Origin: a virus
IMG/VR virus record: IMGVR_UViG_3300020055_000005
Location: 87,190 to 151,189 of that record
Direction: 5' to 3' (one strand)
Length of the DNA: 64,000 bases
Shown here: positions 1 through 64,000 of the stretch, piece after piece
Layout: each line of letters opens with the position of its first letter
How positions within the stretch are numbered: the first letter of the stretch is position 1
Notes under the pieces: generated by a model
The model's input: only the letters and a program-made list of their open reading frames with translations
Databases searched by the model: none
What the model was told of the DNA's origin: nothing
Translations under genes and position numbers: made by a program

Positions 1-279
1 TGCGAATGCATTTGCAATGTCACGTTGGAGTAAACGGTCTTCTCTGACTTCATTGGAAAATTCTATTCGGAGGACTCGTCTGTCGAATGATGCAAAGATG
101 AGGTGATCAGGTTGTGACACTCCACGTTGCACTAGTGTTAACAGATTACAGTCAGAAGGTTTCGGTGACCAGTACTTAGATCGTCTGTGTCGTTCTTCTT
201 CCCATACGTTGGTGATGATACCATCTTTCGCAGTTACGATAGAAGTATCGTGTGATGTATTGATCGCTAATATGTCCAT
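1..279 (-). CDS. Carbamoyltransferase (NodU/CmcH family), N-terminal part, runs off the window
   Basis: The 93 visible codons open with MDILAINTSHDTSIV and then contain WEEERHRRSK. This matches the N-terminal signature of NodU/CmcH/TobZ-type O-carbamoyltransferases (conserved His-Asp after the first strand, then an EEER motif). The family transfers carbamoyl groups from carbamoyl phosphate to sugars or other small molecules; in phages it is usually linked to glycan or surface modification. The rest of the protein (typically over 500 residues) lies beyond the left edge. The family call is fairly secure, the substrate unknown. Confidence 0.75.
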   Translation of the reverse strand, partial: MDILAINTSHDTSIVTAKDGIITNVWEEERHRRSKYWSPKPSDCNLLTLVQRGVSQPDHLIFASFDRRVLRIEFSNEVREDRLLQRDIANAFA

Positions 280-312
280 AATATACCTTGTTGTCTTTTT
301 ATATAGTGTTCA

Positions 313-483
313 CTATTTTTTGTCGAGTGAATAAAACTTTATAAGTTTTTCTGAAGTGGTGATGCCGTCGTCGATGAACATATTGATAATGTCTTTCTTA
401 CCTTGACTCCAACCTGCTACCCAACTTCCTCCTGCACATGCAAGAATGAACACTATGTGTAATAAAATCATACTGTCGCTCAT
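313..483 (-). CDS. Small single-span membrane protein (56 aa)
   Basis: Starts with an ATG that overlaps the TGA of the upstream gene (ATGA), so translation is probably coupled. Residues about 5-24 form one hydrophobic segment with a GG/AGWSQG turn, followed by a charged cytoplasmic-type tail. I do not recognise a family. It is one of several tiny membrane proteins in this early-gene region. Confidence 0.55.
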   Translation of the reverse strand: MSDSMILLHIVFILACAGGSWVAGWSQGKKDIINMFIDDGITTSEKLIKFYSLDKK

Positions 484-698
484 ATACCTGACTCCCAGTC
501 TATATCGTCGTCGTCTACTCTTCTACGTTTACTTCTTGCAGTGAAGTAATCCTCTAAGTAGGGTTGCATAAATTCGTTGTAAGCATACTTAAAACTTACA
601 ACAGTGATTCCTATCATGGTTGTCCAAAAGATTGCCATGACAAAGAATTGTAAGAACACCAGTGGTGCCCAAAATAAATTAATTAGCCATTCGATCAT
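480..698 (-). CDS. Small membrane protein (72 aa)
   Basis: The start chosen (MIEWLINLF) has AAGGTG six bases upstream; longer in-frame starts lack such spacing and overlap the previous gene more. Two closely spaced hydrophobic stretches cover residues about 4-40. The tail is basic then acidic (KRRRVDDDDIDWE). Family not recognised. Confidence 0.5.
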   Translation of the reverse strand: MIEWLINLFWAPLVFLQFFVMAIFWTTMIGITVVSFKYAYNEFMQPYLEDYFTARSKRRRVDDDDIDWESGI

Positions 699-879
699 AA
701 TCATCACCTTTTGCAAAGAACAGTCGTCTCTCGACATGTTCAATCACATCTTTTTCTTTATACCATAGACCTGAAAAGAGTTCGTTGTGATCTTCCCATT
801 CTACGATGTACCTTCGGTACCCAAACGGTCTCTCTGTGTAAATGACACAGTCACCGTAGTTCTGTAATACCATTCTCAT
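679..879 (-). CDS. Hypothetical protein (66 aa)
   Basis: Short soluble protein rich in aromatic and acidic residues, with no recognised domain. It sits in a chain of overlapping small genes: its 3' end overlaps the next gene by about 20 bases. A TATAAATA box (879-886 on the opposite strand of this listing) overlaps the start codon, so a second in-frame Met at residue 3 is possible. Confidence 0.5.
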   Translation of the reverse strand: MRMVLQNYGDCVIYTERPFGYRRYIVEWEDHNELFSGLWYKEKDVIEHVERRLFFAKGDDYDRMAN

Positions 880-892
880 ATTTATATTTAGA

Positions 893-1213
893 CTAGACTA
901 ATAGTATCTTTTCTGCTAATGTGCGAATCAGAAACAGTAGTCCAACTCCGTTCAACAAGATCAATGCACGATCTTGCCATAATATACTCACCCATAACCA
1001 TAGTGTAATCCCCACTAAGGATAGGTATAAGTCCAACATGCTATACTCAGGTATACCACGTAGGGACATTGCACCCAGTACGAAAAAACTTGCAACCCAT
1101 TTCACGTACCAGTCAAGAGTGTACTTAGGTGTTGCACTCTTAAAGATACGTTTGGATTTTAGTTTTCCAATCTGTTCTTTCTGTTCATCAGTGAACTGTA
1201 ATTTTGACACCAT
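893..1213 (-). CDS. Membrane protein (106 aa)
   Basis: A basic, Lys-rich N-terminus (residues 1-35) is followed by three hydrophobic segments between about 38 and 104. Its ATG overlaps the stop of the ParB-like gene (TAATG), so the two are probably translated together. I do not recognise the family. Confidence 0.6.
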   Translation of the reverse strand: MVSKLQFTDEQKEQIGKLKSKRIFKSATPKYTLDWYVKWVASFFVLGAMSLRGIPEYSMLDLYLSLVGITLWLWVSILWQDRALILLNGVGLLFLIRTLAEKILLV

Positions 1214-2364
1214 TAAATCTCCGTGTCTAGGTTGTCAGGGTTCAGGTATTTGTTACCTTTGAACTTGACAGGTTTGTTCATAGGATACAACTCATCATAC
1301 GCCCATACCGCTGGAAGTGCAGAGTGTAAATGAATCGTCGGTAATGCACCTCTCTTCTTTGCATTGACCACACGTCCAGTGTTGTTCATAAAACCTTTCT
1401 TCACTCGCATGAATTTTTCAAATGCAGTAGAGAGTTGGTGTTCCCAATCTTTTCTTTTCTCTTTCGCAGTGGAACCACCTACGGTACCACAGTATAGTAA
1501 TATATTCACCGTGTCGACATCTTCCCAACCAATCTTGTTGAAGTCTAACTCCGCCACCATGTTAAAGATTTTCATTTCTGAAGTTGCAGCTGCAAGTATC
1601 CATTTGGTATGTCGACCATCAGGGTCGATACCCATCAGTTCCCATATCTTGGATTTACTCGCACCACTAGGAAAGTGTCTGACTCCATTGTCATCACCGA
1701 TCTTGTCTTTGACCACATAGTCCACCACCTGTGCAATCTGAGCATCCGTAAACACTCCATTGACATCAATCTCTTGCATTTCTGCAGTGACGTAAGTACT
1801 GATCTGATCTTCGTCGTAAGGTTGGCCTAACGTAGAGAAGTGACCTTCGGTCTTGGTGATCATTCCCACCTTGACATCTTCTAGAGTCGCATCCCCACTT
1901 TGTTTCTTGTAGAGGTTGTAGATGAGTCCCAGTGAAACACGAATGTCGTTGAGTTTTGCTTCAGAAGGTTCGTTTTGAATCTCGAACACTTCGAAGATAC
2001 ATTCTTCGACGAAGTCTTCATCCAGTTTACCAACACGTGTGACACCATCTAGTAGATAATAGGTATCGGTCTCCACCACATACAAAACGATAGGGGGAAC
2101 CTCACCAAAGGAAAAACCATTCTTATCGATGTCTTTCCATATTGCGTTTTTCTTTTTATTAACCCCAGTCCGTGCAAGTTGATTAAAAAAATCATCACGA
2201 ACTATCGCATCAAGTTTAATGACACGTGGGTCTATGAGTTTGATTGCATGTTTGGGATAATCTTTGAAGACGTTAGGGTATGCACCTACTCTTCGGATTT
2301 TTTCTTTATATTCTGCAAACAATTCATCTGATATGGTTGCTTGCTTATGAGTATATAATATCAT
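1213..2364 (-). CDS. ParB/sulfiredoxin-like domain protein (383 aa)
   Basis: The start is set by AAAGGAGAAG placed just before ATG (MILYTHKQ). Residues about 45-130 resemble the ParB N-terminal fold: a VPPIVLYVVETDTYYLLDG strand-turn ending in LLDGVTRVGKL, equivalent to the 'xxDGxHRxxA' box of ParB/Srx proteins. That box binds CTP in ParB or acts in nuclease relatives. The C-terminal 200 residues are not recognised. Known roles of phage ParB-like proteins include DNA binding, nuclease activity and partition; none can be assigned here. It has its own elaborate control region upstream (2401-2504). Confidence 0.6.
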   Translation of the reverse strand: MILYTHKQATISDELFAEYKEKIRRVGAYPNVFKDYPKHAIKLIDPRVIKLDAIVRDDFFNQLARTGVNKKKNAIWKDIDKNGFSFGEVPPIVLYVVETDTYYLLDGVTRVGKLDEDFVEECIFEVFEIQNEPSEAKLNDIRVSLGLIYNLYKKQSGDATLEDVKVGMITKTEGHFSTLGQPYDEDQISTYVTAEMQEIDVNGVFTDAQIAQVVDYVVKDKIGDDNGVRHFPSGASKSKIWELMGIDPDGRHTKWILAAATSEMKIFNMVAELDFNKIGWEDVDTVNILLYCGTVGGSTAKEKRKDWEHQLSTAFEKFMRVKKGFMNNTGRVVNAKKRGALPTIHLHSALPAVWAYDELYPMNKPVKFKGNKYLNPDNLDTEI

Positions 2365-2400
2365 ATTGTTCTTCTCCTTTAGAGTCACTTCAGACTCTGA

Positions 2401-2433
2401 TGTAACTAAATTTAGTTACAAATTGTAACTAAA
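2401..2433. promoter_or_regulatory. Palindromic operator-like array upstream of ParB-like gene
   Basis: TGTAACTAAATTTAGTTACA (2401-2420) is a perfect 20-bp palindrome. It is followed by an 11-bp-arm inverted repeat TTTAGTTACAA (2411-2421) / TTGTAACTAAA (2423-2433), giving three copies of the half-site TGTAACTAAA in alternating orientation. It lies between a TATAAT (2436-2441) and the gene's ribosome site, a position fit for a repressor operator or an RNA hairpin. Confidence 0.6.
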
Positions 2434-2440
2434 AATATTA

Positions 2441-2472
2441 TAAAAAAACTGCAGTCAACTTTGGACTACAGT
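2441..2472 (-). terminator. Rho-independent terminator or 5' hairpin
   Basis: On the minus strand ACTGTAGTC-(CAAAGTT)-GACTGCAGT is followed by TTTTTTT. It can end the upstream 2512-3092 operon. A promoter (2476-2504) points into it with +1 near 2469, so it may also act as an attenuator. Confidence 0.65.
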
Positions 2473-2475
2473 ACC

Positions 2476-2504
2476 ATTATAGTATACACCTCTACGTTTG
2501 TAAA
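2476..2504 (-). promoter_or_regulatory. Sigma70-type promoter
   Basis: TTTACA (2499-2504), 17-bp spacer, TATAAT (2476-2481), preceded by a CCCCC run like several other promoters here. The predicted start falls at the base of the 2449-2472 hairpin, upstream of the ParB-like gene. Confidence 0.6.
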
Positions 2505-2511
2505 GGGGGTT

Positions 2512-2670
2512 TTATAAAGTAGACAAATAAATCATCAGGTCATTCCATACATTCGGCACCATAGTATACACTACGAGAATAAGGAATATTAAGCCCACCG
2601 TACAAAGGTTCAGTATAAACCATACTATACTTAGGAGATTTTTTAACCCTGTCCATGCAAAATTAATCAT
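2512..2670 (-). CDS. Small membrane protein (52 aa)
   Basis: Begins MINFAWTGLKNLLS and has a hydrophobic span of about 25 residues (WFILNLCTVGLIFLILVVYT). It overlaps the 3' end of the preceding lipoprotein gene by 8 bases. No family recognised. A terminator lies downstream. Confidence 0.55.
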   Translation of the reverse strand: MINFAWTGLKNLLSIVWFILNLCTVGLIFLILVVYTMVPNVWNDLMIYLSTL

Positions 2671-2884
2671 AAGTGTCAACCTTTACGTCTAGGTTATCAA
2701 AGATCACAGGAACATCAATATATTCACAGTGAGTATTGTCTTCCGTACACACTAGAATGTTTGTTCTTGCTTCACACCCACGATTATCACATTCGAATTT
2801 AATGGGGTCACGTTCAAAGTCAACCACAACACACCCATGTAAAAAAGGTAGTGTAACACAAAATACCCCAAAAAAATTTTTCAT
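2663..2884 (-). CDS. Putative lipoprotein (73 aa)
   Basis: The N-terminus has a signal-peptide-like stretch ending in a lipobox (PFLHGC, Cys at residue 18). The mature part holds five further cysteines in CDNRGCE, CTEDNTHC pattern, which suggests disulfides in the periplasm. Coupled to the upstream small gene by ATGA. Function unknown. Confidence 0.6.
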   Translation of the reverse strand: MKNFFGVFCVTLPFLHGCVVVDFERDPIKFECDNRGCEARTNILVCTEDNTHCEYIDVPVIFDNLDVKVDTYD

Positions 2885-2979
2885 AACACCTGTCCTAAGG
2901 TTATTAAAGTCGTTAACCCACCCAACGTAGAGACAAAGTCCCAGTCGAAGAGTCCGTGTTCAGTTAAAAATTTCATCAT
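2881..2979 (-). CDS. Tiny protein (32 aa), leaderless start
   Basis: Encodes MMKFLTEHGLFDWDF followed by a hydrophobic tail. The ATG is six bases after the -10 (2986-2991) of a strong promoter, i.e. at the expected +1, so no leader or ribosome site is available upstream. The stop overlaps the lipoprotein start (ATGA), which supports real translation. Confidence 0.5.
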   Translation of the reverse strand: MMKFLTEHGLFDWDFVSTLGGLTTLITLGQVL

Positions 2980-2985
2980 GGTTAT

Positions 2986-3015
2986 AGTATATGAAAAAGT
3001 GAACAGCATTGTCAA
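2986..3015 (-). promoter_or_regulatory. Sigma70-type early promoter
   Basis: TTGACA (3010-3015), 18-bp spacer containing ACTTTTT, TATACT (2986-2991). The -35 overlaps the TGA stop of the 3012-3092 gene. ATG of the next gene is at predicted +1 (2979). Confidence 0.8.
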
Positions 3016-3092
3016 TAGGGGTTGGTATATAGAAATAAAAGGAATATGGATATAATTAATACCCAAAAAATAATTTTTCGCAGTGGTCTCAT
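3012..3092 (-). CDS. Tiny membrane peptide (26 aa)
   Basis: MRPLRKII then a hydrophobic span (FWVLIISIFLLFLY). The start has a strong GAGGAG ribosome site 5-6 bases upstream. Its TGA stop is embedded in the TTGACA of the next promoter, a compact arrangement seen again at 34939. Confidence 0.5.
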   Translation of the reverse strand: MRPLRKIIFWVLIISIFLLFLYTNPY

Positions 3093-3204
3093 AATCTCCT
3101 CAGAAATATTCACTAGGGGTCTTTAGTCGTTTCTCAAACACTCTAGGAGTCCCATACGACTGTTCTAAGAGCATTTAGGGGGGGTACCCTTGTCTCAGGT
3201 CACC

Positions 3205-3387
3205 TCAGTCATCATCATCACGCTGGCGCAATTCTACGACATGTCCCTCTTTGTTCAGTGCAGACCCCAACTTAGAGGCCTCCATGAGAGACAGTGGTGT
3301 GTCATTGCGTTGTTCCAGTGGTGATTTCACTGTGCGATCTAACCCTATGACCTTACGATCTATAGAAAATACATCAAACATTCGCAT
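3205..3387 (-). CDS. Hypothetical protein (60 aa)
   Basis: Starts MRMFDVFSIDRKVIG after GGAAGG about 10 bases upstream; an upstream in-frame ATG would give 83 residues. It ends in an acidic DDDD tail. Not recognised; codon use and the ribosome site make it a fair candidate only. Confidence 0.45.
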   Translation of the reverse strand: MRMFDVFSIDRKVIGLDRTVKSPLEQRNDTPLSLMEASKLGSALNKEGHVVELRQRDDDD

Positions 3388-3548
3388 ACAACTTATCCTT
3401 CCATTTATCAGTCCTCTGAAACCCTTATTGGCAAAGGGTTTGGGGGTCTCTCTCATCCCCCCATGGTGATTGTCGGCATCACAGCCCCAGCGCCGTCACA
3501 TTATTCATAACGAATACAAGAGCCTTCACTGGTCACTCTTATAACTCT

Positions 3549-3577
3549 ATTATACCATATAAGCATGGTATATACAA
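3549..3577 (-). promoter_or_regulatory. Possible promoter
   Basis: TTGTAT (3572-3577), 17-bp spacer, TATAAT (3549-3554), preceded by a CCCC tract. It could drive the 3205-3387 gene. Confidence 0.45.
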
Positions 3578-3749
3578 GGGGAAAACCCACCAGTCAGAAA
3601 GATTGCGACTCTTTTTTAGGACTACCAGTGGTATTAAACCCTCATATTGGTACTCTCGTCTAACAGTGGAGTCACTCCCTAGGTCAATATCATGGGGTCA
3701 GAACCCAATTCGATGACCGCCAGAAGACGATTTCCCATCATTCAAGTAC

Positions 3750-3779
3750 ATTATACACAAAAATGCACCCCTTTGTCAA
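3750..3779 (-). promoter_or_regulatory. Strong sigma70-type promoter without an evident downstream gene
   Basis: TTGACA (3774-3779), 18-bp spacer with ATTTTTG, perfect TATAAT (3750-3755). Downstream only a 20-codon frame is present before 3678. Confidence 0.75.
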
Positions 3780-3789
3780 GCCTTATACC

Positions 3790-4017
3790 CTAGTGAAAGG
3801 GTCTAGAAACACCATTCACCACTAGAGAATCAATAAACATGTTGCCTCTAGGGTCTATAAAACCGTTACATACGCATATAGCACAGACCATATCCCATGA
3901 AGTGTTCATAGTGTCAGGGTTTTTATCTAATGCTAACTGCATTTGTTTACTATTAAAAGGTATATCAACAGGGGTATCTGTTGCAATATGTGTACCAGTA
4001 ATACCGTTAATAATCAT
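3790..4017 (-). CDS. Hypothetical protein (75 aa)
   Basis: The start MIINGITGTHIATD is fixed by AGGAG eight bases upstream and a promoter at 4039-4068. Contains MVCAICVCNGFI (three Cys). No family recognised. Likely an early gene. Confidence 0.6.
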   Translation of the reverse strand: MIINGITGTHIATDTPVDIPFNSKQMQLALDKNPDTMNTSWDMVCAICVCNGFIDPRGNMFIDSLVVNGVSRPFH

Positions 4018-4038
4018 AATACTTCTCCTATAGTACCT

Positions 4039-4068
4039 ATAGTAACAAATGTTTAGGGGTATTGTCAA
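4039..4068 (-). promoter_or_regulatory. Sigma70-type early promoter
   Basis: TTGACA (4063-4068), 18-bp spacer, TACTAT (4039-4044). Here the transcript has an ordinary leader with an AGGAGA ribosome site before the 4017 start. Confidence 0.7.
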
Positions 4069-4348
4069 GCCCTCATATACGCAAATCACGCTGACACCCC
4101 ACCTCTGAGACCCTCTGTTTATAGGGGTTTCCGAGACCCTCCGAAAGTGCTTGACTCCTAATTAGAAATCGTGTTTGCCTCTCCGAACAACACCACCAAA
4201 ACCCAAAATAATCCACTTTCTCCCACCATGCTTAAATACGAATATATTTCACACTTTCACACACTTTGTCACACTAATATATTCACTCGCACCATGATCA
4301 CCATAAAAATATATTAAAACCCCCTTACATCAACCACTTAGTGTATGA
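4069..4348. other. Intergenic region between divergent promoters
   Basis: About 280 bases with no supported gene. Holds two near copies of GAGACCCTC (around 4108 and 4134) and a CACACTTT/CACACACTTT cluster flanked by AATATATT at about 4243 and 4278, which could be protein-binding sites. A 29-codon plus-strand frame at 4229 has no ribosome site. Confidence 0.35.
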
Positions 4349-4354
4349 TATAAT
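4324..4354 (+). promoter_or_regulatory. Plus-strand promoter
   Basis: TATAAT (4349-4354) with a CTTACA/TTACAT -35 candidate (4324-4330) after a CCCCC tract. The ATG at 4361 is exactly six bases after the -10. Confidence 0.6.
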
Positions 4355-4360
4355 ACACTT

Positions 4361-4546
4361 ATGAAGTATTATGAAAGAATTATCCAATATCTCAGAGATA
4401 ATCCTTATATCGCATGTATGATATTTCTTACATTCGTTCTGATATTGGTTAAATACCTTCTTACAGGTTGTGTTATTGTATGCATAGAACCTTCCATCTA
4501 CATAGACCCTATTGATGTGTCTGAGGATATAGAACGTGTCGCCTAA
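4361..4546 (+). CDS. Small single-span membrane protein (61 aa), leaderless start
   Basis: First of only two plus-strand genes in the window. Residues about 17-42 form one transmembrane helix (IACMIFLTFVLILVKYLL); the tail is acidic. The start codon lies at the predicted +1, so the mRNA should be leaderless. Overlaps the next gene by 11 bases. Family unknown. Confidence 0.6.
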   Translation: MKYYERIIQYLRDNPYIACMIFLTFVLILVKYLLTGCVIVCIEPSIYIDPIDVSEDIERVA

Positions 4547-4766
4547 AACAAGAAAGATACACCAAGAAACCTTTACTACAGTCTTTACAGGCTTATTGAT
4601 TAATTATCCATTGAATCTAATGGGGTTATGGTTGTGTATTGATTATTGGGGTATGTCTGACCCCTTTTGGATAGGTACGACGATTACTGCGTATATGACT
4701 ATAGTTGCATACACAAGGGTTTTTCTAATACGGCGTCATTTTTATAACAGACATACCTCTCAGTAA
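4536..4766 (+). CDS. Membrane protein resembling DUF7220 (76 aa)
   Basis: Two predicted helices (about 17-37 and 44-62) with a central GLWLCIDYWG and a terminal YTRVFLIRRHFYNR. This pattern is typical of the small phage 'two-helix plus RRxF' membrane proteins (DUF7220-like). Its 3' end overlaps the convergent gene 4699-5391 by 68 bases. Confidence 0.55.
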   Translation: MSPKTRKIHQETFTTVFTGLLINYPLNLMGLWLCIDYWGMSDPFWIGTTITAYMTIVAYTRVFLIRRHFYNRHTSQ

Positions 4767-5391
4767 ACCTCTCGTTTCTTTGCATAAAATACGGTTTAGT
4801 CATAACATCGACTGCCATTGATATCCGTGGCGTTTGGTATATATTGGTTTTGACTTCGTGTTCGTGTTCCTGTCCGACGATGGTGAGTGTCCCTACTTCG
4901 TTTGGTGTGTACCCTCCTGCGGCGTAGTAGTGTGTACCAGTCCGTGTGTCACCTTGAATGAATATATTACATGCATAGAGGTGGTTTGGAGGTTGATAGG
5001 TATGTGCATGTTTGTTAAGGTTCTCTCCTTGACGGAGTATATTAGTCCAACACTGAAATAGATAACACTTCCAAGTGTTAAATTCAGGTAACTCTGCGAG
5101 GCGTTGTGGTATATTCAAAAACGACACTTTAGGATGATTGAACCAGTTATATACGGTGTGTTGTTTAGTTAACCCTTCGTAAGGTTTCTGGCTATCGTTG
5201 GGTATATTCAGAATGCGTTCTTCTTCCTCTATGATAATACGTGCAAGTGTGTTGCATTCTTCGAGAGTGAGAAAGTTCTTATATTCTTTATAGTAAAAGG
5301 GGTCTAGTGTTAGACCCCCATTATCGTGGAAAATTAATGTCTTGTTATCGTTATTCCACAGTGAGTGTATGTTTTGTTTTACAATACCCAC
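4699..5391 (-). CDS. Putative 2-oxoglutarate/Fe(II) oxygenase-like protein (230 aa)
   Basis: The C-terminal half has double-stranded beta-helix features: NKHAHT, then NIFIQGDTRTG, GTLTIVGQEHEHEV and an end segment with basic residues. The canonical HxD is not clear (HAH instead), so the catalytic state is doubtful. Its neighbours modify sugars or proteins. The C-terminus overlaps a convergent plus-strand gene. Confidence 0.4.
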   Translation of the reverse strand: MGIVKQNIHSLWNNDNKTLIFHDNGGLTLDPFYYKEYKNFLTLEECNTLARIIIEEEERILNIPNDSQKPYEGLTKQHTVYNWFNHPKVSFLNIPQRLAELPEFNTWKCYLFQCWTNILRQGENLNKHAHTYQPPNHLYACNIFIQGDTRTGTHYYAAGGYTPNEVGTLTIVGQEHEHEVKTNIYQTPRISMAVDVMTKPYFMQRNERFTERYVCYKNDAVLEKPLCMQL

Positions 5392-6260
5392 AGGTGGAGA
5401 TACCTATCTGCAAATGGGTCGATGTTGTCTTCCCCTCTGTCTAGGTATAGAATAGACGTTTGTTTGGTGATATCACGATATTCATGATCGAATTCGATAT
5501 ATTTTGCTTCAGGTTCACCACCCATTCCTCTCCATAGGTTTTGGTCTTCTTCATAGAGAGGTCTGATCTTTTCTTCAAAATGGGCGTTGACTGCACGATT
5601 CTTAGTCTCATCATTGACGTAATAACCACCGACAGCACCCAATGGTACTGGTAAGACGTACCCTTCGAATTCGTTCTCATAGAACTCACCCAGTGTTTGG
5701 TATTTCTCTTGATACCCTGCAGGGTCTGTCATGAATTTACGATAGAGGTCACGTGTGTCACCTGCGACAAAACCAAAGTAACAATCTGAATACTTAGGTG
5801 CATTCTCTTCTACGGCCCACCAGTTAGGTGCAAGGTGTAGGAATGCAAGGTTCTCATCTTCGATACGATCACGGTCTTCACGTGAGAATTTAACATTTGT
5901 CTCACTGGTAGTCCCTCTATCAGGAATACCATCGAAACAGAACCCTTGAGTTAAGTCTCTTGCAATACAGTTTGCATCAAAATACATAGTCTTGGTACCT
6001 GTACCAAAGTAGTCATCGTAATTGTGCAATTCAATTGCATGAAAGTTGGGATTGGTAATCTCTTCATTACCTAGATACGGAACCACACGAATACCTTCGT
6101 CGAGTCCAGTCTTATCATCAGTGAGTACGTTCAATCGACAGAATTGAAATCCATCAGAACGTGTCACTCGCATTCTATCTAATGATAGTTTAAAACGATT
6201 GATATCTTCAGAGGTCACTCCATTATCTTTCGTCTTTACACATACTAATTCAATAGCCAT
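5379..6260 (-). CDS. Putative glycosyltransferase-like protein (293 aa)
   Basis: The pattern FQFCRLNVLTDDKTGLDEGI followed by KTMYFDANCIA resembles GT-A-fold enzymes of marine phages and capsule loci, where a 'FxCLTDD' strand precedes a metal-binding DxD-like motif (here YFDAN). The DxD is not perfect, so this is a fold-level guess. It overlaps 4699-5391 by 13 bases, and together with the carbamoyltransferase, sulfotransferase and oxygenases suggests surface or glycan modification. Confidence 0.45.
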   Translation of the reverse strand: MAIELVCVKTKDNGVTSEDINRFKLSLDRMRVTRSDGFQFCRLNVLTDDKTGLDEGIRVVPYLGNEEITNPNFHAIELHNYDDYFGTGTKTMYFDANCIARDLTQGFCFDGIPDRGTTSETNVKFSREDRDRIEDENLAFLHLAPNWWAVEENAPKYSDCYFGFVAGDTRDLYRKFMTDPAGYQEKYQTLGEFYENEFEGYVLPVPLGAVGGYYVNDETKNRAVNAHFEEKIRPLYEEDQNLWRGMGGEPEAKYIEFDHEYRDITKQTSILYLDRGEDNIDPFADRYLHLWVL

Positions 6261-6274
6261 TTATTAATTCTCCA

Positions 6275-6361
6275 TTATGAATATTTGTTATTATCATCGT
6301 TGTAATACTTATATATGACAACCATGACACCTATTAATAATAAACCTTCAACCACATTCAC
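6275..6361 (-). CDS. Tiny membrane peptide (28 aa), GTG start
   Basis: GTG overlaps the TGA of the upstream gene (GTGA). The product MNVVEGLLLIGVMVVIYKYY has one hydrophobic span and an Asp/Asn-rich end. Small and unproven. Confidence 0.35.
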   Translation of the reverse strand: MNVVEGLLLIGVMVVIYKYYNDDNNKYS

Positions 6362-6702
6362 CGTCTCATCCTCGCAAGGTCTTTTGCATATTGTGAACCA
6401 CCATTCTCTTCTGCAAAGACTGGAACAAGATTAGACTTATGCATTGTTGCAATACCCAGTAACTTACGTTCACCTGTATATTGCATGGGTTCCACACGTG
6501 GTGTGAGACACCCTGTTGCATTAGTTTTGAGTGAAGGAATCTCTTCTTTCACCTCTCGCATCACTTGATCATAAATCTTTTGTTGAGTTGCGATTAGTTC
6601 ATTATATTTAGTACGTTTTGACTTCTTAGTAAATGCACGTGTTTTACGTCTTTTACCATGAGGCCCATAACGAATACTATTACTTAGATTTAAATAACCC
6701 AT
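6358..6702 (-). CDS. Basic hypothetical protein (114 aa), leaderless start
   Basis: The N-terminal 35 residues are strongly basic (HGKRRKTRAFTKKSKRTK), which suggests nucleic-acid binding. No domain recognised. The ATG is exactly six bases after a TATAAT with a TTTACA -35. Confidence 0.55.
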   Translation of the reverse strand: MGYLNLSNSIRYGPHGKRRKTRAFTKKSKRTKYNELIATQQKIYDQVMREVKEEIPSLKTNATGCLTPRVEPMQYTGERKLLGIATMHKSNLVPVFAEENGGSQYAKDLARMRR

Positions 6703-6708
6703 AAGGTT

Positions 6709-6737
6709 ATTATACTAAATCTAGGTCAGTTTGTAAA
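6709..6737 (-). promoter_or_regulatory. Sigma70-type promoter
   Basis: TTTACA (6732-6737), 17-bp spacer, TATAAT (6709-6714). It overlaps the end of the 6710-6916 gene; predicted +1 equals the ATG at 6702. Confidence 0.75.
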
Positions 6738-6916
6738 GGGTTTTTCTTACGCAATTTAACACACCCATCGACCAATTCAACTTGTAGGTCTTGGTGGTTC
6801 TCTAGTCCTAACTCATTTAGAGACAGGTCAGACTCAAACGTAATACCATCATCTGATACCGTGAATGTCCAATTTTGAAATACAACGTCTCTAACGTTTC
6901 CTTTAAATACAGACAC
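6710..6916 (-). CDS. Hypothetical protein (68 aa), GTG start
   Basis: Starts with GTG overlapping the TAG of the MazG-like gene (TAGTG). Alternating hydrophobic strands and acidic residues suggest a small beta-rich protein. Not recognised. Confidence 0.5.
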   Translation of the reverse strand: MSVFKGNVRDVVFQNWTFTVSDDGITFESDLSLNELGLENHQDLQVELVDGCVKLRKKNPLQTDLDLV

Positions 6917-7257
6917 TAGAAGTGTTCCTCCGCTTCAGTCCATGGTAGAATAGGTTTATGATACCCATCCTTTACAAAGATACCATCGATCATGGTTCCA
7001 GTACGATCTTTGATATCATCGTATGCAGTTTGCATACATTCCTGTAGTGTCAGATTATTACGTTCCATAATGTTGGTTAACACTACAATACAATCACCGA
7101 TATCATCCCTGATATCGTTACCTTTGCATACATTATCACTGAGTTCACCAACCTCCTGAATCAGTTTGCATACTTGGTCTTTATCGTTTGCACCTTCGAT
7201 AAGATTTCTGTCGTGGTGCCATTGTCGAATCTTTACATCTAGTTCTCGTACATTCAT
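6916..7257 (-). CDS. MazG-like nucleotide pyrophosphohydrolase (113 aa)
   Basis: The segment KLIQEVGELSDNVCKG (about 31-46) followed by DIRDDIGDCIVVLTNI (48-63) is the split acidic metal-binding signature (EExE...D..D) of all-alpha NTP pyrophosphatases of the MazG/MazG-like family. These hydrolyse (d)NTPs or modified nucleotides. Marine T4-like phages often carry mazG. The protein is short, a single-domain form. Ends just before tRNA-Ser. Confidence 0.7.
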   Translation of the reverse strand: MNVRELDVKIRQWHHDRNLIEGANDKDQVCKLIQEVGELSDNVCKGNDIRDDIGDCIVVLTNIMERNNLTLQECMQTAYDDIKDRTGTMIDGIFVKDGYHKPILPWTEAEEHF

Positions 7258-7281
7258 GACTTTCTCCTGTTAGTTAGTCAC

Positions 7282-7371
7282 TGGCGGAGAGGGAGGGATT
7301 CGAACCCTCGATACGTTCTCACGTATGCTGGTTTTCAAGACCAGTGCATTCAACCGCTCTGCCACCTCTCC
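7282..7371 (-). tRNA. tRNA-Ser (anticodon TGA)
   Basis: Type II tRNA with a long variable arm; acceptor GGAGAGG pairs with CCTCTCC and the CCA end is encoded. Anticodon loop CTTGAAA gives TGA. It sits 4 bases from the GNAT stop. Confidence 0.95.
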
Positions 7372-7375
7372 GAAA

Positions 7376-7840
7376 TTATTGTTCATGTATAATGGTATAT
7401 GCATCCCCACTATCAAAATAGTTTTTGACAAGACCGATCTTCTGCCACCCATTACGTATGGCTGCCTTCCATACACCTATGTTTTCTTCTTGTATATGTG
7501 CGTAATTCAATGGGTACCTGTCATTGACAAATGACACTATGGTGTCAGTTCCCTCATGTCTATGTGGTTTTTCTACGCACAAGTCCATATAGTACCAACC
7601 TATCTCTCCTTGTAAGTCAAGTGGAAAATAGTCTTGTTCAGTGATAGTACGTATCAATCCGACTGCATATCCTACAACCTTTTCATCGTGTATCAACACC
7701 CATGAGTCATGTAGATTGTTAAGTACAAATGCCCACTTGTATTCATCCCACAAGTATTCGTCTGATTGTATGCCATTCTGATGTTGTATTCTTAGACAAT
7801 CATCCTTGTCTTCTATCTTTGCGTTTCTTATACTATACAT
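7376..7840 (-). CDS. GNAT-family acetyltransferase-like protein (154 aa)
   Basis: The order YSIRNAKIEDKDDCLRI, WVLIHDEKVVGYAVGLI, then MDLCVEKPHR matches the first strands and motif A of GCN5-related N-acetyltransferases; NIGVWKAAIRNGWQKIG matches the C-terminal NxxAxxxYxxxGF-like end. The acetyl-CoA loop is degenerate (HRHEGT). Substrate unknown. Lies between two tRNA genes. Confidence 0.6.
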   Translation of the reverse strand: MYSIRNAKIEDKDDCLRIQHQNGIQSDEYLWDEYKWAFVLNNLHDSWVLIHDEKVVGYAVGLIRTITEQDYFPLDLQGEIGWYYMDLCVEKPHRHEGTDTIVSFVNDRYPLNYAHIQEENIGVWKAAIRNGWQKIGLVKNYFDSGDAYTIIHEQ

Positions 7841-7849
7841 ATCACCTCA

Positions 7850-7925
7850 TGGTGGAGCTGGAGGGAATCGAACCCACGACCTCCTGAATGCAAATCAGGC
7901 GCTCTCCCAACTGAGCTACAGCCCC
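7850..7925 (-). tRNA. tRNA-Ala (anticodon TGC)
   Basis: Cloverleaf GGGGCTG...CAGCTCC with encoded CCA; anticodon loop TTTGCAA. The upstream sulfotransferase stop codon uses tRNA positions 8-10 (TAG). Confidence 0.95.
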
Positions 7926-8629
7926 AAATCAAAGTCATCTTTCCATAACCATTCCACAAATTTACGTGTCTCTATATCTAGGTCAAACTTAGGTATATTG
8001 AAATCAAGTTGTAATGCTTTACTCGCATCTTCATTAGTCCACCATCTGTCTCGAAAGTCAACTTTAAGATCACCAGTGAGAGACACTATAGTGTCAGTGA
8101 CATCCTCTAACTTGATAATACGAGATATCTGTTCACCCTCATGCATAATCCATTCTGCTTGGGGCAATGTTAAGAGATTGGTATATAATGCATGAAACTC
8201 ATGTGGTTTCAATTGTCCTCTAAACTTAGGGACTCCTTTTATATCCATATCTAAGTTCATCATCACTGGTATGAACCTCATAACAGACACAAATCTATCG
8301 TATGGATTACGTGTAACAGTGAATACGTCTATATCGTGATCTGCAATCCACTCCTTGAGTGTAGGGAACACTTTAAATGCCTGTTCAAGTGTTAGATGTG
8401 CATAGTCATCGATAGGTAAATTCGGATGATCAAGTATGGATTGATAATAAGGATTCTGTTTTATCCTTTCATCTGCATACGTTGGTAAAAAGTGATGTGG
8501 ATTCCGTATTTCTACCTTACCACTATATGCTTCACGAATATATGATCGAATGAAGGTACCTGCAGTCTTTGGTATATGCATGAATAATCCAAAGAACTTA
8601 CGTGACTCGACATCTTGTAATGCATACAT
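7916..8629 (-). CDS. Sulfotransferase family protein (237 aa)
   Basis: FMHIPKTAGTFIRSY (16-30) is the 5'-phosphosulfate-binding loop and FTVTRNPYDRFVS (about 103-115) the 3'-phosphate-binding motif of PAPS-dependent sulfotransferases (Sulfotransfer_2 type). It would transfer sulfate from PAPS to a sugar or lipid, cytoplasmically. The stop codon lies inside tRNA-Ala. Its 5' end abuts the zinc-ribbon gene. Confidence 0.75.
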   Translation of the reverse strand: MYALQDVESRKFFGLFMHIPKTAGTFIRSYIREAYSGKVEIRNPHHFLPTYADERIKQNPYYQSILDHPNLPIDDYAHLTLEQAFKVFPTLKEWIADHDIDVFTVTRNPYDRFVSVMRFIPVMMNLDMDIKGVPKFRGQLKPHEFHALYTNLLTLPQAEWIMHEGEQISRIIKLEDVTDTIVSLTGDLKVDFRDRWWTNEDASKALQLDFNIPKFDLDIETRKFVEWLWKDDFDLGL

Positions 8630-8814
8630 TATTTTACCTTCTTCTTGAACTTCCTTTTCTTATCTCTTTCTATGTGCCAGTCGTGACTACAATATGCATC
8701 GCAAAATACGTGTAGTCCACTATCATCATTCCAATATTTAACTTTCGTCAGATCGATTAATGTCTGACACTGACTGCATTTCTGCGTATTGTTCTGATTC
8801 ATCATCAGCTCCAT
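8629..8814 (-). CDS. Small zinc-ribbon-like protein (61 aa)
   Basis: CSQCQTL near the N-terminus and CDAYCSHDW further on give a C-x2-C ... C-x3-C metal site; the tail is very basic (RDKKRKFKKKVK). It overlaps the end of the upstream oxygenase by 77 bases; MNQNN (later Met) is an alternative start. Confidence 0.5.
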   Translation of the reverse strand: MELMMNQNNTQKCSQCQTLIDLTKVKYWNDDSGLHVFCDAYCSHDWHIERDKKRKFKKKVK

Positions 8815-9427
8815 CTATTGATTCGATTGTTGTTTCGTGATATCTACCAAACCATATTGCTAACACCCATCTTTCTCCTTTGTATATGGGTTCAACACTA
8901 TGCCATCTTTCAGTAGAATTATTAAATGTCACCATAGTACCTAGTCTAGGTTGTATAAGATGTCCTTCGACATTTAATCTACCTCCTTCATATTCATCGT
9001 TAAGGAAAAATATTGCAGTTGCAGTATCATTACCATCTGCAACGTCTTTATGCCACTGGAACATTGCATCTTCTTTGTATCTAATGATCTGTGCATAGTT
9101 GACACCATCGTAATCTTCGTTCTTAGGTAAGTATGGTGTTACAATCTCCATACATTCATCAAATGGTTGTTCATCAGGATGCAACACTGTGAACTCTTTA
9201 AAGTCAGATTCGTATTTCCATGTAGAGTCCATTGCACGTTCATTCTTAGCAGCGACTTTACCACCAATACCATCTACATTCTCCCATATATCTTCAAAGG
9301 GTAATGCAAGGTGGTGACCAATAATTTTGTCACAGTCTCTTCGATCTAATAGTTGATCACCAACCATCAAAAAGTTTGGTGACCTATCAAAGTTATTCTG
9401 TTTCTTGAGTATGTGTAAGTTAGCCAT
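8738..9427 (-). CDS. 2OG-Fe(II) oxygenase, PKHD/prolyl-4-hydroxylase type (229 aa)
   Basis: Shows the full facial triad: H126 and D128 in FQWHKDVAD, H176 in RWHSVEPI, and R186 for 2-oxoglutarate (GERWVLAIWF). The EGGRLNVEG strand is typical of P4Hc/PKHD hydroxylases. The start MANLHI overlaps the TAA of the next upstream gene (TAATG). Substrate may be a phage or host protein, or a small molecule. Confidence 0.8.
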   Translation of the reverse strand: MANLHILKKQNNFDRSPNFLMVGDQLLDRRDCDKIIGHHLALPFEDIWENVDGIGGKVAAKNERAMDSTWKYESDFKEFTVLHPDEQPFDECMEIVTPYLPKNEDYDGVNYAQIIRYKEDAMFQWHKDVADGNDTATAIFFLNDEYEGGRLNVEGHLIQPRLGTMVTFNNSTERWHSVEPIYKGERWVLAIWFGRYHETTIESIDGADDESEQYAEMQSVSDINRSDES

Positions 9428-10110
9428 TATAGTGTTGGATGAAAGAATCGCACATAAGAGTATCTCCATGTGTCTTTGTATTTACTGTAGTCGTTTATGT
9501 ATGCACCATGCAATCTATTGCCTGGGAATATAACACATCGATTGAACTTTGCAGGTATGATGTGGTCAATGGTAAACAGTTCTTCTACTGGATACAATAG
9601 ATTCTGATGTTCTGCATTCCATATCCACTCCCCACCATATACTGCAGTACCACCATCTTCGATCTTATCTAGATACACTATCAGATTAAGTGTCGACATA
9701 TCGTCTGCAGTCGCTAACTCACTATCTGTATGTGGGTAGTGTTGATACTTGTTATCAGTTACTGCAAGTGGTTGAAAACAATTTATCTCTATGTTATCAT
9801 TACAATGATAGTTCGCTTTGTTCCAGTATCGTCTACAGATTTGTTTCATAGTTTCAATACTGTTTTCATATAAACGTGTAGGATGACCTACAAAATCTAC
9901 AACACGACAATCATTATAATCAATACCATTACGACTATCACGTTCACTGTTATATTTCCACATGGGTACAGGACGTGTCGATAAGTGTTCATGTATGTCC
10001 TCTGCATTTGCAAAGAAGTTATCGATGGTTACAACCTGAGTCTTCTCATCAAATGTTGGTTCTAAGTGTGGACTTAATTTCCACAGTTCTTCTGTAATAT
10101 ATGGTTTCAT
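9427..10110 (-). CDS. 2OG-Fe(II) oxygenase-like protein, DUF6445 type (227 aa)
   Basis: HYPHTDSELA gives H127/D129, FPGNRLHGAY gives distal H201, and WRYSYVRFF offers the 2-oxoglutarate Arg. This arrangement matches DUF6445-like enzymes. ATGA overlap with the preceding oxygenase gene fixes the start (MKPYITEEL). Second of three consecutive oxygenases. Confidence 0.7.
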   Translation of the reverse strand: MKPYITEELWKLSPHLEPTFDEKTQVVTIDNFFANAEDIHEHLSTRPVPMWKYNSERDSRNGIDYNDCRVVDFVGHPTRLYENSIETMKQICRRYWNKANYHCNDNIEINCFQPLAVTDNKYQHYPHTDSELATADDMSTLNLIVYLDKIEDGGTAVYGGEWIWNAEHQNLLYPVEELFTIDHIIPAKFNRCVIFPGNRLHGAYINDYSKYKDTWRYSYVRFFHPTL

Positions 10111-10868
10111 TTGGGTAAAAAGTCGTATGAGAGTGGTGTACCATTCTCTCTGCACTCGTTTAAGTCTTGTGCATTTCTATGATCTAAATTAAATGATATT
10201 GATATTCGTTCATAATCATCAGGTGCATCATCATCTGCCAGACCAACACCATGTAGTAAGTGTGAAGGCCACAACAGGAATTCTCCATCACGTGGGAACA
10301 GTCTCATTTCTGATTGTACACCTGTAGTACCCCAAAACTCACAATCTTCATATCCATCTAGTGTAATGTTTCCTTGTTCTGCACGTGTACCAAAGTCTGC
10401 ACTAATTGATGGACTAAAGAATTTAATTGGTTGTTTACCCTCTGCAAGAGGATAGTAGGTACCTGACACTAATGCATTGACATGGTTATGTGTATCATGC
10501 CAGTGTTTCTTAGTGTATCTATTGACCCATGCAAACAGATGTATGTCTTGTCTGTTTAAGTCTCTAACTGTCATGTTATATTGAGTGGTAATGAACTCAA
10601 TGTATGAGTCCTTTAAGACATTAGAGAAGTCATTCCACCATGACCACTGTTTTTGTTTGTCTCTAATATCTTGTATGAAATAGGTAGTGTAATTGTTACA
10701 TGTGTTCTCTTCTCGTTCCTCTACCTCTTTGACAATATCACGTACATCGTCACAAACTTGTTTAGTGTCCAAAGGCATGAATCCTCTGAACATGGTAGTA
10801 GGGAACAATCTGAGTATCTCACCCCTTGCAGGTGAGTACTGTTGTTCTTTAGTCTGATTTGGTCTCAT
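10107..10868 (-). CDS. 2OG-Fe(II) oxygenase (253 aa)
   Basis: HDTHNHVNALVSGTYYPLA is the signature of the 2OG-FeII_Oxy_5 family, with LWPSHLLHGVG and ERISISFNL completing the site. Common in T4-like cyanophages. First of the three-gene oxygenase run (10868 to 8738), all translationally coupled; overlaps the lipoprotein gene by 20 bases. Confidence 0.8.
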   Translation of the reverse strand: MRPNQTKEQQYSPARGEILRLFPTTMFRGFMPLDTKQVCDDVRDIVKEVEEREENTCNNYTTYFIQDIRDKQKQWSWWNDFSNVLKDSYIEFITTQYNMTVRDLNRQDIHLFAWVNRYTKKHWHDTHNHVNALVSGTYYPLAEGKQPIKFFSPSISADFGTRAEQGNITLDGYEDCEFWGTTGVQSEMRLFPRDGEFLLWPSHLLHGVGLADDDAPDDYERISISFNLDHRNAQDLNECRENGTPLSYDFLPK

Positions 10869-11364
10869 TCTTTTTCACTTCCACACCAATACCTTCTTGT
10901 CCATCAGGTAGTGTTACATTACGATAATATACGATGACTTCTCCTAGTTCTCTGATGTATCTGCGAATCTCTTGCATGTTTGCAGACATCATTTCGTAGT
11001 CACCTATTGTGGTTGCAACAAATACTACGTCACCACCATTTAGTTTCTTCATGTCATCTAAGAACCTGTCTAAGTATGTATAACCCTCAGGCCACTCAGG
11101 ATATTCTCTGTCTTCAGGTAGACATGTCTTAGGTCTCTTCATAGACCCATCATCCTGTAATCTCTTGATACATGGATTAGCAATAATTGCTTCTGATACC
11201 ACATACCATTTTGGAGTTTGTAGATTAATGTCTCTTGGTAGTGTAGGTTGAATTATATCAATCTGTACAGGTTTTGTTACTATTTCAACTTGTTTAGTTC
11301 CAAGTAGTGAACACCCACTAATCGCTATTAGTAGTGTCGAGAGCGCTAATGTTTTTGCTATCAT
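10849..11364 (-). CDS. Outer-membrane lipoprotein, possible o-spanin (171 aa)
   Basis: Signal peptide with lipobox LIAISGC (Cys18). It starts inside the 3' end of the upstream single-span coiled-coil gene (47-base overlap), the usual layout of Rz/Rz1-type spanin pairs that fuse inner and outer membranes at lysis. It is longer than most Rz1 proteins, so this is a contextual inference. Confidence 0.5.
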   Translation of the reverse strand: MIAKTLALSTLLIAISGCSLLGTKQVEIVTKPVQIDIIQPTLPRDINLQTPKWYVVSEAIIANPCIKRLQDDGSMKRPKTCLPEDREYPEWPEGYTYLDRFLDDMKKLNGGDVVFVATTIGDYEMMSANMQEIRRYIRELGEVIVYYRNVTLPDGQEGIGVEVKKNETKSD

Positions 11365-11698
11365 TCTCTATATCCTCAAATACTGCCTTGGTACCATTAT
11401 TTACTCTTGTTTCAATCAGGCCTGGTTTTACCAATGCAAGTTTATCTAAATTATGTTTTCGAAAGATTTCCAAATACTGGTCTTTCTCTGCCTCGATTCG
11501 TGCATTTGCACGTTGTAAGTTCTGTAGGGATACTCCTTGTTTCTCATACGATTCTTTCATCGCATTAAAGGCTGCCTTTTGTTCTTCTACTGCGAATTCC
11601 AACTTGACGTTGTTTGCTGTTAACGTTTGATTTTCATTCCATAGGTACCAAGACCCCAGTCCTAGTACAAGAATGATTCCAATGAATAATTGGTTCAT
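11318..11698 (-). CDS. Single-span coiled-coil membrane protein, possible i-spanin (126 aa)
   Basis: N-terminal anchor (residues 3-20, FIGIILVLGLGSWYLW) followed by a heptad-like coiled coil to about residue 85. This is the Rz architecture (type II membrane protein with periplasmic coils). Paired with the overlapping lipoprotein gene. Confidence 0.5.
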   Translation of the reverse strand: MNQLFIGIILVLGLGSWYLWNENQTLTANNVKLEFAVEEQKAAFNAMKESYEKQGVSLQNLQRANARIEAEKDQYLEIFRKHNLDKLALVKPGLIETRVNNGTKAVFEDIENDSKNISALDTTNSD

Positions 11699-11937
11699 AA
11701 CTCTTCTCCATATTCATAGTCTTCTATGATATAATTCAGTCCTGCAGAACTTCTATACTCTACGATCTTACCTTCCTCAGTTCTGAACTTTAGATGTTTT
11801 TCTTTCTGCACTAATACCTTTTTAGTGACGTATGTACGATCATCAGAATCACCCCACTCTTTATTGAATGATACTGTGACCTTATATCGTGTGGTAAATA
11901 GGGACTTCACCCATAACCAAAATTTTTTCATATTCAC
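11695..11937 (-). CDS. Hypothetical protein (80 aa)
   Basis: Basic N-terminus (MNMKKFWLWVKSLF) then beta-rich sequence with an acidic end. Coupled to the spanin-like gene by ATGA. Preceded by a hairpin terminator, so it opens this operon. Not recognised. Confidence 0.5.
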   Translation of the reverse strand: MNMKKFWLWVKSLFTTRYKVTVSFNKEWGDSDDRTYVTKKVLVQKEKHLKFRTEEGKIVEYRSSAGLNYIIEDYEYGEEL

Positions 11938-11945
11938 CTCATGTG

Positions 11946-11972
11946 CGAAAAGACAGGATTAAGTCCTGTCTT
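11946..11972 (-). terminator. Hairpin terminator
   Basis: Perfect 9-bp stem AAGACAGGA/TCCTGTCTT with a 5-base loop, followed on the minus strand by TTTT. Separates the HAD gene from the 11937 operon. Confidence 0.6.
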
Positions 11973-11992
11973 ATTATATATGGTTCTAAAAT

Positions 11993-12057
11993 GAGAAACG
12001 GTAATGCAGGGGGCTACTCTTCCTGCTCGTTCCTAGGTACCACTCTTACCGTTTCTC
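11993..12057. other. Long stem-loop at the 3' end of the HAD gene
   Basis: GAGAAACGGTAA (11993-12004) and TTACCGTTTCTC (12046-12057) pair perfectly over 12 bp. A GCAGG/CCTGC inner stem lies in the 41-base loop. One arm is inside the last codons of the HAD gene. It may protect the transcript end or be a second terminator. Confidence 0.6.
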
Positions 12058-12545
12058 AAACCTTTTAGTATATTTATAGTCTTTTCTGCACTCTCATGGA
12101 TGATTCCGATACCACCTGCATCTTCCCATGCTTTGATGTTCTTTGGTCTATCATCAATAAGGACACTACCTTTCTCTGCAAATGCAGCTTTTTGACTACC
12201 ACTGTAAGTACAAGTCACAACCACTGTAGGGTCGATATACTTTCTTACCCACTTGTTCTTATCATACACTACTAACTCTCTGTTCACTTTACCAGCAGCA
12301 GTTAGTATCTCCCAAGGAACACCAGTGTGTTTGATGTATCCTATGAGGTCTGCATAATCGACCATTGGAGGTAATAGTCCAAATAGTCTTTTGTTAGTTA
12401 ATTCTTCTTTCCTGAGGTCATACTCAGAATGACCAGCGTCATCACTGGTTAATGGTTTACCCAACATTTCACTGCATCCTGCAAGGAAATCGGCAACCAC
12501 TCCGTCCATATCGACGAAGATTCTTTTCACTACTTTATTTTCCAT
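12033..12545 (-). CDS. HAD-family 5'(3')-deoxyribonucleotidase-like phosphatase (170 aa)
   Basis: FVDMDGVVADFLAG (about 8-21) is HAD motif I of the NT5C family, EILTAAG is motif II and VLIDDRPKNIKAW motif III/IV. NT5C enzymes dephosphorylate (deoxy)nucleoside monophosphates. The start MENKVVKRI lies exactly at the +1 of the 12552-12581 promoter, so the mRNA should be leaderless. Confidence 0.75.
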   Translation of the reverse strand: MENKVVKRIFVDMDGVVADFLAGCSEMLGKPLTSDDAGHSEYDLRKEELTNKRLFGLLPPMVDYADLIGYIKHTGVPWEILTAAGKVNRELVVYDKNKWVRKYIDPTVVVTCTYSGSQKAAFAEKGSVLIDDRPKNIKAWEDAGGIGIIHESAEKTINILKGLRNGKSGT

Positions 12546-12551
12546 ACTGTT

Positions 12552-12581
12552 AGTATAGTGCATTTTGGGTAGCTTTGTCAA
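12552..12581 (-). promoter_or_regulatory. Sigma70-type early promoter
   Basis: TTGACA (12576-12581), 18-bp spacer, TATACT (12552-12557). ATG at predicted +1 (12545). Confidence 0.8.
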
Positions 12582-12594
12582 GCTTTTTTAACAC

Positions 12595-13020
12595 TTATTT
12601 TACCCAAAACATGTCGTGAATTAACTCCTCTTTTTTGTATGCTTCCAGTTCCCATGGTTGTCGTGAGTATGGTTTATGCACCACATTGTGGGCTTTCCAG
12701 TTACGACATGTAGGTGATAATTCACCCTTCAGAAACTGTTTTGCATGAATTAATTCATGTGCAAGTGTCAACATCATCTGATCAAGTGTCAAATTACCCT
12801 TGAATATCTCAATCTCTACGTTGTGTTTATCACCTAAACAGTAACCATAGACATCACCATCTAATCCTTTCTTAAATGAGATATCAATGACTACATTTCG
12901 ACGTAATCGTGGCATAAAATAATGCAACACGTTACGTACATACTTCGTTATACGTTTCTTGTCTCGGATTTGTCCGTGGAAATCAACATGGATATTGTCA
13001 AAGTATATCTTCTTCGTCAT
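12595..13020 (-). CDS. SprT-like zinc metallopeptidase (141 aa)
   Basis: TLAHELIHAKQFL (about 84-96) carries the HExxH zinc motif, and QPWELEAY downstream provides a Glu-rich segment as in SprT-like/WLM peptidases. No signal peptide, so cytoplasmic. Overlaps the upstream zinc-ribbon gene by 23 bases. Substrate unknown. Confidence 0.65.
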   Translation of the reverse strand: MTKKIYFDNIHVDFHGQIRDKKRITKYVRNVLHYFMPRLRRNVVIDISFKKGLDGDVYGYCLGDKHNVEIEIFKGNLTLDQMMLTLAHELIHAKQFLKGELSPTCRNWKAHNVVHKPYSRQPWELEAYKKEELIHDMFWVK

Positions 13021-13192
13021 GTTCTAATTCACTTTCCTCTTCGTCATCGTAAATAACTTCACCACATAATGGACAGAATTCAACAGGAGGTAACTCCTCC
13101 TCATATTCATGATTTGTAGTGTCTAATTTAATTTTCAGTTCCATATCTAGATCACAATGATCGCAATACAGTTGTATGTTCTTAGTCGTCAT
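12998..13192 (-). CDS. Small zinc-ribbon protein (64 aa)
   Basis: CDHCDL near residue 10 and CPLCGEV near residue 40 make a CxxC...CxxC ribbon; the C-terminus is acidic (EEESELEHDEED). May be a partner of the following peptidase. Not further recognised. Confidence 0.55.
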   Translation of the reverse strand: MTTKNIQLYCDHCDLDMELKIKLDTTNHEYEEELPPVEFCPLCGEVIYDDEEESELEHDEEDIL

Positions 13193-13451
13193 AATTGGGT
13201 ACGTAATCGTCTCTCGCTAGTCCAGTCTTGACAATGATTTTATCCCATAGAGATTCAAATGATTTCTTTTGACCATCTAATACTGCATAGGGAAGTGGAT
13301 GTTTTGCATCTGACTCAGAGAAGTCTAATCCTGCAGTATATACCCTTACCTCTTGAAACTCCCTATCGATCATTCGAAATAGATGCACCCATCTAGCACA
13401 GATCACGTCTTGTTTGTCTTTAGAGGGTAAGTATAACTTATATGTACGCAC
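13182..13451 (-). CDS. Hypothetical protein (89 aa), start uncertain
   Basis: The longest frame begins with GTG inside the spacer of a good promoter (13430-13459), so a transcript from that promoter could not use it; readthrough from the glutaredoxin operon or a later start is needed. No domain recognised. Confidence 0.5.
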   Translation of the reverse strand: MRTYKLYLPSKDKQDVICARWVHLFRMIDREFQEVRVYTAGLDFSESDAKHPLPYAVLDGQKKSFESLWDKIIVKTGLARDDYVPNYDD

Positions 13452-13459
13452 AATGTCAA
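13430..13459 (-). promoter_or_regulatory. Sigma70-type promoter
   Basis: TTGACA (13454-13459), 18-bp spacer, TATACT (13430-13435), overlapping the first codons of the 13182-13451 frame. Confidence 0.65.
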
Positions 13460-13481
13460 GCTCTTTTATTTTCGTTTAAAA

Positions 13482-13724
13482 TCAGATGGTTATGTCACCA
13501 ATCTGACTGTCTGACCACTCTTTGAGCTCAGTATAACCCCCAATATTGACCTCATCTACCCTAATTTGGGGAAATGTACGTGCAGTTGGGAAGGTTTCAA
13601 ACAACTCTTCAGTGGTAAAATCTGTACCTAAGGACAGGTACGAATATGCATATCCTTTCTGTTCGCATAATGCTTTTGCTTTGTCACAAAAAGGACACTG
13701 TGGTTTTCCGTATATTTCTATCAT
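13482..13724 (-). CDS. Glutaredoxin (80 aa)
   Basis: YGKPQCPFCDKAK contains the CPFC redox centre and TFPQIRVDEVNIGGYTEL has the cis-Pro and GG motifs of the glutaredoxin fold. It most likely supplies electrons to the phage ribonucleotide reductase encoded next door (NrdC role). The C-terminal Leu-Lys-Glu-Trp region is normal in length. Confidence 0.9.
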   Translation of the reverse strand: MIEIYGKPQCPFCDKAKALCEQKGYAYSYLSLGTDFTTEELFETFPTARTFPQIRVDEVNIGGYTELKEWSDSQIGDITI

Positions 13725-13933
13725 AGTTTTATTGCCAGTAATATGAAAATACCCATCAAGATTAGATTAGTTGTTGCAATCAGAATACCTAAAATGGTGT
13801 GATACCAAATCCATCTAGTCTTGTAAGCATTTTCGATTGTTAATTCATCAGGGTCAGGAGATTTCTCTGCAACCTTTCGTATTGCATCATCCTCTTCCTT
13901 AGACCCCCATAATATTTCGTGCCATTTTCTCAT
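13721..13933 (-). CDS. Small membrane protein (70 aa)
   Basis: Soluble charged N-terminal half (KEEDDAIRKVAEKSPDPDE) and one or two C-terminal hydrophobic helices (about 43-69). Overlaps both the glutaredoxin start and the nrdB stop, so it is embedded in the reductase operon. Function unknown. Confidence 0.55.
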   Translation of the reverse strand: MRKWHEILWGSKEEDDAIRKVAEKSPDPDELTIENAYKTRWIWYHTILGILIATTNLILMGIFILLAIKL

Positions 13934-15027
13934 AATTTAAAGTCTGCAAAAGTGTCATCTGACACATCTTGTTTAATACCACCAATCACATAAGATTCAA
14001 TCTCTGTCTCTTGTGGTGCATTCTGTAGTCCTCTACTGTTGAACCAGTGTTTAGTCCATGGTAAAGGGTTATTTGTTGAAGAGATATCATAGATAGGATT
14101 TAGTCCTATTGCACGTAATCTCTTATTACAAATATATTCTATATATTGATTCAACAAAGGCACACTTAGTCCAATCATAGAACCATTCTTAAATAAGAAC
14201 TCAGCCCATTCCTTTTCTTGACTGACTGCATTCTCATATAATTCGTAAACTTCTTTCTCACAATCCTTCATGACCTTGTTCATGAGTTTATCGTTCTCAT
14301 GGTTCTTGTAACACTTCAGAATGTGTTGTGACACTGCAAGGTGTTGTGATTCGTCTCTTGCAATGAAAGATATAATCTTTGCACTACCTTCCATCAGTTT
14401 CAGTTCTCCGAATCCAAATGAACATGCAAAAGAGACGAAGAATCGTATACCTTCTAGGATATTAACTGAGATAAGTGCAAGGTATAATGCCTTATATAAG
14501 TCATAGTCATCGACCTTGAGTCCTAGTAACCTTCTTCGTCCCAATGCAATAAACTCGTCGTACTTTTCTGTTACCATTTCTGCACGTTTTACAATTGCAG
14601 GTTCATCTAAGATAGTGTCAAAGATGTCACTAGGGTCTGCATATACATTCTTAATAATATGTGTATATGATCTACTATGGATTGTCTCCATGAAGTCCCA
14701 TGTGATAATGCAAGACTCTAGTTCAGGTAAGGACACAAAGGGTAAAAATGCTATGGAGGGCGCCCTTCCCTGAACAGAATCAAGAAGTGTTTGATATCTC
14801 AGGTTTGATGTAAAAATATGTTTTTGTGCATCATTCAGAGTTGCGTAATCAGACCTGTCTTTTTGTAATGACACTTCTTCAGGTCTCCAAAAGAAACCTA
14901 ATTGTGTTTGTGTTAGTTTATCAAATATAGGGTATTTGAACTCATCAAATCTTTGAGTGTTCAAAGGTTCACCAAAGAATATCTTTTGTTTGGTGAAGTC
15001 TACATTCTTTTTGTTAAAAACTGTCAT
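13930..15027 (-). CDS. nrdB: Ribonucleotide reductase, class I beta (small) subunit (365 aa)
   Basis: Diiron ligands are visible in CIITWDFMETIHSRSYTHII and ISFIARDESQHLAVSQHIL, the E...ExxH...E...ExxH pattern of NrdB. The length is normal. It generates the radical used by NrdA to make deoxynucleotides from host ribonucleotides for phage DNA synthesis. Part of an operon nrdA - oxygenase - small gene - nrdB - glutaredoxin. Confidence 0.95.
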   Translation of the reverse strand: MTVFNKKNVDFTKQKIFFGEPLNTQRFDEFKYPIFDKLTQTQLGFFWRPEEVSLQKDRSDYATLNDAQKHIFTSNLRYQTLLDSVQGRAPSIAFLPFVSLPELESCIITWDFMETIHSRSYTHIIKNVYADPSDIFDTILDEPAIVKRAEMVTEKYDEFIALGRRRLLGLKVDDYDLYKALYLALISVNILEGIRFFVSFACSFGFGELKLMEGSAKIISFIARDESQHLAVSQHILKCYKNHENDKLMNKVMKDCEKEVYELYENAVSQEKEWAEFLFKNGSMIGLSVPLLNQYIEYICNKRLRAIGLNPIYDISSTNNPLPWTKHWFNSRGLQNAPQETEIESYVIGGIKQDVSDDTFADFKL

Positions 15028-15187
15028 ATCCTAAGTCCTTGTACTTCTTCGCAAGTTTTTCTGCTCTTTCTTTTGTTTCTCTTCTAAAACTTACTTCTTG
15101 TCCGTTATAAAATTCAGTGATAGTGTAACGTCTAGAATTCTCATTTGGAATAATAGACACTTGATGGCCTTCGCATTCAAAAATCAT
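15014..15187 (-). CDS. Hypothetical protein (57 aa)
   Basis: Coupled upstream by ATGA and overlapping the nrdB start by 14 bases. The sequence NSRRYTITEFYNGQEV then RETKERAEKLAKKYKDLG suggests a small beta-hairpin plus helix. Not recognised. Confidence 0.6.
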   Translation of the reverse strand: MIFECEGHQVSIIPNENSRRYTITEFYNGQEVSFRRETKERAEKLAKKYKDLGYDSF

Positions 15188-16167
15188 TTCTTCTCCTTCG
15201 GTTCAAATTGCACAAGATGGTCATAGTTATTACAGTAATCACCTTTCTTTCCTTTGGTATCTCTATATAATCCATTATCCCACCATTTAATAAAATCTAT
15301 GAATTTCTTTCTTCTATCTGCAGACTCATCGATGTTTGTCTCATATCTGTTCTTTCTACCATCGTATTCTAACACGATGTGCTCACCAGCAATCTTGTCT
15401 TCAGGCATATACGTTGCACCATCTATCATTCCTATTTTAGAATGTTGATGAAAGAAATGCACAAAGATGTGATAACTATAATCACCTAGTAATCTATCTC
15501 TCCAGTGTGGTATGTTAGGGCCTTGATATAATAATATATCACCAACTTCTAGTTCAACACACTTTGCACCGTTTTCAATTCTCTTACGTGGACTGACACC
15601 CTGTGTTATTTCAACTAATTTTTTGTTATCTTCGAAGTCAATATAGTCCTGATCATTCTGTACCCATATCTTCCATGGTTTACCATCATCAGTATGATAG
15701 TCTAAACAAAGTGTCGCACTGATTTCACATGAAGGTCTATCAGTATGTGAAGTTAATATTGCACCTCTGTCATACTTACGTGTGTAAGAGTAAGTTTCTT
15801 TTAGGTTCATGTCTATAACATCAGTCAACCTATCTCTGATATATCTGTGTAATGCAACTGCCCATGGTGTGCAGTAACCACCCTTAGATTTGTTTATCGC
15901 ATCATCAGGTGTCATGTGAGTGATATCTTTTTCTTCACGATACATGATTGCACTGTCCCAATTCTCATTCTGTTCGACAGTTTTCCATGCATCAAGTGTC
16001 ATGTTGATAATTTCTTTAGGGATAAAATTACGTAAAACTACGTATCTGTCTTTCCACAATGCCCATGTCTCAGGAGTTGTTTTACCTGATACTTTTTTAC
16101 CACCCTTTTCATTTCCATAGGGATGATGTATATAATTTACTGTTCGCTTTTCAAATGGTATAGTCAT
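15184..16167 (-). CDS. 2OG-Fe(II) oxygenase-like protein (327 aa)
   Basis: ILTSHTDRPSCEISATLCLDY gives the HxD-type motif and LYQGPNIPHWRDRL the distal His and Arg, the layout of a prolyl-hydroxylase/phytanoyl-type DSBH enzyme. Lies between nrdA and nrdB, which is unusual; whether it acts on nucleotides or DNA bases cannot be told. Fourth clear oxygenase in 8 kb. Confidence 0.65.
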   Translation of the reverse strand: MTIPFEKRTVNYIHHPYGNEKGGKKVSGKTTPETWALWKDRYVVLRNFIPKEIINMTLDAWKTVEQNENWDSAIMYREEKDITHMTPDDAINKSKGGYCTPWAVALHRYIRDRLTDVIDMNLKETYSYTRKYDRGAILTSHTDRPSCEISATLCLDYHTDDGKPWKIWVQNDQDYIDFEDNKKLVEITQGVSPRKRIENGAKCVELEVGDILLYQGPNIPHWRDRLLGDYSYHIFVHFFHQHSKIGMIDGATYMPEDKIAGEHIVLEYDGRKNRYETNIDESADRRKKFIDFIKWWDNGLYRDTKGKKGDYCNNYDHLVQFEPKEKK

Positions 16168-16176
16168 TACTTTATC

Positions 16177-18489
16177 CTATATTGCACATGCCTCGCAGTC
16201 TTCCTCATCTTCTTGGTAATTACTCATTACGTTAGCTGCATCATCTACTGCACTTGGTAGTTCTTCTAATACATCTTCTTTCTTACCATCCATAGTATTC
16301 TGATAGTAAGAAGTTTTCCATCCGTACTTATATGTAGTCAATAAGTCACGTGCCATAACTGAAATAGGTACTTCACCGTTCTCATAGTTCTCAGGATTGT
16401 ATGACCAATTACCTGAGATTGCTTGATCAAAGAACTTCTGCATCACTGCAACCACATTGATATATCCTGTATTGTCTTTCATATCCCATAGTAGTGTATA
16501 TGCAGACTTCAGGTGTGAGTACTGAGGTACGATTTGTTTCAGTGTACCCTTCTTACTCTTCTTGACACTTAGATAGTCTCTAGGTGGTTCAATACCGTTT
16601 GTTGCGTTACAAACAACACTAGAACTCTCTGAAGGCATCTGTGCAGTCAGTGTAGAGTGTCTTAATCCAAACTCTTTGATATCTTTTCTGAGTCCTTTCC
16701 AGTCCATGTATAAGTTGTTAGGTGTAATCTCATCAACATCTTTCTTATATGTGTCGATAGGTAAAACACCATCTGCATATTTTGTTCTGTCAAAATACTC
16801 ACATGCACCTTTTTCTTTTGCAACCGTGTTGGACGATTTTAACAGATAATACTGGAACTTCTCTGTAAGTTCATGCACCAAAGACCATGCACCTTCATCA
16901 CTGTACTTGAGTTTGTTCTTTGCAAGATAGTGTGCAAGACCAATGTATCCAATACCTAATGATCTACGTGCAAGTGTTGACCTCTTTGCGGCTTCGACTG
17001 GATAGTTCTGATAGTCGATTAACTCCTCCAGTCCTCTTACTGCAAGGTCACATAGGTTTTCAAGTTCATCCTCCTTGATAAGTCCTACATTAACTGCAGA
17101 CAATATACACAGTGCGATCTCCCCCTCACCATCGATATGTTCGATTGGGTCTGTGGGGAGTGTAATTTCTTGACATAGGTTACTCATGTTTACTTTGTCT
17201 TTAAAACTACTGTGAGAATTACTGTGATCTATGTTCATGATATAGATTCTGCCAGTCTCTGCACGTTCTTTTAATAAATCAGTAATTAATTCTCTCGCAC
17301 TAATCTTAGTTTTAGGTATGGACGTTGCACGTTCATACTTCTCATAGAGTTCATCGAACTCAGGTGTACCAAATGCATCATATAAGCCAGGCACATCATG
17401 TGGAGAGAATAGTGTTATTTCTCCATTTGAAAGGAAACGTTTATAGAAGAGTTCGGATAACTGTATCGAGTAGTCCAACTTCCTAACTCTGTTGTCTTCA
17501 GTACCTTTGTTATTTTTAAGGACAATAATGTCTTCGATTTCTTGGTGCCAGATTGGGAAATGGACTGTTGCACTTCCACCTCTGACTCCGTTTTGGGTAC
17601 AACATCTAACTGTTGATTCGAATTTTTTGAGAAAGGGAATAACTCCAGTATGTTGGACTTCACCACCTCTGATTCTTGCACCCAATCCTCTGATTCTTCC
17701 TGCGTTGATTCCGATACCTGCACGTTGAGCAACGTATCTTCCGATAGCCATGTCTGAACTGAAGATTGACCCCAAGGTATCATCGGAGTCAACGAGGACA
17801 CAACTTGCAAACTGTCTGAGTGGAGTTCTAACTCCTGACATGATTGGTGTTGGTATGTTAATTTTGAAAGTTGATATGGCATCATAGTATCGTTTAATGT
17901 ATTCAAGTCTATTCTCCTTGTATTCTTTGAATAGTGTCATTGCAATTAAAATGTACATGAACTGTGGTGTTTCATATACAGTACTTGTTGATCTGTCCTG
18001 AACCAAATACTTATCAACTACCTGTTGCAATCCTGCATAAGTGTAATCTAAGTCTCTACCATGTTTGATGTATTTGTTCAGTGTTTCAAATTCTTCATCT
18101 GAATAATGGTTTAGTATGTCATCATCATACACACCATGTTCTATATTTCTTTCTACAATCTCTTTGAGTGATGGATAGATTTCTGAGTCTTTCCATTTAG
18201 TATTGAACACCTGTTTCTGAACTGCAAACAATAGTAGTCTAGATGCAACAAATTGATAGTTTGGTGATTCTAACGAAATCAGATCACTTGCACTCTTGAC
18301 AAGTATCTTTTGGATTTCTTTAGTGGTGATGCCATCATAAAACTGTAACCCACTATTCATTTCAACCAATGACTCTGATACACCTGTAATACCTCTACAG
18401 GCCTTCTCTACCATTTTGTGGATTTTATCTAAATTGATTTCTACTTTTGAACCGTCAGACTTGACTACCTTGATGTCCGTGTTACTCAT
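16177..18489 (-). CDS. nrdA: Ribonucleotide reductase, class I alpha (large) subunit (770 aa)
   Basis: Begins with an ATP-cone-like segment (IKVVKSDGSKVEINLDKIH). Active-site features: QFASCVLVDSDD, the NMSNLCQEITLPT loop, CILSAVNVGL, the CNATNGIEPPRDYL segment and a C-terminal redox pair CEACAI. The start MSNTDIK overlaps the primase stop (ATGA). Normal length. Supplies dNTPs with NrdB and glutaredoxin. Confidence 0.95.
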   Translation of the reverse strand: MSNTDIKVVKSDGSKVEINLDKIHKMVEKACRGITGVSESLVEMNSGLQFYDGITTKEIQKILVKSASDLISLESPNYQFVASRLLLFAVQKQVFNTKWKDSEIYPSLKEIVERNIEHGVYDDDILNHYSDEEFETLNKYIKHGRDLDYTYAGLQQVVDKYLVQDRSTSTVYETPQFMYILIAMTLFKEYKENRLEYIKRYYDAISTFKINIPTPIMSGVRTPLRQFASCVLVDSDDTLGSIFSSDMAIGRYVAQRAGIGINAGRIRGLGARIRGGEVQHTGVIPFLKKFESTVRCCTQNGVRGGSATVHFPIWHQEIEDIIVLKNNKGTEDNRVRKLDYSIQLSELFYKRFLSNGEITLFSPHDVPGLYDAFGTPEFDELYEKYERATSIPKTKISARELITDLLKERAETGRIYIMNIDHSNSHSSFKDKVNMSNLCQEITLPTDPIEHIDGEGEIALCILSAVNVGLIKEDELENLCDLAVRGLEELIDYQNYPVEAAKRSTLARRSLGIGYIGLAHYLAKNKLKYSDEGAWSLVHELTEKFQYYLLKSSNTVAKEKGACEYFDRTKYADGVLPIDTYKKDVDEITPNNLYMDWKGLRKDIKEFGLRHSTLTAQMPSESSSVVCNATNGIEPPRDYLSVKKSKKGTLKQIVPQYSHLKSAYTLLWDMKDNTGYINVVAVMQKFFDQAISGNWSYNPENYENGEVPISVMARDLLTTYKYGWKTSYYQNTMDGKKEDVLEELPSAVDDAANVMSNYQEDEEDCEACAI

Positions 18490-19523
18490 ATTTTCTTGTA
18501 CTCCGTTAGTTTTAATTTTGCAGAGAGACCATTGTATGTACAAGAGTTAATAATGTCTACTACTTTATCTACTGTTAGTCCACTCATAATCATATCATTT
18601 ATATCTTTTAATTCTCCTACTCGTTTATCATCCCAAATGCACACGTTCCATCCGTCATCGATTACACCATCTATTTTCTTGATGATTTCTTCGTTTCTAG
18701 GTTCGTTGTCGTAGATAAGTATTGCATTCTCTTTTAAATTCTTATCAATCTTTTTAAAATCACTACCACCTACTGCAATACTGTTTGGTAGGAATAAACT
18801 ATCTATTGGCCCCTCTGTGACATAGATAGTATTTGATTTGTCCACATTATTCAGGTTATAGATGAGTGGAACGTCATCTATGAATCGCATGGTAAGGTAA
18901 CGTAATGGTGAGTCATTTATTGCACGTCCACTTACACCTAACAATTCCCCATCATCATTGATGAATGGGATGACAACTCTAGGGTCATTACCCAAGACTC
19001 TGTCTTTATATTTGAGAGACAGATGTGAGAGTGATTGTGCATTTTGGACGAACCATAATGATCTTATCGCATCATCAGGAATTAGACGTTGTTGAAGATA
19101 CTCTCTTGCAACAATTTTATCCCATGCACCGTGACACACTGCTTTCAATGTCTCTTCAGTTTTATATAGTGATTCTTGACGGTCAACCTTGGGTTTGAAT
19201 TTGAATGCACTTGAGGGAGGCATACGTTGAGGTTGTCGTCTCCCCTTACCACTTTCTTTCAACCATTCCTTCACATATTCTTTGTGAATCACAGGAAAGT
19301 TTTCCTTTATAAAATTAACTGATGATGTGGATTTACCACAATTGTGACATTTATAGATGTACGACTGGTCTACAGCAAAGTGATAACCACGTGCCTTGAA
19401 TGTGTTTTTAGATGAATCACCACAGTATGGACATCTGTGGTTTAATGTGTTCTCATTTACCCATTTAGCCCTGTCCAGTGAGGACATGACCATATTGAGA
19501 TATTTTCTCTCTAACCATAGCAT
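18486..19523 (-). CDS. 61: DNA primase, gp61-like (345 aa), leaderless start
   Basis: N-terminal zinc ribbon CPYCGDSSKN...CHNCGKS (about 33-63) and a TOPRIM segment (NTIYVTEGPIDSLFL ... AILIYDNEPRNEE). Works with helicase gp41 to make lagging-strand primers. The ATG lies six bases after a TATAAT, matching the leaderless pattern of this phage. Confidence 0.9.
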   Translation of the reverse strand: MLWLERKYLNMVMSSLDRAKWVNENTLNHRCPYCGDSSKNTFKARGYHFAVDQSYIYKCHNCGKSTSSVNFIKENFPVIHKEYVKEWLKESGKGRRQPQRMPPSSAFKFKPKVDRQESLYKTEETLKAVCHGAWDKIVAREYLQQRLIPDDAIRSLWFVQNAQSLSHLSLKYKDRVLGNDPRVVIPFINDDGELLGVSGRAINDSPLRYLTMRFIDDVPLIYNLNNVDKSNTIYVTEGPIDSLFLPNSIAVGGSDFKKIDKNLKENAILIYDNEPRNEEIIKKIDGVIDDGWNVCIWDDKRVGELKDINDMIMSGLTVDKVVDIINSCTYNGLSAKLKLTEYKKI

Positions 19524-19529
19524 GTATCT

Positions 19530-19535
19530 ATTATA
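19530..19535 (-). promoter_or_regulatory. -10 element of the primase promoter
   Basis: TATAAT six bases before the ATG at 19523. No good -35 is seen (CTAGAT at the right distance), so it may need an activator or be an extended type. Confidence 0.5.
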
Positions 19536-19570
19536 CTATGGTTTTGAGAGAAAATCTAGTGGGTTTTTAA

Positions 19571-19786
19571 CTATTCTGCATCGATCAATGCTTGGATTTC
19601 TGCAACCTGTTCGCCATGTGTGACCATTGAAGCATCATATGCAACCTTTTGAGGGTCATCTGCTTCCATGTCTGCATAACCAGTAGGTTGAGGTGGTAAT
19701 CCTGCGCCATTGAACCATGCAAGTCTTCCTGCCAAGTCATCCATGCCTGGAATTGTTGGGGTATCGTATCCTTCAGGTGCTGCCAT
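19571..19786 (-). CDS. Hypothetical late protein (71 aa)
   Basis: Acidic, Pro/Gly-rich protein (MAAPEGYDTPTIPGMDD ... IQALIDAE) with CTAGGAG ribosome site and a TATAAATA late promoter 33 bases upstream. It resembles small virion accessory proteins of marine myoviruses; function unknown. Confidence 0.55.
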   Translation of the reverse strand: MAAPEGYDTPTIPGMDDLAGRLAWFNGAGLPPQPTGYADMEADDPQKVAYDASMVTHGEQVAEIQALIDAE

Positions 19787-19819
19787 GATTGTGTTCTCCT
19801 AGTTTGAATTGTACTACAT

Positions 19820-19827
19820 TATTTATA
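19820..19827 (-). promoter_or_regulatory. T4-type late promoter box TATAAATA
   Basis: Perfect match to the gp55-dependent late consensus, upstream of the 19786 start. Confidence 0.65.
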
Positions 19828-19842
19828 AAATTACAACCTTGT

Positions 19843-20307
19843 TTAGACAATAATTGCTACTGTTCCTGCAATGATTACTGCACAAACAATTGCACCTATA
19901 AAGATTGCAATACCATCTAGTACGTTTTTTCTAAATTCTGCCTTTGCACGTGCTCGAATGAGTCTTTGTTCTCTTATCTTTCTTCTTTCTATCATCATGT
20001 CTTCATAGAAATCAGACTGACCAGTGTAGATAAGATACTCTCTAAGTTCTTTCTCCATTTGTGCAATTTTGTATTTTGCAGATGTAACTTGAAGTGCCTG
20101 TGCTTCGACACTTTTACCTGAAAACATCTTTCCAAATACTGATGGATTTTTTGCGTATTGATTTGCCTCTGCTATATTTTCTTTTGCATCAAACCATCGA
20201 CCAAAGAACTCCGCCACGTCTTGAGCCTCTCGACCCATCTCCATACCTTTTTTGATTGCATTATAAGCAGAGGATGCCATACTCATCGCAACTGCGACTT
20301 CGACCAT
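19843..20307 (-). CDS. Membrane protein (154 aa)
   Basis: Amphipathic and charged body with a C-terminal hydrophobic segment (about 128-153, GIAIFIGAIVCAVIIAGTVAIIV). A GATAAATA late-type box lies just upstream (about 20333). Not recognised by family; marine T4-like phages carry similar proteins beside a larger coiled-coil membrane protein, as here. Confidence 0.55.
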   Translation of the reverse strand: MVEVAVAMSMASSAYNAIKKGMEMGREAQDVAEFFGRWFDAKENIAEANQYAKNPSVFGKMFSGKSVEAQALQVTSAKYKIAQMEKELREYLIYTGQSDFYEDMMIERRKIREQRLIRARAKAEFRKNVLDGIAIFIGAIVCAVIIAGTVAIIV

Positions 20308-20330
20308 GGTTAAGTTCCTCTTCTGATACT

Positions 20331-21503
20331 TTATTTATCTTTAGAGAGGTCTTTAACCCTGTTTTTTGGTACCTGTATTACGTATCTATTTTCGACTACT
20401 TTAGGTTTCTCATCTTCGATTTTACGTGCAATGAGTCCTGCAGAAGTAATCAATAGTAACACTGCAAGTGGGTCAAACACAAAGATAAGTGCAAAAATGA
20501 CCCATCTAATAGCGTTGTCAAGATACTTGACAGAGTCATCTTGACCGTAAATAACCTCTGCAATGTACTTTATAGGGCCTACTTCACGTTCAAAACCGAG
20601 TATTTCCTGTTCAAATACAAATCTTTCGTTCTTATACTCCTGTATAGTGTCAAGAAGTGTATCTATATCTGCATTGTATTCATTGGTCTTAACTATCTTC
20701 TCATCTAGATCACCAGTGGATAGGTTCTGCAGTCTGTTGATTTCTGCATTCGCAGAATTAATGGTGGATTGTGCCTGTTCTCTATATTTGTCTATATTTC
20801 CTTGTTGAACGGTTATATCTGCTCTTATACGGTCTCTCTGCTCCTTCTGAGATGCATATAACTCTTCTGCTTGTGCAACATAATCGATTACCTGAACCTC
20901 ATCATTGAATAACCCTTCATTCAAAGTAATCGTTTCGGTTCCTTTACTTCTTAAATCATTGACACTATCATCTAATGATTTAAGTTCTGCACGTAGACTA
21001 TCTATTTGTCCTTGTGCATAATCAATATCACCTTGAACTCTATCCCACGCACCATCTCGTATTTCTATCTGTGCGTTTACAGAATCTGTTACATCGACAC
21101 TATTAGTGTCAAGTGCAGTAATTCTTTGTTCTACTAAATCTATCTGATTTTCTGTTCTTTCAATCAGTCCGTCGATACGTTGTATCTCTGAGTTTGCAGT
21201 TGCAGTTGCATAAGATGTGTCTGATGATGCCTTTGCAAGATATCCAAAGATTCCAAGTGATGTGATTAACATGAGTACTACTACACTAAGTGTCAAATAG
21301 TACTTCATATAGTTTAGTTTTTCCCAAAAGAGATGGAGATAAGTTGCAGTAACTATCTTACCAAACTCTAATGCACCTGCCATTATAACAACTCCCATGT
21401 ACGCACCTGCAAATATAGTTGCAAGTCCCAACACTGAGAAGTAGGCTGCAATACCAGCAATGCCCAACGATGTAAATAATGCAAGATAATTCAAAAATTT
21501 CAT
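20331..21503 (-). CDS. Large coiled-coil membrane protein (390 aa)
   Basis: Three N-terminal helices (about 5-25, 30-50, 68-90), a long coiled-coil of about 200 residues rich in Asp/Glu/Gln, and a C-terminal membrane segment (WVIFALIFVFDPLAVLLLITSAG). The layout is like DUF4407-type proteins. Probably membrane-anchored with the coil on one side. Role unknown; may reorganise the host envelope late in infection. Confidence 0.6.
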   Translation of the reverse strand: MKFLNYLALFTSLGIAGIAAYFSVLGLATIFAGAYMGVVIMAGALEFGKIVTATYLHLFWEKLNYMKYYLTLSVVVLMLITSLGIFGYLAKASSDTSYATATANSEIQRIDGLIERTENQIDLVEQRITALDTNSVDVTDSVNAQIEIRDGAWDRVQGDIDYAQGQIDSLRAELKSLDDSVNDLRSKGTETITLNEGLFNDEVQVIDYVAQAEELYASQKEQRDRIRADITVQQGNIDKYREQAQSTINSANAEINRLQNLSTGDLDEKIVKTNEYNADIDTLLDTIQEYKNERFVFEQEILGFEREVGPIKYIAEVIYGQDDSVKYLDNAIRWVIFALIFVFDPLAVLLLITSAGLIARKIEDEKPKVVENRYVIQVPKNRVKDLSKDK

Positions 21504-21506
21504 AAT

Positions 21507-22268
21507 TTATCTAAGTCTTGTCAACACATCATATAATTTTTTTCTTTTCTTAGGTTTCCAATGTGCAACGTCACTACCTGTTCCTGCGACTGCACTTCCT
21601 GTTGCGTTGACTGGTGCATCCTCCATCATATCAAACTTCAGATACTTCATCAGTTTGTTTGCGAGGTCATGTCCTGCTTCTATATCAGATGGGAAGTGTA
21701 CTCCCATTCTAACTCTACCCATTGCAGACTTGATTGCACCTTCAAATAATCCATTCTTATGTTCAGGGTAGATTGTTGCATAATAGTTTGCAACTAATTT
21801 TGGTTGCACTGTATGTCCTGATGGATACGATGGAGTCTTTGCAGTCTCCGTTTTATATCTATCGAAAGGGATATTAAGTGCTTCTGCGATTTGATATGGT
21901 CTTGGTCTATTAAACATGTTCTTGTAGTGTTTAATGATTGGTTTTGCCTGTTGACCAAGATATACCAGTCGTTCTTCATCATAATACAGTTCGTTCTCCT
22001 CCATATATTCTTGTATGTAATAGTATGGATTTTCATCTGTGTTGACGTATTCTAATTCATGTTCTTTAGTCATGGAATCTCTCATCTTTTTGACTTCTTC
22101 GAGTTCCATACGTGTTTGTTTAGAATCGTTCTTATCAGGTGTCGGAAGTGTAATGTCTTTCCAGTCACCTGAGAATGCTTCAATCTTTTTATATTTGGGT
22201 TTCTTTAATTCGTCTTTTGGTGCGAATCCCATCAGATTGATGGTTTGAATTGTCTCAATATACATCAT
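21507..22268 (-). CDS. PAP2-superfamily phosphatase (253 aa)
   Basis: All three signature parts of PAP2/class A acid phosphatases are present: the NRPRPYQIAEALN region (motif 1), YPSGHTVQPK (motif 2) and RVRMGVHFPSDIEAGH (motif 3). Catalytic His pairs and Arg are intact. No signal peptide or membrane span, so it is a soluble form. Substrate may be a lipid or nucleotide phosphate; the location in the late block suggests a virion or late role. Confidence 0.8.
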   Translation of the reverse strand: MMYIETIQTINLMGFAPKDELKKPKYKKIEAFSGDWKDITLPTPDKNDSKQTRMELEEVKKMRDSMTKEHELEYVNTDENPYYYIQEYMEENELYYDEERLVYLGQQAKPIIKHYKNMFNRPRPYQIAEALNIPFDRYKTETAKTPSYPSGHTVQPKLVANYYATIYPEHKNGLFEGAIKSAMGRVRMGVHFPSDIEAGHDLANKLMKYLKFDMMEDAPVNATGSAVAGTGSDVAHWKPKKRKKLYDVLTRLR

Positions 22269-22857
22269 CTGCAGTTACCAGTATTCTTTTACCTTCACAT
22301 ACAGCTGCGTATACTTTTATACCGTAAAACTGTGAGTGTAGGTTGTTTACAAATAGTTCCGATTTTGCTTCGAAGACATTTTCAAAAGGGTAATTCACTT
22401 GTGTTGTATGTCTTCTTAATCTATACTTACCACGTTCAAGATCATCAATGTTTGCAAGTTCTTCTGCAATCATTTCTGCATTGATGATACCTTCTTCCTT
22501 CAACCATTTGTAGTATTCTTCTTCTAGTCTCTCTAATTGATCATCATCTAACTCTTGGTTCTCTTTCAACAATGCAAGTGCAACAGCGTATGATGCAAAT
22601 TGTGTTTTACCAAACGGAACCTTTTCGATAATTTTCTTTAGATTAAAGACGAGTCTATGTAGAGGTGTAAGTGATGCCTTTTCCTCTGCAGTTTTAGGGT
22701 TATTCTCGACTTTTTGATTTGACCCTTCAACAGATTTTAGTTTAATTCTGTTACCCTTATCATCAATAAACCCAAATTTATATGCGGCTTGTTTGGTAAA
22801 AGGTGTAGTCAACATCTTTAAAATACGAAAGACTATTAATGTATCTACTACTCTCAT
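22255..22857 (-). CDS. Conserved-looking late protein (200 aa), possibly leaderless
   Basis: Contains a central charged helix-rich segment (QELDDDQLERLEEEYYKWLKEEG). The late-type box CCTAAATA ends five bases before the ATG. No family recognised; position suggests a virion-associated protein. Confidence 0.6.
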   Translation of the reverse strand: MRVVDTLIVFRILKMLTTPFTKQAAYKFGFIDDKGNRIKLKSVEGSNQKVENNPKTAEEKASLTPLHRLVFNLKKIIEKVPFGKTQFASYAVALALLKENQELDDDQLERLEEEYYKWLKEEGIINAEMIAEELANIDDLERGKYRLRRHTTQVNYPFENVFEAKSELFVNNLHSQFYGIKVYAAVCEGKRILVTADDVY

Positions 22858-22862
22858 ACTAC

Positions 22863-22870
22863 TATTTAGG
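22863..22870 (-). promoter_or_regulatory. Late-type promoter box (CCTAAATA)
   Basis: One-to-two base variant of TATAAATA, five bases before the ATG at 22857, placing that ATG at the T4-style +1. Confidence 0.45.
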
Positions 22871-22882
22871 TGTTTTGAACGG

Positions 22883-22958
<76 letters not shown>

Positions 22959-22959
<1 letters not shown>

Positions 22960-23330
22960 TAAAGTTCCCTTAACCTACTAATTAATTTCTGATCTAGTGG
23001 GATATTGCTTTTGAAATCTTCATCGACTAGTTCTAGATATATCAACATAGTCTTAATGGATGACCAGTATGTGTCTTCTTTTATTTTGAATTCTAACATT
23101 CTCATGCATGGTTCAAAACCAAACACATTGAAAAGTGTTATAATGTGGTTCAACATCAAACGTTCACGAACCTCACCATACTCATGATGACGATACAGAA
23201 GTCTTTTGAGGTATCGGAAACGTCTCAGGTCTTCTTGAAAATCTTCAATGTCCTCACATTGAGGGTCATCGTAGTATTTTAATGCGAATGCCTGAAAGTT
23301 TTTAGATGTGAGTTTATCAAATAATCCCAT
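22959..23330 (-). CDS. Conserved phage protein, hypothetical (123 aa)
   Basis: Helical, charged protein (MGLFDKLTSKNFQAFALKYY ... RYLKRLLYRHHEYGEVRERL). Similar short proteins occur in the late cluster of T4-like marine phages, but I cannot name the function. Stop codon overlaps tRNA-Thr by one base. Confidence 0.6.
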
Positions 23331-23350
23331 AATATAAAGTATTTAGAATG

Positions 23351-23373
23351 TAAAAAGGGGACTCAAAGTCCCC
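23351..23373 (-). terminator. Rho-independent terminator
   Basis: GGGGAC-(5)-GTCCCC stem followed by TTTTTA on the minus strand, just after the 23379 stop. Confidence 0.8.
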
Positions 23374-23378
23374 AAATG

Positions 23379-23819
23379 TTACACTAATGAACCGTAGACT
23401 TTGAAAGAACCGTTGTCTAGTTGTTCATATTTGAATTTTACATCGATGACTTTTTCTTCTTTTTCAATTTCATCGATGGGCGTATCGACTGACTTACCGA
23501 CGATCTCACCAAATTGTGAGAATGATACTACCATCTCACCTGACCCTGCGAAGTCTTCTTCTGCGACTTCATTTCTTGGGTCGTCTGAAGGATGTACAAC
23601 TCTGTTGATACCAACTTGTGCAAGTTTAGATTCCACTTGACCTACAGCGGCCTTTGGGTTTAGGAATTCTGATACTGCAGTGTGTCCTAAAATTGCGTTG
23701 ATTCTTTGTTTGACATCTTCGTCTGTTACTTCGTAAGGAACTTTCTCAGATGAAAGTCCTGAACCAAAGAAAGTTGATGGTCTGTAAAGTTCTGTTACAA
23801 ATTCTCTAAAATTTTTCAT
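23379..23819 (-). CDS. Putative virion-associated protein (146 aa)
   Basis: Starts MKNFREFVTELYRPSTFFG; the KNFREF-type N-terminal helix recurs in neighbouring proteins (24981 and 31852 starts), perhaps a shared packaging or scaffold-binding signal. The rest is acidic and beta-rich. No enzyme motif. Confidence 0.55.
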   Translation of the reverse strand: MKNFREFVTELYRPSTFFGSGLSSEKVPYEVTDEDVKQRINAILGHTAVSEFLNPKAAVGQVESKLAQVGINRVVHPSDDPRNEVAEEDFAGSGEMVVSFSQFGEIVGKSVDTPIDEIEKEEKVIDVKFKYEQLDNGSFKVYGSLV

Positions 23820-23827
23820 AATACGTC

Positions 23828-24091
23828 CTATGCGTTTGTTGCTACTGGAGTTCCAAAAACAGTTGCACTATCTGAAAAAACTTCATCAGTTGGGTCTTTG
23901 TGTAAGTCGATTGATTGACCTGCACCTATATGAATATCCCCAATTAATACGTTTGCAGATGTCTCTACTGACACTATGTGAAATGCAGTGTCACTATTGT
24001 ATAATCTAACAACTGTTGATGAACCGAAGTTACTACCGTTAGTTGAACCAACTTGTAGTGCTTCATGTCCTGCCAATAACTTATATTTCAT
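23828..24091 (-). CDS. Small putative structural protein (87 aa)
   Basis: Beta-rich, Ser/Thr/Gly-rich (GSTNGSNFGSSTVVRLYNSD) with no charged helices, like decoration or fibre-associated proteins. Nine bases separate it from the next gene. Family not recognised. Confidence 0.5.
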   Translation of the reverse strand: MKYKLLAGHEALQVGSTNGSNFGSSTVVRLYNSDTAFHIVSVETSANVLIGDIHIGAGQSIDLHKDPTDEVFSDSATVFGTPVATNA

Positions 24092-24101
24092 AATTTATCT
24101 C

Positions 24102-24386
24102 TTAACTGTCAGCGAGTACTGTATCGTCGTCAACGTCAGGTGTGTTTACATCTGAATCGTCATCGAAATCAGCAACGTCTGCTCCCATTGAACCTGATGA
24201 CATTGCAACCAATGTCTCCCATTGAGTTCTAGAACCTACTACTTTTCTTAACTGCCAACCTTCTGACTTAACACCAGCGTTTGCACCAACTTCAGCGTTG
24301 TCTGCACCGTATGTGTTAGCCTTATCTGCAGTATTAAGATACTTAGGTTTTGATGCCTCGTCGTCTAATAATCCCCAAAGTGCCAT
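24102..24386 (-). CDS. Small putative structural protein (94 aa)
   Basis: MALWGLLDDEASKPKYLN followed by WQLRKVVGSRTQWETLVAM and an acidic tail. Proteins with this opening and a 'WxxRxxGxR..W' centre are common among cyanomyophage virion proteins. Specific role unknown. Confidence 0.6.
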   Translation of the reverse strand: MALWGLLDDEASKPKYLNTADKANTYGADNAEVGANAGVKSEGWQLRKVVGSRTQWETLVAMSSGSMGADVADFDDDSDVNTPDVDDDTVLADS

Positions 24387-24399
24387 ATCTTTCTCCTAA

Positions 24400-24981
24400 T
24401 TAAATTTTGTTTGCGACCTTCAAAATTGCGTTGAAAGTCTTTTTGAAAGAATTTTTATCTTTCTGTAATAACTGTATATATTTAGTACGAATGGGAGCCT
24501 TAACCTTCATTAATGTGTCATAAACTTTGACTGCATCATCTCTTTTGACCTTGTTTTTCTTATTGTCATTTGTAGAGATTTCACCATCTTTTGTAAGGTC
24601 TTTAAAGTTACCCAATTGTACCATTACGTTTTTGTCTGCCCATGCTTGTGACCCACTTGCGTTGTCATCTAGTGCTTGGATAGCTCTTTGGACGACATCG
24701 TCATCCTGTGCTTCGGAGTATTTACCCCCTGCCATATTTGCGATTTTGTCTAGTCTCTTTCTAAGGTCTGCTTCGTTCTTAGATTGTGAAACTGCACGTG
24801 CAACTTTCTTGTTACCTGCATCAGACATCATTCCAAAATCACCGATCTTCTCCATGATCTTGTTGACTTTCTTCGCTTCTACTTTTGCATAACCTAACTT
24901 CTTCAATTTCTCTTTGAAGAGTTTAGTCCTTGCATCTGTGGTAAGTACTTTCTCTAATTGTTTTTCAACACTCTCAGACAT
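24400..24981 (-). CDS. Lysine-rich hypothetical late protein (193 aa)
   Basis: High Lys/Asp content, helical throughout. A DLTKDGEISTNDNKK stretch (about 128-142) is EF-hand-like. Overlaps the 24981 gene by one base. Perhaps a core or internal head protein; function inferred only from position. Confidence 0.5.
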   Translation of the reverse strand: MSESVEKQLEKVLTTDARTKLFKEKLKKLGYAKVEAKKVNKIMEKIGDFGMMSDAGNKKVARAVSQSKNEADLRKRLDKIANMAGGKYSEAQDDDVVQRAIQALDDNASGSQAWADKNVMVQLGNFKDLTKDGEISTNDNKKNKVKRDDAVKVYDTLMKVKAPIRTKYIQLLQKDKNSFKKTFNAILKVANKI

Positions 24982-26231
24982 TACCTACTTACCTTGTATT
25001 TTGTTAACACTGTTGCCATATCACCCCATGCAAGTGTAGCGTCTTTACCACCACGACTATAGAATGTAAACTTAGTCTTGTTTCTAGGGTCATCCTTTGC
25101 AACCATGTTGATTTTATCAACATTGTATTTGTTACTGCGAGTAATACTCTTTACGAGTAAATCCATTTTGTGTCCCTTCTTCATTGAAGAATCGAACTCT
25201 ACTGAAACGGTATTACCCTTTTTAATCTTTTCGAATTCCTTTCTAGGGACTGCAATCTCTTGTAAGTCCTGTTCAGGTAATTCCTGTTTAGGTGCATACT
25301 TTTGTCCTTGTTCCCACATCTTTCTGTATGAGTCCATGACTGATTCGTTTTTAGGTTTTTCACCTTTCTCTTTCTTTGCAATTGCTATAGCAGCCTGTTG
25401 TGCAGGTGATACTGCTTCTTCGACTTCTTCAAACTGAATACCTAATCTCTTTTCGTGTTTCTTCATTAGGTCTTTGACAGTCATGTTTTTGTTTTTTGGA
25501 TATGCAAAATCATCAGCAAGTTCATCATCTGATAGATATTTTAAATCTAACTGTTTGAAAAACTTTTTACCCTCAGGTGAACCTACTTTAGTGCTTGGTT
25601 TTATACTCTTGACAAGTTTTCGCATTCCTGCAATTGCTTTCTTTTGAACTGAAGGATTGTCATCAAAGATACCAATTGCCATTGTTCCTTCTTCTAGTTC
25701 TTCTCTTTTCATAGATTTCTCTATGGTCTGTTTAGTTTGAAGTTTACCAATCATTGACAAGATTGTATCTCTTGCTTTAAGAACCTGTTCGTAATCGTAA
25801 TTGTGTTTTGTGTTTTTGAGTTCTTTGTCACCCATGTTTGCAATCTTCTGATAAGACACTAAGACCTTTTGCATGTCTTTAGAGACTTTTCTCATTGCAT
25901 TGATTTCTTTATCAGTGACTTCATCAAGTTGTGTTTCTTCTACTTGATTTCTTAGGGATACTGATTTACCCTTTAACAGTGATTGTGCTTTCTTTCTGTC
26001 GTGGAACAAGAAACTGTATGTCTTACCTTTGTCATCTTTTACTTGATAACCTTTTGAAGACATCTTAGTAATCTTTCCGAATCTTTTGTCACCGTTTTTT
26101 GGTTCATAGAAGTCTAACTCTAGACCAACTCTTGCAGAGTTTTTAGTTTCTGTACCCATTCCTTTACGGGCAAGAGTTCTATAGTTCTCTTCTAATCTAG
26201 CGGATTCTTTTAAGGATTGAAAGAGGTTCAT
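24981..26231 (-). CDS. Putative virion protein (416 aa)
   Basis: N-terminal MNLFQSLKESARLEENYRTL; middle basic/acidic helical repeats; a SPAQQAAIAIAKKEKGEKPK segment (around 285) and SVMDSYRKMWEQG, motifs that recur in scaffold or core-like proteins of marine T4-like phages. The C-terminal 90 residues are a compact beta domain. No catalytic motif seen. Confidence 0.55.
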   Translation of the reverse strand: MNLFQSLKESARLEENYRTLARKGMGTETKNSARVGLELDFYEPKNGDKRFGKITKMSSKGYQVKDDKGKTYSFLFHDRKKAQSLLKGKSVSLRNQVEETQLDEVTDKEINAMRKVSKDMQKVLVSYQKIANMGDKELKNTKHNYDYEQVLKARDTILSMIGKLQTKQTIEKSMKREELEEGTMAIGIFDDNPSVQKKAIAGMRKLVKSIKPSTKVGSPEGKKFFKQLDLKYLSDDELADDFAYPKNKNMTVKDLMKKHEKRLGIQFEEVEEAVSPAQQAAIAIAKKEKGEKPKNESVMDSYRKMWEQGQKYAPKQELPEQDLQEIAVPRKEFEKIKKGNTVSVEFDSSMKKGHKMDLLVKSITRSNKYNVDKINMVAKDDPRNKTKFTFYSRGGKDATLAWGDMATVLTKYKVSR

Positions 26232-26587
26232 TACTTATCCTCTGATTCTTTCTCGTCTTCGTCCTCTTTCTCGTCTTCATCGTGATGAGCTTCAGACATT
26301 TCTTTGACCATCTCTTCTACTTCTTGCACTTGGTATTTTTTACCTGCACATGTGAATTCTTTATCCCCATTGTCTTTTGCGGCCTGAAGTGCTTTAGTAA
26401 ATGCATTACCTTCGTCCTTCATTGCCTTCTTGATTGCATCACGTCTTTTTCCTAGATATTCGTCTGAAGAATCTACGTCTCCATCATTATCTACGTCTGC
26501 ATCTCTTTTACCAACAGGGTCTAATTTTTTACCCTCTAAGATTGCACGTGCATCTTGAAGTAGTGACTTAGTTAGTTCGTCGATCAT
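26231..26587 (-). CDS. Calcium-binding-like late protein (118 aa)
   Basis: GKRDADVDNDGDVDSSDEYLGKRR (about 26-49) has a DxDxDG loop of EF-hand/dockerin type followed by a helix. The C-terminus is extremely acidic (EDEKEDEDEKESEDK). Related DxDNDGDxDxSD segments are frequent in marine phage late proteins. Coupled to neighbours by overlapping stop/start. Confidence 0.55.
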   Translation of the reverse strand: MIDELTKSLLQDARAILEGKKLDPVGKRDADVDNDGDVDSSDEYLGKRRDAIKKAMKDEGNAFTKALQAAKDNGDKEFTCAGKKYQVQEVEEMVKEMSEAHHDEDEKEDEDEKESEDK

Positions 26588-27105
26588 TGTTTTAACTCCC
26601 CTTTCTCAAAGTAATTGAATAACTGTTCTTTACCAGTTTCGTTCAGTTGGAGTTGCTTAGCAAGACGACCCAACATATTTTTTTCTGTGAGTTTTTCTAC
26701 AGTCTTCTCTACTGAAAGTTTTTCTTCTTGGACTTCTACTTCTTCCATAGAAGGTAGTTCACCCATTTTAGCGGCCATTCTTTTAAATCCTTTAGGATTT
26801 TGTTTCTGCATTGATTGGAGAACTTTTAGACTTGTCATATTCATAAGATTTGCAATACCATCAATTTCTTTCTTATCTTTAGTTTTAAAGAGTTTACTGA
26901 TTGCATCACCAGTTCCTACAATTTTCTCATCTAATTCTAAATTGTCTTCAACAATCTCGTCTTCTCCAAAGAATGTTGCAAGTTCCTCATCGATTTGATC
27001 ACTAAGAATCTCGTCTGCGCTCTTCTCCACTGAACCTTCTTTCAGTTGTACGTGGTTACGAACTTGCTCAAGTTTTTCTTTCCAGTTTTCTGACTTATAA
27101 CTCAT
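26584..27105 (-). CDS. Hypothetical late protein (173 aa)
   Basis: Charged helical protein, first gene of a run (27105 to 24400) behind a TATAAATA promoter. Contains repeated Glu-rich L-x-E motifs (for example LELDE, VQEEK), compatible with T4-type prohead-protease cleavage sites, but this is only suggestive. Confidence 0.55.
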   Translation of the reverse strand: MSYKSENWKEKLEQVRNHVQLKEGSVEKSADEILSDQIDEELATFFGEDEIVEDNLELDEKIVGTGDAISKLFKTKDKKEIDGIANLMNMTSLKVLQSMQKQNPKGFKRMAAKMGELPSMEEVEVQEEKLSVEKTVEKLTEKNMLGRLAKQLQLNETGKEQLFNYFEKGELKQ

Positions 27106-27113
27106 AGTAGTAT

Positions 27114-27121
27114 TATTTATA
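27114..27121 (-). promoter_or_regulatory. T4-type late promoter box TATAAATA
   Basis: Perfect consensus eight bases before the ATG at 27105; inside the end of the 27117 gene. Confidence 0.65.
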
Positions 27122-27401
27122 TATTCTCTATTCTTATTACGAGGTTTCCCTCACCTTTTATCAACCTATGGTACTGCATCTTGGGAATGTAGTACTCTTT
27201 ACCCATCTCTAAATCGATGGGTAATGCATCATCGTGTTGTATCTTCCATTCTGACCCACTTAACACGTGGACTTTCCTAGACGTAGTGTCACGATGCCAC
27301 ACCAAATCATCTAGTTCAACAGACTCGTCGAATGTACGCAAGACATATCTACGTCCTGTACCCTGTTGTTCTTGGATTTCTTCTTTGTAGGGGTTAGTCA
27401 T
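27117..27401 (-). CDS. Cupin-like small protein (94 aa)
   Basis: RDTTSRKVHVLSGSEW and MQYHRLIKGEGNLVIRI look like the two half-motifs of a small cupin barrel, with EMGKEYYIPKMQYHRL matching a 'PxxxxHxxxN' type second motif. Metal ligands are incomplete. Function unknown. Confidence 0.45.
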   Translation of the reverse strand: MTNPYKEEIQEQQGTGRRYVLRTFDESVELDDLVWHRDTTSRKVHVLSGSEWKIQHDDALPIDLEMGKEYYIPKMQYHRLIKGEGNLVIRIENI

Positions 27402-27657
27402 CTATTTCAGGATAAAAGTTATCTGTTTTTTGATTATATCCGTAATATCCCACTGCGTTTGGATTGGGAACTGCATCGAAAATTCCATCGACATAGTTCT
27501 CTGCACATGATTCTGCATAACTTTCAGAATGATCATGAACTTCTCTGATCTCTTGGATTTCTCCTTTCAGAAATAGATCAACTTCAAATCCTTTCTCAGT
27601 GTATCTTACGACAGCCTTTCTATCGTCTCTCCAATATTCATGTATCACTTGACTCAT
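27394..27657 (-). CDS. Hypothetical protein (87 aa)
   Basis: Opens with a beta segment (RKAVVRYTEKGFEVDLFL) and then a His/Glu-rich helix (HDHSESYAESCAENYVDG). Overlaps the cupin-like gene by 8 bases. Not recognised. Confidence 0.5.
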   Translation of the reverse strand: MSQVIHEYWRDDRKAVVRYTEKGFEVDLFLKGEIQEIREVHDHSESYAESCAENYVDGIFDAVPNPNAVGYYGYNQKTDNFYPEIDD

Positions 27658-27684
27658 ATTAACTCCGTTTCTAATATATATGGT

Positions 27685-28224
27685 TTACCAAAAAAAGTTT
27701 CCACCACCACTCAAACCTAACTGTTTTGCATAGTATGGAAGTCTACATGCCCAATAGGATGCTGTTGTTTTGTCGTTTGCAGTTGAACATTGATGACGAG
27801 CTGCAAATGATTTACGTGCCTTTGGGTCATCTATCTTAACTTTTAATCCTGTAGTGTCACCCCATGACACTTTCTTGATGTTTTTTGTTTTGGGGTCTCT
27901 GACATAAACATAGTATTTCTTAGAACCACCTTTCTTAGGTTTGTTTAATTCAGGTTCTTCCTCTTCTACTATGTTCATCATAGGACAGTCTAGGGGTACC
28001 AACTCACCCTCATAGACTTCGTAATCACCTAGATCAGTTTCTAGGATGTGTTTGTCGACTTCTGTAAGTCTGTATTTTTGTTCATGAACAAGTCTTTTCA
28101 CTTCCTTTATAGTTTCAAAATACATCAATGACCCCAGTCTAAATGGGTTGTCAATGAAGTTAGTTTTAGATTCCTGAAGGTCATTGATGACTTGATCAAG
28201 AGCTTGTTCTTTTAGTGTTTTCAT
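27685..28224 (-). CDS. Conserved marine-phage protein (179 aa)
   Basis: The C-terminal 80 residues (KYYVYVRDPKTKNIKKVSWG ... FAARHQCSTANDKTTASYWA ... GGGNFFW) form a well-ordered domain ending in GNFFW; the same ending is familiar from T4-like cyanophage virion proteins. Two Cys and two aromatic clusters are notable. No known activity. Confidence 0.6.
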   Translation of the reverse strand: MKTLKEQALDQVINDLQESKTNFIDNPFRLGSLMYFETIKEVKRLVHEQKYRLTEVDKHILETDLGDYEVYEGELVPLDCPMMNIVEEEEPELNKPKKGGSKKYYVYVRDPKTKNIKKVSWGDTTGLKVKIDDPKARKSFAARHQCSTANDKTTASYWACRLPYYAKQLGLSGGGNFFW

Positions 28225-28856
28225 TATGCTAAATCTTGGTCGTGGTTTAGATTACCTTTTTTCTTTTTGACAATAAATGCGTTGACCCTTGCATGTCCCC
28301 ACTGCTGTGGTGTAGTGCCTGGTCTATGACCACCTTTCCAAGCTGCGACACCTCTATCATACACTTTCTTTAGTGTTGCAACTGAGATACCACTTTTCTT
28401 TGACTTGTCTGCAAATGAATCTTCTTCAAGTGTCTCTTCGTTTGCAAGTCTGAGTGCATGTTGAACTTTTGGATGATCTCCAAGACCTTTCTTCATCTTT
28501 TCAATCTTCTTATATGCACCAGTCATGTTACCACTCATTTTCTTTGCGATGTCTTGTGCCTTTTTGATAAGATTAGAGGGGAATGATGCCTCCAAAAGTT
28601 CTTCATCAATAAGACCTTCGATATCATCTAAGTCTTCTTTGATCTCTGTGACTTGGAATTCTTCGTTATAAGGGAAACCTTTGAGAGGATTTTGGAACAC
28701 TTGACTGAAGTGTTTCTTTTTATTATTCTTCAGTTCTTTTTGTGCCTCTTCGATATACTCTTCAATAGTTTGCCCAGGCGTATCGTCTTGATATGCATTT
28801 CTTATTTCGTCTGTACCCACTTCGTGTACACCGTTGTCTGTTTTATTACCTGACAT
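28224..28856 (-). CDS. DUF5824-domain protein (210 aa)
   Basis: The C-terminal segment SGISVATLKKVYDRGVAAWK-GGHRPGTTPQQWGHARVNAF is the DUF5824 signature found in many T4-like and large marine viruses. The N-terminal half is acidic and disordered-looking. Start fixed by TAATG overlap with the upstream gene. Probably virion-associated; function unknown. Confidence 0.65.
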   Translation of the reverse strand: MSGNKTDNGVHEVGTDEIRNAYQDDTPGQTIEEYIEEAQKELKNNKKKHFSQVFQNPLKGFPYNEEFQVTEIKEDLDDIEGLIDEELLEASFPSNLIKKAQDIAKKMSGNMTGAYKKIEKMKKGLGDHPKVQHALRLANEETLEEDSFADKSKKSGISVATLKKVYDRGVAAWKGGHRPGTTPQQWGHARVNAFIVKKKKGNLNHDQDLA

Positions 28857-29263
28857 TATAATTCTCCTACTCTTGATTGAAAGTCTTCCCATGAAGTTGA
28901 CTCTGCAACTATAGACTTTAAATGTGATTCTAAGATGACTGGTTCTCCGTTGTATGATAAAACATTATTCTCTGTTGAGATAGAACCTGATGCAGTGTGA
29001 ATGGTAGTATCTGACAAATACATGTCTCGAAATTTATATTCAGCACTACCTAAGTCATATGCATCGTTTGTATCAGGTATCAAATGACCTGTTACTGTTC
29101 CTGATAATGTTACAGGTAGACCATTTCCACCTGCAGTAGTACCATCAGACACTTTAAGTGTACCTGTTGAAGGGTCATAGAATATTTCACCTTCTTTGGG
29201 GTTAAAAGTTGCAGGGTCTGTTCCACCTAGTTTTTCTGCGACTATTTTATACGTTGTTGCCAT
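28856..29263 (-). CDS. Putative tail/fibre-type structural protein (135 aa)
   Basis: The motif DTNDAYDLGSAEYKFRDMYL is the common 'xxLGSxxxxFxxxYL' repeat of phage fibre and adhesin-like proteins; the N-terminus GEIFYDPSTGTLKVSDGTTAGG also looks like a fibre repeat. At 135 residues it is only a short fragment-like fibre, perhaps an adaptor. Confidence 0.6.
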   Translation of the reverse strand: MATTYKIVAEKLGGTDPATFNPKEGEIFYDPSTGTLKVSDGTTAGGNGLPVTLSGTVTGHLIPDTNDAYDLGSAEYKFRDMYLSDTTIHTASGSISTENNVLSYNGEPVILESHLKSIVAESTSWEDFQSRVGEL

Positions 29264-29265
29264 CT

Positions 29266-30186
29266 TTATTTACCGTCCTTCTTATCCAAATATGCTGCAA
29301 TCGCCATTTGTCTTATTTTTTTATCAGACTTTCCCTTAAATTGTGGTGCATCTGATTTCCTAAAATCTTTTACGTAGTCTCCTGCATCTGCATCAGGCCC
29401 TAATTCCATCTTCAAAAAGAGTTTACCTTTCTGTTGCATCTTACTTGATGCTTTTGCACCAATCATTGAACCCAAACGATTCAACATTGCAAGACCCTTT
29501 TCGTTATTCTTTCTATAGAGACTACCGAATTGTTTCTTAAATTCACTAACCATTGCATTTAGAATTGCATCTACATCTGCAACTAGTTTACCTTCCTGTA
29601 CTTCTTCACTCATAACCAGTGTAGATAATTGGTTAACTACTGTCGTTAACATTGGTGAAGGTATTGTGGATAAAACTCTAAGTTGGTCTTTTGTTAGACC
29701 TTTAATCTTTTTTAATTTTTTGAGAACTTTTTCATTTGCCTCTAACTGCACTTCTTTTCTTTGTTTTTCTCTTTCCTTCTCTGCATCTACACTTGCCTTT
29801 GCAGTGTCACTTTGTCTGTCTTGTCTACTCTTGAGTGCTTCAAGTTCTCTTTCGTGTCTTGCTTTGAGTTTTTCCATGTCATCTGCATGTTTCGCTTTTA
29901 AATCAGACACTGCATCTTCACCAAACATCTTCTTATATTGTTTAGTGTATTGTGATGGTTTAGTCTTTGCAGTCTTATCGCCTGGCGCAGGTTTGTACGC
30001 AGATGCATCATCGTCATCTTTTTTACTATTCTTTGCAAAATGAGCTGCACGATCATCTTTAGTTGACTTTGACATTTCGTCACCGTCAGCATCTTTTGCA
30101 TAGTATCTTTTAGGTTGAGAACCTTCTTTGTCCTCAATGTCTTTGTCCTGTGCAGTCTTAATCTTTTCTCTTAATTGATTTAACAT
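29266..30186 (-). CDS. Coiled-coil late protein (306 aa)
   Basis: Residues 1-90 are charged and disordered (KRYYAKDADGDEMSKSTKDDR, PAPGDKTAKTKPSQYTKQYK); 95-165 form a long Lys/Glu coiled coil; the C-terminal part is helical. Resembles scaffold or core proteins of marine T4-like phages by composition only. Confidence 0.5.
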   Translation of the reverse strand: MLNQLREKIKTAQDKDIEDKEGSQPKRYYAKDADGDEMSKSTKDDRAAHFAKNSKKDDDDASAYKPAPGDKTAKTKPSQYTKQYKKMFGEDAVSDLKAKHADDMEKLKARHERELEALKSRQDRQSDTAKASVDAEKEREKQRKEVQLEANEKVLKKLKKIKGLTKDQLRVLSTIPSPMLTTVVNQLSTLVMSEEVQEGKLVADVDAILNAMVSEFKKQFGSLYRKNNEKGLAMLNRLGSMIGAKASSKMQQKGKLFLKMELGPDADAGDYVKDFRKSDAPQFKGKSDKKIRQMAIAAYLDKKDGK

Positions 30187-30192
30187 ACTAAC

Positions 30193-31494
30193 CTACTTCT
30201 TTTTTGCATCTAACTCTGCCTGTTTCCATTCAAGTGCTTTCTTGTTTGCAGGGAATGAACTTGACCATCCCATCATCTTACCATACAATGCATTAACCTT
30301 TTTCTTTAAAGCTGCATGATCATCATCATTTACAATCTCTATAAAGTTTTTACCAAATAACTTTTTAAACCCATTAACGTTCTTTTGTGATGCATTCCAA
30401 TCTTTCTCTACAACTTCCTTTGGAAGTTTTCTTGCACGTTCATCATTTCTTGCCTGTGCAAACTCTAATGAAGTGTTAACGAATACCATTTTGTATTCGT
30501 AACCTGCATTGTCTAATAACTTCTTATAGTTTTTAATCTTGGATGCCTTTGCACCTGTAGTGTCAAATATCATTCCGAGTCTACCTCTGATATACGCACT
30601 CATGTTTTTTGCAGTAATCTCTTTTGCACGTGCTCTGATTGGGTCTCTAAGTTCTGCATCCATGTTTCTCAAGTCAAGACCAAGTCCTGCCTTTTTCAGA
30701 CCAGTCTCAAATGCCTTGTCAGTGTTTACAATCTTCAATCCTAATGCAGTCAATCCTAGTTCACTAACAACTGTTGATTTACCTGAACCAGGCCCACCCA
30801 TCAAGAACACTGCCTTGAAGATGCCTGGGTCATACACACCCTCTTGTATTAAGTCTTCTACCATGTATTTTGGTGCAGAGTATAAGTCTTCTGTTAGACC
30901 CATTCCCTTACGTATTGCTTTATATAATTTCTGTGCATGACGTTTACCAGTAGAAGGAACCCCATCTTTGAATGAGTCGAAGTCACCCTTCTCTGCGAAT
31001 GCTCTCATTTTAGATGCACTCATTCCTGATACATCGTCGGCGTCAGGGTCACGATCACCTGCAGATATAACTTGAATCTCATCAAATTTATAGAAACCGT
31101 GACGACCTTTCACCGAATTATACTTGTTAATGATAGTGTCAAACTCTCTAATTCTATCTGAACCTACGACCATTCTAATCTTAGTGTAACCTTTATCGTG
31201 TAAGAATGTTAGGATTTGAAAAATCTGTTTTACATCTGCATCGACAACATTTACCTTCTTACCAAAGAATGCACGTAAAAATTTAATTTTATCTTTGTGC
31301 GATAAAGGATTCTTAATCTTATCGTTTGAATGTGATGAAAACAATAATGCATCACCATATCCTTTTGCAACTTTGTTTAACTTATCAACTAATTTTTCGT
31401 GACCGTTTGTAGGAGGATTAAATCGACCAAAGGTGAACACTGCACCTTTTCCTTTTGCCTCTGATAACCACGATGTAAATGTTTTATTTGGCAT
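30193..31494 (-). CDS. Fusion of nucleotidylyltransferase and P-loop kinase domains (433 aa)
   Basis: Residues 17-180: FTFGRFNPPTNGHEKLV is the (H/T)xGH motif of the cytidylyl/NMN-adenylyltransferase fold, with SGMSASKMR matching the second ISSTxxR-like motif. Residues 228-400: FLMGGPGSGKST Walker A, IVNTDKAFE and a kinase-like lid, resembling zeta-toxin/polynucleotide-kinase-like enzymes. The layout parallels NadR-type two-domain proteins, but the order and the late-cluster location are unusual. Substrate unknown. Confidence 0.75.
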   Translation of the reverse strand: MPNKTFTSWLSEAKGKGAVFTFGRFNPPTNGHEKLVDKLNKVAKGYGDALLFSSHSNDKIKNPLSHKDKIKFLRAFFGKKVNVVDADVKQIFQILTFLHDKGYTKIRMVVGSDRIREFDTIINKYNSVKGRHGFYKFDEIQVISAGDRDPDADDVSGMSASKMRAFAEKGDFDSFKDGVPSTGKRHAQKLYKAIRKGMGLTEDLYSAPKYMVEDLIQEGVYDPGIFKAVFLMGGPGSGKSTVVSELGLTALGLKIVNTDKAFETGLKKAGLGLDLRNMDAELRDPIRARAKEITAKNMSAYIRGRLGMIFDTTGAKASKIKNYKKLLDNAGYEYKMVFVNTSLEFAQARNDERARKLPKEVVEKDWNASQKNVNGFKKLFGKNFIEIVNDDDHAALKKKVNALYGKMMGWSSSFPANKKALEWKQAELDAKKK

Positions 31495-31852
31495 TTTTCT
31501 TAGTCTTCTCCTGTTCCTTCTTTCTAATCATTGGTAAGAGTTTCTTTGCAAGTTTCTTAATTGCACCTTTTTTCTTGTCTAATTTTTTCTCTAATGCAGC
31601 CTTTCCACTCATACCCAAATCATTCTTATCTTTATCTTGTAAGAGTTTCTTTGCGACCATTCCACGTGCCTGTTTCTCTGCACGTTTCATAAGTTTCTTA
31701 GGGTCAAGAACCTTTTTCTTCATCGCCTTTTTACGTTTTGCGAGAATCTTATGTTTGTTCTTTTGGAATGCTTTCTTTTTCTTCAGACGAGTTGCCATTG
31801 AGTCTGCTTCTTGCATCTCATCTAAGTAATTTTTGAAACTTTTTAATTCCAT
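31484..31852 (-). CDS. Highly basic late protein (122 aa), possibly leaderless
   Basis: About a third Lys/Arg (RLKKKKAFQKNKHKILAKRK ...). Begins MELKSFKNYLDEMQEAD, similar to the N-termini of other late proteins here. Probably binds DNA inside the head. The GATAAATA late box ends five bases before the ATG. Confidence 0.6.
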   Translation of the reverse strand: MELKSFKNYLDEMQEADSMATRLKKKKAFQKNKHKILAKRKKAMKKKVLDPKKLMKRAEKQARGMVAKKLLQDKDKNDLGMSGKAALEKKLDKKKGAIKKLAKKLLPMIRKKEQEKTKKNAK

Positions 31853-31856
31853 TATA

Positions 31857-33065
31857 CTATTTATCCCAATTTTTAGCAGCATTAAAATTATTCTGACTGA
31901 ATTCCATTCGGTCTACTAACTTAACTGCCTTACCTTCATGGTCAATTGCAACATATCCTTCAGGATTAACTGCTTTGAATCCTGTTGAGGTCTTAACAAA
32001 TGTACCTATACTTTTAACTTTATTCAAACCATCTACGATTAATTGTTTTGCAACAACCATCAATTCTTGAAACTTGGTTAGTGCTTCGATCATTTTCTTT
32101 AATGCACGTAACTCATTGTAGAGTTGTTCACCAATCTCTCTCTTAATTGCCTTAGTCTTTTCTTGTTTTACTTTACCAACTACCTTCACTCTCCAATAAT
32201 TTTCGAAGTGTTTTAAATAACCGTTGTAGTTTGGTTTGAATTTACCTTGACGTATCTGTGCGTTACAATAGGTTTTATAGGTTGCACCTGGCCCCTTCTT
32301 TTCTATTGTTTGTTGTATTTCTTTGAACTTCTTTAAGTCCTTTCTTTTGATATTGTGGAATTGTTTACCCACTGCAGTCAAATAGTTTGATAGTTTAAGT
32401 GTCTCAGTTGCAGTAAGTGTCGCATTGCCTGATACATCTTTATAGGATGCATCATCCATCCATACGTCTTTAGATGCACCCAGTTTTGATATGTTTGCAC
32501 CGAATGATGCAGATAAGTCCTCGATAGTTCCACCTGTATAGGTAGTGTGAAATACAATACCAAGTTTTGCATTAGCGATTTGTTTACCTAGTTCTGATTT
32601 TGTTTGAACACGATACACTATAGTGTTAGGCCCAAACTGAATATAGGATTCGAAGTCGTCCTTGACCATCTGTTTGTCTTCGTCAGTGAACATTAGATCA
32701 CCCTGAAGTATCTCGTTACCCCATGACAGTCCTGAAAGATACTTAAAACATGTAAGGAACTTCTTTTCTAAGTCTCCTGATATCTCAGATGCATCTTTGA
32801 TTTCTTGTTCTGAAGTGTAAAATAAGGGGGTTTGATTGAATAATGATTTCTTTGCAACAAAGAAACGACCATCTTCAGGATGTTTCCCACAAAAGATTGC
32901 AGGAGCACCATCCCATTTGACTGTCATATTGACACCCTTTTTGGTGTTTCCCTTCATCATGTCACGAAGACCACGAAGGAAGTTTATAGATGCACGCCCA
33001 CCATCAATACCATTGTTGATGATCTCGTCTTCTATGTGTTCTAAATGTAGATTCTTGACTGCCAT
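31857..33065 (-). CDS. Ligase-type nucleotidyltransferase-like protein, DUF6267 family (402 aa)
   Basis: Recognised as a DUF6267-type cyanophage protein. It shows, in order, the covalent nucleotidyltransferase motifs of ATP-dependent ligases: I, TVKWDGAPAIF (Lys50); III, EILQGDLMF (about 118-126); IIIa, LGIVFHTTY (168-176); IV, EGYVA (369-373); V, AVKLVD (380-385). The IIIa-IV distance is long because of a Lys-rich helical insertion. It may ligate or cap nucleic acid, or be an inactive structural relative. The virion-cluster location is reminiscent of T4 gp63 only in that both are odd ligases. Confidence 0.6.
   Translation of the reverse strand: MAVKNLHLEHIEDEIINNGIDGGRASINFLRGLRDMMKGNTKKGVNMTVKWDGAPAIFCGKHPEDGRFFVAKKSLFNQTPLFYTSEQEIKDASEISGDLEKKFLTCFKYLSGLSWGNEILQGDLMFTDEDKQMVKDDFESYIQFGPNTIVYRVQTKSELGKQIANAKLGIVFHTTYTGGTIEDLSASFGANISKLGASKDVWMDDASYKDVSGNATLTATETLKLSNYLTAVGKQFHNIKRKDLKKFKEIQQTIEKKGPGATYKTYCNAQIRQGKFKPNYNGYLKHFENYWRVKVVGKVKQEKTKAIKREIGEQLYNELRALKKMIEALTKFQELMVVAKQLIVDGLNKVKSIGTFVKTSTGFKAVNPEGYVAIDHEGKAVKLVDRMEFSQNNFNAAKNWDK
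31858..31865 (-). promoter_or_regulatory. Late-type promoter box GATAAATA
   Basis: Single-base variant of TATAAATA, five bases upstream of the ATG at 31852; overlaps the stop of the 31857 gene. Confidence 0.55.
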
Positions 33066-33124
33066 AATAGTAGTATATCACAATTTCCTGTGTAATACTA
33101 CTATTTATGGTTATTTATTTTTTG

Positions 33125-33493
33125 TTAAGCGCCAGCGTCAACTACACCAGTGTCAATATTGTTCTGAAGATTATCTCTATCAGAAATATATTCGTCTCTT
33201 TGTGTGGTCATTGCAGTGATTTTTTCAGCAGTAACAGCAGACCAATCAGCACCTTGATTTGCATCATTCCATTCATTCCATGCATTAAAGTTTGCAAGTT
33301 CGTCTCCTGTTGACGATGATGATGCAGAAGGATTTGCAGTTCTCCATGCAGCCCAAAAACCATCACGACCATTTACTGTTGCAGTGTAACCTCTAACTGT
33401 GTACTCTTGATTTGTACCACTCAACCAAGCGATAACTGTATTAGTGTCATCTATTCTTGTTTGCAGTGATGCTATTTCGTCTACCCATGCCAT
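33125..33493 (-). CDS. Small putative structural protein (122 aa)
   Basis: Two helical ends (DEIASLQTRIDDTNTVIAWL and QRDEYISDRDNLQNNI) flanking a Ser/Trp-rich centre (WAAWRTANPSASSSSTG). A coiled trimer-like design is plausible. Preceded by an ordinary ribosome site (GGAG) and a late-type box (CTAAATAG). Confidence 0.5.
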   Translation of the reverse strand: MAWVDEIASLQTRIDDTNTVIAWLSGTNQEYTVRGYTATVNGRDGFWAAWRTANPSASSSSTGDELANFNAWNEWNDANQGADWSAVTAEKITAMTTQRDEYISDRDNLQNNIDTGVVDAGA

Positions 33494-33529
33494 GGTTTAT
33501 TCTCCGTGAAAGTGTTATAACACTACTAT

Positions 33530-33703
33530 TTAGGATTTCTGCAGGTGCGATTGGGATAGTTTATCTTCGATTCGAACAATCTTATTGGATGTTTTGTTAA
33601 TAAGAACCTTATCTCCGTCCTTTTTCGCTTGACGAAGTGCCTTTTTTAACTCAATCTTCTGTTGCAGAAGACCAATAACGTCCTGTGATTTCAATGTTTT
33701 CAT
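33530..33703 (-). CDS. Small basic helical protein (57 aa)
   Basis: MKTLKSQDVIGLLQQKIELK followed by a Lys-rich helix and SNKIVRIEDKLSQ. A TATAAATA late promoter lies 12 bases upstream. Not recognised. Confidence 0.55.
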   Translation of the reverse strand: MKTLKSQDVIGLLQQKIELKKALRQAKKDGDKVLINKTSNKIVRIEDKLSQSHLQKS

Positions 33704-33714
33704 ACCTATTATAT

Positions 33715-33722
33715 TATTTATA
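33715..33722 (-). promoter_or_regulatory. T4-type late promoter box TATAAATA
   Basis: Perfect consensus; starts the large late block running down to about 19570. Confidence 0.65.
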
Positions 33723-33838
33723 TAAAATAATATGGCTTATCAATCTTGGTAGGCTATTCTTTTAACTGACTAACTTAGCTTCTCCCTTATTCGTGTGATC
33801 AAGACAACCTTTGAGAAGTACCATCTTTTATTATACTA

Positions 33839-33862
33839 TAAAAAACCCCTCAGGACAAGGGG
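33839..33862 (-). terminator. Rho-independent terminator
   Basis: CCCCT-(7)-AGGGG stem followed by TTTTTT on the minus strand. It ends the transcript carrying the two tRNAs at 33955-34216. The remaining bases 33723-33838 show no supported gene. Confidence 0.8.
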
Positions 33863-33954
33863 ATTTTGAAAAAAGGAGGGTAGGGCAGTAGGGTTTACAT
33901 ACTCCGAGCATCCGATTGAGACCCCATATTACTACAGGGTCATACCCTCAAAAT

Positions 33955-34030
33955 TGGCGATTCCAAGGGGACTCGAACCCCTAATACTACCGTGACAGGG
34001 TAGCGTGTTAACCAATTACACCATGGAACC
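33955..34030 (-). tRNA. tRNA-Asp (anticodon GTC)
   Basis: Acceptor GGTTCCA/TGGAATC with encoded CCA; anticodon loop CTGTCAC; normal T-arm. Confidence 0.93.
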
Positions 34031-34036
34031 GTGTAC

Positions 34037-34117
34037 TTAAACTTTTTTAAGAGATAGTAAACACCAAACTAACAGTGCAACTGTCAATGATAGAAAATAC
34101 ATTGATAGTAAACCCAT
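34037..34117 (-). CDS. Tiny membrane peptide between tRNAs (26 aa)
   Basis: MGLLSMYFLSLTVALLVWCLLSLKKV with a strong GAGGAGG ribosome site nine bases upstream. One hydrophobic helix and a basic end. Lies between tRNA-Glu and tRNA-Asp. Confidence 0.5.
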   Translation of the reverse strand: MGLLSMYFLSLTVALLVWCLLSLKKV

Positions 34118-34141
34118 TCTATGTTCCTCCTCTATTTAAAG

Positions 34142-34216
34142 TGGTACCCTGTAGGAGAATCGAACTCCTGTTGCATGGATGAAAACCATGTGTCCTAACC
34201 ACTAGACGAACAGGGC
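34142..34216 (-). tRNA. tRNA-Glu (anticodon TTC)
   Basis: Acceptor GCCCTGT/ACAGGGT with encoded CCA; anticodon loop TTTTCAT. Confidence 0.93.
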
Positions 34217-34219
34217 TTA

Positions 34220-34440
34220 AAAAAAGCGAGGGGGGATTCGCACACATCAATCATGTATAAACTTGTGGATTTTGTGATACTTGAATCCTTGTCCCTTCGC
34301 CGAGTCTTTCGACCCTAAAAAAGTCGAATCCTCTCGTCATTCAATACTCTTCAGCAGTGTTGAGAGGATTCTAGACCGTAACCTTCGTACTTCACCATCG
34401 TCATTAGTTCTTGTACCCAGTTTACTGGAGAGGTTGACGA
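34220..34440 (-). ncRNA. Candidate structured RNA next to the tRNA cluster
   Basis: No supported ORF. GAATCCTCTC (34326-34335) pairs perfectly with GAGAGGATTC (34362-34371); an inner AATACT/AGTGTT helix extends it. TTCGAC (34308-34313)/GTCGAA (34323-34328) forms an alternative stem that shares bases with the first. T4 encodes stable RNAs of unknown role beside its tRNAs, so an analogue is possible. The span limits are approximate. Confidence 0.35.
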
Positions 34441-34459
34441 TTCCTCGGTGTTACTGGTC

Positions 34460-34906
34460 TTAAAAATCTCCTTCTGCAACTTGCACTACAGTGGTTCCTC
34501 TTTTTCTCCACATGTCGACAACTTTATTTCTGTCATCAAACACTAAGTCAATAGTACCACCCATTTCTTCAAATGTGTCTGCAAGGTCAGACTTAAACTC
34601 TTCATCAGGTCTGTAGTCACCATCAGGTCTTAAAAATAATCCTTTGTGACCATCCCCAACCCATTCTGAAATCTGTTTTTCAGTAATCTCTCTTTCAGAC
34701 TCATTTCTTGCAGAGAAGAATGCAACATGATCTCCCTGTGCAATGAATCTCTTTGCGACATCAACAACCCACTGCATAGGTGTGTCGTTTACAGTTTCTG
34801 CTCTGAAAGACTTCCAATCTGCAGGTTTCTGTTCCACAAAATGTCTTCTGTGTTCAACGTCAGCGATTGTTCCGTCAATGTCAAAGATTACATTCCTAAT
34901 TTTCAT
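34460..34906 (-). CDS. HAD phosphatase resembling the T4 PseT 3'-phosphatase domain (148 aa), leaderless
   Basis: MKIRNVIFDIDGTIADVEHRR is HAD motif I; HVAFFSARNE motif II; LVFDDRNKVVDMWRKRG ... VVQVAEGDF closely follows the C-terminal part of T4 polynucleotide kinase/phosphatase. The kinase domain is absent. It could heal 3' ends of cleaved tRNA, fitting the tRNA neighbourhood. The ATG is at the +1 of the 34913-34942 promoter. Confidence 0.75.
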   Translation of the reverse strand: MKIRNVIFDIDGTIADVEHRRHFVEQKPADWKSFRAETVNDTPMQWVVDVAKRFIAQGDHVAFFSARNESEREITEKQISEWVGDGHKGLFLRPDGDYRPDEEFKSDLADTFEEMGGTIDLVFDDRNKVVDMWRKRGTTVVQVAEGDF

Positions 34907-34912
34907 ACTACT

Positions 34913-34942
34913 ATTATATGAAAAAGTGACCCCCATTGTCAA
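34913..34942 (-). promoter_or_regulatory. Sigma70-type early promoter
   Basis: TTGACA (34937-34942), 18-bp spacer with CACTTTTTC, TATAAT (34913-34918). ATG at predicted +1 (34906). The -35 overlaps the stop of the gene upstream. Confidence 0.85.
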
Positions 34943-35067
34943 GCAATATTTACTCTTTTTTGGAGAACTTCTATCTCCTTTTTTTGACGATCATTGGGTT
35001 CCTTTACCTTTAGAAGTCTTTCCAAGGCACCCTTTCTTCTGTTTTGTACGTTCTTTTTTCTAATCAT
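34939..35067 (-). CDS. Small basic protein (42 aa)
   Basis: [20 protein letters not shown] continuing with Lys-rich helix. Starts by ATGA overlap with the gp41 gene stop, and its own TGA is part of the TTGACA of the next promoter. Possibly a nucleic-acid-binding replication accessory. Confidence 0.5.
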   Translation of the reverse strand: MIRKKNVQNRRKGALERLLKVKEPNDRQKKEIEVLQKRVNIA

Positions 35068-36446
35068 ATTTTAAAGTCCGAAAATTTATCTTTACCCCTA
35101 TCGAACACTGGAGTGTCATCATTCTCCACTGCAGATTCAATAAGTTCCTCTTGTGCTTCCTGTTCACAATCATACAACTTCATTCTACTTCTATCAATAC
35201 CGATTACAAATCTCTTGAAAATTGTAGGGTCGTTGTATCTGTTCTTCAATTGTTTCACTACTAACTGATCTAGTTCTTCTAGTTCATCACTGGTAATCAA
35301 TGCGAACATCAAATCTGCAGTTGCAGGTAGACCAAATGATTCTGAAGTGTCTTCAAGTCCAATATCAGTTGAACCATAACCACTACGTGTAGTCTGTGTT
35401 GCACTCACTATTGGTACATCATACTCCACTGCAAGTCCTCTGAGTTCCTCTGCAATACTCTTGACCAAAGTGTAAGAGTTTGCACCTGAACCAGGCCTGA
35501 TTCTATGTGATGCACAAATGTTTAGATAATCAATAAAGATGATATCAGGTTGAAAGTCTTTCTTGATATCTAACTCCTGCATCAAATGTCTGAAGTGACC
35601 TACGTGTGCAGATGCAGTTGGATATTCTTTGACAATCAGTTTACCTTTAGTCTTCTCTCTGAGTTTCTCAATCTTCTTATCATACAACTTCTTGTTCATG
35701 TCAGGAAGTTCTTTCATAGGAACGTTCATGATGTTTGCATCAATACGTTCTGCGATTCTCTCTTCTGACATTTCAAGTGTAATGTATAATACATTCTTGT
35801 TCATCATTAAACAGGATGCAGCCTGATGACACATGAACAATGATTTACCAACACCAGTACCTGCAAGAACAATGTTAAGTGTCTTGTTTGGTAGACCACC
35901 TTTGGTTATCTTGTTGAAGTATTCCAAGTCAAATGGAATCTTTTCTTCTTCTGTGTTATAGAATTCAAATCTTGCATCTGCATCTTCTAAGACATCGTGT
36001 CCAATGTGAGTATCAAAAGACACGGAAAGTGCATCCTTCAATAGTTCAGGTATTTCACCAGTAGACCGTTGTGATGTTTTATCAAGGACGTTGATACTAT
36101 CCATCACTGCAATGTATATTGCACGATCTTTACACCATGATTCAGTTTCAGTTACTAACCAATCCTGTGGTGTTTCTTCTTTGTTCCTTCCGATTTTCTC
36201 TACAATAGATTTTGTGTTCTTGACAACGGAATCGTTCAGATTCGTATTGTTGTCAAGATTAATGAGAAGTGCTTCTGTTGTAGGATTTTTAGTATACTTG
36301 TCAAAGTAACTTCTTACTTCTTCAAATATTACCTTCTCTTCAGGGTCTGTGAAATAGTCTGATCTAATGAAAGGAATACACTTCCGTGCAAACTCTTCAC
36401 TCTGAATCAGATTCTTCAGTATTGTCTGTTCTAGTCGTGTTTCCAT
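35064..36446 (-). CDS. 41: Replicative DNA helicase, gp41/DnaB family (460 aa)
   Basis: C-terminal RecA-like domain with Walker [13 protein letters not shown] (about 195-206), Walker [11 protein letters not shown] and [11 protein letters not shown]. The N-terminal 160 residues correspond to the gp41 collar region. Unwinds the parental duplex and works with primase gp61. Overlaps the uvsX 3' end, so the two genes are co-translated. Confidence 0.93.
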
Positions 36447-37449
36447 ATTTAAAGTAATCTTGTACCACTGTTTCTATTTGTTCCATCACCTCATCAGTGA
36501 AGTATTTTTCAGGGTTGTTATTAATTGTCTTACCAAATTCTGTTTTACCATTTGGTAGTTCAACTCTTGTTGAAGACTTTTTGAAGATACCACTTGCAAG
36601 TGCAAGGTCTAGTAGACCATAGTATCTATCAAGTCCTTTGTCGTATGTCAATCTAACATCTACGACTCTGTTCTCAACAGTCAACCTACTCTTTGCATTC
36701 TTACAATGAATGATATTACCAATGACTTCCGTTCCTTCTTTCTCTTTCTTCTTTGAAAGATAGACAATGGAAGAGGCTGCATATTTGAGACCTGAACCAC
36801 CACCCATTTCTTTCTGAGGGAACATAGAACCAATCACATCATAAGTGTGGTTAGTTACAATCATTGGAACTCCTGCTCGTCCTAGTTTAAGAGTTAAGAC
36901 TCTGAATGCACCTTTTACAATCTGTGCTCTCGTCATGTCTCTTGTCTCTTTACCATCTGCAGTGTCTTCGATTTCTTTGGTTGTTGATAACATACCAAGT
37001 GAATCAAGAACGAACATCATAGGTGGACGTTTGTCTTCAGGGGTTTCGATATACTTATCAAGAATATTAATGGACTGTGTCCTAAATTCTTGTACGGTTA
37101 CGACTGGAACAATCACCACTCTATTTGCATCAATACCTCTGTCTTCAATCATTTCTTTACTGATTGCAGATTCTGATTCAAAGTAGATTACGGCCGCCTC
37201 AGGATGGTCTTCCAAGAATTGTTTTACCATTCCTAGTGCGAAAAAAGTTTTACCAGTTGCAGATTCACCTGCGATTGCAGTGATCTTGTTCTTGGGTAGT
37301 CCACCATAAAGTGAACCACTGAGTAATGCATTAAAGATGTATGACCCACTATCTATGAATGAATCAACATCACCAGCGGAAACACCATCTGCGACGATGG
37401 ATGCATATTCGTTCCCACTCGATTTAACTAAGTCTTTAATAAACGACAT
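36397..37449 (-). CDS. uvsX: RecA-like recombinase UvsX (350 aa)
   Basis: Walker [14 protein letters not shown] (about 54-66), Walker [14 protein letters not shown], and [11 protein letters not shown]. Length and layout fit T4-like UvsX (strand invasion, recombination-dependent replication). The promoter has TATAAT and a GGAGAAG ribosome site. The Asp/Glu-rich tail is typical. Confidence 0.93.
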
Positions 37450-37475
37450 AACACTTCTCCATAATGTTTAATAAC

Positions 37476-37504
37476 ATTATACGTTAGTTTATGTGTTTTG
37501 TGAA
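37476..37504 (-). promoter_or_regulatory. uvsX promoter
   Basis: TTCACA (37499-37504), 17-bp spacer, TATAAT (37476-37481), after a CCCC tract. Just downstream AATGTT/AACATT can pair ahead of the ribosome site. Confidence 0.65.
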
Positions 37505-37671
37505 GGGGTTTTTTTTAATTCTTTTGAAATTTCTGATAATTTAACTTCGCACTTGACGTGTTCTTCCATCATAGTACGTAACACTCTTATTTGCATTTCC
37601 ATGTGGGCGACAAAACCCATAATCACTAGGATAGAACCTAAGTAAAAACAATCTAAGAGATCAAGTGTCAT
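37489..37671 (-). CDS. Small membrane-anchored protein (60 aa)
   Basis: One N-terminal hydrophobic segment (LDLLDCFYLGSILVIMGFVA) then a charged helix (RTMMEEHVKCEVKLSEISKE). ATGA overlap with the nuclease gene. Not recognised. Confidence 0.55.
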   Translation of the reverse strand: MTLDLLDCFYLGSILVIMGFVAHMEMQIRVLRTMMEEHVKCEVKLSEISKELKKTPSQNT

Positions 37672-38108
37672 AGTTCTACTTCACCTGATTCAGTTAATAT
37701 ATCCCTATTTTTTAGATGTTCTGCTTCGATCTCTTCTTTGTTTCCACCACCATAATCGACTGCATGATGATCATCAATCATTTGTTGATTGACATTTATT
37801 TCTGTTTCGAATTGAGGATGACCCTCATTGTTATGAATGTAAATCTCTCCAAGGATTCTACCAAACTTACCTTTATCGTGTGAGATAAGAGAAATTCTTT
37901 CACCACTTTCTAGAAGTTTCTTTAAGTGTTTCTTTGATGCTTTTCCAAATTTCTTTTCAACCAAGTCTCTTGTTCTAGATTCAGGCGTGTCGATACCCAT
38001 GAGCCTAACTCTTTGTTTGCGATAGGTCATGCCGAATCCTAGATCGATGTCCACGTCTATAGTGTCACCATCCACTACTTTTATAACTGATACATTATAC
38101 TGATACAT
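37668..38108 (-). CDS. Thermonuclease-like (SNase) protein (146 aa)
   Basis: VVDGDTIDVDIDLGFG ... RQRVRLMGIDTPESR matches the staphylococcal-nuclease OB fold, with Asp ligands and the RLxGIDTPE motif; the second active-site Arg segment is RISLISHDKGKFGRILGEI. No signal peptide, so it acts in the cytoplasm, perhaps in host DNA breakdown. Confidence 0.85.
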   Translation of the reverse strand: MYQYNVSVIKVVDGDTIDVDIDLGFGMTYRKQRVRLMGIDTPESRTRDLVEKKFGKASKKHLKKLLESGERISLISHDKGKFGRILGEIYIHNNEGHPQFETEINVNQQMIDDHHAVDYGGGNKEEIEAEHLKNRDILTESGEVEL

Positions 38109-38120
38109 TTTTTATTTCTC

Positions 38121-38154
38121 TCATAAAGTTAAGGGGAACTCAGTCCCCCTTAAC
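38121..38154 (-). terminator. Hairpin terminator
   Basis: GTTAAGGGGA/TCCCCCTTAAC stem (one bulge) then CTTTATG. The 38155-38231 stretch upstream contains only a 23-codon frame (MLLEAMMLYCSEFPQ) without a clear ribosome site. Confidence 0.55.
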
Positions 38155-38231
38155 AGTTCTACATTTCTGTGGGAACTCTGAACAGTAGAGCATCATTGCC
38201 TCTAGCAACATTGCTGTTGGAATGACTTCTT

Positions 38232-38504
38232 CTACTTTTTTTCAGGCGTCTCCTGTAGTTCATCGGTTTGTCTGTCAACCTCATCTGCAACAGTGTCTAC
38301 TACACCTATTACAGTTTCAGTTGCGAGAGTACCGACTGATACTACATCGTCTGCTACTGCTGTTGCAACGGTTCTTGTTCCTTTTACTGCACCGTCAACA
38401 ACACCAGTTGTAAATTCTTTACCACCTTCAATTACACTACCAACTGTAGCGCATGATGGAAGTAATACCACAGAAAATAGTAACATATACATTACTATTT
38501 TCAT
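38232..38504 (-). CDS. Lipoprotein with Val/Thr-rich repeat region (90 aa)
   Basis: Signal peptide and lipobox LLPSCATVG; the mature part is a low-complexity run (TGVVDGAVKGTRTVATAVAD ...) predicted to be amphipathic. The start MKIVMYML is chosen because TTGGAG lies seven bases upstream. A GTTACAC/GTGTAAC stem-loop lies just upstream of the gene (38528-38554). Confidence 0.6.
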   Translation of the reverse strand: MKIVMYMLLFSVVLLPSCATVGSVIEGGKEFTTGVVDGAVKGTRTVATAVADDVVSVGTLATETVIGVVDTVADEVDRQTDELQETPEKK

Positions 38505-38567
38505 AATTATCTCCAAATTTGGATAAATCTGTTACACCTCCAACTGAGAGTGTAACCCCACATTTAT

Positions 38568-38843
38568 TTATGTAAGATAACAACCTGAAGACTTTAGTTT
38601 GAGGTCAATCTCGTTATGCACCTCGTATGGGTATGGTACTGGTTCTATAGATAGATTTTCTGCAGCTATCATTAGGTCTTCTAATCTGAGTCTTTCTTTG
38701 ACGTATGTAATAATAATCACTATTGCACCTATAAATGCGAATATGTGTAACATTTCATTTGGAAACATAATCGTAAGTCCAATAATATGTGCAACCAGCA
38801 CACTATACACATAAAACTTTATACTAATCAGTAGGTGCCACAT
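38568..38843 (-). CDS. Membrane protein (91 aa)
   Basis: Two to three hydrophobic helices between 4 and 47, then a charged C-terminal region. Overlaps the upstream small gene. Not recognised. Confidence 0.55.
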   Translation of the reverse strand: MWHLLISIKFYVYSVLVAHIIGLTIMFPNEMLHIFAFIGAIVIIITYVKERLRLEDLMIAAENLSIEPVPYPYEVHNEIDLKLKSSGCYLT

Positions 38844-38991
38844 TCAACAACAAATCCTTAAACTCATTCGTGTGCCAATAACTATCTAATGTGATATCAA
38901 CTACTAGTGCAATCAATACCATTGTTAAGATAATCCCCAAATATAAATTGACGAATGCATTAATTTTCATCCATCGTATCAAGTGTTTCAT
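38824..38991 (-). CDS. Small membrane protein (55 aa)
   Basis: MKHLIRWMKINAF then a single span (LYLGIILTMVLIALVVDITL). The ATG overlaps the TGA of the gene upstream (ATGA). Not recognised. Confidence 0.5.
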   Translation of the reverse strand: MKHLIRWMKINAFVNLYLGIILTMVLIALVVDITLDSYWHTNEFKDLLLNVAPTD

Positions 38992-39218
38992 TTTCTATTC
39001 CTAATAAATTCTAATTCTTTTTCCCAATTCCTTTTGTTAGTTTCTGCCTCACCACTACCGTGTTGTGCAAGAATTACTCGTCCACCGTCCATGTCAATAC
39101 GAATAGAATCTGTACTGACTATCTCACCATATCTTCCAATAAAAACACCTGTCAATTCACCCTTAGTATCTTCAGGATGAAGACCATTTATTAATTCAAC
39201 TAACTCTTCTTTTCTCAT
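38988..39218 (-). CDS. Hypothetical protein (76 aa)
   Basis: Contains GELTGVFIGRYGEIVSTDSI and GGRVILAQHGSGE, a short beta-sheet pattern. Directly coupled to the end of DNA polymerase, so it may be a replication accessory. Function unknown. Confidence 0.55.
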   Translation of the reverse strand: MRKEELVELINGLHPEDTKGELTGVFIGRYGEIVSTDSIRIDMDGGRVILAQHGSGEAETNKRNWEKELEFIRNRK

Positions 39219-41731
39219 CCAAAAAATGAATCTAATGATGCAACTGGTTCTACGTTCCAGTTGATCAGGTTAACAACTGCCTTCAGTGGTTCCACAAAGG
39301 CCTTATCAAATTGTAAATCGTGATCAACGAATCTGTGTAAATCAAACTCACGTGGAAGTGTTCCAGTGAATGAGATTACATTTTCATTGATGGGATTCGG
39401 TAGTGTCAGATATGTAAACATAATCTTCTCACCATTCTTAATCATTTCATATCGCATGTTTAACTCCTTCTTCTTGAGAAGGTGGTTGTATAACAAAGAA
39501 CCTCTAACGTGAATCGGTGTACCCTTAGAATAGATGTTAGTACTGTCTGCATACTGAATCAGGTTTTTACATCCACGTGGGAATGCAACGTCCTCTACAG
39601 GTAGGTTCCTGAAGTCCTTACGTGCAGTCTCTACGAATTCCCATAGTTCTTGTTCGTTACCCTGCATGACAACCTTGAATGCATCTTCAAGTTTCTTACG
39701 AATCCACATTGGTGTTGAAGACTTTGCAGTTTCAATACCCATCATTTTAAGTTTGGGTTCTGCGAGTCTGACACCTTCGTTATCATGTACGTTTAGTATG
39801 TACCGTTTCTTTGCAGTCCAAATACCTCTGTCTGCAATTACCTCACGTCCCATCTGCATCTTTTGTTGGAATGCATTAGTGTAATCTGCGAGGTCTTGGT
39901 AACCATTTGCAATGACATCTTCTAGTTGACTTTCTGCCTTAGTGAGGAAGTCAATGATCTTTTCTTTAGGTGTATCTTCAGGGAAGATTTGTTTAACCAT
40001 GTCATCCATGGTGATGTATACTGAGTCAGTGTCAATTGCAATCACATAGTCTTTGTTGTCAGTCTTTAACACTTCGTTGAGATACTTGTTGATTGTTTTC
40101 TCAGCCCACTGGATGGACAACTGACCACTAAGTGTAATCGCCTCTGCGAGATCAATAGAGAAGAATGCGAAGTATTGATTTGCGAGAGCACCATAAGCAG
40201 AGTTCAGTGCAATCTTACGAACCTGTTGATTGTTGTATGCACGTTTGATAAGAACATCAAGTTCCTTTCTGCGTTTAGTATCTTTGCAAACTTCACGTTC
40301 CTTCTGATACTCAATCATTCTCTTCTTCCACATCCTACGTTCATCGTAAAACTTTTCCATGAGTTCAGGAAGGAATCCTTGTTTGTCACGTTTGAACATG
40401 ACTCCGTTAGGTGTGACACTTAAATCTTGTTGTTTGGTGTAGGATAGATCACACTCTTTGTCCAACATTCGTTTGACATTAACATCTTGTCGATTACCAG
40501 TCACCATCTTCTCAGGTGAAATGTTGTATTGCATAATCAAGTGTGGATACAATGAGTTCAAGTCAAAAGACATAACCCAGTTGTGACCACCAACTAGTGG
40601 TTCCTTGACGTATGCACCTTGAATCGCATGTGTCTTATCATTACCACTCTTCAGTCTTTGAGGTGGTGTCTGAATGTTTTGATCTTTAAGGAAGTTGTAG
40701 ATGATGGTTTCCCAATACTTCACCATACCAAAGACATCAATGTAGTTACACTTCGCATTGTAGGCCATGGTTTGTGTTAGTTCTAGGAATCCTAGTTTGT
40801 CATCTAGGTCTTCAACAAGTGTAACGTCTTTGAGATTATACTCTAGGAACTTTGCATAGTCCTGTCGGTAAAGTGTATGAAGTGAACCATACTCTGAGTA
40901 ATCAATCTTACCTGTACCCAATTCAACCTGTGCGATTGCTTCTAGTTTGTAGGATGGTTGGTTGACGAATGTATGTTTACGATAGAGTTCAAGATAGTCA
41001 AGAACATTAACACCATATAAAGTGTAGACCATGTTCTTCTGATAACCTTGCGAGGTGAACTCTCTGACATCAGACATGTTCCATGGAGAAAGTTTCTTGT
41101 GTTCTCCCTCACCAAAGAGTCTGTCGATACGATTACAAAGATATGTGATATCGAAACTGTTTACGTTCCATCCTGTAACAACGTCGAACCATTCACTTCT
41201 CCAATACTTGAGGAATTCAGTAAGTAGGAATGCTTCGTTTTTACAGTTGTGATAAACGATGTCTGTTCTATTGTGTTCCCAAGGCCCGATACCAAAGACG
41301 TGTGCATCTTTACCGAATGGTTTGATGGTGATTGCATTGACTTTCTCAGTTGCAAGTGTTGGGTCAGGGAATCCATCTTCACACTCACACTCAATATCAA
41401 GTGTTGCAGTTTTAATTAGTTTAGGATTGTATTCAATGTCACCCTGAAACTTATCTGCGATGTAAGTGTAAACGTATCTGTCGTATCCATGGATTTGGAA
41501 TCCTTCGACACCTGAATACTTTTCTCTGAACTTTCTTGCACCACCCATAGAGTTGAGTTCAACAACTTCAAGTGGTCGACCATCTAATGCACGATAAGGT
41601 GTCTCACCTTTCTTGGATGGAATGAAATGTTTTGGACGATAGTTAATGGTAACCTTTTTCTTTTGGTTACCCTGATAACCTATGACAAGAATCTTGTCAC
41701 GTGTTCGTGTTACATTTGTGTAGAAATCCAT
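39215..41731 (-). CDS. 43: Family B DNA polymerase gp43 (838 aa), leaderless start
   Basis: Exonuclease motif LDIECECE near residue 112, motif A SFDLNSLYPHLIMQYN, motif B KIALNSAYGALANQ and motif C AIDTDSVYITM. Slightly shorter than T4 gp43. Replicates the phage genome with clamp gp45. The ATG coincides with the predicted +1 of the 41738-41766 promoter, which leaves no room for the RegA/gp43-type translational operator known in T4. Confidence 0.97.
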   Translation of the reverse strand: MDFYTNVTRTRDKILVIGYQGNQKKKVTINYRPKHFIPSKKGETPYRALDGRPLEVVELNSMGGARKFREKYSGVEGFQIHGYDRYVYTYIADKFQGDIEYNPKLIKTATLDIECECEDGFPDPTLATEKVNAITIKPFGKDAHVFGIGPWEHNRTDIVYHNCKNEAFLLTEFLKYWRSEWFDVVTGWNVNSFDITYLCNRIDRLFGEGEHKKLSPWNMSDVREFTSQGYQKNMVYTLYGVNVLDYLELYRKHTFVNQPSYKLEAIAQVELGTGKIDYSEYGSLHTLYRQDYAKFLEYNLKDVTLVEDLDDKLGFLELTQTMAYNAKCNYIDVFGMVKYWETIIYNFLKDQNIQTPPQRLKSGNDKTHAIQGAYVKEPLVGGHNWVMSFDLNSLYPHLIMQYNISPEKMVTGNRQDVNVKRMLDKECDLSYTKQQDLSVTPNGVMFKRDKQGFLPELMEKFYDERRMWKKRMIEYQKEREVCKDTKRRKELDVLIKRAYNNQQVRKIALNSAYGALANQYFAFFSIDLAEAITLSGQLSIQWAEKTINKYLNEVLKTDNKDYVIAIDTDSVYITMDDMVKQIFPEDTPKEKIIDFLTKAESQLEDVIANGYQDLADYTNAFQQKMQMGREVIADRGIWTAKKRYILNVHDNEGVRLAEPKLKMMGIETAKSSTPMWIRKKLEDAFKVVMQGNEQELWEFVETARKDFRNLPVEDVAFPRGCKNLIQYADSTNIYSKGTPIHVRGSLLYNHLLKKKELNMRYEMIKNGEKIMFTYLTLPNPINENVISFTGTLPREFDLHRFVDHDLQFDKAFVEPLKAVVNLINWNVEPVASLDSFFG

Positions 41732-41737
41732 ACTGTA

Positions 41738-41766
41738 ATGATACTACAGTAGGTCTATTCTGTCAA
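41738..41766 (-). promoter_or_regulatory. Sigma70-type promoter of DNA polymerase
   Basis: TTGACA (41761-41766), 17-bp spacer, TATCAT (41738-41743), six bases, ATG. The promoter overlaps the 3' end of the 41755 gene. Confidence 0.75.
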
Positions 41767-41994
41767 GGTAGTTCTGTCTGTATAATCGGAAAAATGTTTC
41801 TTCACCACATCTTTGATGTCTTCATAATGTGCGATAGATTCCATTTCTTTTTGGACGGTTTCAATGTGGTCACCGTGTTCTGCGACACCCACTGAATTTT
41901 TACAATGAACTAAAACATTAGTTCTGTGTTTTGCGATTTGGCCATCTGCATGTGCGATGACACTTGCGAGAATTTCACTTGTCATATCTTTCAT
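41755..41994 (-). CDS. Hypothetical protein (79 aa)
   Basis: The start MKDMTSEILASV has GAGGAAA just upstream. Helical, with HADGQIAKHRTNVLVHCKN. Belongs to the lysozyme operon ahead of gp43. Not recognised. Confidence 0.55.
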   Translation of the reverse strand: MKDMTSEILASVIAHADGQIAKHRTNVLVHCKNSVGVAEHGDHIETVQKEMESIAHYEDIKDVVKKHFSDYTDRTTLTE

Positions 41995-41995
41995 A

Positions 41996-42283
41996 TTATT
42001 TTCCTCTTTGTCCCCTGATATTATTTCCAGTGGAGATTTTATAGTTTTGTTCAAGTTGGGGTTTCGCATCGAATACATTCAATATTTGATTTTTTGAAAA
42101 TACAAATGTGTATTCTTTTGCAAATGGTAAGTAATCACCTAAATCTACTTCCATTTTACCTTCTGCGACTTGGACAAGACATTGTTTAACATCTGTTAAC
42201 TGTACGTCTCCATTCCATAACTTTTTATAGAATCCGATTACAACTTCACCTGTTGCGAGTCTTAAACATTTTACTTTAGACAT
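41996..42283 (-). CDS. Hypothetical Sm-like beta protein (95 aa)
   Basis: MSKVKCLRLATGEVVIGFYK followed by alternating strands and KEYTFVFSKNQILNVF resembles the five-stranded Sm/Lsm-like beta barrels carried by cyanomyophages. RNA binding is possible but unproven. Confidence 0.45.
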   Translation of the reverse strand: MSKVKCLRLATGEVVIGFYKKLWNGDVQLTDVKQCLVQVAEGKMEVDLGDYLPFAKEYTFVFSKNQILNVFDAKPQLEQNYKISTGNNIRGQRGK

Positions 42284-42722
42284 TCTCTAACCTTGACATT
42301 AATCTCTCTGCACGATTGGTTACTTGTTGATACCACTTTGAATCTCTTCCTTCAACTGCGGCTGTTTTCCAATCACCCTCAAGAATTGCACCATGCATTT
42401 TCTTGAATTTGGATAGTCTAGTTCTACCCATATTGAACATCATATTAACCAAGATTTGCTGGACTTCGTCAGGTAGGTTGTCAAATGTCCCATCTTCGTA
42501 TAGAGCGTCACACTCTCTGATGGCAATATTAAGGTCGTTCTCGAAACACTCTTTAACTCTTTCTTCTGAGACTGGTGTTCCAACTGGTTGACCATGTTCC
42601 TCGTCAGATTCGAGGACAAGATGACCGACTCCAAAGGTGGGATAGCCGAGGTGGTCATGATAGATTTCATATACGACTCCTTCGTCAATTTTTAGTTGTT
42701 CAAATACTGCTTCTCTATTCAC
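42276..42722 (-). CDS. T4-lysozyme-like muramidase, GH24 (148 aa)
   Basis: LKIDEGVVYEIYHDHLGYPT contains the catalytic Glu, followed by the Asp and Thr of the E-x8-D-x5-T triad; FGVGHLV and the C-terminal RDSKWYQQVTNRAERLM match the family. GTG start is supported by CAGGAGAAGAAG directly upstream. No signal peptide, so a holin would be needed for export; probably the endolysin. Confidence 0.85.
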   Translation of the reverse strand: MNREAVFEQLKIDEGVVYEIYHDHLGYPTFGVGHLVLESDEEHGQPVGTPVSEERVKECFENDLNIAIRECDALYEDGTFDNLPDEVQQILVNMMFNMGRTRLSKFKKMHGAILEGDWKTAAVEGRDSKWYQQVTNRAERLMSRLENV

Positions 42723-42912
42723 CTTCTTCTCCTGTATTAAGTTCTTCACCTTGACGAATCTCTTCATTAAGGAGTGCAACCAACTCAGCATCTTTTGTAT
42801 TCTGCTCAGTTTCGTTGTCATATTCTTTTACGTCACGAAAGATGACATGCGTAGTCCCATCAGGATACGTCAGTGTCAGTTCTTTCAGTATCATTCTTCC
42901 TGTTTCTGCCAT
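42715..42912 (-). CDS. Hypothetical protein (65 aa)
   Basis: MAETGRMILKELTLTYPDGT start preferred (GAAGGA upstream); a later Met (MILKELT) is also possible. Acidic, not recognised. Overlaps genes on both sides. Confidence 0.45.
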   Translation of the reverse strand: MAETGRMILKELTLTYPDGTTHVIFRDVKEYDNETEQNTKDAELVALLNEEIRQGEELNTGEEGE

Positions 42913-43195
42913 TTTTTTCCTTCTCAAATCCTTCTTGTTCATCAATTAAGTGTACAAGAATATTACCCATTACTGTTTGTAAATCTGTATCAGTATTTAG
43001 TTCTTCTAAAGACCTACCCTTTGGGTCATTTTCAGGTAATCTTCGAATGAATCTTTCGAAACTTAATTTAACTTCATCTTCAAAGAATTGTATTTTACCA
43101 TACTGATATACACAACCTTTGAACTCACCCTCCATGATTTCAATAGCTGCCATTTCTTCGTTTTCGTTTTCAACTATTCTAAATGTTTCACTCAT
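42860..43195 (-). CDS. Hypothetical protein (111 aa)
   Basis: Acidic N-terminal beta region (MAAIEIMEGEFKGCVYQYGK) then an EEL-rich helix (KGRSLEELNTDTDLQTVMGN). Conserved-looking in composition with neighbouring marine phage genes, function unknown. Confidence 0.5.
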   Translation of the reverse strand: MSETFRIVENENEEMAAIEIMEGEFKGCVYQYGKIQFFEDEVKLSFERFIRRLPENDPKGRSLEELNTDTDLQTVMGNILVHLIDEQEGFEKEKNGRNRKNDTERTDTDVS

Positions 43196-43196
43196 A

Positions 43197-44585
43197 TTAA
43201 AAAAAGTTTTCTAGTGTACTAACTTTTACACTTTCAAATAAATCTACTGATGGTGACTTACTGAAACACCATACATTTTCCATGTAAAGTTTATCCATAA
43301 ACTCTTCCATCTGTTCTTTATCAAAGTTTCCATCTTCGTCTTTGAATACTGCTTTACCTTGTGGTCTTTGCATGATTCTCATTCCCAGTTGTCCTAAGAA
43401 ATTTGGTAATAACATTTGTACGAGTTCATCACCTGACCTGTATCTTTTACCTTTGACTTTGGGGTCAAGAATGTTTACAAGTAGAACACCTGTATCACTC
43501 AATGCATCAAAAGATTTTTGTGACACTGGTAGATAAAAGTCGTCTCTCCACTTGTCATATTCATTAAACTTTGACCATGATTGATCTTCTTCATGTTCTC
43601 CACCCTTGTTGTACTCTTCCGTTGAAAAGTATGGTGGTGATGTGAATGCACAATCAATAGGTGGTAGTGTATGATATGGTAAGTCTTCTGCACCACATCG
43701 ATATATCTCTACTTTCTTAGAACCAATACATGAGAAATAATTATCCTGTTCTATGATGTCAGGTTCTTTACCTGTAAGTATCTTTTCATATTCGATACAC
43801 TGTATTTTATATCTAGTGAATGTATATGGGTTAGGGTCACAACCAATGTAGTGTGATGCATTCGATGTATAGAACCCACATAATCTATCACCCCATCCAC
43901 ATGAAGTGTCAAGAACTGTTTGTGCATTAGTCATTGCATAGATAGTTCTTGCAACGTTTGGTTTAAATTGTGTTGCGATGTATGTTCCTAATCTAAATGC
44001 AGAGATATAACTCTTCTCATCTAGTTTACCACCAATAAGTTTTTCTTCTTCAGTACCATCAACACTTTTAACTATGGTCTTCTTAACCTCATTGATACCT
44101 CTCCATATAGGGCCTAGACACCTCCATATTTCTTTTGCAGTACCATTTGTCCATACATCTATTGGTGCTTTGAAACCATAACTTCCACAGTTAAGTCTCA
44201 AGTCTTGGTGAAAATAATTTGATGCATCATTGTATTGTGATGGTGCATCGATAAAACCCAATCCATACTCTTGGAAGTTGTAAGAGTAATCATCATATTT
44301 CTCTAACACTTCTTTCTGCAAATCTTTAAATGCAGTCATTATGGAAAATGGGTCTGAGTCACGAAGTTTCAGAAAAGTAGTTCTCATCTTTTCTTCAGAG
44401 ATTTTCTTTAATGGAAACTCAGGACGTTCTTTCGCAATAAACTCTGCGAGAGTTTCACGAAATAAATCTTTTCCGTATTCCTCAGTTACACGTTCAAAAG
44501 TGGGGTTATCCAAGATAGGTAACCCCACTGAATTTGAATGTTCCCTAAGAACTTGGTATAAGTTATCTGATGTTTGCAAGGACAT
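43197..44585 (-). CDS. DNA (N4/N6-amino) methyltransferase-like protein (462 aa)
   Basis: LDTSCGWGDRLCGFY (SAM-binding motif I) precedes AFTSPPYFSTEEYN (catalytic motif IV, TSPPY), then GVLLVNILDPK. The order I-then-IV fits alpha/gamma-class enzymes. The N-terminal 200 residues are of unknown fold, perhaps target recognition. The start MSLQTSDN overlaps the peroxiredoxin end. It may protect phage DNA from host nucleases or modify host DNA. Confidence 0.75.
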   Translation of the reverse strand: MSLQTSDNLYQVLREHSNSVGLPILDNPTFERVTEEYGKDLFRETLAEFIAKERPEFPLKKISEEKMRTTFLKLRDSDPFSIMTAFKDLQKEVLEKYDDYSYNFQEYGLGFIDAPSQYNDASNYFHQDLRLNCGSYGFKAPIDVWTNGTAKEIWRCLGPIWRGINEVKKTIVKSVDGTEEEKLIGGKLDEKSYISAFRLGTYIATQFKPNVARTIYAMTNAQTVLDTSCGWGDRLCGFYTSNASHYIGCDPNPYTFTRYKIQCIEYEKILTGKEPDIIEQDNYFSCIGSKKVEIYRCGAEDLPYHTLPPIDCAFTSPPYFSTEEYNKGGEHEEDQSWSKFNEYDKWRDDFYLPVSQKSFDALSDTGVLLVNILDPKVKGKRYRSGDELVQMLLPNFLGQLGMRIMQRPQGKAVFKDEDGNFDKEQMEEFMDKLYMENVWCFSKSPSVDLFESVKVSTLENFF

Positions 44586-45072
44586 TTTCAGGTGTTGAAA
44601 CCTCATAAGGGTCTGTTGCACAATTATCTTCGCAACCTTCCTCAATGAAACTTTGAATAACTTTACCGTCTTCGATTACAACTGCATATCTCCATGATCT
44701 TGCACCGAATCCTAAGTTCTCCTTTTTAACAAGTGAACCAAACAAAGATGAGAACTCTGCATTACCATCAGGTAGTGCGATGAGATTTTCAACTTGTAAT
44801 TCTTTGAACCATGCATTCATAGTAAATGTATCATTTACTGATAGACAATAGATTGCATCAATCCCTTTATCAAAGAATTGATCTGCAAGTTTATCAAAGC
44901 CTGGAACTTGATTGTTTGAACAAGTAGGGGTAAATGCGCCTGGCAAACCAAACAACACTACTTTCTTACCTGCAAAAAGTTCACCTGTACTCAGGGTTGT
45001 CCAATCCCCATCAACTCTGGCAGGGAATGTAACGTCAGGTACTGGAGTACCATATTCAATATTAAAGTTCAT
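44563..45072 (-). CDS. Peroxiredoxin, Prx5/redoxin type (169 aa)
   Basis: VLFGLPGAFTPTCSNNQVPGF carries the peroxidatic Cys motif (PGAFTPTC) of Prx5 enzymes. A C-terminal CEDNCATD pair may supply the resolving Cys. It reduces peroxides using thiol donors, possibly the phage glutaredoxin. Unusual in a phage; likely protects the host during infection. Promoter lies within an inverted repeat upstream. Confidence 0.85.
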   Translation of the reverse strand: MNFNIEYGTPVPDVTFPARVDGDWTTLSTGELFAGKKVVLFGLPGAFTPTCSNNQVPGFDKLADQFFDKGIDAIYCLSVNDTFTMNAWFKELQVENLIALPDGNAEFSSLFGSLVKKENLGFGARSWRYAVVIEDGKVIQSFIEEGCEDNCATDPYEVSTPENVLANIR

Positions 45073-45092
45073 AATATATTTCTCCTATAGGA

Positions 45093-45133
45093 ATACAACC
45101 TCCATTATAACATAGAGGTTGTATATATGTATA
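45093..45133 (-). promoter_or_regulatory. Promoter embedded in an inverted repeat upstream of peroxiredoxin
   Basis: ATACAACCTC (45093-45102) and GAGGTTGTAT (45115-45124) are perfect 10-bp arms; the TATAAT -10 (45104-45109) is the loop, with TATACA at 18 bp (45128-45133). This resembles a repressor operator covering the -10. Confidence 0.6.
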
Positions 45134-45142
45134 GGGGGTTTT

Positions 45143-45562
45143 TTAAGAGATTTTGATTGAAACTGGTTTCTTCTCTTCAGGAATCACCCTCTCAAGTGCA
45201 ACACTCAAGATACCATTCTTTAAAGATGCACCTGACACTACAATTTCATCTGATAGTGTAAATGTTCTTTTGAATGATCTAGATGCAAGACCTTTATGAA
45301 TAAAGTCTTGTTCATCTTTTGATTCCACCTTACCTTCGATAGTAAGAATCTCTGCCTCTTTTGAGATTGAGATTTCTTTCTTATCAAATCCTGCAACTGC
45401 AAGTTCCACACGATAATGTTCATCATCGTCTTTCACAATGTTGTAAGGGGGGTAAGAAATATTAGATGGGACTGTTGAAGCCTTTTCTAAAAGTTGAAGA
45501 GTTCTGTCGAACCCAATTGCGAATGGGAATGATCTCCCATAGATATCGTCAAAGATAGTCAT
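45143..45562 (-). CDS. Small heat-shock protein Hsp20/IbpA family (139 aa)
   Basis: An alpha-crystallin domain is clear: YRVELAVAGFDKKEISISKE, GLASRSFKRTFTLSDEI, LKNGILSVALERVIPEE, with IKIS end. Marine T4-like phages often carry hsp20. It acts as a holdase, perhaps for virion assembly. The long leader upstream is described separately. Confidence 0.92.
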   Translation of the reverse strand: MTIFDDIYGRSFPFAIGFDRTLQLLEKASTVPSNISYPPYNIVKDDDEHYRVELAVAGFDKKEISISKEAEILTIEGKVESKDEQDFIHKGLASRSFKRTFTLSDEIVVSGASLKNGILSVALERVIPEEKKPVSIKIS

Positions 45563-45744
45563 TTGTTTCTCCTTTAATAAGCAAGTTTAAATAAAATACC
45601 TAACCTCTTTTGAGCATTAGGGCGTATGTTCTCTTTGCAACCGAGCTTCGAAAAGCTCTTTTGAAGTCACAAAGAGATCATACTAAGTTGTATGATCTCA
45701 TTATATAAAATAATAAATCATACTAAAACTCTCAAATCTGTGTG

Positions 45745-45845
45745 GTAGTAGGATTGTTTATCTTACGAAGAACTCTCCCTTACCTTTCCATCAAGAGGTG
45801 ACTTCCGTAGTAGGATTGTTTATCTTACGAAGAACTCTCCCTTAC
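45745..45845. repeat. 39-bp exact direct repeat, 62-bp period
   Basis: Copies at 45745-45783 and 45807-45845 are identical, starting GTAGTAGGATTG on the plus strand. The 23-base spacer is unrelated. No third copy was seen elsewhere in the window. Confidence 0.9.
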
Positions 45846-45931
45846 TTCAGTCGATGTTCAGAGTGGTATCCAGTAAACTGGTCACTCTTCTATAATGCAG
45901 TCTAAATTAATAAAAAAATAAACTGCATTTT

Positions 45932-45939
45932 TATTTATA
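45932..45939 (-). promoter_or_regulatory. T4-type late promoter box TATAAATA
   Basis: Perfect consensus at the head of the hsp20 leader; TATAAT (45941-45946) overlaps just upstream. Confidence 0.55.
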
Positions 45940-45941
45940 CA

Positions 45942-46061
45942 TTATAACACACTTTTTTGTGAAAAAAAAGGTATTTTTTTTAATGTTAGAAATTTATTAC
46001 AAATCTTATGGAACCGATTTCGTTTCATAAACTTATCAAATTTTTTGAATAACCTCTTCAT
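45942..46061 (-). CDS. Small basic protein (39 aa)
   Basis: MKRLFKKFDKFMKRNRFHKI and similar basic sequence; ATG overlaps the stop of the upstream secreted-protein gene (ATGA). The end lies in AT-rich promoter sequence, so it is only a candidate. Confidence 0.4.
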   Translation of the reverse strand: MKRLFKKFDKFMKRNRFHKICNKFLTLKKIPFFSQKSVL

Positions 46062-46354
46062 GCTATCCTCTCAACTAAATCTGAAAATCTACAGGTTTTA
46101 AAACCGTAGGTGCTATACACTTTGTAGGTATTTTTTATGACGTTGCGATTCTCAAAAGATTTCTTTCCTCTGAGACAGTCAGGTGTGAGTATTTGGCCTT
46201 CGTAAAATGACCCATCATGAAGTTCAAATTCTATAACGTTATCTTTATAGAAAATAACTTGTTTCACTTCGGACTTCTTTAGTGTTTTGTCTTCGTCTGC
46301 TGTTGCTGGAAGTCCGAGAAGTAGCAAGGCAGACACTAATGCATATCTTAGCAT
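46058..46354 (-). CDS. Secreted/periplasmic protein (98 aa)
   Basis: Signal peptide MLRYALVSALLLLGLPATADE with an AxA-like cleavage site (after PATA). The mature part has two Cys (CLRGKK, CRFSDL) likely bridged. Follows the cyclase operon on the same strand. Function unknown. Confidence 0.6.
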   Translation of the reverse strand: MLRYALVSALLLLGLPATADEDKTLKKSEVKQVIFYKDNVIEFELHDGSFYEGQILTPDCLRGKKSFENRNVIKNTYKVYSTYGFKTCRFSDLVERIA

Positions 46355-46447
46355 ATCTATCTCCTATTGTTGTTGTTACTTTCTGCGACATGGTCTTTTT
46401 CGTTTCCTACTTGACTCATTTCTGTCACATAATTGTAACATTAGTAT

Positions 46448-46657
46448 TTAGTCGTTTTGTATGCTAAGGATTGTATCTATTTGAATATCGTGGTATGATG
46501 AAGTGTCACAATCCCATACTATAATCTTGTCTGAATCTGTTTGAAATTTTCTAGGGATAGTGCATCTTCTTTTATGCACCTTATCGGATGTAAGAGATTG
46601 GTACTCTACAACTTTCTCTTGTTTGTATAACTCTTTAAATACTTGCTGGAATGTCAT
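46448..46657 (-). CDS. Hypothetical protein (69 aa)
   Basis: MTFQQVFKELYKQEKVVEYQ then CTIPRKFQTDSDKIIVWDCD and a beta end. Start preferred over the longer frame because it needs only 23 bases of overlap with the upstream gene. Not recognised. Confidence 0.5.
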   Translation of the reverse strand: MTFQQVFKELYKQEKVVEYQSLTSDKVHKRRCTIPRKFQTDSDKIIVWDCDTSSYHDIQIDTILSIQND

Positions 46658-46874
46658 CTGTCTTTTCTTTAAACACGATGTTTGCAATTCCTAGTTTATT
46701 ACGTCTCACTATTTCATTCTTAACTTTCTGTCTTAACTTAGGAACTACAGGTTTGTTATAAGCTTCCATTAGTTCTTGGTTAGACTTAGTCTTCATGTAC
46801 TCATGTACAATAGAAACTTTCTTTGTAGCACGATCTATTTGTTTTGAAGTTTTTCCAAATTTCACTGGCATCAT
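46635..46874 (-). CDS. Small basic helical protein (79 aa)
   Basis: VKFGKTSKQIDRATKKVSIV ... QELMEAYNKPVVPKLRQKVK. GGAGAG ribosome site and a GATAAATA late box upstream (about 46900). Resembles short basic proteins found in marine T4-like phages; function unknown. Confidence 0.55.
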   Translation of the reverse strand: MMPVKFGKTSKQIDRATKKVSIVHEYMKTKSNQELMEAYNKPVVPKLRQKVKNEIVRRNKLGIANIVFKEKTDDIPASI

Positions 46875-46901
46875 TCTCTCCGTTATTATTATTATTTTTA
46901 T

Positions 46902-47180
46902 TTATCTCTTATTACAAGTACCTTTTACTCTATCAAGAACTTGCATGTTATTATGGACAACCATTGAAGTTAAAAGTATTGGTGCATACAAGTCTTCGTT
47001 TGTAATAGTCACTGCTTCGTGAATTGCACTATAAGAAGGAATAAGAATTACACTCTTTAAAAATAACATTTCACCTAATGTTGGTATACGAGGCAAAAGT
47101 GGATTCAATTCATAAACACAATCATATTGCATACCTTTAGATGTTGACCAAACATCTGCAAGTTGTAATGCAACAAACAC
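46902..47180 (-). CDS. Membrane protein (92 aa), probable GTG start
   Basis: The real gene probably starts at GTG (VFVALQLADVWSTSKGM) with AGAGG eight bases upstream; the longer frame would run inside the cyclase in another frame. Hydrophobic segments occur at about 2-10, 37-50 and 60-72, with NPLLPRIP between, as in small DUF5658-like membrane proteins. Follows the cyclase and may be its partner. Confidence 0.5.
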   Translation of the reverse strand: MFVALQLADVWSTSKGMQYDCVYELNPLLPRIPTLGEMLFLKSVILIPSYSAIHEAVTITNEDLYAPILLTSMVVHNNMQVLDRVKGTCNKR

Positions 47181-47208
47181 TGCCCATACCTCTATATCTG
47201 CTGGTTCT

Positions 47209-49050
47209 CTAAACTGTATATATGGTAACTTTTTCGGATTTTCCCTTAACAAGGATTCTATCGACTTCTGTAAATGCTGTTGATGGACATAATCTATAAG
47301 TTCTTTCCGATAACAACACTCGTACCCCATCATAATTTCTTGTTTGACCTTCGAGTCTAGCTCCCAAGTTGACGGCATCTCCAATGACGGAATAGTCAAA
47401 TCTAAGTTCTGACCCCATGTTTCCAACGATGCACTCACCTGTAGAGATGCCGATACCGACATCAATAGAAGGAAGACCTTCAACTTCAAGTTCCTTAATA
47501 AGTTCATCCGCCTTAACCGAAATTTCTTGGGCACTTTTTACTGCCATCTCTGCGTGATCTTCACAGTCCAAGGGAGCATTCCAAAATGCCATGATACAAT
47601 CGCCCATGTATTTGTCGATGGTTCCTCCATTCGACAATATTATTTTTGTCATGGTATCAAGGTATTTATTAATTAACATAACTAACCCTTCAGGGTCATC
47701 ATTATTCTTATAGTGTTCTGATATTGGAGTGAACCCACAGATATCCATAAAGAGGAATGTCATTTCTTTTCTCTGACCACCTAACACTAGCATGTCAGGA
47801 TTATCCTGTAGTTGTTTGACCATCTCAGGAGATAAATACTTTTGGAACTGTTTTCTAATCTGTTCCTTGAGTTGAAATGTCACATAGTATTTGTTATATG
47901 ATGCATGTCCAAAAACAATCAAGGAGGCGATTGATGAGTAGAAAGTATCGAAAAGAACGAGACTTGAAGACCACAAATAGAAACCCCCACCCACCTGAAA
48001 TCCTACAACACCTAGACTCCCTAGAGCCGCAAAAGTTGTGGGAAGTTTGTAGACCATTACCAACACTAATATCAGAACTATCAGAAGAAGAACAACTTCT
48101 AGAAATTCAAGATAGTAGGATTGTTGTATTTGAGCTTCTTGCAAGACGGTTTGGAGGATTGAGGCTTGAACTTCGTGGGGATACATTGTACCCACTGGAG
48201 TTGAAACTGGATTATTCAGACCTTCCGCTGTCAGACCCCAAATCAGAATCTTATTCTGTACATCACTAGAAGGTAAATCTACTGCAGATATTCTTTCGAA
48301 ATCATGCCAATAGGAAATCATAATATCTCCTGTTGGTGTGGTTTCGATAGGAGGTTGTCTCCCCATTCTAATCCATTCTATACCGACTTCCTGTGTAACT
48401 CTTGTTTGATAATTGGGCTGATCATAAAATGCACGTAGTGTCTCTAACACTATAGATGGATATATCTGATCATTTGCAGTAACGATTAGTGGTGCAGAAC
48501 GAACTGTTCCGTCAAAGTTTGGTGTTCCTGCGAATGGTGGTGTTGCAGTTGTTACTCCTACACCATAAGTGTTATCCTGTAAGATAGGAAGTGGTGCAAC
48601 GATTCCTGTAAAGTTCCATACACTATCTTTGATATCTCCACCCCCAAATATAGAAGTGTTAACAAAAGGTGCAGAACCTTTTTGTATTTGTGCAGATGGA
48701 GCTGCAGATAGAATTGTCAACCGATTGATTAATCCTTCGGCGAACATCTCATCTTCGCTGGCGTCTCGGTCAGGTTTACTGAATAATTGTGTAAATACGT
48801 GAGTGTTAGTGTAATGAGTGTCTAAGAGGATATCCCTGTAGATACTACGTTTGATTGGATACTGTCCATACACTTCAAGTGTCTTTTCATCAATATCTAC
48901 TAAAACAATATTCTCCGTCGCCAGGCGTTCTTGAGTCTGATGTAAGAAGTCGAACCATGACCACTGGATATTTTCAACAACGTATGGTGACCAAACCTTC
49001 AGTCCGACCAATAGTGAAATGGTCACTAAGACTGTTTTCCAACTATACAT
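47209..49050 (-). CDS. CHASE2-domain class III adenylate/guanylate cyclase (613 aa)
   Basis: Residues 5-24 are a membrane anchor, about 28-310 a periplasmic CHASE2 sensor (NIVLVDIDEKTLEVYGQYP, VRSAPLIV), 316-387 three more helices, and 400-613 the cyclase domain. All catalytic residues are present: metal ligands D436 (FMDICGF) and D484 (KYMGDC), base-selecting K480, and N561/R565 (VNLGARLEG). The Lys suggests ATP as substrate. Class III cyclases make cAMP or cGMP as dimers. It lies downstream of curli-like and FecR genes in the same operon, overlapping the 49050 gene by one base. Confidence 0.9.
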   Translation of the reverse strand: MYSWKTVLVTISLLVGLKVWSPYVVENIQWSWFDFLHQTQERLATENIVLVDIDEKTLEVYGQYPIKRSIYRDILLDTHYTNTHVFTQLFSKPDRDASEDEMFAEGLINRLTILSAAPSAQIQKGSAPFVNTSIFGGGDIKDSVWNFTGIVAPLPILQDNTYGVGVTTATPPFAGTPNFDGTVRSAPLIVTANDQIYPSIVLETLRAFYDQPNYQTRVTQEVGIEWIRMGRQPPIETTPTGDIMISYWHDFERISAVDLPSSDVQNKILIWGLTAEGLNNPVSTPVGTMYPHEVQASILQTVLQEAQIQQSYYLEFLEVVLLLIVLILVLVMVYKLPTTFAALGSLGVVGFQVGGGFYLWSSSLVLFDTFYSSIASLIVFGHASYNKYYVTFQLKEQIRKQFQKYLSPEMVKQLQDNPDMLVLGGQRKEMTFLFMDICGFTPISEHYKNNDDPEGLVMLINKYLDTMTKIILSNGGTIDKYMGDCIMAFWNAPLDCEDHAEMAVKSAQEISVKADELIKELEVEGLPSIDVGIGISTGECIVGNMGSELRFDYSVIGDAVNLGARLEGQTRNYDGVRVLLSERTYRLCPSTAFTEVDRILVKGKSEKVTIYTV

Positions 49051-49307
49051 TATGAAAATTTCTTTTGAATATATTTAAAAATTGCGTAGATTGATAATCC
49101 GTAAAATGCAAGTACGGACATTGGTATACCGATATATGCAAGTTCCCATGGTGATAAAAATAAAATCTCCCATGCAAAGTTTGATGCAGCTTCCACATCA
49201 CCCATTGCTTCAGGCATTGCAATATCATTCTCTACAAATAGGTCTAAAATCTCATCGTATTCTTCTTCGGTGAGACATTCATAAAACTCAGGAGGACACT
49301 CTGTCAT
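49050..49307 (-). CDS. Single-span membrane protein (85 aa)
   Basis: Acidic N-terminal half (CPPEFYECLTEEEYDEILDL) and one helix (about 57-78) with a basic end, so the acidic part is likely periplasmic. Located between a curlin-like gene and the cyclase. No family recognised. Confidence 0.6.
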   Translation of the reverse strand: MTECPPEFYECLTEEEYDEILDLFVENDIAMPEAMGDVEAASNFAWEILFLSPWELAYIGIPMSVLAFYGLSIYAIFKYIQKKFS

Positions 49308-50138
49308 TTAGTTTCCCTGAGTTACATTTACAGTGCATCCACCTACGGTGTGACATGTTTGTGTTAATGAATATGTTTGATTAGTGTCACCTGTTTGAGT
49401 CAGAGTTAAATCCGTCCCATAGGTTCCACCTAGTGTTATGGTTGCAGTATGAGCTCCAGTCTTTTTCTGAACAACATGTACTTCATTGTTATCGTTATTG
49501 ATTGTTCCTGTGAGTGTCTTGTTTCCGTTCTGCAATTGTTTTGAGAAGACATCGTTGTAGTCACCATAAATGTTCCAAGTCATGGAATGAGTTATACTAC
49601 TTGAATCTTGTTTCTGACTTCCTTTAAAGTCATTGTAGTCACCATGAATATCTAATCTTACAAAGTTCCCACCAGGCTCTGTTCCATCATAATCCCAAGT
49701 AGGTGTAAGTGAGTTATTAAGTTCATACCCTTGACCAAAGACAACTTGATTGTAATTACCTTGAATGTGGAATTGGAAATCATTGTCATTACATGTTGCA
49801 AAGGAACATCTTTGTCTGATTTCTATATCGTTGTCTTGTCCGTCTAAGTCTCCACCCCAATTATAACCTGAACCCCATGCATCAGTATATCCAATGTACA
49901 TGTTGTTACCTTTTTGAGCTAACTTTATAGTGTTGTCTTGATGATCAAAAGAAAAGAGAACTGTATTTGCAAAACCTTGTTGTGTTACATCTAAATCTAA
50001 ATTATCACCACTATTAACTTGTCTGATATCTATTGAGTTATCGTCTGCGTGGACGACACCAATAAAAAGGATGAATGGCGCCCAAGGCGCCACCCAGTAC
50101 TTGTAAAATAAACGTTTTATTTTATTTAAAAAATCCAT
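49308..50138 (-). CDS. Curlin-repeat-like secreted protein B (276 aa)
   Basis: Signal peptide with long N-region (FYKYWVAPWAPFILFIGVVHA) and cleavage before DDNSI. The mature chain is a series of Asn/Gln/Gly-rich beta strand-turn units such as NSIDIRQVNSGDNLDLDVTQ, QDNDIEIRQ, GDYNDFKGSQKQ and TVNVTQGN, the pattern of CsgA/CsgB curlin repeats. Probably exported through the CsgG-like pore. The start overlaps the 50126 gene in another frame. Confidence 0.7.
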   Translation of the reverse strand: MDFLNKIKRLFYKYWVAPWAPFILFIGVVHADDNSIDIRQVNSGDNLDLDVTQQGFANTVLFSFDHQDNTIKLAQKGNNMYIGYTDAWGSGYNWGGDLDGQDNDIEIRQRCSFATCNDNDFQFHIQGNYNQVVFGQGYELNNSLTPTWDYDGTEPGGNFVRLDIHGDYNDFKGSQKQDSSSITHSMTWNIYGDYNDVFSKQLQNGNKTLTGTINNDNNEVHVVQKKTGAHTATITLGGTYGTDLTLTQTGDTNQTYSLTQTCHTVGGCTVNVTQGN

Positions 50139-50272
50139 GCTAATAATAATCCCAAAACTAGACCTTTTGTGAATGAAATCCACATTGCATGGTACTCTGT
50201 AATTCCAAGTGATTGAATCCACTTGTAACTCCAGTTCTCATGCCAGTCAAGAAGTTTTCTTAAATTATCCAT
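50126..50272 (-). CDS. Small membrane protein (48 aa)
   Basis: MDNLRKLLDWHENWSYKWIQ then one hydrophobic span (MWISFTKGLVLGLLLAWIF) at the very C-terminus. GGAGAC ribosome site upstream. The last 13 bases are also the first codons of the next gene (ATGGATTTTTTAA). Confidence 0.55.
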   Translation of the reverse strand: MDNLRKLLDWHENWSYKWIQSLGITEYHAMWISFTKGLVLGLLLAWIF

Positions 50273-50298
50273 ATAAGTCTCCTAAGTTCCTTTACTAT

Positions 50299-51444
50299 TT
50301 AGTTAGTTTGATTTATAAAAATCTCGATTGCTGGGTCTCCGTTACCGAATTCGATAACACCCTGATAGCCTTCGACATACGTATCTATAAATCCTGAATT
50401 CCCATTCTGTATGATTATCTCAATAACACCGTTTACATTACGATAAAAATATAAGTCTCCGTCTTGTACAAAGACATTGTATTGTGAATCTTTATTGAAT
50501 CCCATAACTGCACCTTTAAGTGTAACAGTTCCACCACCTGAGTCTGCCTGCACATCTTTCAGTGCGACTGTTGTTCTTGTTAACTCTTCTACTACATCTA
50601 ATAGGTCAGTAAGGAAATCAACATCTAATAAATCTATGTCTAATTCTGAAAACTCTAAATCTTCTTTAGTGTCTTCTAATGCATCTTGTTCTAATTCATT
50701 AAACTCAAGGAAATCTACATCTAGTATTCCTTGATCTTGGTCTTGGTCATCTGCAACTTGGTCTTCAATTGCTTGTTTGATTTCTGTAGGTGGATTGACG
50801 ATAAACATATTGTCAATCAATGCAGGTGTGATACCATTTATAACTACAGATGATGTTGGTGGACTATCCAAAGACGATACCATAGTTGCTTGATACGCCT
50901 CATTGAGTGTCACTTCTCCACCTAAGTTTGACACTACTATTTCACCTGATGCATCTCCGTTTGCATCTGGCAAAAGTATAACGAGTGACCTTCCGATCTC
51001 ATCAATACTCGTTGTAAAATCTGTTCCGTTGATTGCGATTTGTGCCGTAGGTGTTGACACATTGATATTTTTCTTTCTGATTTTTTGACCTGTACCTGAT
51101 GCAAATCGAGCTGTACCTTGCACCATTCTGATTGACATTTTGGATAGGTCAGGGTTTGGGTCATAATATGCTTCATCGATATAGACCCTAGTCTGTTCAG
51201 TCATATCAATAAACTCGTTATCCAGTAGAACTATTTTCATTCTACCATTACCAGTTCTTGCCTCATCATAGAGGATGACATCACTACCGACTGAATGTGG
51301 ATATGACTCTGTACCACGTAGGAGTTCACCCACTCCTGTTGATTCTACAATGTCACCAATGGGGTCATTTGCATGAACCCCACTGATAAACAACAAACTA
51401 AGAATCGTTAGCTGAGTCTTTCTGATTAATTTGAATGATCGCAT
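50299..51444 (-). CDS. FecR-domain secreted protein (381 aa)
   Basis: Signal peptide (TILSLLFISGVHA|ND), then a FecR domain: MKIVLLDNEFIDMTEQTRVY, IRMVQGTARFASG, ISVxTPTA-type segment (NINVSTPTAQIAINGTDFTT), EIVVSNLGGEVTLN. C-terminal half is acidic and coiled. In bacteria, FecR-domain proteins often neighbour CHASE2 cyclases. Here they share an operon, suggesting a periplasmic sensing or scaffold role. The start MRSFKLIRK overlaps the preceding gene by 47 bases. Confidence 0.75.
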   Translation of the reverse strand: MRSFKLIRKTQLTILSLLFISGVHANDPIGDIVESTGVGELLRGTESYPHSVGSDVILYDEARTGNGRMKIVLLDNEFIDMTEQTRVYIDEAYYDPNPDLSKMSIRMVQGTARFASGTGQKIRKKNINVSTPTAQIAINGTDFTTSIDEIGRSLVILLPDANGDASGEIVVSNLGGEVTLNEAYQATMVSSLDSPPTSSVVINGITPALIDNMFIVNPPTEIKQAIEDQVADDQDQDQGILDVDFLEFNELEQDALEDTKEDLEFSELDIDLLDVDFLTDLLDVVEELTRTTVALKDVQADSGGGTVTLKGAVMGFNKDSQYNVFVQDGDLYFYRNVNGVIEIIIQNGNSGFIDTYVEGYQGVIEFGNGDPAIEIFINQTN

Positions 51445-52138
51445 TGTCACTCGTAATGTCAAGTGTTAAGATTGATGTAGGTGATGAACAACCTGATGCA
51501 CCTGAAGGACAGGTACCTGTTAATTGGTTAATATCTACATCTGCACTATCCCCATCAAGTGTAAAAGTAAGTGATGAGTCACTTGCATCATTTTGTAAAG
51601 TATTAATATTGTTTGAGGAACCAGTGACATCAAAATTCCATGTCAGGTTGTCTGCCTCCCAATCAATATCAAAAACATTCGAACTACCGATCAATATTAG
51701 ATCGGCGTCTAAAGATTCTGCGCTAGTAACATAACCTTGGTCGATATCAAAAGTATTAGAACTTCCAGTTACGTCAAAATTAATGTTAGAGCTATCTGCA
51801 CTGCCGAGATAACCGATGTTCCAATCTATTGAGTTAGAATCTCCAGTGAAGTCCAACTTATAGTATGAACTATCTGCAACAACTGGCCCGAATAGGACGT
51901 TGTTGTTGCCTGTAAAATCTAAATCAAACTCTAATGTTGCACCTGTGATACTCATTGTACTTGATACTGAACCTGAGGAACCATTGTCCCCACCGATTTT
52001 GTTACCAAAACCAACTTGGTCAATATAAAGTTTCAAAGTGTCACCAGTTTGAGTGATCTTAATTTCGTTATCATCAGTGGCTTGTGCGAAAACGAATCCA
52101 GTCGACATTAATAAAATTAAACTAATTAGTTTCTTCAT
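51398..52138 (-). CDS. Curlin-repeat-like secreted protein A (246 aa)
   Basis: Signal peptide MKKLISLILLMSTGFVFA|QATDD. Mature chain of short beta units: NEIKITQTGDTLKLYIDQVG, GNNNVLFG, GDSNSIDWNIG, SSNTFDIDQG, SSNNINTLQND, INQKDSANDS, with regular SN/GSSN turns and I-D/N-Q positions. Typical curlin-type amyloid subunit, with more Asp than CsgA. It overlaps the csgG-like gene end. Confidence 0.7.
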   Translation of the reverse strand: MKKLISLILLMSTGFVFAQATDDNEIKITQTGDTLKLYIDQVGFGNKIGGDNGSSGSVSSTMSITGATLEFDLDFTGNNNVLFGPVVADSSYYKLDFTGDSNSIDWNIGYLGSADSSNINFDVTGSSNTFDIDQGYVTSAESLDADLILIGSSNVFDIDWEADNLTWNFDVTGSSNNINTLQNDASDSSLTFTLDGDSADVDINQLTGTCPSGASGCSSPTSILTLDITSDNAIIQINQKDSANDS

Positions 52139-53033
52139 TTTCGTTATACCCTTTTATTTTCCAAAAACCCCTATGGTGTCCTTGGTAGATTAATTCCAAC
52201 ACTGCAGCCTCAATCGCTGTTCGTGTTGCGTAAGTCACTGATTCATTATTACCCACACCGTCTTCAATCTCTATAAGTTGGGTTCCTTGTTCGACGAATC
52301 TAAAAACATCGCCTCCTGAACCGTAACTCAAAAGAGTTTTCCGAGTTTGTACATTTAGTAAAACTTCTCCAGTGAGAACACTTACTGCTCTCATAGAAAT
52401 TGTGACAACATCTTGTCGATACTGTCTCGAATAACCAATGCCGAGGGTTCTTGCGCCTGTTCCCCCAGTTTTAATATTGGTATCATAGCCAATTATACCA
52501 CCCTCTATTATCATTCCTGCGAACAATAGAGGTTGAATTCCTTTAGGGTCATCCCCTGTTGCAGATGCATACTCCTGTCTTGCAGAACGTATGATCTGTC
52601 TCTCTCTTATTAATGCATCAATTCCATTTCTTTCTACAACACGAAACCATGTTCCGTCTCCTGCAGTTTTTAATGCATCGATAACCATCTCTACTCCACC
52701 TTGTGTTACGGCAGTTGAGAATGATGCAATGTTATCAACAGACTTTCTTTGTCCTGTTTTGTCTAAAAAATTATAGACAGTTACAATTGGTCTCTCTTCT
52801 GCAGGTGGTAGTTTTAAAAGTTCCAAGTAGGAAGGTAACCTAACTACCTGTGGACTTTCTACGCAAATGTATCTACGTGTAACCTGTTTTGCAACACCTG
52901 TAACTACGTCTTTACCAAACCCTTCATCGAACCTACCTGTTTCATAGGCACAGTCTGCTGGGTTATCAGACCACTTTGGGACTGATGCACATCCACTTAT
53001 AAGAAGTGTTAATGCAAGTAAATACTTAACCAT
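52122..53033 (-). CDS. csgG: CsgG-like curli secretion pore lipoprotein (303 aa)
   Basis: Lipobox LLISGCASVP, then VTVYNFLDKTGQRKSVDN, a VEMVIDALKTAGDGTWFRVV-ERNGIDALIRERQ block and GIQPLLFAGMIIEGGIIGYD ... RQDVVTISMRAVSVLTGEVL, all matching CsgG. CsgG forms a nonameric outer-membrane channel for curlin export. The start (MVKYLLAL) overlaps the CsgF stop. Slightly longer than E. coli CsgG because of the N-terminal insert. Confidence 0.92.
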   Translation of the reverse strand: MVKYLLALTLLISGCASVPKWSDNPADCAYETGRFDEGFGKDVVTGVAKQVTRRYICVESPQVVRLPSYLELLKLPPAEERPIVTVYNFLDKTGQRKSVDNIASFSTAVTQGGVEMVIDALKTAGDGTWFRVVERNGIDALIRERQIIRSARQEYASATGDDPKGIQPLLFAGMIIEGGIIGYDTNIKTGGTGARTLGIGYSRQYRQDVVTISMRAVSVLTGEVLLNVQTRKTLLSYGSGGDVFRFVEQGTQLIEIEDGVGNNESVTYATRTAIEAAVLELIYQGHHRGFWKIKGYNENEETN

Positions 53034-53535
53034 CTCCACCACCAGTGTCAGGGTCTTGTCCAAAGTTTCCTGTTCCTACTGGTATCTCAATGACTGTTGT
53101 TGTTCCTTCGGTATCGATAATAGTCATTTTGATAACATCAGTTCCGTCTGCGTTAGTTATTACCTCCCATGTAATAACACTTCCTTCAAGCGTAAATGAC
53201 CCAAAGTTTGATGCAGTATCATTACTAAACATTGATTCAACTAACTGTTTAGATAGCTGTGCGTAAATTCTCGATTCTAAATTTCTGATAAATTTTGCAA
53301 GCGTGGTATTGTCCGCTTCTCTTTCTGCGGCCTTCCTTGCCGCCTCCAAGGCATCCTCTATTTGTTTCTTCCTTGAGAACTCTTGGTTCTCAATAGTCAA
53401 ATAATGGGCACCTGTACCGACCCCACTAAAGCTGGGGTTCTTAAATCCAAATTTAATTTCGTCTGCATAAACGTTTTGTGCATGTAAGAACAAAACGAAT
53501 ATAATTGCACTACTTACTAATACTTTTTTTAACAT
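53026..53535 (-). CDS. csgF: CsgF-like curli assembly factor (169 aa)
   Basis: Signal peptide (FVLFLHAQNVYA|DE) and the mature N-terminus IKFGFKNPSFSGVGTGAHYL, equivalent to the E. coli CsgF segment FQFRNPNFGG that plugs CsgG. The C-terminal end is Gly/Asp-rich. CsgF anchors the nucleator at the cell surface. No CsgE-like gene is seen. Confidence 0.9.
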   Translation of the reverse strand: MLKKVLVSSAIIFVLFLHAQNVYADEIKFGFKNPSFSGVGTGAHYLTIENQEFSRKKQIEDALEAARKAAEREADNTTLAKFIRNLESRIYAQLSKQLVESMFSNDTASNFGSFTLEGSVITWEVITNADGTDVIKMTIIDTEGTTTVIEIPVGTGNFGQDPDTGGGDG

Positions 53536-53812
53536 TCTTTTTCACCCCTTTCAATAGGGCGTCCTCTTCTATTTTCTCTTTCATTCTGTATTCTAAGACT
53601 ACGTTAACTTTTTGTTGAAGTCTAATCATGTCTTGATCTAACATCCTAGTTTGATCAATAACACGTATCAATGCAATGTGCATCTTTTCAATTTCAGGTT
53701 CTATTCTTTCAGAGATAAACTTCCAAATGAAGAAGATAAAATACCCCATACCAACACTCATGACAACAGGAAAACCGTAATCTTTAATTAGGTTTGCTAT
53801 ATCTAAATCCAT
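53510..53812 (-). CDS. Single-span membrane protein, paralogue 1 (100 aa)
   Basis: LIKDYGFPVVMSVGMGYFIF membrane segment (about 8-32) then a long charged coil. It shares the order 'D..[FT]P..M..GMG.FIFF' and a following coil ending in LEYR/LELR with the 53835 gene, so the two are paralogues. Overlaps csgF by 26 bases. Possibly membrane anchor or holin-like. Confidence 0.6.
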   Translation of the reverse strand: MDLDIANLIKDYGFPVVMSVGMGYFIFFIWKFISERIEPEIEKMHIALIRVIDQTRMLDQDMIRLQQKVNVVLEYRMKEKIEEDALLKGVKKNVKKSISK

Positions 53813-53834
53813 TGTCCGTGTGTCCTATGCGCTA

Positions 53835-54128
53835 TTAGTCTCTCCTCACGTCGAGTTTACCGTCTTCTATGAAGTTTTCTGATCGTGAGATTCTATCGAT
53901 ATCAGGTCTCAATTCTAATGCAGATGAGACTAACATGTCTATCTTAATCATTTCGTTTGACATTGTTCTTGCTCGGTTCTCTAAACTTTCACAGAACATG
54001 GTAAGCGTTTTTATATCGTCTACTATACCTTCAAGGATTTGTTTGAGTACGATAAAAATGAAGACACCCATCACAATTGCCATTGCGATAGGAGTTCCCA
54101 CGTCAGTTATCAAGTCAAACATTTCCAT
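53835..54128 (-). CDS. Single-span membrane protein, paralogue 2 (97 aa), possibly leaderless
   Basis: MEMFDLITDVGTPIAMAIVM then FIFIVLKQILE and a charged coil. The ATG lies five bases after CATAAATA, the T4-style late +1. First gene of the apparent curli operon. Not recognised as a named family. Confidence 0.6.
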   Translation of the reverse strand: MEMFDLITDVGTPIAMAIVMGVFIFIVLKQILEGIVDDIKTLTMFCESLENRARTMSNEMIKIDMLVSSALELRPDIDRISRSENFIEDGKLDVRRD

Positions 54129-54133
54129 ACGAT

Positions 54134-54141
54134 TATTTATG
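54134..54141 (-). promoter_or_regulatory. Late-type promoter box CATAAATA
   Basis: One mismatch to TATAAATA, five bases before ATG 54128. Probably the main start for the curli-like/cyclase operon. Confidence 0.55.
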
Positions 54142-54179
54142 GAAATAGACTGTTTGCCTGTCAATAAAATGACAGCTTA

Positions 54180-55046
54180 TCAGAAATTTGAAATGAGGTC
54201 TACGAACCTTTTTTCGGAGTTTGAGTTACCCACTTCTTCTGCAATAACAGGGAAGTCATACGGCCCAAAGTTCTCATAGGTGAGAGAGATTGTAGGTGCG
54301 GCTGCATTGATTGCCATATCTGCCCTATGTTGAGGGTCACCATATCTTACACCATCAACTTTAACCCAACAATTTGCATAGTAAGGAACTCTGTTTTTTG
54401 CGTAAGACATGATAGTTCCTTGGGTATCGTTTGGCATATACCCTGCACCAACAGTAAATGTAGGTGTCTCATCTCTAGTATGTGCAAGTCCTAATTGATG
54501 ACCTATCTCATGTGCAAAAATATATTCAGTTGAAGTGTCTTGGTCAGGGTCAATGGTTGCGATATCATTCTTAGAATAACATGCAGTCATCCCTGCAGTC
54601 ATACCTTCACCTTTCCATGGCCACCCTGCACCACAAACTTCCCAGTCCTGAGTGTTATCAAGCATGACATGAACCATATCTGCCTCATACTTATCAACCA
54701 ACCATGCCTTTTCATAGAATGGTGAGTACTGATGCCAGTCTTCTAAGTCATATGCGAGTTCGATATTACCCAACTCATCATAAGTGTTTTCAATATCTAC
54801 AGGTTCTACAAATGCAGCTTCCATGTGGATTTGGATTCCATTCAATGCGAAGATTTCATTTAGTTGACGAATGTAACCGAACACTCTACGACTATCCATT
54901 CTATCATCAACATATACACCCAGTCGAATTACGTTCATACCAGGCCTGTATACCATTTCGAAATCAGAGTAATTGGTTTCCATACCAATACAGTTTTCAT
55001 AATTGACTACATCACATTCGATGTAATCTGCTTCAATATAGTCCAT
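54180..55046 (-). CDS. Metzincin-type zinc metalloprotease (288 aa)
   Basis: AHEIGHQLGLAHTRDE (about 177-192) is the HExxHxxGxxH zinc motif and GTIMSYAKNR the Met-turn, so it belongs to the metzincins (reprolysin/M12-like). No signal peptide is seen, and eight Cys-free acidic residues precede it. It may be a virion or late lytic protease, or process curlin-like proteins encoded immediately downstream. Its own promoter region follows a terminator. Confidence 0.8.
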   Translation of the reverse strand: MDYIEADYIECDVVNYENCIGMETNYSDFEMVYRPGMNVIRLGVYVDDRMDSRRVFGYIRQLNEIFALNGIQIHMEAAFVEPVDIENTYDELGNIELAYDLEDWHQYSPFYEKAWLVDKYEADMVHVMLDNTQDWEVCGAGWPWKGEGMTAGMTACYSKNDIATIDPDQDTSTEYIFAHEIGHQLGLAHTRDETPTFTVGAGYMPNDTQGTIMSYAKNRVPYYANCWVKVDGVRYGDPQHRADMAINAAAPTISLTYENFGPYDFPVIAEEVGNSNSEKRFVDLISNF

Positions 55047-55060
55047 AACGACTCCATAAT

Positions 55061-55084
55061 ATAAAGGGGGTCTTTCGACCCCTA
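55061..55084 (-). terminator. Hairpin terminator
   Basis: GGGGTC-(GAAA)-GACCCC with a stable GNRA loop, followed by CTTTATATT on the minus strand, between 55089 and the protease gene. Confidence 0.7.
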
Positions 55085-55088
55085 TAGT

Positions 55089-55484
55089 TTAAGAAGGACA
55101 AACAGACCCATCTTCAGATGCATCAAAGGTCTCATCACCACAACCATAACTTCCATCATTGTTAGTATCACAATGACGAACCCATGTTTGCATAGCAAAG
55201 GTGAATCCCTCTGACCATGGTACGTATGCTTTACACCATTCATGACTACCTGCCGTCATACCATCAGTTGGTTGTGGCACGTAATCTCTTGAAGTGTGTT
55301 CTCTTCTTAATGTAAAATGAACGCTGCCATTACTATAGTTCTTTTGATTAAAAACTTTGGTAGTGGAAACATAAATTTTTTCACCTTCGGACAAGGTGTA
55401 GGTTGAACCATCATCATAATTGATAACCGTCTCTGATACTGCTACGAGGGGAAACAACATGATGAGTGCTAGTACTGCTCTCAT
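55089..55484 (-). CDS. Secreted protein with calcium-loop-like motif (131 aa)
   Basis: Signal peptide MRAVLALIMLFPLVAVSE. The mature part contains CDTNNDGSYGCGDE (DxNxDG-type loop with paired Cys) and the SHEWCKAYVPWSEGF segment. Possibly disulfide-bonded in the periplasm. Function unknown; neighbours the protease. Confidence 0.6.
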   Translation of the reverse strand: MRAVLALIMLFPLVAVSETVINYDDGSTYTLSEGEKIYVSTTKVFNQKNYSNGSVHFTLRREHTSRDYVPQPTDGMTAGSHEWCKAYVPWSEGFTFAMQTWVRHCDTNNDGSYGCGDETFDASEDGSVCPS

Positions 55485-55533
55485 AACATATTCCTCTTGT
55501 TGCGTAGGTCTTTCCCTACAGTCTTATATATGT

Positions 55534-55560
55534 AAAAAAGGGGACGGAGTGTCCCCTTTA
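55534..55560 (-). terminator. Rho-independent terminator
   Basis: GGGGAC-(5)-GTCCCC followed by TTTTTT on the minus strand, after the 55581 gene. Confidence 0.8.
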
Positions 55561-55580
55561 GTGTTAAGTTTTGTTAGTAC

Positions 55581-55862
55581 TTATTTCAACTGACTGTGAA
55601 TTTCGTTGATTACAGCAGCCTTAGTACCTGACTTTTTAACTTTCAGGTTCTTCTTATCTGCAAATTCAATCAGTTGATTTTTTGTCAACTTCTTGAGCTC
55701 TGCTTTAGAAGTGATACCATTGTTATTTGCATCTGCATTAACAACTGGTTTAGTAGGTGCTGGAGTTGAAGGTGTAGAAGAGGACTTCTCCTTCTCTTCC
55801 TTCACAACGAAATATACGAGTCCGATCACAATAAGACCAATCACTACGTATGAAAATTCCAT
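55581..55862 (-). CDS. Membrane-anchored HeH/SAP-like protein (93 aa)
   Basis: One N-terminal helix (FSYVVIGLIVIGLVYFVVKE), a Ser/Pro linker, then TKAELKKLTKNQLIEFADKK with KSGTKAAVINEIHSQL, the HeH/SAP/LEM-like helix-extension-helix pattern seen in phage DNA-binding domains. It may tether DNA at the membrane. Confidence 0.6.
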   Translation of the reverse strand: MEFSYVVIGLIVIGLVYFVVKEEKEKSSSTPSTPAPTKPVVNADANNNGITSKAELKKLTKNQLIEFADKKNLKVKKSGTKAAVINEIHSQLK

Positions 55863-55885
55863 AATATACTCCTAACGTTAGTTTA

Positions 55886-56092
55886 TTACTTATCCAATAA
55901 TGGATTTTTGTCCTTAGCTTTACCTATTGCTAGTGCTAAGACCTCTAAGTATTTATACACCTTTGCCCAGACCTTATCGTCCTGAGGTGTTGGTGTAAGT
56001 GATACTATAACTGAACAAATTGAGATTACCACTGGGATGATCATCAATAAGTTCCAAATACCCATAATAAAGTCTATAATTCCTGAGAACAT
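55886..56092 (-). CDS. Small membrane protein, holin-like (68 aa)
   Basis: Hydrophobic N-terminal half (FIMGIWNLLMIIPVVISICS) and PTPQDDKVWAKVYKYLEVLA C-terminal helix. Such 'TPTPxDDKxWxKVYK' proteins recur in marine phages; some have been called holins. No direct proof. Confidence 0.5.
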   Translation of the reverse strand: MFSGIIDFIMGIWNLLMIIPVVISICSVIVSLTPTPQDDKVWAKVYKYLEVLALAIGKAKDKNPLLDK

Positions 56093-56125
56093 AGGTTTAC
56101 CTCCAAATTATTTTTGCAAGTATAT

Positions 56126-56536
56126 TTAGGTATTTGAGTTACCAATTGAGTATTTAGTAGTGAGTTTCCACTGTGATTTTTCCTTGAAAGGTATCACTTT
56201 TATCTGAGATAAAGGTGCTTTCGGTTCCTCAATCAATGAGGGATTCACCACACTCAATAGGTTCCATTGTTTCAATAAATCTACTATAGTGTTACGTCTC
56301 GCAACATCTGATTCATCGAAGTTAGTTGGTTTCCCATCTAACTGAAACAATTCCTTAAAATGTACTATGTAATACTTACCTCTTTTGTGTAAAATATGAC
56401 ACGATTGAAATAATTCTTGTTCCTTTCTTGATGCAACACCTATTCGTGAAAGTGTCTCACGAATCTTTAAAAAATCGTCTTTATGTGGAAATGTGATTTC
56501 GACTAAGTCTTTTGTTATTTGATCTAATTCATCCAT
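56126..56536 (-). CDS. regA: Translational repressor RegA (136 aa)
   Basis: VEITFPHKDDFLKIRETLSR, then LFQSCHILHKRGKYYIVHFK and SQWKLTTKYSIGN align along the length with T4 RegA. It binds early mRNA start regions to repress translation. With several leaderless early genes here, its target set must differ from T4. ATG start (MDELDQ) is preferred to an upstream GTG. Confidence 0.93.
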   Translation of the reverse strand: MDELDQITKDLVEITFPHKDDFLKIRETLSRIGVASRKEQELFQSCHILHKRGKYYIVHFKELFQLDGKPTNFDESDVARRNTIVDLLKQWNLLSVVNPSLIEEPKAPLSQIKVIPFKEKSQWKLTTKYSIGNSNT

Positions 56537-56927
56537 TATCTGAACCACCTTTGTTCATTCTTTTTCTCAATTCACGTAATTGTTTATCAGATAGTAGATT
56601 GACATAATCTTTGGCTTCTTTTGTTGATATCTGATAATACTCTTTTACGGTATCGATTTTCTTACTAATGTAGGGTTTCTCCCACTTGGAAAATCTATTA
56701 CGTTTTCTCAAAGTATTTAGGAAAAACAGGTACTGAAGACGGTTGTCCAAACCGTGATGACAGTTCATTTCATTAGTAAGTAAGATTGAATCTTGGTGGT
56801 AAGATAAGGCCTTATTTGCAAGAAATGGTTGATATGATTTCTCTTCAACTTCATCTACCATGATATCTTTCTTGGTAGATGAAACTGATTTTACGAAATC
56901 AAATGGATTGGTTTTGGTATTAGGCAT
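56529..56927 (-). CDS. 62: Clamp-loader small subunit, gp62-like (132 aa)
   Basis: NPFDFVKSVSSTKKDIM opening, MNCHHGLDNRLQYLFFLNTL and YVNLLSDKQLRELRKRM end are typical of marine T4-like gp62. Partner of gp44 in loading the gp45 clamp. Shorter than T4 gp62 (about 187 residues), as in cyanophages. Located in the order gp44-x-gp62-regA. Confidence 0.8.
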   Translation of the reverse strand: MPNTKTNPFDFVKSVSSTKKDIMVDEVEEKSYQPFLANKALSYHQDSILLTNEMNCHHGLDNRLQYLFFLNTLRKRNRFSKWEKPYISKKIDTVKEYYQISTKEAKDYVNLLSDKQLRELRKRMNKGGSDNG

Positions 56928-57222
56928 TCATTAAACGTTGTTCAGGACTTGGTTGAACTTTTCTTGTATATGCATCAATCAATGCATCACCTTTTAGTTC
57001 TTCACCAAAGTATACAACACTGCCATCTGATAGTGTACGTTTAACTAGACCACTGTTGTATTGGATATCTGTGACCATTTTACCATCTTCAGTATCCTGA
57101 GGTCTAGTGTCATACCACATTGAATTTAAACTGTGGATATGCAGTGCAGTGAAAGACGTTGCCCATACTTCTGCTTCTAAAAGTAGTCTTTGTCTCTCAA
57201 CTTGATCTTCATATTGTGTCAT
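56920..57222 (-). CDS. Hypothetical protein between gp44 and gp62 (100 aa)
   Basis: YEDQVERQRLLLEAEVWATS helix, then a beta part (LVKRTLSDGSVVYFGEELKG) and a basic end. Sits in the clamp-loader operon; conserved position in marine T4-like phages. Function unknown. Confidence 0.6.
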   Translation of the reverse strand: MTQYEDQVERQRLLLEAEVWATSFTALHIHSLNSMWYDTRPQDTEDGKMVTDIQYNSGLVKRTLSDGSVVYFGEELKGDALIDAYTRKVQPSPEQRLMNA

Positions 57223-57224
57223 AA

Positions 57225-58169
57225 TTACTCCTTAAATTTACACTCCGACATAATCTCAGTCAAACATGCGACAAAGTTTATCTCAGAGTCCATAGCAAAT
57301 GCAGACTTGTATTGATAGTCTGCGATCAACAAGACTGCAGCTGGTATAGATTGTGGTTCCAATGACACTTCAAGTGCATTGAAAAGTTTTCTATACAGAG
57401 TGTTGAAGTCGTTGTCAGAATTTTGACCAACCCACTTTCTCATTCCACTCCAATTCTTGTCTTTAATCATATTAATTAATGGGGTAAGTTTTTCCTCATT
57501 AAGTGTCGATAACAATCCAGTATCGATTTCACCACTAACACCATAACGTTGTACTTCATTGATGCAACGTCTAAAGTCAGGGAAGAATTTGAGTATCAGT
57601 TCTACTAAAACCTTTTCATCAAACTTGATACTCTCTGCATCACAAATCTCTTTGAGTCTTCCAAGGAATTGTCCTGCAAGTGTTTGTTTATCTGTAGGTG
57701 TAAGTGTAAAGTCAATGACCGTTGTTCTTGAATGTAGTGGTGGAATAATCCTGTTCTTGTAGTTACAGGTGAATATGAATCTACAGTTAGAAGAGAACTC
57801 TTCGATAAAGTTTCTCAATGCAGGTTGCACTGAATCTGCAGAAATGTAATCTGCCTCATCTAGTATTACAACCTTAGAACCACCACCAAGTGATACTGTA
57901 GATGCAAAGTTTTTGATTTTAGTTCTGAGTGTATCAATCAATCGTCCTTCGTCGGAACCATTGATAACAATGTAGTCTGCACCTAGTTCATTACATAGTG
58001 CCTTCGCAACTGTAGTCTTACCCACACCTGCAGAACCACATAACATGAGGTTAGGTACCTCACCTTGTTTTACAAACTCTTTGAAAGTGTCTTTAAGTCT
58101 TTGAGGAAGTATTGTGTCCTCAATGTTCTGAGGACGATACTTTTCTACGTATAAAAATTCTGTAGTCAT
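57225..58169 (-). CDS. 44: Clamp-loader ATPase subunit gp44 (314 aa)
   Basis: AAA+ domain: CGSAGVGKTTVAKALCN Walker A (about 44-60), VVILDEADYIS Walker B, FTCNYKNRIIPPLHSR sensor/SRC motif, then the collar domain. Normal length. Loads gp45 on DNA with gp62. Confidence 0.95.
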   Translation of the reverse strand: MTTEFLYVEKYRPQNIEDTILPQRLKDTFKEFVKQGEVPNLMLCGSAGVGKTTVAKALCNELGADYIVINGSDEGRLIDTLRTKIKNFASTVSLGGGSKVVILDEADYISADSVQPALRNFIEEFSSNCRFIFTCNYKNRIIPPLHSRTTVIDFTLTPTDKQTLAGQFLGRLKEICDAESIKFDEKVLVELILKFFPDFRRCINEVQRYGVSGEIDTGLLSTLNEEKLTPLINMIKDKNWSGMRKWVGQNSDNDFNTLYRKLFNALEVSLEPQSIPAAVLLIADYQYKSAFAMDSEINFVACLTEIMSECKFKE

Positions 58170-58283
58170 AGGTGTAAACCCCCCACCGAGTTTACAGTGC
58201 TACCCACCCTTGAAGGATGATGAGATTGGATAGCTCCCGTAAGGTTTGCAGAGACTGGCACAATCCTTACAACATTATTTAGA
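58170..58283 (-). promoter_or_regulatory. Structured leader of gp44
   Basis: About 114 bases with GTAAGG/CCTTAC, GCTATCC/GGGTAGC and GTAAAC/GTTTAC hairpins in tandem; the last stem holds the purine-rich (GGTGGGGGG) ribosome-site-like stretch in its loop. A late-type CTAAATAA box precedes it. Confidence 0.5.
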
Positions 58284-58949
58284 TTAAACATTGTATTTTG
58301 AATCAGGTTCCAGTGCAATAAAATACTCTAAGTCAACATCTTTGTTCTTGAAGTTTGAAATACCCTTCGAAGAAACAAACACCTCATAGTTACCATCCAG
58401 TACTTTAAGGTTTTCAATTTTGAAATTCATGGTGTACTTAACACCATTTCCTTCACCTACAATCCTTGAGAATGTATTTGAAGTTGGATTCTTTTTATCT
58501 TTGACAGTAAATGTCACCTTGGTACCATCAGACTCTAACACTAGGTCATTGACACCTAAGACACTTGATGCCTTTTGTAACTCACCCAGTAGTGTCGATG
58601 ACACATCAACTTTGATTTCTGCATCAGGCATTGTGATCATCTTCTCAGGTGATACAACCATACCTTCACTTGCATAGAAGTAAGACATAGTTGAGTTATT
58701 GTCTGCAACAGTCAAACTTGCATCACCAAACTGAAAGTCAGGGTCTTCTAATAAAGAAGTTGCACCTAGAAACTCAGGTAAGTTATAGATACTAAAATCC
58801 TTAGGAAAGGATTCATTCACTGTCGCAACTGCAAGTATATTTTTCATGTTAGAAATGGTCTGCAGTTTTGAACCAGTTCCAACTTTAATACCACTGTTAA
58901 TAGTGGAAAAGTTTTTGAGGATATCCCTCGTATTATTACTAATCTTCAT
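58284..58949 (-). CDS. 45: Sliding clamp gp45 (221 aa)
   Basis: KISNNTRDILKNFSTINSGI, LQTISNMKNILAVATV, TMSYFYASEGMVVSP and the ALEPDSKYNV end match T4-like gp45 along the length. A trimeric DNA clamp for gp43 and, in T4, activator of late transcription. ATG overlaps the upstream TGA (TGATG). Confidence 0.93.
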   Translation of the reverse strand: MKISNNTRDILKNFSTINSGIKVGTGSKLQTISNMKNILAVATVNESFPKDFSIYNLPEFLGATSLLEDPDFQFGDASLTVADNNSTMSYFYASEGMVVSPEKMITMPDAEIKVDVSSTLLGELQKASSVLGVNDLVLESDGTKVTFTVKDKKNPTSNTFSRIVGEGNGVKYTMNFKIENLKVLDGNYEVFVSSKGISNFKNKDVDLEYFIALEPDSKYNV

Positions 58950-59245
58950 CACGATTTAGTCTCCTTATCATGCACATATAACATAAACAAAGCGTAGTGC
59001 AATACCTTCAGGATATCTGCTCTATTCTTCCCATCTTTTTTTCCGTATCGTTGTGCATATTTTAATATATTTCCGATACAAAAACCTTCACCATGTCCTG
59101 AGTCAATAATAAACTCAGTACTTTGGTACTTGTTCAAACTGTAATGTTGGTCGTAAGTCTTATCAATGTACTGAGAGAACTCCTTTAAGAGTTCTCCCTC
59201 ATTGTACTTGTAGTCGATTTTATTTTTCCCAAACATCTTAACCAT
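58949..59245 (-). CDS. DUF3310/SaV-like small protein (98 aa)
   Basis: HYSLNKYQSTEFIIDSGHGEGFCIGNILKYAQRYGKKDGKNR... carries the 'E.I.....GF.xGNxxKYxxRxxxK' signature of DUF3310 phage proteins (often called nucleotide kinase-like, function uncertain). The start MVKMFGKNK overlaps the cobS-like stop (TAATG). Confidence 0.75.
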   Translation of the reverse strand: MVKMFGKNKIDYKYNEGELLKEFSQYIDKTYDQHYSLNKYQSTEFIIDSGHGEGFCIGNILKYAQRYGKKDGKNRADILKVLHYALFMLYVHDKETKS

Positions 59246-60497
59246 TATACTCTGAAGAGTCTGATTCGTCAATAGGATTTTCTGAATCGTCTAGATTGAC
59301 CCCTGCATCAATCTTGGTGTAGAGGTCAAGGACTGCATTCCTAGTTTCTTCATCGAACCTAGAGATACACATTTGAATGGACTTGAGTTTGTCACCAAAC
59401 ATTCTGAATGCATTCACGATGTGAACCAACCTTCTAGTGGTGATGACATCATCAATCGCACCTTCGTAGAAGGTCTTTCTGATAACGTCTGCCCAGTCGA
59501 CAAGTTTCTCAACGAATTCTTGGTCAACCGAACCAGTCAATTCCATTTCCTTTGCAAGGATTTTTCTCTCAGTAGTCACTGGAGGATATTCTTGTTGCAT
59601 GGTAATTGCGAATCTCTCTAACATCGCCTCGTTCATGATTTGAGTTCCAATGAACTTTCCATCTTCTGAACCTTGACCTTTAGTGTTCGCAGTCGCAAGA
59701 ATAGTGAACCCTTCTGCAGGTGTCACCCACTCACCAGTTTTCTTGATGAGGTATCCTTTACCTTCAAGAACTGATTGTAAACACATCAACTTGTTAGAAC
59801 CCAAATCAACTTCATCTAAGAGAAGGACAGCACCTTTCCTCATCGCTTTGATCACAGGGCCTTCCCTGTAAACAATGTTACCGTTGACTAGAGTGTGACC
59901 ACCCATCAAATCATCCTCATCAGTTTCGATGGTGATGTTGACCCTGTAGAGTTCTCTCTTCAGTTGGGCACATACTTGTTCGATCATCAATGTTTTACCA
60001 TTACCTGAAAGACCAGTTACGAAAACTGGAAAGAAGATTTTGGAACTAATGATGTTTTTGACATCTTTGAAGTGTCCAAAAGGAACATAGTTCGACATCT
60101 TCTCAGGAATGATTTTGACATTGGGGTCAATCATATTCACTGACTCAGTTGCAGCCGCAACAGGCATGTTTGACACATTCTGTTGTGCAGGAACTGACAC
60201 TGGAACAGGAGCAGGTTTTGGAGCAACTGGAGCAACAACCGCTTCAGAGACCGAAGTCACTGGAGTCAGAATTGGTTGCAGGTTGAAAACCGAACCCTGT
60301 TTAAAGTTATACCTAGTATGTTTCACCCAGTAGGGGAAATGTCCTAGATTTTCGAAATCCTCTTTGGTAAAAGAGGTTTGGTTAGGATACTTCTTTTGAA
60401 GAGCATCCAAGAACTCCTTCCTATCAGGAGTGAAGTGGAAAGGTTTGCCGTCGATATTTATCGACTCAGACCTATCGTAAGAACGTTTATTCGCCAT
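59238..60497 (-). CDS. MoxR/CobS-like AAA+ ATPase (419 aa)
   Basis: Residues about 160-400 hold FVTGLSGNGKTLMIEQ (Walker A), VLLLDEVDLGS (Walker B), TILATANTKGQG (sensor 1) and an Arg finger region, as in CobS/MoxR ATPases. A Pro/Ala-rich linker (about 90-125) joins an N-terminal DUF-like region. With the CobT-like VWA protein next to it, it forms a MoxR-VWA chaperone-like pair; the cyanophage name cobS does not prove a cobaltochelatase role. Translation may be coupled to a leader peptide. Confidence 0.85.
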   Translation of the reverse strand: MANKRSYDRSESINIDGKPFHFTPDRKEFLDALQKKYPNQTSFTKEDFENLGHFPYWVKHTRYNFKQGSVFNLQPILTPVTSVSEAVVAPVAPKPAPVPVSVPAQQNVSNMPVAAATESVNMIDPNVKIIPEKMSNYVPFGHFKDVKNIISSKIFFPVFVTGLSGNGKTLMIEQVCAQLKRELYRVNITIETDEDDLMGGHTLVNGNIVYREGPVIKAMRKGAVLLLDEVDLGSNKLMCLQSVLEGKGYLIKKTGEWVTPAEGFTILATANTKGQGSEDGKFIGTQIMNEAMLERFAITMQQEYPPVTTERKILAKEMELTGSVDQEFVEKLVDWADVIRKTFYEGAIDDVITTRRLVHIVNAFRMFGDKLKSIQMCISRFDEETRNAVLDLYTKIDAGVNLDDSENPIDESDSSEYNG

Positions 60498-60537
60498 AAT
60501 TTTGTCTCCTATCAATTAACGTTTTATTTCTCATCAT
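60487..60537 (-). CDS. Possible leaderless leader peptide (16 aa) before the CobS-like gene
   Basis: ATGATGAGAAAT begins exactly at the predicted +1 of the 60544-60573 promoter and runs MMRNKTLIDRRQNYGE, ending 11 bases into the CobS-like gene. It could couple translation to the downstream ATG, which has its own AGGAGA site. Confidence 0.35.
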   Translation of the reverse strand: MMRNKTLIDRRQNYGE

Positions 60538-60543
60538 GTGTAT

Positions 60544-60573
60544 ATGCTAACAAAAAGTGAGGGGCATTGTCAA
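60544..60573 (-). promoter_or_regulatory. Sigma70-type early promoter
   Basis: TTGACA (60568-60573), 18-bp spacer with CACTTTTTG, TAGCAT (60544-60549). Nearly identical in sequence to the 63435-63464 promoter. Confidence 0.85.
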
Positions 60574-60578
60574 GCACT

Positions 60579-60860
60579 TTATTCAATAATTCTCAAAATT
60601 CTACCAACATCCTTCTCTATGGATACCATTCCACCCTCTTTTTTAGAGTAGGTTTCCATTGCACCATTGTTTACCCAAAATCTGAATGCCTTACACTCGA
60701 CACCCTCAGTTTTACACTTCTCGATATTTGGACACTCAAACTTCATGCATGGGGATGGCCCCACATCCATGATCGCATCTGCAAGTTTACTCATTGCATT
60801 AGAGGTGTTCATTGTACCAAAGTAATATTCTTGGTCAATTTGTATAGCGTCTCTAGCCAT
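60579..60860 (-). CDS. Hypothetical cysteine-bearing protein (93 aa)
   Basis: The start MARDAIQIDQ follows AAGGAG at 7 bases. CMKFECPNIEKCKTEGVEC has four Cys in a compact zinc- or disulfide-like cluster (about 40-60). Not recognised. Its promoter-distal end precedes the CobS-like promoter. Confidence 0.6.
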   Translation of the reverse strand: MARDAIQIDQEYYFGTMNTSNAMSKLADAIMDVGPSPCMKFECPNIEKCKTEGVECKAFRFWVNNGAMETYSKKEGGMVSIEKDVGRILRIIE

Positions 60861-61029
60861 TTTCAAACTCCTTAGTCCATTCTTGAAACACGTGAAGTGC
60901 TTCACCTTTACTTAACCCAAAAGTTTCTTGAAGAAACTTAGGGGCACCAAACATATTCATCTGACCTGTTTCACGTATCTGATTCAGGACTTCAAAATAT
61001 TCACTCGCATCATAATTATCATACATCAT
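60853..61029 (-). CDS. Hypothetical protein (58 aa)
   Basis: MMYDNYDASEYFEVLNQIRE and FLQETFGLSKGEALHVFQEW, a short helical protein with a helix-turn-helix-like C-terminal half. Coupled by ATGA to the VWA gene. Not recognised. Confidence 0.55.
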   Translation of the reverse strand: MMYDNYDASEYFEVLNQIRETGQMNMFGAPKFLQETFGLSKGEALHVFQEWTKEFENG

Positions 61030-63428
61030 GCAATCTCCTTTATAAATTCTGTGGTCAAGAATCTAGAAGTTGATTTTGACTTCTGATTCTTTTTGAACTT
61101 CGCAAGGATTGAAGTCTTCTTCGCACCAATCAATTCATCATCTAATTCGTCAGTACCCTGAGTACCCAATGCACTGGTTGAAGTGATGAAGAGTTTGTTG
61201 TATCCTTTCACCTTGTAAACTTTACCGTTCTTTCTAATCTCCAACCAATCGTCTTCATGTCTCCAAGAACCAGTGGCACAAGAAAGAACATTCATTGCAT
61301 CACCCTTGTTTCCACAAACAAAGTAACCAGTAACAGTGACACCAGTAGTATCTGAAATCCACTCTAAGAGGTTCTGAGTTGTATCGAATGAATCAGAACC
61401 ATAGTCCTTTGTGACACTATAAGTGTAAACTTTACCGTTATAAGGGTCAACCAACTGTCTTGTTTTTTTGCACCTCCATGAACTAGTGTCATCCATGTTT
61501 TCCATTTGTTCATTGATGTCACTAACCTCAGCATCTTTTTTGTAATAGAGGTCACCACTGTGAGAGTAACCATCAGTAATAATTGTGAGAATTGACTTCT
61601 CAATATTATACTGTTTGTTGAACTCAGGAAGAAGTTTTCTCAAGTAACCTATACATTGGTCAAGTGGAGTACCACCCAAGTTGTATGCATTAGGACAAGA
61701 GTAAGGAAGGTCAAGATACCCACCTGCATGTTCATGAACTGGTGAGAACCACTCATTGAAATCTGCAACATGTTTCTCATAGTTCCTCCAAGAGAAACTT
61801 CTAGTGAAGTGATCATTGAACAATGCACCCATTACAGTCAATGCAAGTTTATGATCTTTACTAGACATTTCATTGGATAACACTTCGATTAACTTAGGAT
61901 AGTTTCTGAAAATGTTACCTTCTTCTTTGTCCATGTAACCTGCATACACATCAGAGAACAGATACACTCTGAAGGGAATCTGAACTTTTTTACAGAACTC
62001 AGAAAGAATAAGTGTTTGTTCGATCAAGTCTTTGACTTCCCTTGAAATAGAACCTGACCAGTCAAGTAACACAGTGATACCATGGTTCTTACCATCAGGA
62101 AGATAGACTGCTCTTTTGAAAACATCATCTACGATCTGATACTTCGCAAGTCTATTCATGTCTAACTTACCAGTCTTACCAGTAAATGCATGGACACTTC
62201 TTTGTGCAGTTTGTCTCATGTCAAATTCTTTTGCCATGTGAGAGACAATGGTTTTGTTTTTATCAACCAGTTTCTTACCACTATGTTCTGCAAGTTTTTG
62301 AGAAAGAACTCTATCACTTCTAGAATATTCTTCTTTAGGATAGAAGAACTTGTTGAAATCTTCGATGACCTTTTTGTATGGGACAACCATGTCATCATTC
62401 TTCATGTTTGCGAATGCTTCTTTTAAAGAGAACTGAGAAATGACTTGATTCTCTTCTGAAAGAAACTGGTCTTCGTTGTTGTGAGCCGCATGTTCAGTCA
62501 GTGATTCTCTTGCACCATCTTCATCATCATACCCTTCACCACCTTCTCTACCAGTTTGGTTTTTAGTACCAGTGTCTTTGATTTGATCTTTAGGATTTTC
62601 TTCAGGAGTTGCATCAGATTCTGAAGTCTCAGTGTCTTCGTCTAAGTCTTCAACATCAGGAAGACTATCACCAGCAGAATCAGAAGTTCCTACCTCTTCT
62701 TCATCTTCTGATTCATCATCACCTGAACCACTATCAGAAGACTCATCACCTGAAGTGTCATCACCACCAAAGTCGTTGAAGTCATCTTCATCATCTTCGA
62801 ATTCATCTTCTGAAACATCATACTGATAAGAAGGAACGATTGATTCGTCATTCTCATCCCTAGTCTCGTTTTCTTTAGACCACTCGTAAATTTCGTTTGC
62901 AACTTCTACAACATCTTCCCAAGTCTTACAACCGTAAGCTTTATCAAGGAAGACTTGTTCTTCGTCAGTTAGTTTGATGTTGACCCTAGAACCAACTTTA
63001 GTAATCAAATTGATTTTGTCAATCAGTGAAAGTCCTTGAAGGTCTCTACCTTTAAGACCAAAGAAGTCCATTTCCATCAACTCATTATATGCAGAGTAGA
63101 AAGACTTCCTCAAACCTTGGAATTTGTTTTTAATATCTGACTCAATCCTCACGTCTTCGATAACGTTGAGGTAACCTTTTAGAGTCCTGTTTTCTTTAAG
63201 AGTGGAGTGTAATCCCTCGTATGGTGTATTCAATGCATGACCCACCTCATGACCCATGAACAAGTCATAGAGTTCAGGTGAGATATCTTCTTTGAAGATA
63301 GGACAAGCAAGTATCCTATTCTTAACATCAAAGTATGCAGTAGGGATTTTCTTGTGAACAACTGTAATGTCCTCTTGGGACATCAGTTTCGCAAGGGTAT
63401 CTTTTTGGTTTCTTAATTTCTCAGTCAT
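61026..63428 (-). CDS. CobT-like protein: zinc-peptidase motif plus VWA domain (800 aa), leaderless
   Basis: MGHEVGHALNTPYEGLH (about 80-95) has an HExxH site with a downstream Glu (NVIEDVRIESD). An acidic Ser/Asp/Glu-rich linker spans about 195-310. ITVLLDWSGSISREVKDL (around 460) is the MIDAS of a VWA domain, as in CobT. Partner of the CobS-like AAA+ protein. The start codon is at the expected +1 of the 63435-63464 promoter, with no Shine-Dalgarno available. Confidence 0.8.
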   Translation of the reverse strand: MTEKLRNQKDTLAKLMSQEDITVVHKKIPTAYFDVKNRILACPIFKEDISPELYDLFMGHEVGHALNTPYEGLHSTLKENRTLKGYLNVIEDVRIESDIKNKFQGLRKSFYSAYNELMEMDFFGLKGRDLQGLSLIDKINLITKVGSRVNIKLTDEEQVFLDKAYGCKTWEDVVEVANEIYEWSKENETRDENDESIVPSYQYDVSEDEFEDDEDDFNDFGGDDTSGDESSDSGSGDDESEDEEEVGTSDSAGDSLPDVEDLDEDTETSESDATPEENPKDQIKDTGTKNQTGREGGEGYDDEDGARESLTEHAAHNNEDQFLSEENQVISQFSLKEAFANMKNDDMVVPYKKVIEDFNKFFYPKEEYSRSDRVLSQKLAEHSGKKLVDKNKTIVSHMAKEFDMRQTAQRSVHAFTGKTGKLDMNRLAKYQIVDDVFKRAVYLPDGKNHGITVLLDWSGSISREVKDLIEQTLILSEFCKKVQIPFRVYLFSDVYAGYMDKEEGNIFRNYPKLIEVLSNEMSSKDHKLALTVMGALFNDHFTRSFSWRNYEKHVADFNEWFSPVHEHAGGYLDLPYSCPNAYNLGGTPLDQCIGYLRKLLPEFNKQYNIEKSILTIITDGYSHSGDLYYKKDAEVSDINEQMENMDDTSSWRCKKTRQLVDPYNGKVYTYSVTKDYGSDSFDTTQNLLEWISDTTGVTVTGYFVCGNKGDAMNVLSCATGSWRHEDDWLEIRKNGKVYKVKGYNKLFITSTSALGTQGTDELDDELIGAKKTSILAKFKKNQKSKSTSRFLTTEFIKEIA

Positions 63429-63434
63429 GTGTAT

Positions 63435-63464
63435 ATGCTATCAAAAAGTAGGGGGTATTGTCAA
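63435..63464 (-). promoter_or_regulatory. Sigma70-type early promoter
   Basis: TTGACA (63459-63464), 18-bp spacer with ACTTTTTG, TAGCAT (63435-63440), six bases, ATG of the VWA gene. Confidence 0.85.
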
Positions 63465-63655
63465 GCCCTACGTAACTCTATGAATTTCCTATAACTTTTA
63501 GAAAACAATTTGGATGGTTTCTTGAAGATTATCTCTTCTTTAGTACCAGTTTTGATGTATCCGACAAGGTGACCCTTCTCGTTTACCATGTAGGTGTGGT
63601 TAGGGGTATCCCCATCCCACTTCGTGATTTCTTTAAGATATTTGATCTTACCCAT
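63461..63655 (-). CDS. Hypothetical protein (64 aa)
   Basis: MGKIKYLKEITKWDGDTPNH then YMVNEKGHLVGYIKTGT, a small beta protein with a basic end. Overlaps the end of the 63648 gene. Not recognised. Confidence 0.55.
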   Translation of the reverse strand: MGKIKYLKEITKWDGDTPNHTYMVNEKGHLVGYIKTGTKEEIIFKKPSKLFSKSYRKFIELRRA

Positions 63656-63869
63656 GAGGACAACCAGCATCTACTACATCGTCCCACATTTGATCGATCA
63701 GAACTTCTCTTGCAAAGTCTATGATGTTGCAACCATGAGTTGACCCATCAAATTTTGCGACTTTTGAAATGTTTGCACCTTTTAGTGCCATGACTACATC
63801 TTTATCAGCCATGTCTGCGACATCTGATATGATGTTATCGATTATCGAATCGTTAACCCAATGTGACAT
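63648..63869 (-). CDS. Hypothetical protein (73 aa)
   Basis: Acidic helical protein (DNIISDVADMADKDVVMALK). AAGGAG ribosome site in a 25-base leader behind the 63901-63930 promoter. Not recognised. Confidence 0.55.
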   Translation of the reverse strand: MSHWVNDSIIDNIISDVADMADKDVVMALKGANISKVAKFDGSTHGCNIIDFAREVLIDQMWDDVVDAGCPHG

Positions 63870-63900
63870 AATTTACTCCTTATTTCTTATTTGATAGTAT

Positions 63901-63930
63901 AGTATACTAAAAAATGAGGAGCATTGTCAA
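63901..63930 (-). promoter_or_regulatory. Sigma70-type early promoter
   Basis: TTGACA (63925-63930), 18-bp spacer with ATTTTTTAG, TATACT (63901-63906). Leader with normal ribosome site follows. Confidence 0.8.
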
Positions 63931-63933
63931 GCG

Positions 63934-64000
63934 TTACATACGGAGTGTTACGTGGTCTCTATCTAGGTCTTTTGATGCTTGATCTATCATCATTTTATTG
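63934..64000 (-). CDS. C-terminal end of an unidentified protein, cut by the window edge
   Basis: An open minus-strand frame ends MMIDQASKDLDRDHVTLRM at 63934. Whether one of its two ATGs is the start or it continues beyond the window cannot be told. Confidence 0.35.
   Translation of the reverse strand, partial: NKMMIDQASKDLDRDHVTLRM

Follow-up and report, generated by a model that had tools for sequence, protein, structure and literature searches.

Gene content of the locus

The window analysed here is a stretch of 64 kb of viral DNA. On its minus strand, between 46902 and 54141, lies a tight operon in which neighbouring genes mostly abut or overlap (Table 1). Read from its head, the operon encodes two paralogous proteins with one TM helix and a coiled coil each, followed by CsgF, CsgG, a first curlin-like protein, a FecR-domain protein, a second curlin-like protein, a further small TM protein, a class III cyclase with a CHASE2 domain and, last, a DUF5658-like protein. 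Every gene that an earlier note had named in this region was found; the DUF5658-like gene had been left off its list. A metzincin gene located just upstream (54180-55046) and an upstream gene for a 131-aa secreted protein were not taken as members of the module, as they were found only in the window virus and in locus L004, the CsgG of which is identical to that of the window.

Table 1. Features of the operon, head first (positions in the window; signal peptides and TM helices are predicted)
Feature	Position	Strand	Evidence and remarks
Late promoter (N)ATAAATA, T4-type	54134..54140	-	12 nt before first start codon; conservation
Small membrane protein 1 (97 aa), single TM helix followed by coiled coil	53835..54128	-	phrog_18771 6e-26; TM prediction
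Small membrane protein 2 (100 aa), single TM helix followed by coiled coil	53510..53812	-	RMLD(Q/N)DxIRL motif
CsgF, Sec-type signal	53026..53535	-	PF10614 2.5e-14; NPxFxG at mature N-terminus
CsgG outer-membrane secretion pore, lipoprotein	52122..53063	-	PF03783 1e-50
Curlin-like secreted protein 1	51398..52138	-	PF07012 3.6e-5; repetitive all-beta fold predicted
FecR-domain protein	50299..51462	-	PF04773 8e-11; ATG likely at 51444
Curlin-like secreted protein 2	49308..50222	-	PF07012 7e-4; ATG likely at 50138; C-terminal Cys pair
85-aa single-TM protein	49050..49307	-	TM prediction; in 13/58 loci (some relatives only)
CHASE2 class III adenylate cyclase	47209..49050	-	PF05226 6e-29, PF00211 8e-19; scored catalytic residues intact
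DUF5658-like gene	46902..47222	-	PF18902 9.5e-4 (below cut-off); overlaps cyclase 3' end; 32/58 loci

The two small membrane proteins at the head are indeed paralogous, since both match phrog_18771 (1.6e-24 and 6e-26), and at least two copies of the family are present in 149 of 151 viral loci. The family profile matched no Pfam family and no PDB homologue, its sole match being this unnamed PHROG. Wittmers et al. placed one or two histidine kinases (HK) upstream of csgF (PMC9599517). The proteins found here are about 100 aa each and no member of the family matches a kinase domain in Pfam at E<=0.1; the published histidine kinases, equated with them by position only, are apparently these small membrane proteins, mislabelled.

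CsgG is over the cut-off for PF03783, is matched by solved CsgG chains at 1e-47 and carries an N-terminal lipobox, a pattern present in 208 of 219 sequences; its translation may really begin at a site downstream of the TTG. CsgF is over the cut-off for PF10614 and has the N-terminal NPxFxG motif (203/215 homologues), while a phmmer search of PDB sequences found nothing for it. CsgE and CsgC had been noted as absent, and it was found that neither gives an over-cut-off match in eight virus records, apart from one sub-threshold CsgE scrap (E 0.07). As compared to the curli system of E. coli (csgBAC/csgDEFG), the window shares the CsgG and CsgF families and two curlin-type secreted proteins, whereas CsgC and CsgE were not found, FecR and the cyclase are added and the curlin repeats are degenerate.

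Both secreted proteins described as curlin-repeat-like are present, but their status as curlins is only weak to moderate by sequence. Each contains one Pfam curlin repeat, that of the second lying just under the Pfam cut-off, and the G-x-x-N spacing is degenerate (mostly 22–28), whereas curlins of the CsgA/CsgB kind have multiple regular Q-G-N repeats of 18–24 residues. In the first protein the repeat motif exceeds shuffled controls, and its AlphaFold2 model is repetitive and all-beta with a mean pLDDT of 82; a structure search with this model gave no significant PDB match. In the case of the second protein, 23 of 42 homologues match the curlin repeat. Two curlin-like genes occur in all 68 viral loci that have room for them.

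The FecR-domain protein is laid out as a signal peptide, a FecR domain, an acidic linker and a C-terminal beta domain. Its membership of the FecR family follows from the PF04773 domain and from a cell-surface-signalling fold, its model matching the signalling domain of PupR at E 1.4e-4; no Pfam domain other than FecR was found. It does not belong to a FecI/FecR iron-signalling system, as it starts with a signal peptide, has no anti-sigma region and is accompanied by no sigma factor in the operon.

The late-type promoter proposed at the operon head was borne out by its conservation. Of 122 distinct relatives, 101 have ATAAATA in the 150 nt that precede the operon head, where 0.055 would be expected per stretch. 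Over the 64-kb window by itself the motif shows no excess (17 occurrences against 18.5 expected), and the promoter is counted as real because of its conservation in relatives. When the operon head is read from the ATG at 54128, the motif stands 12 nt from the start codon. This spacing is frequent at the operon heads of relatives and in HTVC008M it is also seen before tail/baseplate, DNA-end-protector and tape-measure genes.

Co-inheritance and possible origin of the module

The survey covered 223 viral loci, which form 114 clusters at 95% CsgG identity. In 139 of 139 viral loci csgG is followed by FecR, and all 65 with room for a cyclase (at least 6.5 kb downstream) have one. In four of these (L408-L411) the cyclase has been relocated upstream of the operon and is nevertheless retained. 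The reverse also holds, as CsgG lies upstream of 45 of 46 viral CHASE2 cyclases. The earlier note had regarded the operon as a single functional module, and the universal presence of FecR and cyclase beside csgGF in these loci, together with one conserved late promoter, upholds that view. Among 50,697 phage records, CsgG and the cyclase occur together only in HTVC008M and Melnitz strains. The other cyclase match, in an Acinetobacter 'phage', was rejected as a phage gene, its neighbours being bacterial housekeeping genes. A 1.5-kb Salmonella 'phage' record carries a CsgG match.

The statement that only curli clusters with unknown function had been reported no longer holds, since FecR and the cyclase have belonged to the described module from 2022 onwards. 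Wittmers et al. reported CsgF-CsgG-CsgA/B-FecR-CsgA/B-cyclase, with no CsgE, in marine myo- and podophages (PMC9599517). In the window CsgF, CsgG, a curlin-like protein, FecR, the second curlin-like protein and the cyclase are colinear with this pelagiphage T8SS-FecR-AC arrangement, and the 85-aa TM gene and the DUF5658-like gene are added. FecR and the cyclase were described there as 'not always' present, whereas in the present survey every locus with room for them has both. Newly added are the strict co-inheritance, the catalytic conservation, the late promoter and the possible origin; new as well are the small proteins without a kinase domain and the SAR11-order genomes without a recognisable class III cyclase and nearly without recognisable cNMP-binding domains. 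HTVC008M (KC465899) and Methylophilales phage Melnitz (MZ577095) share the order of the curli locus, with an identity to the window by alignment of 48% and 41%, respectively, for CsgG and of 40% and 33% for the cyclase. Unlike in the window, the second curlin-like protein of HTVC008M bears a PA14 domain.

Among cellular genomes, FecR lies within about 6.5 kb of 6 of 20 alphaproteobacterial CHASE2 cyclases, with curli genes absent, and FecR and CHASE2 are both lacking from 67 bacterial curli loci other than the one described next. The nearest cellular relative may be an alphaproteobacterial MAG, 'Hyphomonas sp. TMED17' (NHBW01000006.1), a candidate with a chromosomal CsgF-CsgG-curlin-FecR-CHASE2 cyclase locus ordered as in the virus. 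Its cyclase branches as the sister of the viral cyclases with a support of 99/100, and its CsgG groups with viral CsgG (92). The locus differs in that it encodes a single long curlin of 504 aa with a period of 23 residues, lacks the small TM proteins, lies among cellular genes and has 52% G+C.

Cyclase and the second messenger

The window cyclase has a periplasmic CHASE2 domain between TM helices and the catalytic residues of class III enzymes (D443, K487, D491, S561, N568 and R572, 0-based). All scored catalytic residues are kept in 105 of 108 distinct cyclases; D, K, D and R are present in all 108 and the catalytic N in 105, Ser replacing it in Melnitz. No cyclase departs from the substrate Lys, and Ser, Thr or Asp occupies the second specificity position, a pattern that fits an adenylate cyclase. 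Of the proposed tie to a second messenger, the enzymatic half stands on conserved catalysis, but no receptor was found: a cNMP-binding domain is absent from the virus record of the window and from eight relatives. The DNA polymerase of the window virus, considered for host assignment, is only 48% identical to cyanophages; SAR11 is the best-known host group for viruses bearing the module. No class III cyclase was recognised in 147 SAR11-order genomes, and 137 of these have no cyclic-nucleotide-binding domain. One of the ten matches was inspected, and it looks like an acyltransferase-type protein rather than CRP.

Possible functions of the module

The best model, to which we give a probability of roughly 0.45, is that curlin-like proteins are exported late in infection under the watch of a periplasmic FecR/CHASE2/cAMP sensor. 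The block would act in a T4-like marine virus as one late transcription unit, by which the envelope of the host cell is remodelled during infection. From the established biology of CsgG and CsgF, the two could be forming an outer-membrane pore through which two repetitive beta proteins of curlin descent reach the cell surface. The FecR protein might report the state of pore or cargo to CHASE2, a partnership that we put forward as a guess, and the inner-membrane adenylate cyclase, sensing through CHASE2 as such domains are known to do, would make cAMP. Export would be coupled to a second-messenger signal because FecR would report on pore or cargo to the cyclase. Similar arrangements are known. 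In a Burkholderia biofilm operon a periplasmic FecR-LysM protein likewise adjoins a CHASE2 sensor, although the output is a histidine kinase and the pathway as described has no curli genes (PMC5192318). In Sinorhizobium the outer-membrane barrel NsrA signals to the CHASE2 cyclases CyaD1, CyaD2 and CyaK; there a CRP-family receptor, Clr, exists and the described pathway is without curli genes (PMC13001267). The purpose could be, as our favoured guess, to display late in infection a surface layer that is adhesive or masks the cell, conceivably for retention of progeny, capture of neighbours or exclusion of competing phages. Against the model stand the missing cNMP-binding receptor, the marginal identity of the curlins and the finding that Melnitz-infected cultures do not clump (PMC9004378).

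For relatives infecting SAR11, it is possible, albeit doubtful, that the phage supplies a messenger which the host does not make before infection and has no known domain to read, and that an undescribed cAMP receptor, perhaps a conserved small membrane protein, gates late surface-protein export or release. Phages that carry curli genes occur widely in the ocean. Co-inheritance, catalysis, the late promoter, the cellular relative and the gap in SAR11 lead to direct questions: whether infection makes cAMP rise, which molecule binds it and what comes to lie on the surface of infected cells.

The module could instead display surface proteins with a FecR that does not signal and that stands in for the missing CsgE, corking or retaining what CsgG exports. 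The FecR domain is similar to the domain that retains the MpAFP adhesin in the outer membrane (5ix9), but both matches are weak (model, rmsd 1.2 over 64 columns, E 0.045; profile, E 0.035), the PupR signalling domain matches better and the CHASE2 cyclase is left unexplained, which makes such a cork improbable. An equally small chance is given to CsgG-CsgF as a lysis-timing pore (a pinholin or gated secretin) with the other genes accessory, as proposed for Melnitz from synteny and modelling (Buchholz 2022; PMC9004378). The late promoter suits a role near lysis, as do the two small TM proteins with which the operon starts; however, the proposal reasoned from the absence of csgA/B, yet two curlin-like genes are universal in loci with room, a holin works at the inner membrane while CsgG is an outer-membrane lipoprotein, and a sensor cyclase with conserved catalysis is not accounted for.

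The cyclase might also alter host physiology or counter defence independently, the curli genes being only linked cargo. PADLOC PycC models match its cyclase domain at 6.5e-25, pointing to a class III ancestry shared with defence cyclases. The match covers only this shared domain, however, and no cNMP-binding effector was seen in the virus record, so that the system is not Pycsar; co-inheritance that outlasts the rearrangement in L408-L411 and specificity positions fitting an adenylate cyclase also leave this reading with a slight chance. Least probable is that the CsgG pore, which may be open because the CsgE gate was not found, imports nutrients or macromolecules into the infected cell with the curlin-like proteins incidental (Zaragoza-Solas 2020, PMC7029224; Wittmers 2022, PMC9599517), since late timing would serve provisioning poorly and the strict keeping of CsgF, two curlin-like proteins, FecR and cyclase would go unexplained.

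Composition and co-inheritance of the curli-FecR-cyclase module

Gene calls and profile searches confirmed the gene set claimed earlier for the minus-strand operon, which consists of ten tightly packed genes (see table). The source virus record has 151,189 bases and a T4-like make-up (family B polymerase, gp44-type clamp loader, ribonucleotide reductase). Clusters of csgF and csgG have been described in pelagimyophages (Zaragoza-Solas 2020, PMC7029224) and in phage Melnitz, where a lysis pore was proposed and csgA/B were believed absent (Buchholz 2022, PMC9004378). The full module, including FecR, adenylate cyclase and 'HK', was reported by Wittmers 2022 (PMC9599517); that study also described its transfer between myo- and podophages and podophage modules without cyclase, and considered an alphaproteobacterial origin likely. 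The combination of curli export with FecR and a cyclase is therefore already published, and the present virus is a further carrier of that module.

Features and their positions (window positions unless another locus is named)
Feature	Positions	Strand	Remarks
Operon, ten genes	ATG 54128 to 46902	minus
Genes 1-2		minus	two small proteins, each one TM helix and coiled coil; paralogues, both phrog_18771
Genes 3-4		minus	CsgF, CsgG
Genes 5-7		minus	curlin-like secreted protein, FecR-domain protein, second curlin-like protein
Genes 8-10		minus	85-aa TM protein, CHASE2 class III cyclase, DUF5658-like gene
ATAAATA	54134		late promoter motif
Metzincin-like metalloprotease	54180-55046		just upstream of operon
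AAA_33 / zeta-toxin-like kinase domain	30193-31494		extent of whole protein
PA14 domain	13704-15029 of HTVC008M locus (L002)		extent of second curlin-like protein
Module in L090	9438-15461 of L090		CsgF-CsgG-curlin-FecR-CHASE2 cyclase

Viral loci were gathered with three CsgG queries and one cyclase query, and presence was scored with profiles built on the genes of the window and run against six-frame ORFs. The best 80 matches per scan were taken, so that distant variants are under-sampled in the counts. The matches listed include 223 viral CsgG loci (114 clusters at 95% CsgG identity). Among them FecR follows CsgG in 139/139 loci with room, the cyclase is kept in all 65 with at least 6.5 kb downstream, and at least two small TM proteins occur in 149 of 151. 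In four of the 65 (L408-L411) the cyclase has been relocated upstream of the operon, yet is retained. Conversely, CsgG lies upstream of 45 of the 46 viral cyclases among the matches listed; the sole exception, L370, is a rearranged locus that has a CHASE2 cyclase, a curlin-like gene and the small TM genes in inverted orientation, and no CsgG within 15.7 kb. Among named phage records CsgG and CHASE2 cyclase occur together only in HTVC008M and Melnitz strains. These counts support the block as one module, as the earlier note had proposed; the csgGF relatives mostly devoid of cyclase or FecR that would have spoken against it were not what was found.

The metalloprotease was found, among the loci sampled, only here and in the near-identical contig L004. 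The PA14 domain in HTVC008M hints that its protein may bind glycans.

Cellular relatives and the FecR-CHASE2 pairing

Neither FecR nor CHASE2 was found near CsgG in 67 fetched bacterial CsgG loci without viral features. The one bacterial exception is L090, a 705-kb contig from the alphaproteobacterial MAG 'Hyphomonas sp. TMED17'. There the module is surrounded by genes for a TonB receptor, an FAA hydrolase and a 2OG oxygenase, and its G+C resembles that of its flanks. Its curlin (504 aa) is regular with a clear 23-residue period. The L090 cyclase is sister to all viral cyclases (support 99 and 100), and its CsgG groups alongside the viral clade with weaker support (92). L090 is the cellular locus most closely related to the viral module and qualifies the published statement that bacterial curli operons lack FecR and AC. 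A close cyclase match was found in 1 of 105 genomes of its family sample, its own MAG, so virus-to-cell transfer is possible. Four module-bearing virus contigs (L084, L088, L089, L101) have been assigned to bacterial MAGs (Sphingobacteriales, Saprospirales, Pelagibacter), and naive searches would call them bacterial curli.

CHASE2 cyclases are present in 131 of 385 sampled alphaproteobacteria. Of 20 such cyclases, 6 have FecR no more than about 6.5 kb away, versus 0/67 bacterial curli loci (Fisher p about 1e-4, computed with 69 curli loci, two of them misbinned virus contigs). A Burkholderia biofilm operon pairs FecR with a CHASE2 kinase (PMC5192318), and Sinorhizobium CHASE2 cyclases receive a signal from an outer-membrane barrel (PMC13001267). 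FecR and CHASE2 are thus partners outside the phage module too. Structurally, the modelled FecR protein resembles the cell-surface-signalling domain of PupR (E 1.4e-4) and has a weak match to an adhesin retention domain.

Proposed signalling and late expression

In the best model, curlin-derived proteins would be exported late in infection via CsgG/CsgF, and a FecR-CHASE2-cyclase relay would monitor that export; amyloid formation and a purpose for the module are hypothetical. All 108 distinct cyclases compared (viral and L090) carry the two metal Asp residues, the substrate Lys and the transition-state Arg. The catalytic Asn is retained in 105; Melnitz (L003) and loci L370 and L404 have Ser instead, with Asp at the specificity position. 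Bacterial housekeeping genes flank the cyclase match in L295 (CAKLQH020000011.1), filed as Acinetobacter phage MD-2021a. The small TM proteins upstream of csgF correspond by position to the published HKs. They are about 100 aa each, no kinase domain was matched in any of 22 relatives, and they cannot be complete kinases.

The 147 genomes searched from the order of a Pelagibacter-labelled MAG yielded no class III cyclase. A cyclic-nucleotide-binding domain occurs in only 10 of these, within an 870-aa protein (with an acyltransferase-like region in the one example read), and is absent from the virus record and eight relatives. This near-absence of known receptors leaves either a new receptor type, another role of the cyclase or a host other than SAR11.

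The late promoter of T4-like cyanophages is NATAAATA (PMC2984593). Of 122 distinct relatives, 101 have ATAAATA at most 150 nt ahead of the operon head, versus 0.055 expected per stretch, and many listed sites directly follow an apparent intrinsic terminator. The motif's commonest distance to a start codon is 12 nt (50/128), which the window shares; in HTVC008M this spacing recurs at baseplate, DNA-end-protector and tape-measure genes. If initiation is T4-like, the operon mRNA would start at or near the AUG, and the exact 12-nt spacing before several late genes suggests leaderless late mRNAs in this phage group.

Follow-up and report, generated by a model that had tools for sequence, protein, structure and literature searches.

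The two curlin-like proteins encoded in the window, by which we mean the whole analysed stretch of 64,000 nucleotides (positions 87190 to 151189 of a virus record of 151,189 bp with T4-like replication genes), are in our judgement very probably the subunits from which the fibre of a curli (type VIII) secretion cassette of the phage is made; the first subunit, cur1, is constant between relatives and the second, cur2, is swapped. What the sequences show directly is the cassette with its curlin repeats, a gene order that is conserved, and the way in which the two subunits evolve. On this reading, a marine phage carries a gene set for the export, by its host, of curli-type (amyloid-like) surface fibres. 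The genes of the cluster, all on the minus strand, are given below in transcription order.

53835..54164, minus strand: tmA, 109 aa, one hydrophobic segment, TTG start (phrog_18771, 6.6e-26)
53510..53812, minus strand: tmB, 100 aa, one hydrophobic segment by hydropathy, paralogue of tmA (phrog_18771, 1.6e-24)
53026..53535, minus strand: CsgF (PF10614, 2.5e-14)
52122..53063, minus strand: CsgG outer-membrane pore lipoprotein, TTG start (PF03783, 1e-50)
51398..52138, minus strand: cur1, first curlin-like subunit, 246 aa, ATG start (Curlin_rpt, repeat units, AlphaFold2 model)
50299..51462, minus strand: FecR-domain protein, signal peptide by reading, TTG start (PF04773, 8.3e-11)
49308..50138, minus strand: cur2, second curlin-like subunit, 276 aa, ATG start (Curlin_rpt, motifs, CsgA profile matches)
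49050..49307, minus strand: small membrane protein of 85 aa between cur2 and the cyclase (open reading frame, hydropathy)
47209..49050, minus strand: CHASE2 and class III adenylate/guanylate cyclase (PF05226, 5.8e-29; PF00211, 8.1e-19)

The reading frames overlap at CsgF/CsgG, CsgG/cur1, cur1/FecR and 85-aa gene/cyclase, an operon-like arrangement. The two curlin genes are linked to CsgG and CsgF and are not adjacent to each other, being separated by the FecR-domain gene, which has an alternative in-frame ATG at 51444. For CsgG the ATG at 53033 is the likely start, with a lipobox (LLISGC), and 235 residues of the protein were aligned to E. coli CsgG structures (9e-48); a search of the PDB with CsgF gave no match. 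An in-frame ATG is found at about 54128 in tmA, for which no Pfam match was obtained at E<=1, and at the same threshold Pfam showed no kinase domain in tmB. The CsgE gate of a complete E. coli-type curli system was not found: the whole 151 kb of the phage record gave no match to PF10627, with the E. coli control positive. CsgE is reported as non-essential in the available text of PMC7029224. The late promoter TATAAATA occurs 7 times in the window against 4.6 expected, a difference that lacks significance; every copy is on the coding strand, and one (55950-55957) lies upstream of the curli cluster. Adjoining the cluster upstream is a reprolysin/matrixin-like metalloprotease (54180-55046; HExxHxxGxxH, E 1.3e-10), present among the fetched loci in the window phage and locus L003 only. 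A predicted open reading frame at 46902-47534 runs in a different frame over the final ~300 bases of the cyclase gene; it has a signal-peptide-like N terminus, and relatives of it occur in 49 of the 60 loci described below.

The original prediction was that two divergent curlin-like subunits are encoded here, both secreted and built of irregular, Asp-rich strand-turn repeats. Both reading frames proved to be real, and both begin, by reading, in the manner of a Sec signal peptide, with a Lys-rich start, a hydrophobic core and an A-x-A-like site (...STGFVFA/QATDDN in cur1 and ...LFIGVVHA/DDN in cur2). Against the curlin repeat of Pfam (PF07012), cur1 scored 24.1 bits (E 3.6e-5; cut-off 20.7); cur2 scored 20.1 bits as a whole protein (E 6e-4), just below the cut-off, and 24.6 bits in the genome scan. 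Both may be counted as matching this family, but the matches are weak and near the cut-off. At E<=0.01, PF07012 was found in 37/40 relatives of cur1 and 16/32 relatives of cur2.

The core motif of curlin repeats is N-x-Psi-x-Psi-x-Q (Sleutel et al., PMC10192328). Strict copies of this motif number 6 in cur2 and 3 in cur1; in 5000 shuffles the means were 0.36 and 0.21, and these counts were reached by 1 and 2 shuffles, respectively. As controls, the operon's FecR and CsgG have 0 copies; in E. coli the count is 5 for CsgA and 6 for CsgB. In cur1 we also found five strand-G-[DNS]-[DNS]-N-strand units at a spacing of 22, 26, 26 and 22 residues (shuffle mean 0.02; 0/5000). Repeat detection had been named as a check of the strand-turn repeats, and with motif and unit counts far above shuffles it bears them out. 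By these counts cur2 fits the curlin pattern of a repeated motif with a unit of about 23 +/- 5 aa, and cur1 fits it only as a member of the degenerate class. The richness in Asp was confirmed: Asp makes up 13.6% and 10.6% of the mature phage proteins vs 6.1% of E. coli CsgA and 3.8% of CsgB, about two to three times the E. coli curlin frequency. The remark that the two proteins are large for curlins did not hold up, as the published repeat numbers of CsgA homologues run from 4 to 62 (PMC10192328) and the lengths of CsgB-annotated proteins from 50 to 561 residues (PMC3521004).

Compared as profiles, the cur1 and cur2 families are homologous (hhalign 98.9%, E 1.4e-17). They have a common mature N terminus, DDNxIxIxQ...GDxLxLxxxQxGfxN; in both families this segment is the initial curlin repeat, and CsgG may recognise it. 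Both family profiles match E. coli CsgA or CsgB. Against the PDB, the cur2 profile matched E. coli CsgA (8enq, 3.4e-5) and Pontibacter korlensis CsgA (8c50, 8e-4); the cur1 profile found nothing among the PDB sequences. Near the C termini, pairs of Cys are conserved that are absent from E. coli curlins (C-x5-C in cur2 and C-x6-C in cur1 of the window phage); a disulphide cap is a possible role for them.

AlphaFold2 models were built from alignments of 40 (cur1) and 32 (cur2) relatives. Both were predicted as beta-solenoids with moderate confidence (cur1: pLDDT 80.7, pTM 0.78; cur2: pLDDT 78.8, pTM 0.80). The cur1 model aligned to P. korlensis CsgA over 194 residues (Z 16.0, rmsd 9.0, 21% identity) and equally well or better to SufB/SufD solenoids (Z 15-17, rmsd 3.2), which stand at the top of the list; the structural matches of the cur2 model were SufBD and pectinase-like solenoids. 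Foldseek against the PDB matched neither model at E<=0.001, so that the fold match depends on the second structural aligner, whose list is headed by the SufBD solenoids. Since non-curlin solenoids (SufB/SufD, pectate-lyase-like) score as high, the predicted fold is compatible with curlins and not diagnostic of them. The structure-prediction check thus came out divided: the beta-solenoids appeared (pLDDT 79-81), but solenoids other than curlins match them equally. The claim of two divergent curlin-like subunits is upheld by the core motif, Pfam, profile similarity to CsgA/CsgB and the CsgG/CsgF neighbourhood together with these predicted solenoids.

IMG/VR scans matched 365 related stretches with CsgG, 438 with cur1 and 299 with cur2. 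We picked 80 IMG/VR loci by CsgG alone, 60 of which extend to the cyclase; CsgF, cur1, FecR and cur2 are all present in 60/60 of the latter, tmA in 57, tmB in 58 and the 85-aa gene in 14. Mean pairwise identity over 80 complete cassettes was 64% for CsgG, 56% for cur1 and 42% for cur2. The gene order is also that of HTVC008M (host Pelagibacter) and Melnitz (host OM43), in which the cur1/cur2 profiles match gp016/gp018 and gp101/gp103, respectively. A tblastn search with cur2 found nothing in the phage records, although the profile does detect cur2 in both of these phages. The GenBank record of Melnitz itself contains two proteins annotated with curlin repeats (L084:6716-7435 and 8494-9510; label 'curlin associated repeat protein'), and they match the cur1/cur2 profiles with E 7e-16 and 7e-25. 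In HTVC008M, the second curlin (gp018, L083:8585-9910) is annotated as hypothetical and combines its curlin repeats with a PA14 domain (2.7e-6) at the N terminus; inspection by eye of the other long cur2 proteins showed no PA14 domain. The DNA polymerase of the window phage has its best matches in cyanomyoviruses (48%), with HTVC008M and Melnitz at 45-46%, and psbA, which was looked for while weighing a cyanophage origin, was not found. A bacterial origin of cur1 was considered and rejected: the six matches in genome_contigs are all metagenome-derived contigs with the same cassette, and the two longest of these stretches share the replication genes of the window phage and are thus likely phage contigs. 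Two cassette-bearing phage contigs from this source (L085, L087) lie within a metagenome-assembled 'Sphingobacteriales' genome, a placement that is probably a binning error or due to a co-binned virus.

Across these cassettes cur1 follows the cassette phylogeny and cur2 does not. Neither the phage setting, the published cassette nor this behaviour of cur2 was part of the original prediction. Loci L067 and L077 are nearly identical in CsgG (99%), cur1 (98%), FecR (98%) and cyclase (98%), whereas their cur2 proteins are 43-45% identical. The corresponding values are 97, 96, 96 and 98% against 41-42% for L024/L030, and 94, 92, 86 and 86% against 38% for L003 and L091, where L003 is identical to the window across CsgG, cur1 and cur2. 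Among pairs with all other core genes at 85% identity or more, cur2 was at or below 55% in 5/25; the same test applied to CsgF, CsgG, cur1, FecR and cyclase gave 0 of 26-34 pairs. The five divergent pairs are non-independent, since L024 is in three of them. At the DNA level, identity falls from 95-100% in the flanks to about 40% at the cur2 frame and is back up at the stop codon or a little beyond it; the drop comes after the cur2 leader in L067/L077 and L003/L091 and before the leader in L024/L030. On a tree of CsgF+CsgG+FecR+cyclase, the allele types of cur2 need 36 changes for 20 types (60% identity) and 34 changes for 12 types (50%), while 9, 11 and 18 types of cur1 need 8, 10 and 20 changes, respectively. 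The genes tmA and tmB exchange too, less strongly than cur2. Within cur2, the conserved first repeat and a C-terminal TxxYxLxQxCxTxGGCxVxVTQ flank a variable middle, and among relatives its length is very variable (186-314 aa in the 80-locus set) while that of cur1 is constant.

Rank correlation was less informative. It gave a rho of 0.05 for cur2 at first, on loci picked partly by cur2 similarity; part of the 80 loci had been picked in this way, and L024 and L067 belong to the CsgG-picked set. On CsgG-selected loci only, the value was 0.20 for cur2 and 0.16-0.39 for the other genes; the correlation is weak for every gene, and the contrast is weak because CsgG identity spans a narrow range there. 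The claim of a swap therefore rests on the near-identical pairs, the breakpoints and the tree, which mark cur2 as an exchangeable, hypervariable allele. It is probably the exposed or specificity-giving subunit of the fibre.

Point changes at a very high rate, or slippage between repeats, could in principle have produced the divergence of cur2 in place of replacement, and its range of lengths fits repeat gain and loss. We regard this as improbable, because the boundaries are sharp with nearly identical flanking DNA, the same cur2 types recur on distant branches of the tree, and some cur2 pairs are closer than their flanks (L063/L115, 0.84 vs 0.63). Even harder to accept is that the cassette is a secretion pore for lysis timing or nutrient uptake with the curlin genes as remnants. 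This was put forward for Melnitz by its authors, and the available text of their paper (PMC9004378) describes csgA and csgB as absent. The premise of missing curlins fails, however, as Melnitz has both by our profiles and by its own record, which takes away the claim that phages of the Melnitz type are without fibre subunits and with it the basis of the lysis-pore model. The presence of both curlins in 60/60 loci would also be unexpected for remnants, and the swap of cur2 speaks, short of proof, more for recognition at the surface than for a pore-only role.

That cur1 and cur2 are beta-solenoid adhesins or surface-coat proteins, exported through the CsgG/CsgF pore but not polymerising into amyloid fibres, is unlikely. 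The strong degeneracy of cur1 speaks for this identity (its Gln core is changed to Asp/Trp, and it has 35 acidic vs 5 basic residues), as do the Cys pairs of both proteins and the good scores of solenoid adhesins and pectinase-like folds. Yet the first repeat is conserved in both families, the repeat length is curlin-like, the linkage to CsgG/CsgF is invariable, the profiles match true curlins, and degenerate-class curlins are known (PMC10192328). We counted against the fibre explanation the moderate confidence of the models with their unspecific fold match, the small number of strict core motifs in cur1 (only 3), the failure to find CsgE in the record, and the report by the Melnitz authors that they observed no clumping among infected cells (PMC9004378). 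A pure fibre model also gives no account of FecR and the cyclase. Because the FecR-domain protein carries, by reading, a signal peptide and is encoded between the curlins, a periplasmic or secreted role seems at least as likely as iron regulation.

The reading that we prefer remains that of phage curli fibres, and the secretion, fibre formation and subunit roles given here are what we infer from the gene content. During infection, cur1 and cur2 would be exported by the Sec system of the host, pass the outer membrane via the phage-made CsgG/CsgF pore and build a curli-like beta-solenoid fibre on the infected cell's surface. In this fibre cur1 would be the constant partner, most likely CsgB-like or an assembly partner, and cur2 the exposed subunit, whose variable middle would set what the fibre sticks to or recognises. 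A nucleator/major-subunit pair is plausible, and the assignment of the roles is guesswork: the length pattern resembles that of Dueholm 2012, in which CsgB size is constant and CsgA size variable (PMC3521004), which by analogy makes cur1 CsgB-like and cur2 CsgA-like. Sibling capture, superinfection defence, uptake and lysis timing have been published as hypotheses on the purpose of phage curli (in the available text of PMC7029224, PMC9599517 and PMC9004378). The most likely use would be adhesion or aggregation of infected cells ('sibling capture') or the blocking of competing phages, with cur2 giving the specificity. That cur2 alone of the two subunits is exchanged points to it as the subunit that may decide what is bound or seeded by the fibre, and the constant cur1 beside the swapped cur2 shows which protein is under selection for variety. 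We tentatively propose, as a possibility somewhat short of even, that phage curli in general are two-part fibres made of a constant subunit and of cur2, whose allele locus is subject to diversifying exchange and provides every phage lineage with a specificity of its own. If so, cur2 could decide which cells stick together or which amyloids cross-seed, and its exchange would be analogous to the exchange of tail-fibre adhesins.

Compared with the E. coli curli system (csgBAC, csgDEFG), the phage cassette has the CsgG and CsgF export genes, the N-x-Psi-x-Psi-x-Q motif, the G..N turns and a repeat length near 23 in common. In contrast to E. coli, the phage repeats are degenerate and contain more Asp, there is no Gly-rich N22 leader, Cys pairs are conserved, CsgE was not detected, and FecR and the CHASE2 cyclase are extra. 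P. korlensis CsgA is alike in the alignment to the cur1 model and in the profile match to cur2, but 8c50 is the published example of the regular centrosymmetric class, whereas the phage proteins are irregular. The closest likeness is to the cassette of pelagiphages (HTVC008M, Melnitz, pelagipodophages and pelagimyophages), which has two curlins in the order CsgF-CsgG-curlin-FecR-curlin-cyclase and in which CsgE was not found. The available text of published work describes CsgF/G in pelagiphages (Zaragoza-Solas 2020, PMC7029224) and the cassette with two CsgA/B proteins, FecR and cyclase (Wittmers 2022, PMC9599517), in the order CsgF-CsgG-CsgA/B-FecR-(CsgA/B)-(cyclase), which the window cassette follows. 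The same source reports phage curli at all 65 GOV2.0 ocean stations analysed, omits CsgA/B from its trees as too short, divergent or paralogous, and reports histidine kinase gene(s) upstream of CsgF. In the window, the genes upstream of CsgF encode single-segment membrane proteins of ~100 aa with no detectable kinase domain; tmA and tmB may be the genes that these authors called HK (histidine kinase). The window CsgG is 43% identical to that of HTVC008M and 46% to that of Melnitz over 70% of its length. Exchange of second-curlin alleles is not described in the available portions of the open-licence papers PMC7029224, PMC9599517 and PMC9004378. The curli cassette itself is already known, with the window as a further member, and what seems new is the comparative result that cur2 is swapped.
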